IMG/VR virus record: IMGVR_UViG_3300005882_000018
Location: 1 to 26,477 of that record
Reading direction: 5' to 3' (one strand)
Source of the DNA: a virus
Length of the DNA: 26,477 nt
Shown one piece after another: positions 1-26,477 of the stretch. Positions within the stretch are counted from its first letter, which is position 1, and each line of letters opens with the position of its first letter. Both the position numbers and the translations under genes were made by a program. A model generated the notes under the pieces. The model saw only the letters and a list, made by a program, of their open reading frames with translations. It was not told where the DNA came from and did not search any database.

Positions 1-88
1 GAGGCATTTTATCTCTAACTTGATTTACAATATCCTCATGAATTACATTGCAGTCACATCTTTCAATTGAATTAAATTTTTCAGTCAT
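1..88 (-). CDS. ArsR/SmtB-family metal-responsive repressor, N-terminal fragment
   Basis: This gene starts at 88 and runs off the left edge, so only 29 codons are visible. The peptide begins MTEKFNSIERCDCNVIHED and continues IVNQVRDKMP. The Cys-x-Cys pair at residues 11 and 13, followed by a His and an acidic residue, resembles the N-terminal metal-binding stretch of CadC/CzrA-type repressors of Clostridia. These sense heavy metals and repress an adjacent efflux gene. The ribosome binding site GGAGGTGATAAT fixes the start. A perfect sigma-A-type promoter and two SmtB-like operator dyads lie upstream, which supports the family call independently. The DNA-binding helices are outside the window. 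This gene is probably not part of the phage. Confidence 0.72.
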   Translation of the reverse strand, partial: MTEKFNSIERCDCNVIHEDIVNQVRDKMP

Positions 89-125
89 ATTATCACCTCC
101 TTTTAAATCATTTCATCTGAATACT

Positions 126-139
126 TGAGCTAGCATTCA
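126..139. promoter_or_regulatory. SmtB/ArsR-type operator, copy 1
   Basis: TGAGCTAGCATTCA has the TGA-N8-TCA dyad typical of SmtB/CadC operators (12-2-12 class). It lies just downstream of the predicted transcription start, where a bound repressor would block initiation or early elongation. The same spacing and outer bases recur at 191-204. Confidence 0.65.
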
Positions 140-153
140 TACGTTGTGTATTT

Positions 154-182
154 ATTATATTATTGTTTTTCTCATATGTCAA
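154..182 (-). promoter_or_regulatory. Sigma-A promoter of the ArsR-family gene
   Basis: On the minus strand, TTGACA (182-177) and TATAAT (159-154) are separated by exactly 17 bases, a perfect vegetative promoter. The predicted start of transcription, near 147, is about 60 bases ahead of the ArsR start codon. Both operator dyads flank this promoter. Confidence 0.85.
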
Positions 183-190
183 TAGTTATA

Positions 191-204
191 TGAGCATTTA
201 TTCA
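191..204. promoter_or_regulatory. SmtB/ArsR-type operator, copy 2
   Basis: TGAGCATTTATTCA has the same TGA-N8-TCA architecture as copy 1 and closely resembles the cyanobacterial smt operator core. It sits a few bases upstream of the -35 box, so the promoter is bracketed by two candidate repressor sites. This supports autoregulation by the ArsR-family protein. Confidence 0.65.
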
Positions 205-212
205 AGTATTTT

Positions 213-385
213 TTATATTATTTGAAATATCTCAAAAACATCTACTAAGACATTAGTACCATCCTTTCTCGGTATCCTGTTCCATACATATCCTTTAAAC
301 AAATCCTTAAAAATAAAGACTTCACCTTCGTACAAGTTTTCGGTTTCTTTAATAGCTTCATCTAACAGCTTATTACATCACTCAT
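213..385 (-). pseudogene. DUF1413-like small gene, broken by an apparent 1-base deletion
   Basis: A ribosome binding site AAGGAG precedes an ATG at 385, but that frame stops after seven codons. From about the fourth codon a neighbouring frame is open to a TAA at 213. It encodes a peptide containing LDEAIKETENLYEGEVF and then KDLFKGYVWNRIPRKDG. The stretch with 'DLFKGY.WNRIP' resembles DUF1413 proteins, short proteins of unknown function. Adding one base after codon 3 or 4 would give a continuous product of about 57 residues, so the gene looks frameshifted. The C-terminus after RKDG does not follow the pattern I remember for the family and may have been replaced. Sequencing error is an alternative explanation. 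Confidence 0.45.
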
Positions 386-463
386 GTGGTCAACTCCTTA
401 TCAATAACCTTATAAACAACATTTTTGATAATATCACATGTATAAATCATGTAAAAGTCAATG
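386..463. other. AT-rich intergenic stretch, candidate left prophage junction
   Basis: No gene is visible here. A short dyad (ACATG-N7-CATGT, 436-452) and a weak TTGACT sequence on the minus strand lie in it. It separates the recombinase terminator from the DUF1413-like remnant, so the left attachment site is most likely here or within the remnant. Serine-recombinase att cores are only 2-3 bases and cannot be recognised from one junction. Confidence 0.3.
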
Positions 464-464
464 C

Positions 465-507
465 AAAAACCGCCAATCAAGAGAACCTAACTCTTAATTG
501 ACGGTTT
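465..507 (-). terminator. Rho-independent terminator of the recombinase operon
   Basis: On the minus strand, AAACCGTCAATTAAGAG (507-491) pairs with CTCTTGATTGGCGGTTT (483-467) across a 7-base loop. This is a 17-bp stem with two G-U pairs, and it ends in a run of T residues. It starts 14 bases after the stop of the last recombinase gene. The G-U pairs are wobbles only on the minus strand, which supports that orientation. Confidence 0.88.
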
Positions 508-521
508 ATATTAGTATTAAA

Positions 522-2084
522 TCATACTTCCATTTCAATTCCAGATTTAAAGCATATTACAAAGTGGTCTTCATAGACTGTAACGTTCTGGATTATCTTC
601 CTCACAAGCTTATCGTCATATTCTAAGGTGCGGTATTTATTGTTGCGGATAAATTCTACCAGCTCATTGGTTCGCTCATTCTCACCACTTAATGATGCAT
701 CTTCCACAAGAAGGGCCTGACGTTTTTCACGCAGGTTATCAATCTCATCAGCAATGGATTCATAGTCTTTCCCTTTATTAGCAAGACTGATTAGTTCCTT
801 CTGCTTTTCTTCAAGTAATGTATTAAGCTCTGAAATTTTATACTCTGTAGTGTCACCGATTACCGCATGGATGTTTTCTTCCAGTGTTTTTATCATGTTA
901 TCACCGCCAGCAAGTAATCTATTAATGGCAGTAATAACAGCATCATATAAATCGCCTTCCTTTACTGTTCGGCTCTTACATACTTCGGGGCCTTGCTCGA
1001 TTCTTGTTACGCATCGCCAAACAAATTCTTTTCTACCGTGAACATTCCAATATGTTCTTCTATAAATATCACCGCAATCACCACAGAAGGTTATGGTACT
1101 CAGAGCGTATTTGCTGCTGTAAATTCTTTTATTCTTGTCTGCGCCTGTGTAAATGTTATTCCGGCGATGAAGTTCTTCCTGTGCTTGTAAAAAGAGTTCT
1201 TTTGGAATGATAGCCTCATGGCTATTTTCAACATAATACTGTGGGAGATGACCTTCATTCTTGACTCTTTTCTTTGTAAGAAAATCCACTGTAATGGTCT
1301 TCTGCAAAAGGGCATCACCAATGTATTTCTCGTTATTAAGAATCTTCTTTATGGTTTCTGGTCTCCACTTTGGTTTTCCGGCAGCTGTTAAAATACCATC
1401 CTTCTCAAGATCCCTACCAATACCCGCCAGGCTCTTGCCCTCAAGATACTCTCTATAAATACGTTTAATAATTTCAGCCTCTTGAGGAACAATGATCAAG
1501 TTGCCCTCTTCATCTTTTGTATAGCCCATAAATCGATTGTGATTGACCTGCACCTTTCCTTGCTGGTATCGATATTGAAGTCCAAGTTTAACATTCTGAG
1601 AAAGACTTTGACTTTCTTGCTGTGCAAGAGATGCCATAATGGTAAGTAATACTTCACCCTTGGCATCCATTGTGTTGATATTCTCTTTTTCAAAATATAC
1701 AGCTATGTTCTTTTCCTTGAGCTGTCTAATATACTTTAAACAATCCAGGGTATTACGGGCAAATCGACTAATAGACTTTGTAATTACCATATCGATATTA
1801 CCTTCCATGCAAGCCTCAACCATACGATTAAATTCTTCTCGTTTTTTAGTATTGGTACCTGAAATGCCATCATCTGCAAATATACCTGCAAACTCCCATT
1901 CAACATTTTTCTTTATATATTCCGTATAATGGGCAACCTGCACCCCATAACTCAAATTCTGTTCTTCAGTTTCTGTAGAAACACGGCAATAGGCAGCGAC
2001 ACGTAATTTCTTTACTTTTTCTTTTGCAGCTGTACTTCCAACTCTTCTTCGTGCTGGTATTACAGTTATATTTTTTTCTTCCAT
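522..2084 (-). CDS. Large serine recombinase (third gene of the recombinase cassette)
   Basis: The product is 520 residues and acts in site-specific integration or excision of the element. The resolvase domain opens with [17 protein letters not shown], giving Ser36 as the likely nucleophile. The conserved DDGISGT and [11 protein letters not shown] motifs follow. A recombinase domain covers roughly residues 170-290, a zinc-ribbon region has CGDCG and two later Cys residues near 345-390, and a charged coiled coil covers about 410-470. The start at 2084 is chosen because GAGGTGTAAA sits directly before it; a GTG four codons earlier lies inside the binding site. One base separates it from the upstream gene, so translation is probably coupled. 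The family usually has 450-550 residues, so this one looks intact. Confidence 0.93.
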
Positions 2085-2085
2085 T

Positions 2086-2502
2086 TTACACCTCACTTTC
2101 TATGAGACTGTATAAATACTCGGCTCTTGTAACAGGATCATCTGGGAGTTTATCTTCTGTTTTTCTCATCTTAAATCGTTCTATAGGCGATGGCGCATTA
2201 AAAGCTGCAAGCTCTACAATACGTCCTAAATCCTTAGCACGTTTATTTCTAACCGCTTCTGCCAGATCAAATGTTTCTTTATCTACGATTGCTGGATACA
2301 CACCATTTCCAAGATATAGTCTATTTTTTAAAATACGCCCAATTACTGAATGTGTTTTTTCAATACCTGCCTGTTCGCCAGCCACTGTAAGGGAAAGTCC
2401 TGATATATATTTTTTAAAGAACTCCTTTACTTGACCTGCTGACTTCTCATCGACGGTAACAATGCCGTCTACAATGGTATATCCATATGGTACATAGGCC
2501 AT
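2086..2502 (-). CDS. Small recombinase-like protein lacking the catalytic domain
   Basis: The product is 138 residues. It begins [19 protein letters not shown] and continues with a helix-rich segment and a '[21 protein letters not shown]' type stretch. This resembles the DNA-binding recombinase domain of large serine recombinases (the PYGY start, acidic helix and Y(L/I)G motif). There is no resolvase domain, nucleophilic Ser or zinc ribbon. It lies between two full-length recombinase genes. Its ATG directly follows the stop of the upstream gene (TAAATG), and one base separates it from the downstream gene. It could be an accessory subunit or a DNA-binding directionality factor for its neighbours. 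Its position is conserved in my memory of similar clostridial elements, but the role is inference. Confidence 0.75.
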
Positions 2503-4068
2503 TTATCTCACCACCTTTTCTTTAAGGGTAAGTCCGCATTTCATTTTAAACGTTAGCTCATCCCTTGAATTTACAATGATATTTACTACAAACTTCTCAA
2601 AAGACTCCTCTGTATAATTGTCATCAAACCTATCTCCTAACACATAATCAAGAAGTGCCTTTACCTCTTCTACCTGAGATGACCCATTCGTAAATGACAT
2701 AACTAGATTGGTCTTTTCAGCTGTAAGATTTTTTAATTCTTTATCCAGAACATTTCGTTCCTTATTAAAAAGAGCTGGCTCAAGAAATCCTTTTGTCATA
2801 AGACCAATAAGCGTATTGCGTTCTTCGGTTAATTGCTCCATGCGTTTATCGATAGTATCAATTCTTTCTAGATCACTTTCTTCATCCATCTTGTTTATAG
2901 CCTTATAAAGGGGCTCCAATATTAGCTTTCTACTAAATGCAAGTTTATTCATCATCGTTGCAAACGTTGCTTTAATCTCTCCATCACGTAAAAACAACAT
3001 GGAACAACTATCCTTGTCTTCAATATGGCCTTTACAGCTCCAAGCAATATAGCTTCTTCCAACAGAATAGTTCGTTCTTCTCTTAAACTTACTACCACAC
3101 TTTCCACATAGGATTTTGCCACTTAACGCATATCTATTTTGATATGCCATTTTGTTAGCCTTGATGTTCATAGCCTCTGCTCTTTGCGTTATCAACTTTT
3201 GGGCCTTAGAAAATACTTCTCTACTAATAATCGGTTCGTGATGCCCCTTGCAGTAAAACTGATCTTTCTCTCCGTTGTTCGTGTGTCGATTAAAATTGCT
3301 GTCCGTATAGGTCTTTTGGAAAAGTACATCTCCTTTGTATTTTTCGTTACGAAGCATCTCAGTCACCGTACTAGAGTTCCAATGTTTTCCCCTTTTTGAA
3401 GGAATCTTGTCTCTATTTAGGCCTTTTGCAATTACATTGCCACCTCTTCCCGAAAGACACTCCGCAAAAATACGTTTTACTATTTCAGCTTCTTCTGAAA
3501 TGATTACCATCTCACCATTTACATTTGCATAACCATAGGGAGGAGTACCAATAACATAACTGCCATTTTGAAACTTTTTACTAATTGACCATGTTATATT
3601 CTGTGAAATAGATACTGATTCTTCAGCAGCAAAGCCAGATAGAATAGAAAGCATCAATTCACTTTCCATATTCCCGGTATTGATATTTTCTTTCTCAAAA
3701 TAAATATAAACGCCGATATCCATAAGGTGCCTTACTAGTTCTAAACAATCCGTGGTATTTCGTGCAAAGCGGCTAATGGATTTGGTGATAATAAAATTAA
3801 TCTTATTGCTCTCACAATCACGAATCATCCGTAGAAGTTCAGGTCGTTTTTCCTTTTTGGTGCCTGAAATACCTTCATCATAATAAAACCCAGAAAACAC
3901 CCATTCTGGATGGGATTTAATGTAGCTTTCATAATATTCCCGCTGAGCTTTAAGACTTACCAGTTGTTCGTCGCTATTCGTTGACACTCTGGCATATGCA
4001 GCAACTCGAAGTTTGATTTTTGGCGGATTAGATTTTGACATTTCGTCTATTTTCGTTATCTTCTTCAT
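2503..4068 (-). CDS. Large serine recombinase (first gene of the recombinase cassette)
   Basis: The product is 521 residues. LRVAAYARVSTNSDEQ gives Ser29 as the likely nucleophile, followed by DEGISGTKKEKRPEL and [11 protein letters not shown], the hallmarks of the resolvase catalytic core. The recombinase domain includes GTPPYGYA and YKGDVLFQKTY. A zinc ribbon follows with CGKCG near residue 340 and two later Cys residues, then a coiled coil rich in Glu and Lys at about 405-465. The start has GAGGTGAGATA immediately upstream. The protein clearly differs from the recombinase at 522-2084, so this is not a recent duplication. It may form a complex with, or act in the opposite direction from, that recombinase. 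Confidence 0.93.
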   Translation of the reverse strand: MKKITKIDEMSKSNPPKIKLRVAAYARVSTNSDEQLVSLKAQREYYESYIKSHPEWVFSGFYYDEGISGTKKEKRPELLRMIRDCESNKINFIITKSISRFARNTTDCLELVRHLMDIGVYIYFEKENINTGNMESELMLSILSGFAAEESVSISQNITWSISKKFQNGSYVIGTPPYGYANVNGEMVIISEEAEIVKRIFAECLSGRGGNVIAKGLNRDKIPSKRGKHWNSSTVTEMLRNEKYKGDVLFQKTYTDSNFNRHTNNGEKDQFYCKGHHEPIISREVFSKAQKLITQRAEAMNIKANKMAYQNRYALSGKILCGKCGSKFKRRTNYSVGRSYIAWSCKGHIEDKDSCSMLFLRDGEIKATFATMMNKLAFSRKLILEPLYKAINKMDEESDLERIDTIDKRMEQLTEERNTLIGLMTKGFLEPALFNKERNVLDKELKNLTAEKTNLVMSFTNGSSQVEEVKALLDYVLGDRFDDNYTEESFEKFVVNIIVNSRDELTFKMKCGLTLKEKVVR

Positions 4069-4129
4069 TATCTCACCTCACTTTCTATCATTACATATAT
4101 CACTCTAAAAGCTACTAATAGCAAGTGAT

Positions 4130-4345
4130 TTAAGACATAATTTCAACTAACTTCGGTGAGAATTTCTGACGGTTTAATGCTGATATTTTCTGTAGTTCAT
4201 CTTGTGTAATCTTGCCTTCTTTATAGAGCATACCAACAATACTCTCAGCTATATAAAAATCATATTCTCTCTGCAGCTGCTCTTCTGTCATCGGTTCTAG
4301 CTCTCCCTTGATAGGCAAACCATCTTTCACTTCAATAATGTTCAT
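4130..4345 (-). CDS. Small protein upstream of the recombinases, SHOCT-like C-terminus
   Basis: The product is 71 residues, acidic and mostly helical. The C-terminal half contains LYKEGKITQDELQKISAL followed by NRQKFSPKL. This pattern of a turn, 'G(K/L)IT..E...I' and a closing 'F.P.L' resembles SHOCT-type short domains. Such genes commonly sit just ahead of serine recombinases in clostridial elements. The start codon is preceded by GGAGGTG and seven T residues, and this binding site is buried in a strong hairpin (4353-4384). A gap of 61 bases separates its stop from the first recombinase. A regulatory or directionality role is plausible but unproven. Confidence 0.7.
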   Translation of the reverse strand: MNIIEVKDGLPIKGELEPMTEEQLQREYDFYIAESIVGMLYKEGKITQDELQKISALNRQKFSPKLVEIMS

Positions 4346-4384
4346 AAAAAAACACCTCCTACCTAGTAGCCGTGGTAAGAGGTG
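4346..4384 (-). promoter_or_regulatory. Hairpin that sequesters the ribosome binding site, with a U-tract
   Basis: In the minus-strand RNA, CACCTCTTACC (4384-4374) pairs with GGTAGGAGGTG (4363-4353) over 11 bp with one U-G wobble and a 10-base loop. The 3' arm contains the GGAGG binding site (4359-4355) of the 71-residue gene. Seven T residues (4352-4346) and then that gene's ATG follow. The structure therefore fits both an intrinsic terminator for the polymerase transcript and a translational lock on the recombinase unit. Confidence 0.7.
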
Positions 4385-4404
4385 AAATCTGACGTTTTTA
4401 TAAA
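4353..4404 (-). ncRNA. Conserved leader element, copy A (before the recombinase unit)
   Basis: This non-coding stretch begins within ten bases of the polymerase stop. Its 44-base core (4361-4404) aligns without gaps to 8661-8704. In minus-strand orientation the shared parts are TTTATA, then AAACGTCAGATTTCA, then GGCTACTAGGT. An interior of about 11-12 bases differs between copies. The differing interior takes part in the hairpin described separately, so structure is kept while sequence changes. Structured-RNA motifs named after DUF2800 and DUF2815 genes exist, and I cannot tell whether this is one of them. A protein-binding or promoter-proximal site is the alternative. Confidence 0.6.
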
Positions 4405-4410
4405 ATTACT

Positions 4411-6351
4411 CTAATCTTTTTGGTAAAAATTACAAGTGTAGCCGTCGGCTCTAAGGATCAGTCCTTTTGCCCAGTCGGGAACTCTACTCATTTGCTCGCA
4501 TACAACATCAAGAGATAGACTTGAATCAGCCTCTATGATAATTTCATCATGCACATGCGCAACAATTGAACAATCCCTAAGTGTTTGCATGGCATAAAGT
4601 AAAAGATCACGCGAAGCAGCTTGCACTATATTCTCCACAAATTTGGGCCCATAACTTTCTAAGCGTTCCCATTTCTTTGTTCCTCCAACACCTTCATAAG
4701 TAACTGACTCACCACCAAATCGATTCTCCCCAATACGTGGTTTGACATAGGCAAGTCTTCTACCAGAAGGTAATACTATAAATAGCATTCCGCTTTGACA
4801 AAAGAACTTAATTCCATGAGTTTCTTTTGTCTGCCTTTCCTTGATGCATCTCTTAACGGTATGATCAACATCCCACCAAAACCTTACAATGTTTGGATTG
4901 GTTTTTCTCCATGCATCAACAAGTGGCTTAAGTTCTTCTTCATCAATTCCCATCTCTAATGCTCCCATTGCTTTTAGTGCACCAACTGACCCGCCATAAC
5001 CAAGTGCCAGTTCTGCAATCTTGCCTTTCTGCCTTAAATGTCCGTTGACACCATGCTTTTGGACAGGAACTTTAAACATCTGGCTTGCCGATGCGCAATA
5101 GATATCTCCACCACTTGCAAAGACTTTTGATCTCCACTGTTCTCCTGCAAACCAAGCAATCACACGCGCCTCTATTGCAGAAAAGTCAGCTACTATAAAC
5201 CGTGTCCCTTCTTTTGGTACAAAGGCTGTGCGGATAAGCTGTGACAAAGTATCTGGGATGTCTTCATAAAGCATATCAATGGCATCATAGTTACCACTTC
5301 TTACAAGACCACGAGCCTGGCTAAGGTCTGACATATGATTCTGTGGTAAATTCTGCAACTGCACAAGTCTCCCAGCAAAACGCCCCGTCCTGTTTGCACC
5401 GTAAAACTGAAACATACCTCTGACACGATTATCAACACACACCGCATTTTCCATTGTCGTGTATTTCTTTACCGATGATTTGGCAAGCTGTTGTCTAAGT
5501 TTAAGTACTTTTACCAAATGATCTGGAGCATCCTCTATAAGTTTTGCTACTGCTTTTTTACCAATGGTATCTGTTTCTAGCCCATTTTCTAAAAGCCACT
5601 GTTTCATCTGCTGTACAGAATTTGGATTTTCAAGTTTTGTTAGTTCCTGCATAACGTTCAAAAGCTTGTCATGAGAAATCCTATCCACGGCGATGGCTTG
5701 TTTTACAAATACCTTATCCACCTTAATACCACGATCATTTATCTCTTGGTCCAGGTGATATTCATCCCATACACTATCTGGCACAGGGAATTTAAAAAGC
5801 CTTTGTTGAATTTGCATCTCCGTTTCGACATCTCGCTTGTTATATAGTTTAAAATGGGCCCATTTTTCTATATCATGCTCTGGTAGATTACGAGTACGTC
5901 CGCCATTTCTCTTTGTAGGATTACACGGAACGCAAAAATATCGAATTAAGTCTTTGCCCTCCGTAAGTTTTTGCTTTTCAAGACCGAGAACCGCACCTAC
6001 ACCTACCAACGATAAAGGAAGACCCATATAGGCAGACCACACCATTGAACATTTCCATGATACAGGATTTAAATATTTACCTATAGGTAGCCCTAAAAAT
6101 CGTGATAGACAAATACGCTCAAACTGGCTATTGAATGCCCATTTAGTAACCCCATCATCCGTTAAGGCATTAAGAATATCAGAAGGAATTGTTTCTCCAT
6201 TAGCAAGATCTATGACATTTACCTCACCGCCATCGATTGAATAGCCAAATAGCAATATTTCAAAATCACTTGCCTCCGCATAACGATAAACACCGCTTTT
6301 GGCAAGATTCACTGATGAATATGTTTCAATATCTATTTCTAAATTCTGCAT
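4411..6351 (-). CDS. Family A DNA polymerase with N-terminal DnaQ-like exonuclease domain
   Basis: The product is 646 residues and replicates phage DNA. The N-terminal 3'-5' exonuclease domain shows DIET (Asp7, Glu9) and the exo III motif Tyr170-x3-Asp174. The exo II position reads NSQFE, with Glu78 where Asp is usual. The polymerase domain has the template-contact stretch NRTGRFAGRLVQLQNLP (320-336), motif A with DFSAIEAR (389-396), motif B with Arg440, Lys444 and Tyr452-Gly453, and motif C HDE at 601-603. All polymerase carboxylates are present. The binding site GAGAGG lies 6 bases before the ATG. A terminator hairpin separates it from the upstream DUF2815 gene, so its level may be set lower. 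It works with the neighbouring nuclease and ssDNA-binding protein. Confidence 0.95.
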   Translation of the reverse strand: MQNLEIDIETYSSVNLAKSGVYRYAEASDFEILLFGYSIDGGEVNVIDLANGETIPSDILNALTDDGVTKWAFNSQFERICLSRFLGLPIGKYLNPVSWKCSMVWSAYMGLPLSLVGVGAVLGLEKQKLTEGKDLIRYFCVPCNPTKRNGGRTRNLPEHDIEKWAHFKLYNKRDVETEMQIQQRLFKFPVPDSVWDEYHLDQEINDRGIKVDKVFVKQAIAVDRISHDKLLNVMQELTKLENPNSVQQMKQWLLENGLETDTIGKKAVAKLIEDAPDHLVKVLKLRQQLAKSSVKKYTTMENAVCVDNRVRGMFQFYGANRTGRFAGRLVQLQNLPQNHMSDLSQARGLVRSGNYDAIDMLYEDIPDTLSQLIRTAFVPKEGTRFIVADFSAIEARVIAWFAGEQWRSKVFASGGDIYCASASQMFKVPVQKHGVNGHLRQKGKIAELALGYGGSVGALKAMGALEMGIDEEELKPLVDAWRKTNPNIVRFWWDVDHTVKRCIKERQTKETHGIKFFCQSGMLFIVLPSGRRLAYVKPRIGENRFGGESVTYEGVGGTKKWERLESYGPKFVENIVQAASRDLLLYAMQTLRDCSIVAHVHDEIIIEADSSLSLDVVCEQMSRVPDWAKGLILRADGYTCNFYQKD

Positions 6352-6368
6352 TACGCACCTCTCTTCCT

Positions 6369-6406
6369 AAAAAAATAAGGTGGCAAAGGGTATCCCTCCA
6401 CCACCT
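6369..6406 (-). terminator. Intercistronic terminator or attenuator before the polymerase
   Basis: On the minus strand, AGGTGG (6406-6401) pairs with CCACCT (6383-6378). An inner AGGG/CCCT stem sits between them, and TTATTTTTTT follows. This is a typical intrinsic terminator inside the 72-base gap between the DUF2815 and polymerase genes. Since no promoter is obvious after it, partial read-through would lower polymerase expression relative to the ssDNA-binding protein. Confidence 0.8.
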
Positions 6407-6423
6407 GTAAGTAAATATATGGA

Positions 6424-6975
6424 TTAAGAAAGGAAGTCATCCTCATCAAGAGTTGTGAAATCATCTGCTGCAGAAGTTTTTCCTCCAAGTGGTTCTCCAT
6501 CTTTAATCTTCTGGATATTTCCAAGTCCACAGGCAACTCCCTTATTACCATTAGAATTGAAGGCATAGAAATTTAGAGAAACTCTCGCGTAACAACCACT
6601 GTATACTTCAGAACGGTCCATAATAGGTTTTACCGCTCTGTCTACAATTTGTGGTGCTGTCATGCTGTTTGCATTAATAAAATAATGACCTTTGTAAGCC
6701 TCATCATCGCGCTCCACATCTCCATCACGCAGCGGTAGTTTAATAGCAGCTTTGTTTGGTTTTTTCCCACCAAACTTAGCAATACCTTCTTCAATTGCAG
6801 CATCAACCGCTGCATTTATTGCATCAATTGTTTCCTTATCATTCTTTGGAATAAGAACGGATACTCCGTATTTTTCAGCACCTCCATTAATAGATACTGG
6901 CTCCCATCCGTGGAAGTAAGAAAGTCTCGTGTTTACACCTGTGATAACTTTTGTCTTATTAGAATTATTAACCAT
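6424..6975 (-). CDS. DUF2815 / Enc34-type single-stranded DNA-binding protein
   Basis: The product is 183 residues. It matches the DUF2815 family, now named after the ssDNA-binding protein of Enterobacter phage Enc34. Diagnostic parts include an N-terminal 'V.TG..TRLSYFH.W.P' stretch, AEKYGVSVLIPK, a central LPLRDGD, and the conserved stretch GCYARVSLNFYAF. The C-terminus is acidic (DDFTTLDEDDFLS), as in many SSB proteins where it recruits replication partners. Its ATG directly follows the stop of the DUF2800 gene (TAAATG), so they are translated together. It should coat single strands made by the nuclease and during synthesis by the polymerase. It is followed by a terminator-like hairpin. 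Confidence 0.88.
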   Translation of the reverse strand: MVNNSNKTKVITGVNTRLSYFHGWEPVSINGGAEKYGVSVLIPKNDKETIDAINAAVDAAIEEGIAKFGGKKPNKAAIKLPLRDGDVERDDEAYKGHYFINANSMTAPQIVDRAVKPIMDRSEVYSGCYARVSLNFYAFNSNGNKGVACGLGNIQKIKDGEPLGGKTSAADDFTTLDEDDFLS

Positions 6976-8115
6976 TTATATTTTCTCCTTATATTCGTTA
7001 AATTCAGTTTTCGCATCTGTTATATTTATAGGCGAGCGTTTGTCCGAGTTTAGGACAAGAGTCGGCTTGCCTGGTGGCTTATAAATGAGATCACCAAGAA
7101 TTTTATCAAACTTGGTTTTACCCATTAGTTTTTGCATCTGTGTCATTGGAATAAGTGACTTTTTATAAATATCCTTATATCCATTTGCAATTGCCTTTTC
7201 TACTACGGCATTTTCATCCTTGTACTTACGAACGGAACGACCCTCTACAACTTTAAAACCATGCCACTCTTTTCCGTGGTTAACTGCTGCATCTAAAGCA
7301 TAGGCTGTGATTTTATTTGCCCACTTGGTAAGGTCGGGAAGAATAGCAAGAATTTCTTCTATTTCTGCATCCGTAAGTAATGGTGGTAATTTAAACTCTG
7401 ATTGTGCTAGTTTTAGCTTTTCTTCGGCTCTGGCCCTGCAACGAACTGCAGCCCTGCAGAAAGTACACCATTCACCGGGTGCATATTCACCATTTCCGTT
7501 ATAAGCCAGAATTGCTTTTGGCTTGAGTTCATCTTCTGCCCATACTTTCAACTCTTCTACAGGTATTGTCCAAGTGCTGACATTTTCACGTCTTGGCTGG
7601 AAGATGGTCATGGAAACTTCCTTGATATCATAAAGACTATCGTAAATTTCTAGAGCCCCTAAGGCATACAATTTCATCTGTGGATTTTCTACTGCATCCA
7701 CAAGCACACCTAACCCATATTTGAAATCAATGATATGCAATCTGTCATCAGCAATAATAATGCAATCTCCTGTGCCAAATCCATCCGGTACATAGCATGA
7801 GAAGTCAAGATGTTGTTCAATAAGAACAATCGGATCCTTACAAGTCTGCTTTGCTAGTTCATACTGTTCCATAACAAAATTAACATAAGCATCTGTGTGT
7901 TCTTCCATCTCATCAGAATCGTACTCAGAGATTGGACGCTTGCTCCTAATACCTAGTGCTTTTTTAAGTTTGTACTCGCACCATTCATGAGCTGCTGTTC
8001 CTTCTTTTGCCGCCTTGGAAGTGGTGTTATCAAATTCCAGTTCAAGTCTTGCAGATGGTGGACAATTCAACCACCTGTGTGAACCTGATGCGGAAAGTAC
8101 TGCATGCTTATCCAT
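6976..8115 (-). CDS. DUF2800 PD-(D/E)XK nuclease with Fe-S cysteine set
   Basis: The product is 379 residues. It matches DUF2800, a phage RecB/Cas4-like family. The nuclease core shows Asp117, then IIDFKYG with Asp130 and Lys132, and a QxxxY motif (Gln146, Tyr150). Four cysteines are arranged as in AddB/Cas4 iron-sulfur nucleases: one near the N-terminus (Cys18 in LNCPPSAR) and Cys217, Cys220 and Cys226 after the core. A C-terminal region of about 150 residues follows. The ATG at 8115 has GGAGG 9 bases upstream and overlaps the previous gene by 8 bases. It is likely an exonuclease working with the ssDNA-binding protein in replication or recombination. The iron-sulfur site is inferred from spacing only. 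Confidence 0.88.
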   Translation of the reverse strand: MDKHAVLSASGSHRWLNCPPSARLELEFDNTTSKAAKEGTAAHEWCEYKLKKALGIRSKRPISEYDSDEMEEHTDAYVNFVMEQYELAKQTCKDPIVLIEQHLDFSCYVPDGFGTGDCIIIADDRLHIIDFKYGLGVLVDAVENPQMKLYALGALEIYDSLYDIKEVSMTIFQPRRENVSTWTIPVEELKVWAEDELKPKAILAYNGNGEYAPGEWCTFCRAAVRCRARAEEKLKLAQSEFKLPPLLTDAEIEEILAILPDLTKWANKITAYALDAAVNHGKEWHGFKVVEGRSVRKYKDENAVVEKAIANGYKDIYKKSLIPMTQMQKLMGKTKFDKILGDLIYKPPGKPTLVLNSDKRSPINITDAKTEFNEYKEKI

Positions 8116-8425
8116 TGCCAAGTACCTCCGCATCTTCAAGTACCTTTTTGTAATTTTTCGGATCAACTTCACTTAGACGATTTGCGCCATATTTTTGAAT
8201 AATAGCCCTTACTTCAGCTGTAAATCCAAGCTGGCTCTTTTCGGCAAGCACGCCACGAACTTTTTCTAATGCTATTTGAGGTTCTTTTTCTGTCTTTCTT
8301 TTTGTAGTTGCTTTTTGTGTCTGTTCGGTTTCTTTAGAACTTGCTTCATCGCAGAATGCCTGTATGCTGTCGGCAAGGGAGCGCATATCCTGGACCACAT
8401 CAAGCAATAACTTGATTTTGCTCAT
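8108..8425 (-). CDS. Small phage protein with charged linker and conserved C-terminal helices
   Basis: The product is 105 residues. An N-terminal helix (LLLDVVQDMRSLADSIQAF) is followed by a Lys/Thr/Glu-rich linker. The C-terminal region, VRGVLAEKSQLGFTAEV then IIQKYGANRLSEVDPKNY, is widely found upstream of DUF2800 genes and is sometimes labelled as rRNA biogenesis protein rrp5, a name I consider unreliable. The C-terminal shape suggests a small protein- or DNA-binding fold. The start at 8425 has AAAGGAGG 8 bases upstream. It overlaps both neighbours, so it is translationally coupled within the replication unit. Function is unknown. Confidence 0.75.
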   Translation of the reverse strand: MSKIKLLLDVVQDMRSLADSIQAFCDEASSKETEQTQKATTKRKTEKEPQIALEKVRGVLAEKSQLGFTAEVRAIIQKYGANRLSEVDPKNYKKVLEDAEVLGNG

Positions 8426-8618
8426 CTTCTTTTCCTCCTTTCGTAGTCTCACAGATAGCGAGTTCCTCTACACTGTCACCTGGAATCACAATGGTTACCC
8501 TCTGTTTATCTCCAAGGAGGAAACGCATAAGTTTTTCCCGAATAGCGACATTACGACAAGTAACGATTCCGCCTGTCTGTGGCTTTTTTGAAACACTGAT
8601 TCTTAAATTGTGCTTCAT
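8400..8618 (-). CDS. Small conserved protein, first gene of the replication unit
   Basis: The product is 72 residues, beginning MKHNLRISVSKKPQTGG. It has alternating strands, a basic middle (REKLMRFLLGDKQRVTIVI) and an acidic end. I do not recognise a family. The ATG at 8618 is preceded by AGAGG at 8 bases; a GTG three codons upstream is less likely. It overlaps the next gene by 26 bases. It is the first gene after conserved leader B, so it would be the first product controlled by that element. A small DNA-binding or regulatory protein is possible. Confidence 0.68.
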   Translation of the reverse strand: MKHNLRISVSKKPQTGGIVTCRNVAIREKLMRFLLGDKQRVTIVIPGDSVEELAICETTKGGKEDEQNQVIA

Positions 8619-8654
8619 AACTTTCACCTCTTTCCGAGAGCTCTTAATTTACTG

Positions 8655-8704
8655 CCCTCTACCTAGTAGCCACCAGAGGATATGAAATCTGACGTTTCTA
8701 TAAA
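8655..8704 (-). ncRNA. Conserved leader element, copy B (before the replication unit)
   Basis: The element lies directly downstream of the lysis terminator and about 40 bases before the first replication gene. Its core (8661-8704) matches 4361-4404 over 44 bases with no gaps. The ends are nearly identical and the middle 11-12 bases differ. In the minus-strand RNA, TCCTCT (8680-8675) pairs with AGAGGG (8660-8655) under a loop holding GGCTACTAGG. This is the same loop as copy A but with a different stem sequence. Here the hairpin does not cover the binding site and no U-tract follows. Confidence 0.58.
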
Positions 8705-8710
8705 AAAGAT

Positions 8711-8752
8711 TAAAAAAATAATGCCCTCAGAAGTTCAGACTTCCAAGGGCAT
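8711..8752 (-). terminator. Rho-independent terminator of the late/lysis operon
   Basis: On the minus strand, ATGCCCT (8752-8746) pairs with AGGGCAT (8727-8721), with an inner GAAGT/ACTTC stem. TATTTTTTTAATC follows. It begins 5 bases after the endolysin stop codon and separates the structural and lysis genes from the replication unit. Confidence 0.9.
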
Positions 8753-8757
8753 CGTTT

Positions 8758-9603
8758 CTAATTTGGTATTTTGAGTTTTTGACCGCTATAAATAGTATTA
8801 GATGTAAGACCATTCAATGTTTTAATTTCCTTATATCTAGCACCACTACCTAGCAGTTTCTGTGCAATTCCCCAAAGAGAATCCCCTTTAACAATCGTAT
8901 ATTCCTTATAGGCCTTTCCCTTTGGATATATCTTTTGACCATCATCAGCAAATACATAATATCCAGGGTTTTTATCTACCTGCGCTTTCGCATTGCTAAG
9001 TATGCGGTATGCTCCAAGCTGTGACTTCTTATCTGCCCATGTTTTACGAACACGATACCAAGTTTTGCTAGAAGCAGGAGCGGAAGGTTCTACCTGACTA
9101 GTTAATCTTGCATTCACTTTCTGCGAAATATATTGAAATTTACTTTCTAGGTATGGCCCAGGACAAGCGGTAGCAGCAAACCATTTATGCATGGTAAGAT
9201 TGCCTGATTTGTTCCCGGTGTAATTAAGCTTTGAGATACCATTACGTTTGCAAATATCAACACAAAGTTCGATTAGTTTATTAAGAGCCGTATCACTAAC
9301 ATGCCAATTACCACCGATCTGGTCATTGGCTACTTCAATAGTGATTGCACGATTATCATTAGCAGAGTTAGAACTGCACCAACTACGATTAGCCTCATCA
9401 ACATATAATCCAACACGGCCATCCGTACCGATACCATAGTTAGAACTGGCTTTTCTACTTTTTGGTGCAAATACTGATCCACATTGTTCTACGGTAAGAT
9501 TGCCTGCCATGTGATGAATCGTGATGGTATCAATCTTGTGATTTCTTGGCTTATTGCAGTTAGGACTAAGCCTTGTGTAATTAATTAAACTACTATTACT
9601 CAT
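8758..9603 (-). CDS. Endolysin: N-acetylmuramoyl-L-alanine amidase with SPOR-like and LysM regions
   Basis: The product is 281 residues and cleaves the amide bond between muramic acid and the peptide stem of peptidoglycan at lysis. The Amidase_2 domain (about 20-165) has ITIHHMAG with His30/His31, Glu90 in ITIEVAND, and His139 and Cys147 in the TMHKWFAATACPGPY stretch. These fit the zinc ligands and catalytic Glu. A SPOR-like stretch (about 193-232) contains WYRVRKTWADKKSQLGAY, and a C-terminal LysM (about 234-281) contains TIVKGDSLWGIAQKLLG. There is no signal peptide, so export depends on the adjacent holin. The start at 9603 is preceded by AAGGAGG; one base separates it from the holin stop. 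Confidence 0.95.
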   Translation of the reverse strand: MSNSSLINYTRLSPNCNKPRNHKIDTITIHHMAGNLTVEQCGSVFAPKSRKASSNYGIGTDGRVGLYVDEANRSWCSSNSANDNRAITIEVANDQIGGNWHVSDTALNKLIELCVDICKRNGISKLNYTGNKSGNLTMHKWFAATACPGPYLESKFQYISQKVNARLTSQVEPSAPASSKTWYRVRKTWADKKSQLGAYRILSNAKAQVDKNPGYYVFADDGQKIYPKGKAYKEYTIVKGDSLWGIAQKLLGSGARYKEIKTLNGLTSNTIYSGQKLKIPN

Positions 9604-9604
9604 A

Positions 9605-10018
9605 TTATTTTTCCTCCTTTTCGGCATGATCATTTAGCTGTTCTAAAATATCTTTTAATTTGGCAGGGATAGGTAAACCAAGGTGTCCTGCATTTTCTAA
9701 AAGGGATATTCCTTCATTGGAAATGTAAAAGAAAATCACAGCTGTCCTCAAAGCACTTCCACTTTTAAGCACGTACACATCTATAACATTTGCGACACCT
9801 ACTAGCATAAAAATAAGTACCTTTTTAAAGATACCTTTAAAACCTACTTCACTAGATAACTTCTTGTCGATGATAGCGCACATCACACCTGTGATATAAT
9901 CAATTACCACAAAAGCAATTAGTGCATAAAGGAAACCATCACAGCCCCCTAAAAGCCAACCAAGCCAGCCACCAATTGCAGCAAGAACCAATTGAATTGC
10001 ATTCCAAAATTCCTTCAT
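9605..10018 (-). CDS. Phage holin (holin_4 / toxin secretion family)
   Basis: The product is 137 residues with three or four hydrophobic segments (about 10-25, 28-48, 66-84 and 88-105) and a short charged C-terminus ending in HAEKEEK. The pattern 'ALIAFVVIDYITGVM' and 'SNEGISLLENAGHLGLPIP' is characteristic of this holin family. It would permeabilise the cytoplasmic membrane and release the amidase. The ATG at 10018 is chosen because GAGAGG lies upstream. The longer open frame reaches back into the GH18-like gene without a better binding site. A hairpin with T-run lies between it and the tail genes. Confidence 0.92.
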   Translation of the reverse strand: MKEFWNAIQLVLAAIGGWLGWLLGGCDGFLYALIAFVVIDYITGVMCAIIDKKLSSEVGFKGIFKKVLIFMLVGVANVIDVYVLKSGSALRTAVIFFYISNEGISLLENAGHLGLPIPAKLKDILEQLNDHAEKEEK

Positions 10019-10049
10019 AATAAATTCCTCTCTTTCTAATTTTGTGTAT

Positions 10050-10081
10050 AAAAAGAGCATCCACCACAATTGGCAAATGCT
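10050..10081 (-). terminator. Terminator-like hairpin between the tail and lysis genes
   Basis: On the minus strand, AGCATTTGCC (10081-10072) pairs with GGTGGATGCT (10065-10056). The stem is 10 bp, three of them G-U, with a 6-base loop, and CTTTTTATAC follows. It falls 10 bases after the GH18-like stop codon. No promoter follows clearly, so it may only attenuate late transcription before holin and endolysin. Confidence 0.62.
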
Positions 10082-10091
10082 TAATATACCG

Positions 10092-12557
10092 TTAAATTTG
10101 TTTTGGCAGCCACTCCCATAACCGCATATCTTCTTGTCCAAGTGACCACATACACATGCCTTTAAGTTTCCACCGATAGGCTGCTTCATTTGCCCAGTAG
10201 ATCAAACTGTCGACATCCTGATAATATAAAATAGAAAAACCATCTGCATCACCTAAAAATAATCTTGAAATCCAAATATTAATGTCCTTTGGCACAATCC
10301 TAGCTGTGTAATCATGACCACAAGTAATAGACGTCATTGTATCTGAATGAAAAAAATCATAATCGAGAGAAATATCTTCACTTCTGGTTGCCGATTCCTC
10401 AATATCTGATGTAAGGGTAAACACTTGAAATTCATCATCCCACGTACAGTGACTGCGAGATATTCTGCCATAGCTTTTAAAGCTACCATCTGGCATATAC
10501 ACATCAAACTGTTCATATGGTTCATAAGTCCAAGCATCACCTAATCTTAAAAGCTGGCAATTAACGTTATTATCTGAACGAATACCGGCATAGCCGCTAT
10601 CACTACTAACTGTTGCTGTAAAACGCAAAGTATGAGAGGCCGACGAATATACCCTTACCGTATTTCCACGTTTTCTAATTTCAATGGTATAAGCCTTTGG
10701 ACTGGTACGAATATCTGCATCAGCAGTCCTTGAAAAGCTGGTAGAATAAGCGCCTTTTAATGTAGACCCCTCATAAAGCTCTACTGCCTGGCTGTCATAA
10801 TTAATACAGCAAAAAATACTACCGATAAAAACTCCTGCCTTGCCTGTGAAATTTTTAGGCAAAATTATCTGCGCCCTTAAATGAATATCAGAAAAGCTAT
10901 TATAATTCCAGGCAAGCTGTCCGTAACCCTCAAGTTGAGAATAGGGCCTTATTTCTAAGCTTTTTGAATCCTGCCATACGCTCCATTTGCCAGCTAGGGT
11001 TGTCCAATAACTCTCTGGTAGCGGGTTATCATCTCTAAAATCCTCATACCACACAAGCGCTGAATCTGGCTTTCTTCGTAGCATTTCAAGCGTTAGTTTA
11101 AATCCCGTATTAGGACCTACCATATTGCCATTTACATCTTTGAACTGCCTTGGCGCAAGGGTATAGGATGCCTCTCCAGCAGTAGGTTCTTCTAAAAATC
11201 CTGAGCATACACGAAAACCGTAAAACTGGGTGCCTTTCACATCCACAGAAATTGTAAGGGTATGTGTTCCTTCTGGAAGAATTTCATTGGATGCAAGCGA
11301 TGTCCAAAAAGTCGTCCGCCAATAGGGCCACCATAGACGGTTCTCTGTAAAATGAACAGTGTTTCCGTCAAGGGAAACATAGATGCCATTTATATTCCAA
11401 AATGGGTAACAAAGCAAAACAGCAACATCATATGTCCCTGCTGTACCAATTGTAAAATGATAAACAGCCTCGCCATTATCACCAAGAGTAGTCACCGTAT
11501 CTGATACTGATACAACACCCGAATAGCTGTCTGGCATGGCATTATGATCTACATAAATTGTGCCAAACTCCGTCTTTTGTTCTTTACCATATGCGGTTAA
11601 ATAATGTCTAGCGTTATAAGTTCCTTCCATCTGTGGATAGGCGTAACTTTTGGCATCTTTGCCTTCCATATAGTCATATACATGAGGCAATGCCCAAGGC
11701 ACTTTATTAACATCATCCCAATAGGCTGTAATTGGAATCATGGGCTGAGGTGGGCCATCATCTGTAAAATTATACTGACCTGTCATCCAGTATTTCGCTG
11801 CATAATAGGTGTTGGATATTCCACGGTATGTTTTCCCTAGATTCTCAGGTGTATCATAAATTTGCCAGTTCCAGCCATAAGCGGGCATTCCTAAAAATAC
11901 TTTATCCGGATTCATGACTGTAACAACATAATCATAAATACCTTCAAGCCAACTTCTAGGTGACACAGGACCAGGTGCAGACCCCGCCCAGGACATTCCA
12001 TAACTCATAATGGATGCCGTATCACAGTAATTGTTTAGGTCACCATAGATGCACCAGTTCTCACCACCAACTGAACCATTAACACTTGTCATGCCTGGAA
12101 GACAGATATTCATGAGCTTTGTTGAATCAAAATCTTTTACCGTGTTGTAAATGTTACGAAACATCGCTGTGGATGCCGTGTGCGTAGAATAATCATCTCC
12201 TCTTTCAAGGTCAATATCAATACCACTACACCACGGATACTTCTCCATGATGCGAACAATTTCTGTAAGGAACATATCTTGTGCACCACCTGTGTTATCA
12301 CGAAGTGCCTTGAAAATACTGTTTGTACCATCGTTTGATACAGTAAGTAGCCATTTAATATGGGGATACCGATTAATGTAAGTAAGCATACTGCTAATAT
12401 TAACACCGGTTTCGTAGATTTCTCCTGTTGCTCTTACTTTAAAAGAAAATAGACCAATTTGGCTAATTCGATCGCCGTATGAAGCGAGCGCCTGATACAT
12501 TCTTGCATTTCCCATAAAGGTCCACACCATGATTTCTTTTCCTTTTAATTTATCCAT
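10092..12557 (-). CDS. GH18-like tail-associated glycoside hydrolase with internal binding modules
   Basis: The product is 821 residues. Residues 1-300 look like most of a GH18 TIM barrel: GIDIDLERG (112-120) fits the DxDxE motif with Glu118 as acid, IMSYGMSW (183-190) fits strand 6, and LGMPAYGWNWQ (222-232) fits strand 7. The final strand seems to be at the C-terminus, GMCMWSLGQED (800-810), after about 450 extra residues. That insert has a jelly-roll-like segment (about 350-455) and a concanavalin-like segment (about 500-680). GH18 enzymes cleave chitin or peptidoglycan glycan chains, so a cell-wall or capsule depolymerase on the virion is likely. The start overlaps the upstream stop by one base (TAATG). 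Peptidoglycan as the substrate is inferred only. Confidence 0.82.
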   Translation of the reverse strand: MDKLKGKEIMVWTFMGNARMYQALASYGDRISQIGLFSFKVRATGEIYETGVNISSMLTYINRYPHIKWLLTVSNDGTNSIFKALRDNTGGAQDMFLTEIVRIMEKYPWCSGIDIDLERGDDYSTHTASTAMFRNIYNTVKDFDSTKLMNICLPGMTSVNGSVGGENWCIYGDLNNYCDTASIMSYGMSWAGSAPGPVSPRSWLEGIYDYVVTVMNPDKVFLGMPAYGWNWQIYDTPENLGKTYRGISNTYYAAKYWMTGQYNFTDDGPPQPMIPITAYWDDVNKVPWALPHVYDYMEGKDAKSYAYPQMEGTYNARHYLTAYGKEQKTEFGTIYVDHNAMPDSYSGVVSVSDTVTTLGDNGEAVYHFTIGTAGTYDVAVLLCYPFWNINGIYVSLDGNTVHFTENRLWWPYWRTTFWTSLASNEILPEGTHTLTISVDVKGTQFYGFRVCSGFLEEPTAGEASYTLAPRQFKDVNGNMVGPNTGFKLTLEMLRRKPDSALVWYEDFRDDNPLPESYWTTLAGKWSVWQDSKSLEIRPYSQLEGYGQLAWNYNSFSDIHLRAQIILPKNFTGKAGVFIGSIFCCINYDSQAVELYEGSTLKGAYSTSFSRTADADIRTSPKAYTIEIRKRGNTVRVYSSASHTLRFTATVSSDSGYAGIRSDNNVNCQLLRLGDAWTYEPYEQFDVYMPDGSFKSYGRISRSHCTWDDEFQVFTLTSDIEESATRSEDISLDYDFFHSDTMTSITCGHDYTARIVPKDINIWISRLFLGDADGFSILYYQDVDSLIYWANEAAYRWKLKGMCMWSLGQEDMRLWEWLPKQI

Positions 12558-13141
12558 TAGAATGGCTCACCTCCGTCCTGCATTTCTTGCATGGTGATTA
12601 ATACATTTGCTGTTTTTCCTTCTTCAAGTATTATTTTGTGCTTAGAATCCCATGCGGCACTATATTGATAAAAGCCTTTTTTCACTTCTTTAGCACCATT
12701 ATTTGTACATTCTCTAGTCGATGCAAGAAGGGCCAAATCATCATCTTTGTCCACAGTATTTGGAAAGGATACCTGCTGTCCGCCAACTCCTTGGCACAAC
12801 TTAACTGAACCTGGTTTCATATCAGACTTTGGATAAATATGAATATCTAGGCCTGCCGATGTTGTTCCAAGATTAAATAAAATAACAGTTTCCGCAGAGC
12901 GAACCACACCATTAAACCAAACAGGACCTTTAATTTCGCCGTTTTCTTGCAACTTCAAAAGTCTGCTTTCTGTATGTGGTTCATATCCTGTAAGTGCTAC
13001 GCCTTCCTGCAACTGAAGATCTGTAAACCAAATTGAGCCAGTGCAATCGTAAATAGTAGGTGTTACAGTTACACTCATGACCCGTTTGTCTTGTTTCTTA
13101 TTGATTCCTTCAGCAAGACGTATAAATCTAGGGTTAGCCAT
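12557..13141 (-). CDS. Tail-associated protein with a binding-module tail motif
   Basis: The product is 194 residues. Residues 22-56 contain SVTVTPTIYDCTGSIWFTDL and then QLQEGVALTGYEPHTE. This is the closing strand pattern seen in carbohydrate-binding-type jelly rolls of phage tail proteins. The remainder (about 60-194) is beta-rich with a 'GPVWFNGVVRSAETVILFNL' stretch and unknown role. It overlaps the upstream 65-residue gene by 8 bases and touches the GH18-like gene, so these three are translated as a block. There is no strong binding site, which also suggests coupling. A baseplate- or fibre-associated structural protein is likely. Confidence 0.65.
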   Translation of the reverse strand: MANPRFIRLAEGINKKQDKRVMSVTVTPTIYDCTGSIWFTDLQLQEGVALTGYEPHTESRLLKLQENGEIKGPVWFNGVVRSAETVILFNLGTTSAGLDIHIYPKSDMKPGSVKLCQGVGGQQVSFPNTVDKDDDLALLASTRECTNNGAKEVKKGFYQYSAAWDSKHKIILEEGKTANVLITMQEMQDGGEPF

Positions 13142-13331
13142 CTAGCGTCCACTTTATTTCACAGGGATGACCTACCCATCCCGTTGCCACAGAACCTGCC
13201 TGCAGGAATATATCCGTAATATAAAAAGTGCCAGTACAATTTGTAATACAGGCACAAACAGTTATAGCACTAATTTTTGTAGCATAACTTGCAGGTGTTA
13301 TCTTTGCCGATGTTTTTGAAAAATAAGCCAT
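13134..13331 (-). CDS. Small protein resembling the second half of a tail jelly-roll module
   Basis: The product is 65 residues and has a good binding site (AAGGGAGG, 6 bases before ATG). It contains TNCTGTFYITDIFLQAGSVA followed by TGWVGHPCE. This matches the closing strands of CBM-like modules in tail proteins and the related stretch in the next gene. The gene is in the same frame as the upstream 841-residue gene, separated from it by one TAA and 12 bases. The upstream C-terminus looks like the first half of the same fold (NLLRNSRADDELAYWVNSG), so together they could form one domain. Whether the stop is natural, read through or a mutation cannot be decided here. Confidence 0.62.
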   Translation of the reverse strand: MAYFSKTSAKITPASYATKISAITVCACITNCTGTFYITDIFLQAGSVATGWVGHPCEIKWTLDG

Positions 13332-13343
13332 ACGCAGCCTCCC

Positions 13344-15869
13344 TTAGTACAAATCTATAAATCTTGTTTCTGTTGTACCATCTTCATATTCAATAACCAC
13401 CTCAATACCAACCTGAGAACTATCCGATAATTTTTCTAAATTCTCAGATGCAATCTGTGCAGATAAGGTATAGCTTGAACGATTAGCTGGATACACAGTT
13501 TGTGACAGACTCTTTGTCATACCAGATATTCCTTCTGCTTTAAATGAAGCGGTTCCTGATGCACCATTCTCAGAATCTGCCTCAAAGCCAGAATTAACCC
13601 AGTAGGCAAGTTCATCGTCTGCACGAGAATTTCGAAGAAGGTTAAAAGGCACCATTTCACGAACATCGTTATTTGTAACCATACTTGTGCCTTCCAAAGA
13701 GTCTGCCACGTTATCCCACTGACTAGCAGAACTACCCAGGTTTTTAAGTGTAGTTGATAATTCAAGCACGGTGTTCCAAGGCTCCTGAAGATTATATTCT
13801 CTTCGAACCACACGGGTAGTAATTGATAAGCCTAGTTCTTTATCTTCCACCCGTATATAATCACCAAGAGACCATGATTCATGTTCATATCCTGTTAATA
13901 CCGACAAATCCATAGCATTTAAAACATAGGAAACCGACGGTTTACAGTACTGAGCCAGCCGCATCTGGGCATATTCTTTCATCTGATACGGATTGGTAAA
14001 AGAGGAGCAATCCAATGTAGAAATACGAATATCAGAGGAATACGTATAATCTTCTACATAAGACTTGCCATTATTAATATCAGCAAAGGTAAGATCATCT
14101 GCTCCAATGGCATAAAGCCTTGTAACAAGACTTCTGGTATCAATAATTCGCTCTATACTTTTCATGTTTTTCTTATAGGCAAATAAAGCACCGCTATTGG
14201 TCCCGTTGACCGTAAGCAAATGAACCAGTCTGTTGGGGCAGTCAAATACCAAATCTCCGCCATGCAAGTCTGCAACATTTCGAAGAATGGAAAGAGCATT
14301 TTTTTCTTTACTTGTCCAGGTCCTTTTCGTCCTGACATTAACTGTACCAACACTCCATTCTGTTCCTGCAAGAGCATATGCCATAGCAATTTCTGGCATC
14401 TCTGCATCAAAGGTTCTCTCCTCTTTACGAACAGAAAAGGTCAAATCATAGAACTCTGCCTCAGCATAAACCTCAGTAACCGTATTTCCTTGTGTATCCT
14501 TTGTATCTGTTATGGTTCTAATTTTATAGACATCGTTAACGATCTGAATTTTCTTCTCACTATCAATATAAGCCCTCTTGCTATCTTTATAAGGAATAGA
14601 AAAAGACAAGGTATCTTCACCATTGATTTCACTTGTCGCCACAATATTGTAGGCATTTTCAAGAACGGCTTCCCAGGCTCCATTACTGTTTAGAACCACT
14701 GGTCTTGCATATCCAATTTTTTCATAAGGTGATTTGGGTATATCATAGAGCCTTATATCCGTAACCTTCGGCGTTTTACTTGTATCTGTTGTGGTAAGTG
14801 TCACCCTGAAACGGATATAAGTACGGTTTGGAGATACAAGCTTTCCATCTGATGCTATAGCTACCCAATCGCTCCAGTCACTAAGGTCATCGCTTGTAGC
14901 TGTTTCAATAAGACTTACTGCCGTTGTGCCTGATATATATTCACTTGTAACAGATACCATACCCCTGCCGGCAAGATTGCACTTTGCTGGTGCTGTATAT
15001 AAAACACCTTCTGTTGGGTATATGCTATCTGTTCCACGAAGAGTAACCACACCAGATTCCGTTATGGCATCTACATAATCCGCAGTATCACCCCCGTTGG
15101 CACAAAGAGATCCCTTGAAATAATCCACCAAATCTTCTGCACTAAGTTCTGAATCTATATCTAAAAACCAGTCATCAAAGCTACCTGCATACCAATAAGC
15201 ATCTGCGTGCATACCCATAATAATGTCTGCCGTGCAAGATGCATTAAGCGTTCCGGTAAATGTCACCGCAGACGATACCCATGTATCTCCGCTATTCCTA
15301 TCACCAAGTACACACCAAGCTTGTTTATTGTTTGGTTCTATCACTGCCGCAAGAAAATACACTCCACCGTTTACAAGCGTAATGGTTGGTGTGAATGATT
15401 TATCCAATATAAGTGAGCCAGATGAATTATAAAGCATAATTCTCGGTCTACCTCGATAAAGGGAAAGATATAAAATAGGCTGCCCCGGACCATATCGTGT
15501 ATTAAATATCGGGCAGTATGTATTACCAACAGAATAAGTGGTTGGTTTTATCCAACCTCCAACGACTATTTTTTCTCCAAAATCAGAAAACAAGGTACCA
15601 TCGTTCGTTACTTTAAGATACGTCTTTTCTGTTGATGGATTGCTGATATTAATCCTTACATATCCTCCCTTTTGACCATTAAGCAAACTTGCAGTTGTCC
15701 CATCATAATTTACAATCTGCATCTTACGATTTAACCCAGAAGAGTCGGTGACGCAATAATCCTCATCAACAGCTGCATCATTAAATCGCCATAATCCCGA
15801 TTTAGCATAAGATACTGGAAATTCACCGGTAAAATCAGTCTGCTTATTTAAAATTGTTTTTAAAGACAT
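13344..15869 (-). CDS. Tal-like tail protein with N-terminal LamG-type module
   Basis: The product is 841 residues. An N-terminal region (about 25-250) with 'WIKPTTYSVG' and 'FDDWFLDIDSELSAEDLVDYF' resembles LamG/concanavalin-type lectin domains. Residues 265-378 form a second beta-rich module. From about residue 385 the Tal/prophage endopeptidase tail family begins, with ENAYNIVATSEINGEDTLSF and later WSLGDYIRVEDKELGLS. The last 70 residues look like the start of a jelly roll that ends early at Tyr841. Tal normally forms the tail tip below Dit, so the LamG extension probably gives receptor or glycan binding. GGAGG lies 7 bases before the ATG, 4 bases after Dit. Confidence 0.86.
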   Translation of the reverse strand: MSLKTILNKQTDFTGEFPVSYAKSGLWRFNDAAVDEDYCVTDSSGLNRKMQIVNYDGTTASLLNGQKGGYVRINISNPSTEKTYLKVTNDGTLFSDFGEKIVVGGWIKPTTYSVGNTYCPIFNTRYGPGQPILYLSLYRGRPRIMLYNSSGSLILDKSFTPTITLVNGGVYFLAAVIEPNNKQAWCVLGDRNSGDTWVSSAVTFTGTLNASCTADIIMGMHADAYWYAGSFDDWFLDIDSELSAEDLVDYFKGSLCANGGDTADYVDAITESGVVTLRGTDSIYPTEGVLYTAPAKCNLAGRGMVSVTSEYISGTTAVSLIETATSDDLSDWSDWVAIASDGKLVSPNRTYIRFRVTLTTTDTSKTPKVTDIRLYDIPKSPYEKIGYARPVVLNSNGAWEAVLENAYNIVATSEINGEDTLSFSIPYKDSKRAYIDSEKKIQIVNDVYKIRTITDTKDTQGNTVTEVYAEAEFYDLTFSVRKEERTFDAEMPEIAMAYALAGTEWSVGTVNVRTKRTWTSKEKNALSILRNVADLHGGDLVFDCPNRLVHLLTVNGTNSGALFAYKKNMKSIERIIDTRSLVTRLYAIGADDLTFADINNGKSYVEDYTYSSDIRISTLDCSSFTNPYQMKEYAQMRLAQYCKPSVSYVLNAMDLSVLTGYEHESWSLGDYIRVEDKELGLSITTRVVRREYNLQEPWNTVLELSTTLKNLGSSASQWDNVADSLEGTSMVTNNDVREMVPFNLLRNSRADDELAYWVNSGFEADSENGASGTASFKAEGISGMTKSLSQTVYPANRSSYTLSAQIASENLEKLSDSSQVGIEVVIEYEDGTTETRFIDLY

Positions 15870-15873
15870 CTCA

Positions 15874-16650
15874 TCACCTCCATCTGCTTTTTGCTTGAAT
15901 ACTTAATCTCGTAAATACTGCATTGCTCGTTTCAATATGAATGGTGTTTTCTCCAACTGTAAGACTTGGAAAATTAAGTTCCTCTAAATAGGGAAGAGCA
16001 TTTCTTAAAGTAATCTCATTTTCATCTACTACATATGCCGTCATTTTTTCAGTATCAATAACAAGTGTTTCATTTGCTGACAACACTGCATTTACAATCT
16101 TTATTTCAGAACCATTAGTTGTAATCGTAATAGCATTACTTATCCCGGAAGTAAGAACGCCCTCAATGCGATAAATAGGAGAAGACTCCATATTACCCTT
16201 TGACCTCGTAATTGTATGTGTTCCTTCCTCTGTTATATTAAATTGTTCATCATAAATAGCATAGGCAAAAGGATCTGGGCAGAAGAACTTTAAATTAAAA
16301 CTACCCGCTGAGCAAATAAGTTTTTCACAATCAACCTTGTCATTTAGCCTTGCCATAATATATCTGTCTGGAATATCATCAAAGACAAGTTGCTTTAATC
16401 CCTGCATAGGGTCAAGCCATGTAGAAATTTCATCAATTGTTTCAACTAACGCAGAGAATGTATGCTTGGGAAAGATATTACAAGCTACTGTAATTTCACG
16501 GGAATCAAAGTCTGCACCAAAATCTGTTACACCATATTTTCCTGGAACAGTTGTCGTGAAATTTCGCATACCCCCGCATACCTGCCATGAAGTAAGTCTG
16601 GCTTTTAGTCCCATGCTTTTTGAAGAAATATCATTGTAGGAAAACCCCAT
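15874..16650 (-). CDS. Distal tail protein (Dit, siphovirus tail component)
   Basis: The product is 258 residues and forms the hub that joins the tail tube to the tip. The N-terminus (GFSYNDISSKSMGLK), the motif REITVACNIF and the conserved 'LVFDDIPDRYIMARLND' followed by FNLKFFCPDPFAYA are typical of PF05709-type Dit proteins. The N-terminal part builds the hexameric ring; the C-terminal 100 residues form the galectin-like beta sandwich. Position between tape measure and Tal is as expected. The start is supported by AAGGAGG 7 bases upstream. Confidence 0.93.
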   Translation of the reverse strand: MGFSYNDISSKSMGLKARLTSWQVCGGMRNFTTTVPGKYGVTDFGADFDSREITVACNIFPKHTFSALVETIDEISTWLDPMQGLKQLVFDDIPDRYIMARLNDKVDCEKLICSAGSFNLKFFCPDPFAYAIYDEQFNITEEGTHTITRSKGNMESSPIYRIEGVLTSGISNAITITTNGSEIKIVNAVLSANETLVIDTEKMTAYVVDENEITLRNALPYLEELNFPSLTVGENTIHIETSNAVFTRLSIQAKSRWR

Positions 16651-16662
16651 GGACGCACCTCC

Positions 16663-19266
16663 TTATGCTGTAGTAAACCGGCCTTGGGCACGGGAGCCGG
16701 TCTGAATTAAGTTATATAATTCTTGAGAAACCTTACGAATATCATCTTCATTTTGTACGACCATTTGCTGAACAGTAACTAGTGATCCAGCAAATCCACT
16801 CGCTGAAGTTGATGCATTTGATACTGCATCGCCAACCGAAGTATCAACAGAAAATTTTGAAGGAAGTGCTGTATTCATATCATCCGCAAGTCCTGTCATA
16901 ACACCGTTGATGTCTTCACTCATTGTCTTGGCAGCTTTAACGGCTTCATCACCATTATCATCAATCGAATTTGAAAGGCCCTTCACAAGCATTTGTCCAA
17001 CCCAACCCATCTTTTTTGAAGGAGAGTTGATATCAAAGAAATCACAAATACCATCCCATATACCGCTAACCCATCCGCTAACTTTATTCCGTAACCAAGA
17101 TGCAAGACCTGTAATACCACGCCACAAGCCTTTTACAATGTTTCCACCTATTTCAACAATCCTATACATCTGACCACCAAATGCCGAAACAATTCCTGCA
17201 ATAATTTGTGGAACCGCTTTTACAATTGCTGCAATAATAGTCGGTAGATTTTGAATCAGGGCCACGAAAAGCTGTACTCCTGCCATAATAATCTTATCCA
17301 TATTTCCAACTAATGCATTGACAATGCTTGATATAATCTGTGGGATTGCACTTACAATTGTAGTGATAATCGTTGGTAGATTGTCTATCAAAGAAACAAG
17401 CAAATCAATGCCTGCTTGAATAAGCTGAGGAATTGCACCAAGTATTGCACTTAAAATTCCGTCAATTATCTGAGGGATTGCTTCTACAATTGCCGTTATA
17501 ATTTCTGGCAAAGCCGTTATAAGTGACGTTAACAGCTGAATTCCAGCATCAATAATCTGTGGAATTGCACTGATAACAAAGTCTACAATTGCCGTTATAA
17601 TCACAGGAAGTGCCTCTATTAACTGTGGAAGGGCATCAAGAAGCCCCTGTGCCAAACCCAAAATCAAAAGAAGTGCCGCATCAAGTAGCATCGGCAAATT
17701 ATCAATAAGTCCTTGAACAATTGTAACAATGGCATTTACCGCCGCTGGAATAAGTTCCGGTAAAGCCTCACCAAGACCCTCTACCAAAGTTGCTATCAAC
17801 TGAACCGCTGCCTCTATAAGTAGTGGCAGGTTTTCAATAATTGTATCTACTATAGTAATTACCGCATCTACAGCAGCTGGAATAAGTTCTGGCAGTAAAT
17901 TTAAGAGGGTATTTAATACCTGTGAAAATAAGTCTGTAACAGTTTGAATAAGCGTTGGGAGTAAATCAGCAACCGCGTTCATCATGGCATCAACAGCTGT
18001 AGGCAGTGCTTTTACAATATTCTCAATAACAGGCATAATATTTGTGACAACACTATTAAAGGCATCAACTACATTATTACAAAGCTGTTCCATATCAGCA
18101 TCTGCATTACCAAATCCTACAATTAAGTTACCAACCGCAGACTGTAAAGAATTAATAGAACCAGAAATCGTATGTTCCGCCTCTTCTGCAGTGGTACCTG
18201 CAATACCCATATTCTCTTGAATAACATGAATCGCCGAAACTACATCTGCATAGGAAGAAACGTCATAATGTATTCCAGAAATGGCTTCTGCATCAGAAAG
18301 CAATCTATCCATTTCTGATTTTGTACCACCATAGCCAAGTTTTAGGTTGTCGAGCATCGTATAGTTCTGCTTTGCAAAACCCTGATAAGCATTTTGAATT
18401 GTAGACATATCCGTACCCATTTTATTGGCATTATCAGACATATCTGTAATAGCCATATCTGCATAATCAACTGCTTTTTCCGTATCACCGCCAAGGGAAG
18501 AGATAAGACTTGCAGAAAATGAGGTGACTGTTTCCATATAGTCATTGGCTGATAGTCCCGCTGTTTTATAGGCATTGGAGGCGTATTCTTGCAGTTTACC
18601 TGATGATCCCTTAAATAAGGTATCCACACCACCAACCAGCTGTTCATAATCAGAATAAGCAGAAACTACTTCTTTTCCAAGTTTCACAGCGGCTGCCCCA
18701 GCAGCAATTACCACAGCACCCATAGCTGCACCTACTGTTTTAAGAGCAGTACCTAATCCTTTGAATTTACTTTCAGATTTTTCAGCAGCATTACTGGCAT
18801 CATTAATTTCGTCACCCATATCATCTGCACTGCCAGTGACATCATCCATTTCACGATCCATATCTCTTAACGAATCCTCGGCATCGTCATAACTAGAATT
18901 TGCTTCATCAAGTGCAGAATTGTTCTGTTCTAGTGAATGCTCCATATCATTAAGGGTTGCTTTTGCATTATTTAACTTGATTTGCCAATTCTGCGTTCTT
19001 CTATCATTTTCACCAAAGGACGTGGCTGCATTTTCAAGGGCAGAACTTAAGGCTTCAATTTTATTTTTTTGTGCTTCAATTTCTTTATTGAGCACTTGGT
19101 TTCTAGCTGAAAGAGCCTGTACCGAATGATCATTTTTATCAAACTCGGAGGAGACTAATTTCATTTCAGATCCAAGGACCTTAAAAGTTCGGTTAATTTC
19201 AGTAAGTGCCTTTTTAAACTCTTTTTCACCTTCAAGACCAATCTTTAAGCCAAAATTATCTGCCAT
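16663..19266 (-). CDS. Tape measure protein
   Basis: The product is 867 residues and sets tail length while passing through the tube. The N-terminal 170 residues are charged coiled coil. A hydrophobic segment with TVGAAMGAVVIAAGAAAVKL follows at about 177-196. Next comes the phage TMP core (YSDYEQLVGGVDTLFKGSSG), and then a repeat-rich hydrophobic region at 458-699. The C-terminus carries the widespread INSPSKKMG motif. If tail length follows the usual 1.5 angstrom per residue, a tail of about 130 nm is expected. The ATG at 19266 is 8 bases after GGGAGG; a GTG three codons earlier is inside the binding site. The gene follows the gpGT stop by 17 bases. Confidence 0.94.
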   Translation of the reverse strand: MADNFGLKIGLEGEKEFKKALTEINRTFKVLGSEMKLVSSEFDKNDHSVQALSARNQVLNKEIEAQKNKIEALSSALENAATSFGENDRRTQNWQIKLNNAKATLNDMEHSLEQNNSALDEANSSYDDAEDSLRDMDREMDDVTGSADDMGDEINDASNAAEKSESKFKGLGTALKTVGAAMGAVVIAAGAAAVKLGKEVVSAYSDYEQLVGGVDTLFKGSSGKLQEYASNAYKTAGLSANDYMETVTSFSASLISSLGGDTEKAVDYADMAITDMSDNANKMGTDMSTIQNAYQGFAKQNYTMLDNLKLGYGGTKSEMDRLLSDAEAISGIHYDVSSYADVVSAIHVIQENMGIAGTTAEEAEHTISGSINSLQSAVGNLIVGFGNADADMEQLCNNVVDAFNSVVTNIMPVIENIVKALPTAVDAMMNAVADLLPTLIQTVTDLFSQVLNTLLNLLPELIPAAVDAVITIVDTIIENLPLLIEAAVQLIATLVEGLGEALPELIPAAVNAIVTIVQGLIDNLPMLLDAALLLILGLAQGLLDALPQLIEALPVIITAIVDFVISAIPQIIDAGIQLLTSLITALPEIITAIVEAIPQIIDGILSAILGAIPQLIQAGIDLLVSLIDNLPTIITTIVSAIPQIISSIVNALVGNMDKIIMAGVQLFVALIQNLPTIIAAIVKAVPQIIAGIVSAFGGQMYRIVEIGGNIVKGLWRGITGLASWLRNKVSGWVSGIWDGICDFFDINSPSKKMGWVGQMLVKGLSNSIDDNGDEAVKAAKTMSEDINGVMTGLADDMNTALPSKFSVDTSVGDAVSNASTSASGFAGSLVTVQQMVVQNEDDIRKVSQELYNLIQTGSRAQGRFTTA
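17170..17895 (-). repeat. 44-residue (4 x 11) hydrophobic repeats in the tape measure gene
   Basis: Residues 458-699 are built of units of 44 residues (132 bases), each of four 11-residue steps. Two copies begin LPELIPAAV, and three begin IPQIIDAGIQ, IPQLIQAGID and MDKIIMAGVQ. A half unit of 22 residues (LPQLIEALPVI...) lies between the groups. Alignment of the last three units is gap-free. The 11-residue period indicates a right-handed helical bundle (hendecad). Confidence 0.8.
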
Positions 19267-19283
19267 ATTTTCCACCTCCCTTA

Positions 19284-19855
19284 TCAGATTCCTTCAGGTA
19301 TAATGTCATCAATAAAATGCTCATGCTTTGGTTTTGCAAGTCCATTATATTGTTTATGGCATTCCCATAGGTCAAGCAGCAAACCAAACGGCATCAGCCA
19401 AACCTCATCCATTGCTAGATGCAGCTGACTAATGCCGTAATATAAAAGCCTCGTAAATAACTCTTCGTCACTTACGGGGCTACCGTGTTTTTTGAATCTG
19501 GTTCACTTTCAATATTTCTTTTTGCACCTTTATAAAGCGCATTCATAATAGCTTCTTTATAATCCGCCAGTTCAGCTGGACTAGTAAGGATTTCAACCTC
19601 TTCTTCTGTGAGCAGTTCTTTTTGATCCTCTTTATGCTTAATGTTATAAATAAGCGTACTCTGATTAGCAAGCAAGGTAATGAGCCATACGATTTCTGAA
19701 AGAGCCATCTCCACATTTTCAGATTTCATTAACTTATCTCCAAGATTCTCAAGTCCTCCATAGCGACCTGCAATTTCTTTTGTTGCCTTTGTTGTAAGAA
19801 GGAGTATATATTCATCTCCTCCAATTATTATATTTGATGTACGTTCTGTATCCAT
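19284..19855 (-). CDS. Tail assembly chaperone fusion gpGT (made by -1 frameshift)
   Basis: The gpG frame slips by -1 on A AAA AAC (19493-19487) and continues to the TGA at 19284. The fusion is about 190 residues: 123 of gpG plus 67 of gpT. The T part contains DEELFTRLLYYGISQLHLAM and then DEVWLMPFGLLLDLWECHKQ, a typical conserved gpT-like stretch that otherwise has no start codon and no gene of its own. Such fusions bind the tape measure and recruit tube protein, and they are not kept in the virion. The ratio of gpG to gpGT matters for assembly. It was found by reading the -1 frame after the slippery site. Confidence 0.87.
19472..19855 (-). CDS. Tail assembly chaperone gpG
   Basis: The product is 127 residues and is the main, unshifted product. 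It is helical, with EIVWLITLLANQSTLIY in the centre and an acidic end. It has the size and place of gpG between tube and tape measure genes. The heptamer A AAA AAC lies four codons before its stop. The ATG has GGAGG 8 bases upstream, overlapping the end of the tube gene region. It acts in the cytoplasm during tail assembly. Confidence 0.87.
   Translation of the reverse strand: MDTERTSNIIIGGDEYILLLTTKATKEIAGRYGGLENLGDKLMKSENVEMALSEIVWLITLLANQSTLIYNIKHKEDQKELLTEEEVEILTSPAELADYKEAIMNALYKGAKRNIESEPDSKNTVAP
19487..19493 (-). other. -1 ribosomal frameshift site
   Basis: The heptamer AAAAAAC sits in the gpG frame as TCA AAA AAC, the canonical X XXY YYZ arrangement. A short hairpin (ACGG-TAGCC-CCGT) starts one base after it, and the gpG stop codon follows four codons later. 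I did not find a strong upstream SD-like stimulator. Confidence 0.85.
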
Positions 19856-19858
19856 TAT

Positions 19859-20458
19859 TTAACCCTCCTGTTGTGCGGCAAACGACGGTTCATAGACCTG
19901 CGTATACCAGCCACTAATAACTTCTGCTGGAACATCAGCATCGCCTTCGGTAACCTCCGCTTTCCACGGATGCTTTCCGCTTGTGTCAGTTTTATTTCTT
20001 CTAAGAACCGTTCCCTCAATTGTAGGTGTTGAGAATGTAATACTGTCACCTTTTGTTGCAAGATTTGTTGCAGGAACGCCAAACTTAACCCTATAAAGCC
20101 AATAATACTTATATTTTCCGTTTGATTTCTTTGCACGAAAACCAATCGCAACAGGTGTCCCGCCATCTTCACTTGCAGATATTACAACATTGTTGCTGTC
20201 AACAGACACGCCTGTCAGTGCTGCTGCCGTTGCTGTTCCTATATCATCCACTCCCAGTGAAAGAGTTCCATTCTTAAACTCCTTCACAATTTCAGAGGCC
20301 CCATCATCCGCGTAAAGGGTAGCCTCGGCAAGTTCTACAGATAGTTCAGCAGAGATTGCTTTTGCAAGTTGCACCGGTGTGTCATAGGTTTCTTCTTCTG
20401 TCGTTGCGTCCTCAGTAATCGGCGCATAATAAAGTTTATCAAGACCAATTGTAGCCAT
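19859..20458 (-). CDS. Major tail tube protein (phi13-type)
   Basis: The product is 199 residues. It polymerises into the tail tube. The N-terminus MATIGLDKLYYAPITED, the central 'EFKNGTLSLGVDDIG' and IGFRAKKSNGKYKYYWLYRV, and the C-terminal 'STPTIEGTVLRR' are characteristic of the phi13 family major tail protein. The gene is just upstream of gpG and its ATG follows the previous stop directly (TAAATG) with GGAGGAAGAA as binding site. It should be one of the most abundant late products. Confidence 0.93.
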   Translation of the reverse strand: MATIGLDKLYYAPITEDATTEEETYDTPVQLAKAISAELSVELAEATLYADDGASEIVKEFKNGTLSLGVDDIGTATAAALTGVSVDSNNVVISASEDGGTPVAIGFRAKKSNGKYKYYWLYRVKFGVPATNLATKGDSITFSTPTIEGTVLRRNKTDTSGKHPWKAEVTEGDADVPAEVISGWYTQVYEPSFAAQQEG

Positions 20459-20803
20459 TTATTCTTCCTCCATTTCATAGTTTTTAGCCACATCCACGTT
20501 GTAGTGATGATAGCCTGTATCAGTTTCAAATCCAATATAACTTCGTGCTGTTATCGTAAAATCATTAAATAATAATGCCCGCACAATAGCATTTTTCATC
20601 TGCATATAATTTTTTTTTGAATAAAGTGCAATCCGTGCTTCCTGAACATCAATTTCAGGTGCATTATCCGCGTGAAGTTCAAAGGTATCCGTCATTGGAA
20701 CAACTACAATATACTCTGAAGGTGCCTCATCTGAAAACACTCCTGTTTCAATCGAAACGGATAAACAAGAAAGTACCGTCCGTATATCTGATAGAATATT
20801 CAT
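20459..20803 (-). CDS. Putative tail terminator / minor tail protein
   Basis: The product is 114 residues with mixed alpha/beta pattern and an acidic C-terminus. Position between the HK97 gp10-like gene and the tail tube gene is that of tail terminators in siphophages of this type (gpU/gp17-like). Sequence similarity is too weak to see a signature. It contains 'YIVVVPMTDTFELHADN' and 'EARIALYSKKNY', consistent with a terminator that caps the tube end. The start overlaps the previous gene by four bases (ATGA). Confidence 0.65.
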   Translation of the reverse strand: MNILSDIRTVLSCLSVSIETGVFSDEAPSEYIVVVPMTDTFELHADNAPEIDVQEARIALYSKKNYMQMKNAIVRALLFNDFTITARSYIGFETDTGYHHYNVDVAKNYEMEEE

Positions 20804-21234
20804 AGTTTCTTAACCTCCTCATCAAAGGTGTTTTCCATAGCAGAAATGCACGCCTTCTTAGATGCGCTTTTTGCAGGTTTTAAAAATGGCTTAGCAGGTT
20901 GGCCATGTTTCCCATATTCGATGATATTTGCAATTTTTGCATTGCTTTCTCCGTCAGATCTTGGCTCTTCAAAACCAATTTTAATATTGTGATTGCCATT
21001 TCTGTCCATTTTGACTGCAGTTACACCAAGCGCCTTTGTAAGTTCTCCTGTAGCGCGAGATTTGTACTTTGTATTCTTGCCAATTGCAGTGGATAGATTG
21101 CTTTTCGTTCTTTCAAATACGACCTTGCCACCAGCAGTCAATACTTTTTCTGCTACTTTATCAAAATCTGAACCAAGTCCAGATAGCTTCTCCAAATACG
21201 CATCCGGCATTTTAATATCAACTTTTGCCAACAC
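20800..21234 (-). CDS. HK97 gp10-like tail completion / joining protein
   Basis: The product is 144 residues. It has the HK97 gp10 family profile: an N-terminal helix pair (VLTAGGKVVFERTKSNLS), a central basic YKSRATGELTKALGV stretch, and a C-terminal EYGKHGQPAKPFLKPA motif. These proteins sit at the head-tail interface. The start is a GTG at 21234 with AAGGTGG upstream; it overlaps the head closure gene by 17 bases. It is the fourth gene of the connector cluster. Confidence 0.88.
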   Translation of the reverse strand: MLAKVDIKMPDAYLEKLSGLGSDFDKVAEKVLTAGGKVVFERTKSNLSTAIGKNTKYKSRATGELTKALGVTAVKMDRNGNHNIKIGFEEPRSDGESNAKIANIIEYGKHGQPAKPFLKPAKSASKKACISAMENTFDEEVKKL

Positions 21235-21559
21235 TGCTCACCACCTTTTTAGCCAGTACCTCAATATACATTCCACGTCCTTTTACATTTTCCACAGAAG
21301 TAATATTAAACCGCTCATCCCCATAAATCAGAAACTGCTTTGTTGTTACCGTAACTTCAGGAATAACACGAAATCGAAAGAGATCTGTTGCCTCTGAAAA
21401 TGCCGCAAGGTTTGCCCACCGCTCACTTCCATGCCTGCCTTCACGGTACACACGAATATGTGCAAGAGTCGCTTCTATAGTTGTAGCAAACCCCTCATCA
21501 TCTTTTGTTGTCGTTATTTCTTTAAGATCAGCAAATCCATTCATTTTTCCAAAACTCAT
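21218..21559 (-). CDS. Head closure / head-tail adaptor protein (SPP1 gp16-like)
   Basis: The product is 113 residues. The N-terminus MSFGKMNGFADLKEITTTKDDEG leads into a beta-rich barrel with 'REGRHGSERWANLAAFSEAT' and the conserved FRFRVIPEV and RFNITSVENVKGRG motifs. This matches phage head-tail joining proteins that seal the capsid after packaging. The ATG at 21559 is chosen because GGAAGG precedes it, one base after the connector's stop. The longer frame upstream lies within the connector gene. Confidence 0.87.
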   Translation of the reverse strand: MSFGKMNGFADLKEITTTKDDEGFATTIEATLAHIRVYREGRHGSERWANLAAFSEATDLFRFRVIPEVTVTTKQFLIYGDERFNITSVENVKGRGMYIEVLAKKVVSSVGKS

Positions 21560-21560
21560 A

Positions 21561-21878
21561 TCACACCTTCCAATCCCGGTCAAGCCGTAAAAGAAGATTA
21601 ACGGTATTCCATACTTGCTGTCCTGCCGAAACATTATCCGCAAAAAAACCACCTGTTGAGCCGTCCCTTGATTCATAAAAATGACTGGCAAGCATAATAA
21701 TTGCTTGCTCTGTAGTAGCAGACATAGTATTAGTTGTATAATAACCTTCTAAAATATGCTGATAGCTTTCTGCATAGGAAACGGCAGCAGTGATGTAACT
21801 ATTAAGAAGATCATCATCTACGGTATGATCGATTATAAGATTTAACTTTACTTTTTCAAGTAATCCTGTAGTTGCCAT
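21561..21878 (-). CDS. Head-tail connector (gp6-like)
   Basis: The product is 105 residues, all helical. The pattern 'LLEKVKLNLIIDHTVDDDLL' with 'YITAAVSYAESY' and 'AIIMLASHFYESRDG' is typical of HK97 gp6-type connectors that form the ring below the portal. A GTG one codon upstream is possible, but the ATG at 21878 has better AAGGAGG spacing (8 bases). It follows the head fibre gene by 17 bases. Confidence 0.9.
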   Translation of the reverse strand: MATTGLLEKVKLNLIIDHTVDDDLLNSYITAAVSYAESYQHILEGYYTTNTMSATTEQAIIMLASHFYESRDGSTGGFFADNVSAGQQVWNTVNLLLRLDRDWKV

Positions 21879-21895
21879 CACTTACGCCTCCTTTT

Positions 21896-22126
21896 TTATT
21901 CTGCCTCAATAAATCCTGCCGCTTTAAGTTTCGCAATAAGTGCATTAAAATCTGTAACAAGACCTGCCACATCTTCTGCGGTACTGTCTGCCTGCGTTTC
22001 AGCTTTGGGAAGACCAGAAATTGTAGCACCCTCATCAATTTGAAGAGTTCCACTAATTTCAAGTGTTCCACCAATGACGGTTTTTTCACCGTCCTGCTTT
22101 ATATAGTTTTTCGTGTTATAACTCAT
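21896..22126 (-). CDS. Head fibre protein (Phage_fiber_2 type)
   Basis: The product is 76 residues. It begins MSYNTKNYIKQDGEKTVIGG and has beta-repeat-like steps (GGTLEISGTLQIDEGA). The C-terminal helix, 'ADSTAEDVAGLVTDFNALIAKLKAAGF', matches head fibre proteins. These decorate capsids and may bind host surfaces. It has an AAGGAGG site 6 bases before the ATG and follows the capsid gene by 11 bases. Such a fibre is non-essential in some phages. Confidence 0.85.
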   Translation of the reverse strand: MSYNTKNYIKQDGEKTVIGGTLEISGTLQIDEGATISGLPKAETQADSTAEDVAGLVTDFNALIAKLKAAGFIEAE

Positions 22127-22137
22127 AGTTTGCCTCC

Positions 22138-23349
22138 TTATCCTTTTTGCACAAGAACTTTAATTGCCTCTGGAAGAATAAGTTTGCCATCTACACGCTG
22201 AGAGGCAAGAAAACCTACTTGTCCGTTTGCAGCATAAAGTTCATTGAGTCTTTTAAAGGAACGTCCCTGACGGTCTGCAATCCAGTAATATCCAAAATCA
22301 CCAAAGGCAATAGATTTTACACCCGCCGCAATCGTTGGCATATAGGCAGAGGTATTAACTGGTCTTCCAAGCAAAGTATCTGGCGCTCCCGTAGTAAGGG
22401 AAGGCTGCCACAAATACTGTCCACTACCATCTTTTAGCTTTCTAACCGCTTTTACAGTTGCATCGTTAAGAACCCATACGGCATTCTTACGATATGGTGC
22501 ATTTAAGCTATAAAATAAATCAATTATCTCATCTGCAGTAATCGTAGTCGCACCTGATGTAGTAACTCCTGTCTGTGCACCTCCTGCAGCAGCAAGAATG
22601 CCAAGAGGCTTACCAGAACCATCACCCGTAAAGAATGCCTCTTCTTCTTTTGTACCAATTCGACGAGCAAACTCCTTAGTAATATAGCTTTCAAGGTCAA
22701 AAACACTGTCATTTAGAAGTTCCTCTGAAACCTTAATCATAGTTCCTAACTTATAAGCCCCAATTGATACCTGTCCGAAAGAATCATCGCTTTCAATATA
22801 AGCACCTTCTTCATCAATCCAAGATGCACTGCCTTTAGTTGCAACAACTGGAATTTTTCGATCTCCACTAGAAGTTTGAATAATCTTTGCAAGCTTACGG
22901 AAGATGTTTTCATCCTCAAGCGCCTCAACAAGGGTATGTTCAAATTCATCTGGAACAAGGTAGCCACCCTCTGAATCTGTGCCCACTTGCAATGCATTCA
23001 CAACAGCTGGCATTGGAGCTTTGGCTCTCATTACATTCCAGAAGTTCTTTTTGTAATCTTTAGCACCTCGCCCTGTTTTATCATCTTCTTTATCCTCATC
23101 TTTGACTTTCATCGGTCTTTCCGTAAGGGGAGCGTTCACAGGCTTATTAAGTTCTGCTTCAATAGCATCTTTTCGTTCCATACGCTTGATTTCATTAGTA
23201 AATTGATCAAGGTCTGTTTCCATACTTGTGTACGTAGCATCATCTTCAGCACTAAGTACACCTTTTTCATTTCTGTGCGTATCAAGAAAGCCTTCCATTG
23301 CATTCCACATTTTTGCACGTTTTTCACGCATTTCTATAATTGTCATCAT
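22138..23349 (-). CDS. Major capsid protein, HK97 fold with N-terminal delta region
   Basis: The product is 403 residues. The first 100 residues are charged and helical (for example METDLDQFTNEIKRMERKD), fitting the scaffold-like delta domain removed by the head protease. The shell domain begins near GTDSEGGYLVPDEFEHTLVE. FFTGDGSGKPLGIL, PYRKNAVWVLNDATV and the closing QRVDGKLILPEAI are classic HK97 capsid motifs. GGAGG lies 6 bases before the first of two ATG codons. The protease gene directly precedes it, as expected for procapsid maturation. Confidence 0.95.
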   Translation of the reverse strand: MMTIIEMREKRAKMWNAMEGFLDTHRNEKGVLSAEDDATYTSMETDLDQFTNEIKRMERKDAIEAELNKPVNAPLTERPMKVKDEDKEDDKTGRGAKDYKKNFWNVMRAKAPMPAVVNALQVGTDSEGGYLVPDEFEHTLVEALEDENIFRKLAKIIQTSSGDRKIPVVATKGSASWIDEEGAYIESDDSFGQVSIGAYKLGTMIKVSEELLNDSVFDLESYITKEFARRIGTKEEEAFFTGDGSGKPLGILAAAGGAQTGVTTSGATTITADEIIDLFYSLNAPYRKNAVWVLNDATVKAVRKLKDGSGQYLWQPSLTTGAPDTLLGRPVNTSAYMPTIAAGVKSIAFGDFGYYWIADRQGRSFKRLNELYAANGQVGFLASQRVDGKLILPEAIKVLVQKG

Positions 23350-23361
23350 TAATATCCTCCA

Positions 23362-24099
23362 TTATATATATTTTTTGATTGTAAAAAGACGCTCTTTGAG
23401 TTCATCAACAGAGCGTCCTTGGGGTTTTACAGTTTTCACCGCAGAAACATTTGCCGTCTTTTCTACAATTTTGTTTAATAGATTGGTCGCGACGGCTTTT
23501 CTAGAAAAGGCATAAGCGGGAACAGCCATATCTAACAGCTTGTCGTCCGTCAGTACATCGTCTGCAAAGCCATAATCAATGGCTTTATTTGCATTCATCC
23601 AAGTTTCTGCATCCATAAGATGTGAAAGTTTGGCTCTGGAATGTCCCGTCTTTATTTCATAGGCATTGATAATGCTTTCTTTTACTTCACCTAGCATTTC
23701 AATGGCCTTTTGCATATCCTCATGATCACCAGCTGCAATTGTTGCAGGGTTATGAATCATCATGAGGGACGTTGGCGCCATTAGCACTTTTGTACCCGCC
23801 ATAGCAATAACGGATGCAGCAGATGCAGCAATACCATCAATTTTGACTGTCACATCCCCTTTATAATCCATCAGCATAGAATAAATTTGACTTGCTGCAA
23901 TGCAGTCACCACCAGGTGAGTTTATCCAAATTGTAATAGGACCACTGCCACTGAATAGTTCATTCTTAAACTGGGTAGGTGTGATATCATCGTCAAACCA
24001 GCTTTCTTCCGCTATCGTGCCATAAAGTTCAAGCACTCGTTCTGCTTCTTCCTGTTCGCTTGTTTGATTCTTCCACACCCAAAACTTCTTGTTCTTCAT
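23362..24099 (-). CDS. ClpP-like prohead protease
   Basis: The product is 245 residues and should cleave the capsid delta region during maturation. It shows WINSPGGD, the nucleophile motif GIAASAASVIAMAG (likely Ser93, by alignment to ClpP GQAASMG), and catalytic His116 in LMMIHNPAT. The third residue is probably the acidic one in AETWMNA, where Glu replaces Asp as in many phage members. The start at 24099 is chosen because AAAGGAGG precedes it; the longer frame lies within the portal gene. It overlaps the portal gene by 71 bases, with the portal C-terminus in another frame. Confidence 0.93.
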   Translation of the reverse strand: MKNKKFWVWKNQTSEQEEAERVLELYGTIAEESWFDDDITPTQFKNELFSGSGPITIWINSPGGDCIAASQIYSMLMDYKGDVTVKIDGIAASAASVIAMAGTKVLMAPTSLMMIHNPATIAAGDHEDMQKAIEMLGEVKESIINAYEIKTGHSRAKLSHLMDAETWMNANKAIDYGFADDVLTDDKLLDMAVPAYAFSRKAVATNLLNKIVEKTANVSAVKTVKPQGRSVDELKERLFTIKKYI

Positions 24100-25363
24100 C
24101 GGATTCTTCCTCCTTTCCATCATTGTTGTTTTCTGTATCTGCAAAAGCACCCGCTTTTTCAAGAGGAAGCATATTGCCATTTACAAGGTAAAGGTCACCA
24201 CCATCTTTAGCTGGAATACGGTCGAGATTTTCCAGTTCTCTGATATCATTTGCAGACATCCATCCGTTCTGCCTTGCGGTGGCATAACCGCTCATACGAC
24301 TTTCATAATCGCCTCTAAGTAATCCTTCCACATTGAATTTGAAAAAATATTTCTTTTTCTCTTCGGGAGTAAAAAGGATACGTGACAGCGATTGCTCCCA
24401 GCGAACCACCCACGGGTCAAGGGTATACTTTACAAACTCAAGTGATTGTTGCTCTATATTAGAAAAACTCGATTTCTCCAAATCACCAACCATATGAGGT
24501 GGCACTCGGAAAATTCGAGCAATTTCATCAATCTGAAACTTTCTTGTTTCAAGGAATTGTGCCTGTTCTGGTGAAATAGAAATCGGTGTATACTTCATTC
24601 CTTCTTCCAAAACAGCTATTTTATTGGAATTGGCACTGCCACCAAATTGGGATTGCCATGCTTCACGAACTTTGCCTGGTTCTTTAATTGTTCCAGGATG
24701 TTCAAGAACACCAGAAGGTGCGGCACCATTAGCAAAGAACTTTGCTCCATATTCTTCTGTGGCAATTGCAAGGCCTATGGCATTTTTAGCCATCGCAATC
24801 GGTGAATATCCAACTAAGCCATCAAATCCAAGCCCCGGAATATGTAGTACATCTGAGGTACTAAGTTTAACTGTAACACCTTTCATTGTGGGTGCGTCAT
24901 CAGAAGATTTTGTATAAAGATAATACAGCTGTCCATTTTCATCCCTTTCAACCGTCATCCTATTTGGCATCAAGGTATAGAGTGCCACAATTTCACCTTT
25001 ACCATTTCTTATTATTTGCGCGTAAGCATTACCCCACAGCAAAAGGTGTGTCATTAGTGTTTCTCTAAACACAAACGAACTCATCTCCGGATTTGGCTCC
25101 TCATAGAGCAGATGATATAAAGGATGATCAATTGCTTTTTCCTTACCTCCGTCCTCGGTATATCTATAAAGGTGCAAAGGAAGTCCTGCAACAGCCTCAG
25201 ATAAAATACGGACGCAGGCATAAACAGCTGTCATCTGCATTGCCGAGCGTTCCGTTACTGCTTTTCCTGCTGTAGTTCCTCCCATAAAGAAGGAATAACT
25301 GCTACCGGAAGTTCTGTCTGTAGGCTTATCCCTTGACCGAAACAGCCCGCTAAATATACTCAT
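24029..25363 (-). CDS. Portal protein (HK97 gp3-like)
   Basis: The product is 444 residues and forms the dodecameric channel at the packaging vertex. It has 'MQMTAVYACVRILSEAVAGL', 'RETLMTHLLLWGNAYAQIIR', and 'RIFRVPPHMVGDLEKSSFSN' with the following helix, all typical of PF04860. The ATG at 25363 gives MSIFSGLFRS, preceded by AAAGGGG; a TTG at 25384 would give seven extra residues and is less likely. The acidic C-terminal tail overlaps the start of the protease gene. Confidence 0.94.
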   Translation of the reverse strand: MSIFSGLFRSRDKPTDRTSGSSYSFFMGGTTAGKAVTERSAMQMTAVYACVRILSEAVAGLPLHLYRYTEDGGKEKAIDHPLYHLLYEEPNPEMSSFVFRETLMTHLLLWGNAYAQIIRNGKGEIVALYTLMPNRMTVERDENGQLYYLYTKSSDDAPTMKGVTVKLSTSDVLHIPGLGFDGLVGYSPIAMAKNAIGLAIATEEYGAKFFANGAAPSGVLEHPGTIKEPGKVREAWQSQFGGSANSNKIAVLEEGMKYTPISISPEQAQFLETRKFQIDEIARIFRVPPHMVGDLEKSSFSNIEQQSLEFVKYTLDPWVVRWEQSLSRILFTPEEKKKYFFKFNVEGLLRGDYESRMSGYATARQNGWMSANDIRELENLDRIPAKDGGDLYLVNGNMLPLEKAGAFADTENNNDGKEEESDEEQEVLGVEESNKRTGRSRTSA

Positions 25364-25380
25364 ATATAAATCATCCCCTT

Positions 25381-26477
25381 TCAAATAAACAAAATGCCAC
25401 GGCTATCATAAACCGAAGCACTTGTATCATTACCGCAACGAATGGCTCTGTCTAATGCCATAATTACAGCAACTGCACCATCAATTTTCTCTGTTGATTT
25501 TTCTTTGTCTGGTTTGATATTTCCTGCTGGATCCGTTCGAATATAGATGTTATCCATCATCCACCTTAAAACAGGATGGCCACCATGCGCCATTTTCTCT
25601 TCCAGCACTAGTTTCATTAATTCTTTTGTTGGAGGACTCATATCTTTAAATCCCTGTCCAAAGGGAACAACCGTAAATCCCATGCCCTCAAGGTTTTGTA
25701 CCATCTGAACAGCGCCCCAACGGTCAAAGGCAATTTCTCTGATATTAAATTTCATGCCAAGTTCCTCTATGAATTTTTCTATAAATCCATAATGGACAAC
25801 ATTTCCTTCTGTTGTTTTAAGAAAATCTTGTTTTTCCCATACATCATAAGGCACATGGTCACGCCTTACTCTTAAATCAAGGTTTTCCTCCGGTATCCAA
25901 AAATAGGGAAGTACCATATACTTGTCATCTTCATCTACTGGCGGAAACACAAGCACAAATGCTGTAATATCCGTTGAGGAAGAAAGGTCAAGGCCACCGT
26001 AGCAAACTCTTCCCTCTAATTCTTTTTCAGAAACAGCAAAGGAACACTTATCCCATTTATCCATTGGCATCCACCGAATTGCCTGTTTGACCCATTGATT
26101 GAGTCTTAGCTGCCTGAATGAATTTTCCTCAGCAGGATTTTGTTTTGCTGATTCACAAGCCGCTTTAACCTTATCAATACCAACTGTAATACCAAGAGAA
26201 GGATTTGCTTTCTTCCATACTTTTGGATCAGTCCAGTCTTCCGATTCCTTCGCTCCATAAATAACGGGATAGAAGGTAGGGTCTACTTTCCTCCCCGCCA
26301 GAAGATCTAAAGCCTTTTGATGGGTTTCATAACAAATAGACTTGGTGTCTGTTCCAGCTGTTGTAATAAGAAAATACAGTGGCTGCATACGTGCATCTCC
26401 AGATCCTTTTGTCATAACATCAAACAATTTTCTGTTTGGCTGTGTATGCAATTCATCAAAAACAACCCCATGAATAT
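25381..26477 (-). CDS. terL: Terminase large subunit, C-terminal part
   Basis: The gene runs off the right edge, so its start and Walker A motif are not seen. The visible frame begins IHGVVFDELHTQPNRK; VVFDELH is a Walker B-type motif of the packaging ATPase. The codon read as a start by simple gene finders is TTG inside this motif, so 26451 is not a true start. Downstream are LITTAGTD (motif III), and nuclease parts GGLDLSSSTDITAF and FDRWGAVQMVQNLEGMGF. The C-terminus ends GILFI just before the portal. It translocates and cuts phage DNA at the portal. Confidence 0.94.
   Translation of the reverse strand, partial: IHGVVFDELHTQPNRKLFDVMTKGSGDARMQPLYFLITTAGTDTKSICYETHQKALDLLAGRKVDPTFYPVIYGAKESEDWTDPKVWKKANPSLGITVGIDKVKAACESAKQNPAEENSFRQLRLNQWVKQAIRWMPMDKWDKCSFAVSEKELEGRVCYGGLDLSSSTDITAFVLVFPPVDEDDKYMVLPYFWIPEENLDLRVRRDHVPYDVWEKQDFLKTTEGNVVHYGFIEKFIEELGMKFNIREIAFDRWGAVQMVQNLEGMGFTVVPFGQGFKDMSPPTKELMKLVLEEKMAHGGHPVLRWMMDNIYIRTDPAGNIKPDKEKSTEKIDGAVAVIMALDRAIRCGNDTSASVYDSRGILFI

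Follow-up and report, generated by a model that had tools for sequence, protein, structure and literature searches.

Matching noncoding leaders before the recombinase and replication units of a Firmicutes phage as candidate promoters for a phage sigma-like protein

Two matching noncoding leaders lie in a viral DNA of 26,477 nucleotides (IMG/VR record IMGVR_UViG_3300005882_000018, analysed as a whole and here called the window), one before a recombinase unit and the other before a replication unit. They are probably promoters specific to a family of phages and read by a phage sigma-like protein, with the spacer between their two boxes masking the following Shine-Dalgarno (SD) sequence at some sites. 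Computation revealed a near-fixed geometry of the boxes, their matching within each phage, an association between protein and box, the position of terminators, complementarity between spacer and SD region, and the predicted folds. Transcription would start at the leader, driven by the sigma-like protein, and RNA reading through from upstream would be poorly translated. A wider proposal, to which we would give even chances, is that such proteins form a family whose members each read a -35/-10 code of their own, present at as many as three master promoters per phage, the spacer acting as an anti-SD arm and insulation being lost where a terminator lies upstream.

The leader pair and its gene units

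Window positions 4360-4404 align without gaps with 8660-8704, at an offset of exactly 4300. One end of this 45-nt block, TACCTAGTAGCC, is identical in both copies; at the other end an identical GAAATCTGACGTTT is followed by a T/C change and then by ATAAAA, also common to both, and the approximately 12 bases in the middle are mostly unlike. The alignment confirms what a preliminary description had reported as an ungapped 44-base match (4361-4404 with 8661-8704), near-identical at its ends and dissimilar in the middle. The accompanying claims, that each copy leads a unit of its own and that neither codes, also hold in the window, where leader B lies directly upstream of the recombinase unit and leader A directly upstream of the replication unit. 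It has to be corrected, with respect to that description, that the minus strand carries the two leaders as well as the two units. Read in this direction, each copy consists of AAA-CGTCAGATTT (box1), a spacer of 13 nt and GGCTACTAGG (box2), and the window record contains no further box1-box2 pattern beyond these 2 sites (the reversed control pattern gave 0 matches). The features, in the order in which they are read, are these:

8720-8753, minus strand: intrinsic terminator of the lysin transcript, a 15-bp stem followed by ATTTTTTTAA (1 found, 0.1 expected)
8685-8694, minus strand: leader A box1 CGTCAGATTT, putative -35 element (pattern scan, fixed spacing, within-phage match)
8672-8684, minus strand: leader A spacer CATATCCTCTGGT, with only weak downstream complementarity
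8662-8671, minus strand: leader A box2 GGCTACTAGG, putative -10 element (pattern scan, fixed spacing, within-phage match)
8636-8659, minus strand: leader A hairpin P2, directly 3' of box2, GAGGGC (8654-8659) with GCTCTC (8636-8641)
8624-8633, minus strand: SD sequence AAAGAGGTGA of the 75-aa ORF, identified from the sequence and kept in relatives
4411-8618, minus strand: replication unit 3' of leader A (75-aa ORF, 114-aa ORF, DUF2800, Enc34-type SSB (DUF2815), PolA)
4385-4394, minus strand: leader B box1 CGTCAGATTT, putative -35 element (fixed spacing to box2, within-phage match)
4374-4384, minus strand: strand 1, the leader B spacer CACCTCTTACC, 5' arm of hairpin P1, pairing fully with 4353-4363
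4362-4371, minus strand: leader B box2 GGCTACTAGG, putative -10 element and hairpin loop (fixed spacing, within-phage match)
4353-4363, minus strand: P1 3' arm GGTAGGAGGTG, holding GGAGGTG, the SD sequence of the SHOCT ORF; T7 and ATG come next
4130-4345, minus strand: small SHOCT_2 ORF of 71 aa that opens the recombinase unit (Pfam PF20612, E 1.4e-12)
522-4068, minus strand: three serine recombinase genes 3' of leader B (Pfam Resolvase/Recombinase/Zn_ribbon)

The likely start of the 75-aa ORF is the ATG at 8616-8618. The middle recombinase gene (2086-2502) has the Recombinase domain only, without the catalytic resolvase domain, and is flanked by two full serine recombinases, a trio also found in relatives. 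In place of the lysin that immediately precedes leader A in the window, a near-identical contig (L002:8600-9499) carries another gene, SIR2-like by eye, which is a possible insertion of a defence gene; in Erysipelothrix phage phi1605 (L062:5191-7110), tetM lies between the lysin and leader A. Streptococcus phage Javan630 carries aminoglycoside-modifying genes at record positions 44205-46580, and its PolA, intact in relatives, is annotated as two consecutive ORFs (L064:36391-38330). Read-through of the PolA stop codon into the leader, which is in frame in the window and in the related contig L003, was discarded, this extension being out of frame in other relatives.

Box geometry and the sigma-like protein across phages

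Related leaders were gathered from Firmicutes phages by their neighbouring genes, and not by motif, giving 168 unique sequences: 83 before the replication unit (A), 50 before the recombinases (B) and 35 before an antirepressor operon (C), the latter being a third site present in complete phages. Phages with CGTCAGAT boxes, the kind to which the window belongs, are called type I, and those with CCTCAAC boxes type II. The same box pair occurs in Petroclostridium, Clostridium and Bacillus prophages, in Javan630, in phi1605 and in Ruminococcus phage NatCom_28274. Scans of whole type I records yielded 44 zero-mismatch sites in 16 records (three sites in 12/16, two in 4/16), against 5 matches of the reversed control with two mismatches allowed. 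Three is the maximum per phage in types I and II alike, and the sites stand before three units (antirepressor, DUF2800-SSB-PolA and SHOCT-recombinase); in type II, the third site is again the one before SHOCT and the recombinases. Among the GGCTA-type leaders in a set of 151 sequences that differ over the region, no insertion or deletion alters the distance between box1 and box2, and the constant 33-nt geometry holds at the three operons despite unrelated spacers; in a few divergent leaders (L029 B, L035, L041 and L134), box2 can be placed in registers one base apart. Two boxes at a fixed -35/-10 spacing are thus found before several operons.

The DUF2800-SSB-PolA cassette itself occupies different places, following the sigma-like gene in type II (L064:33046-42206) and lying between the lysin and the recombinases in type I (L012:6958-11797). 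Because leaders flank it in both arrangements, its relocation by homology exchange at these leaders is suggested.

Where transcription begins is indicated by the terminators. The T-tract of the lysin terminator ends within about 20 nt of leader A box1, and type II recombinase leaders also have a terminator directly upstream, so that the promoter is most likely located within the leader. No sigma-70 consensus promoter was found on the coding strand at leader A or leader B.

The proposed reader of the boxes is the product of a gene roughly 130-190 codons long that includes a sigma-region-4 domain and ends at or inside site C in type I phages and site A in type II phages. The type I gene closes with the codons N-R-Q-I-stop, written CGTCAGATTTGA, and this sequence is box1 itself at the antirepressor site; in type II, the gene overlaps the site of the PolA unit in another frame (SSTF). 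The gene is absent from the 26.5-kb window, which is a fragment, and the phage-encoded factor with region 4 is found in its sister phages. Pfam Sigma70_r4_2 matches the protein, and an AlphaFold model shows a confident C-terminal helix-turn-helix like region 4 of sigmaE, SigR and SigD. Region 2 was recognised neither by Pfam and NCBIfam nor by fold search, and the confidence of the model is low in the middle. Since region 4 is the only part recognised and full-length Foldseek matches are poor, the protein could be a sigma-4-like activator working with a host sigma factor. A profile scan with a distant sigma alignment gave no conserved stretch, and single sigma-like proteins were used as queries instead; for the CGTCCTTTT phages, only the query's own record was matched, the other records being fragments.

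The recognition helix goes with the sequence of box1: ENNITQKL with CGTCAGAT, AISHRL with CCTCAAC, TVYKRL with TGTCCAAT and EAAIRKRL with GGTTCGA. This association is partly between elements adjacent on the DNA, and the distal sites bear the same boxes. Two sigma-like proteins (L246:1580-2104 and L257:1204-1719) have the N-terminus of one type and the C-terminal helix of another, and their adjacent box1 goes with the C-terminus; they look like natural domain swaps.

Within a phage, the boxes of leaders A and B match each other and the spacers do not. In 31 phages, box1 differs between A and B at 1.45 of 10 positions, against 4.76 in shuffled pairings (0/2000 shuffles), and box2 at 1.19 against 2.39, figures that are inflated by the relatedness of the phages; spacers differ at 7.42 positions against 7.0 shuffled (p 0.94). 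Coding sequence runs into box1 at C sites and type II A sites, and this overlap would by itself be enough to keep box1 conserved in those places. In the L260 phage, each of the three sites combines a box1 of the CGTCCTTTTT type with a box2 changed to GGCCTATA. An exception is the 79-kb record G032 (C1:6127, 38403, 42901), with TGTCCAAT beside its only sigma-like gene and GTCCTTTT at the other two sites, which may be a mosaic record.

It is proposed that box1 is a -35 element bound by the phage protein through its sigma region 4, and box2 the corresponding -10 element. Because phages have up to three such sites, production of the sigma-like protein would turn on together the antirepressor/primase, DUF2800-SSB-PolA and SHOCT-serine recombinase units.

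Hairpins, SD masking and alternative explanations

In the 4353-4404 copy, P1 is an unbroken stem of 11 bp, with one G-U pair, that hides the SD sequence. At the B sites of relatives its paired fraction is 0.79, against 0.42-0.55 when the strands are slid, and its duplex energy is -17.5 kcal/mol, against -8.9 kcal/mol when shuffled; 6/500 reshuffles of the P1 strand reached the pairing observed at B, and the compensatory evidence is modest because the B leaders are so alike. P1 is present at C sites as well. At A sites it is unsupported, with a paired fraction of 0.58 vs 0.45-0.55 slid and a duplex of -9.8 vs -9.5 kcal/mol shuffled; the 8661-8704 copy could form only CCTCT/AGAGG (5 bp), to which the relatives of A give no support. 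On these slide and shuffle controls at A sites, P1 was rejected as a structure common to all copies. The stem under the loop that had been proposed for both leaders is therefore retained before the recombinases and the antirepressor, and dropped before the replication unit.

Taking into account that MAFFT alignments of the downstream part are not structure-aware, the second hairpin, P2, was tested by comparing matched with swapped strands, with energies of -9.27 kcal/mol for matched, -7.85 for swapped and -4.19 for shuffled ones. Compensatory pairs (GAGGGC/GCTCTC, GAAGG/CCTTC, GGAGG/CCTCC and GGGAG/CTCCC) are found at A, C and type II B sites, and at type I B sites P2 is unsupported. Covariation in homologous leaders, the check suggested at the outset, is consequently divided between modest evidence for P1 at B, none for it at A, and compensatory changes in P2; a conserved covarying structure common to all copies was not found, P1 belonging to B and C sites and P2 to A, C and type II B sites.

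The predicted probability that the SD sequence is unpaired goes from 0.06 in the full RNA to 0.47 in the truncated RNA at B, from 0.29 to 0.56 at C and from 0.22 to 0.78 at A, and 45 other genes of Javan630, taken as a control, shift by only 0.05-0.15. In fold predictions, then, the SD sequence is hidden in the long RNA and exposed without the 5' arm. At leader A, shuffled spacers hide it nearly as well (0.26 vs 0.22), the effect there not being specific to spacer order. Excess complementarity of strand 1 before SHOCT is -10.0 kcal/mol where PolA lies upstream with no terminator between, and +0.3 kcal/mol where a terminator lies upstream; it reaches -7.9 and -4.8 kcal/mol at antirepressor units, which follow another gene, and -1.9 and -1.4 kcal/mol in two contexts of PolA units. 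These values support the idea that two of the three units are insulated from read-through. Insulation is not universal, because no terminator separates the type II PolA unit from the sigma gene before it, and its excess is nonetheless only -1.4 kcal/mol.

Where a site comes after another gene without a terminator, as before the recombinases in the window and before the antirepressor in other phages, the spacer is complementary to the following SD region. Read-through RNA from the upstream gene would then fold and hide the SD sequence, and RNA starting at the site, without the 5' arm, would be translated.

An unlikely alternative to such promoters is a cis-acting RNA, either a riboswitch or a protein-bound operator made of box1, hairpin and loop, controlling translation of both units in transcripts started upstream. 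The SD sequence within one arm of the 11-bp stem at B sites, the compensatory changes in P2 and the conserved sequence of box1 and loop would all be expected of such an element. However, the boxes are conserved at A sites and P1 is not, the 33-nt geometry is constant with unrelated spacers, boxes match within phages while spacers do not, and the terminator about 20 nt from leader A box1 leaves no space for an upstream promoter. It is mainly because upstream terminators place the start of transcription in the leader that a promoter is preferred over an RNA switch.

Searches of Rfam also speak against an RNA element, with no match in the window or at the leaders of relatives, and the kinship to the DUF2800 and DUF2815 motifs that had been raised as a possibility finds no backing in the covariance models. 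The Rfam DUF2800 RNA (RF02960), a multi-helix element of 158 nt, was detected in one relative only (L046:6735-6896), which indicates that the search was able to find this model. In L046 this strong RF02960 match lies upstream of the DUF2800 gene, and the region after PolA showed no leader of the present type; the RNA is possibly another solution for the control of the DUF2800 unit.

What survives from the preliminary description is a shared noncoding regulatory site coupling the replication and recombinase units. The shared RNA switch finds no support as the principle common to both, given that P1 is not conserved at the replication site and that copies in one phage share boxes and not a stem. 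The competing possibility mentioned in that text, conservation due only to a shared promoter, largely corresponds to the present results; at some sites, moreover, the promoter spacer also serves as the 5' arm of a hairpin that would block translation.

It could also be argued that the leaders are operators for a non-sigma phage DNA-binding regulator, a repressor or an activator, over ordinary host-type promoters, which we consider rather improbable. A region-4 domain is a plain helix-turn-helix, and a host sigma factor could contribute because the box2 variants TATAAC, TATAGC and CTATAG resemble a -10 element; nevertheless, the coding strand lacks a sigma-70 consensus promoter at either site, the distance between box1 and box2 is that between -35 and -10 elements, and both boxes co-vary.

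It is very improbable that the copies serve the neighbouring serine recombinases as sites of recombination or attachment, or act as homology blocks for cassette exchange. The copies have one orientation and flank a PolA cassette of about 4.3 kb that is relocated between type I and type II phages, but the boxes are not inverted repeats, the A and B spacers, which would include the crossover core, differ, essential genes would be lost by deletion between three direct copies, and the match between box and sigma-like helix would be left unexplained; homology exchange can come about as a side effect of the sites being promoters. That box1 is conserved merely through protein coding, as NRQI-stop at type I C sites, or through recent duplication is hardly credible: coding was rejected as an explanation since window-type A and B sites are noncoding and type II uses a different frame (SSTF), and duplication is disfavoured because A and B spacers are as unlike as spacers between phages.

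Significance and comparison with known systems

The phages concerned are widespread and include relatives of Ca. Heliusvirales in gut Firmicutes and carriers of resistance genes in Streptococcus and Erysipelothrix. Nine core genes, including DUF2800, DUF2815 and PolA, have been described for Ca. Heliusviridae (PMC9226167), and a text search of that article found no treatment of their regulation. No published description of this leader element or early-operon switch was found in the open-access literature, which is not proof of novelty. The promoter reading points to a likely master factor, along with the code it binds and the targets it acts on, and yields a prediction of the genes that would rise jointly on induction. 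If the wider proposal is true, some 45 bp would provide factor-dependent transcription and at the same time refuse translation of read-through RNA. Natural pairs of sigma region 4 and -35 box with differing specificities would be useful as orthogonal promoters, and the presence or absence of a terminator before the SHOCT unit offers a natural comparison of when insulation against read-through is kept.

Among known elements, RF02960 resembles these leaders in lying upstream of DUF2800 genes in Firmicutes phages, but its position is another one, as seen in L046, and it matches none of the leaders studied. Xpf of PBSX, a sigma-like regulator of a Firmicutes phage, is a small protein proposed as a switch for phage operons; compared by description, the likeness would be in its role as a small phage sigma-like protein. 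We know of no match in Xpf systems to the box sequences, the three-site layout or the nesting with a hairpin. In IS10/Tn10, the transposase start is masked by an inverted repeat when the RNA reads in from outside, and stays accessible in transcripts that the element's promoter produces, although this is a different element, with an ordinary promoter and no phage factor.

The closest proven case is gene e of phage T4, whose late promoter lies in the DNA of the hairpin's 5' arm (PMC3014915). Genes soc, 49 and I-TevI share with e a late promoter inside an SD-masking hairpin (PMC3014915). As proposed here, the long RNA started upstream hides the SD sequence, and RNA from a phage promoter in the DNA of the 5' arm leaves it free. 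The phages and the sigma factor are, however, unrelated, and the T4 case is proven experimentally while the leaders described here are computed. Unlike in T4, the 5' arm in these leaders coincides with the spacer between the putative -35 and -10 elements, and one set of boxes recurs at the master operons for replication, antirepression and recombination.
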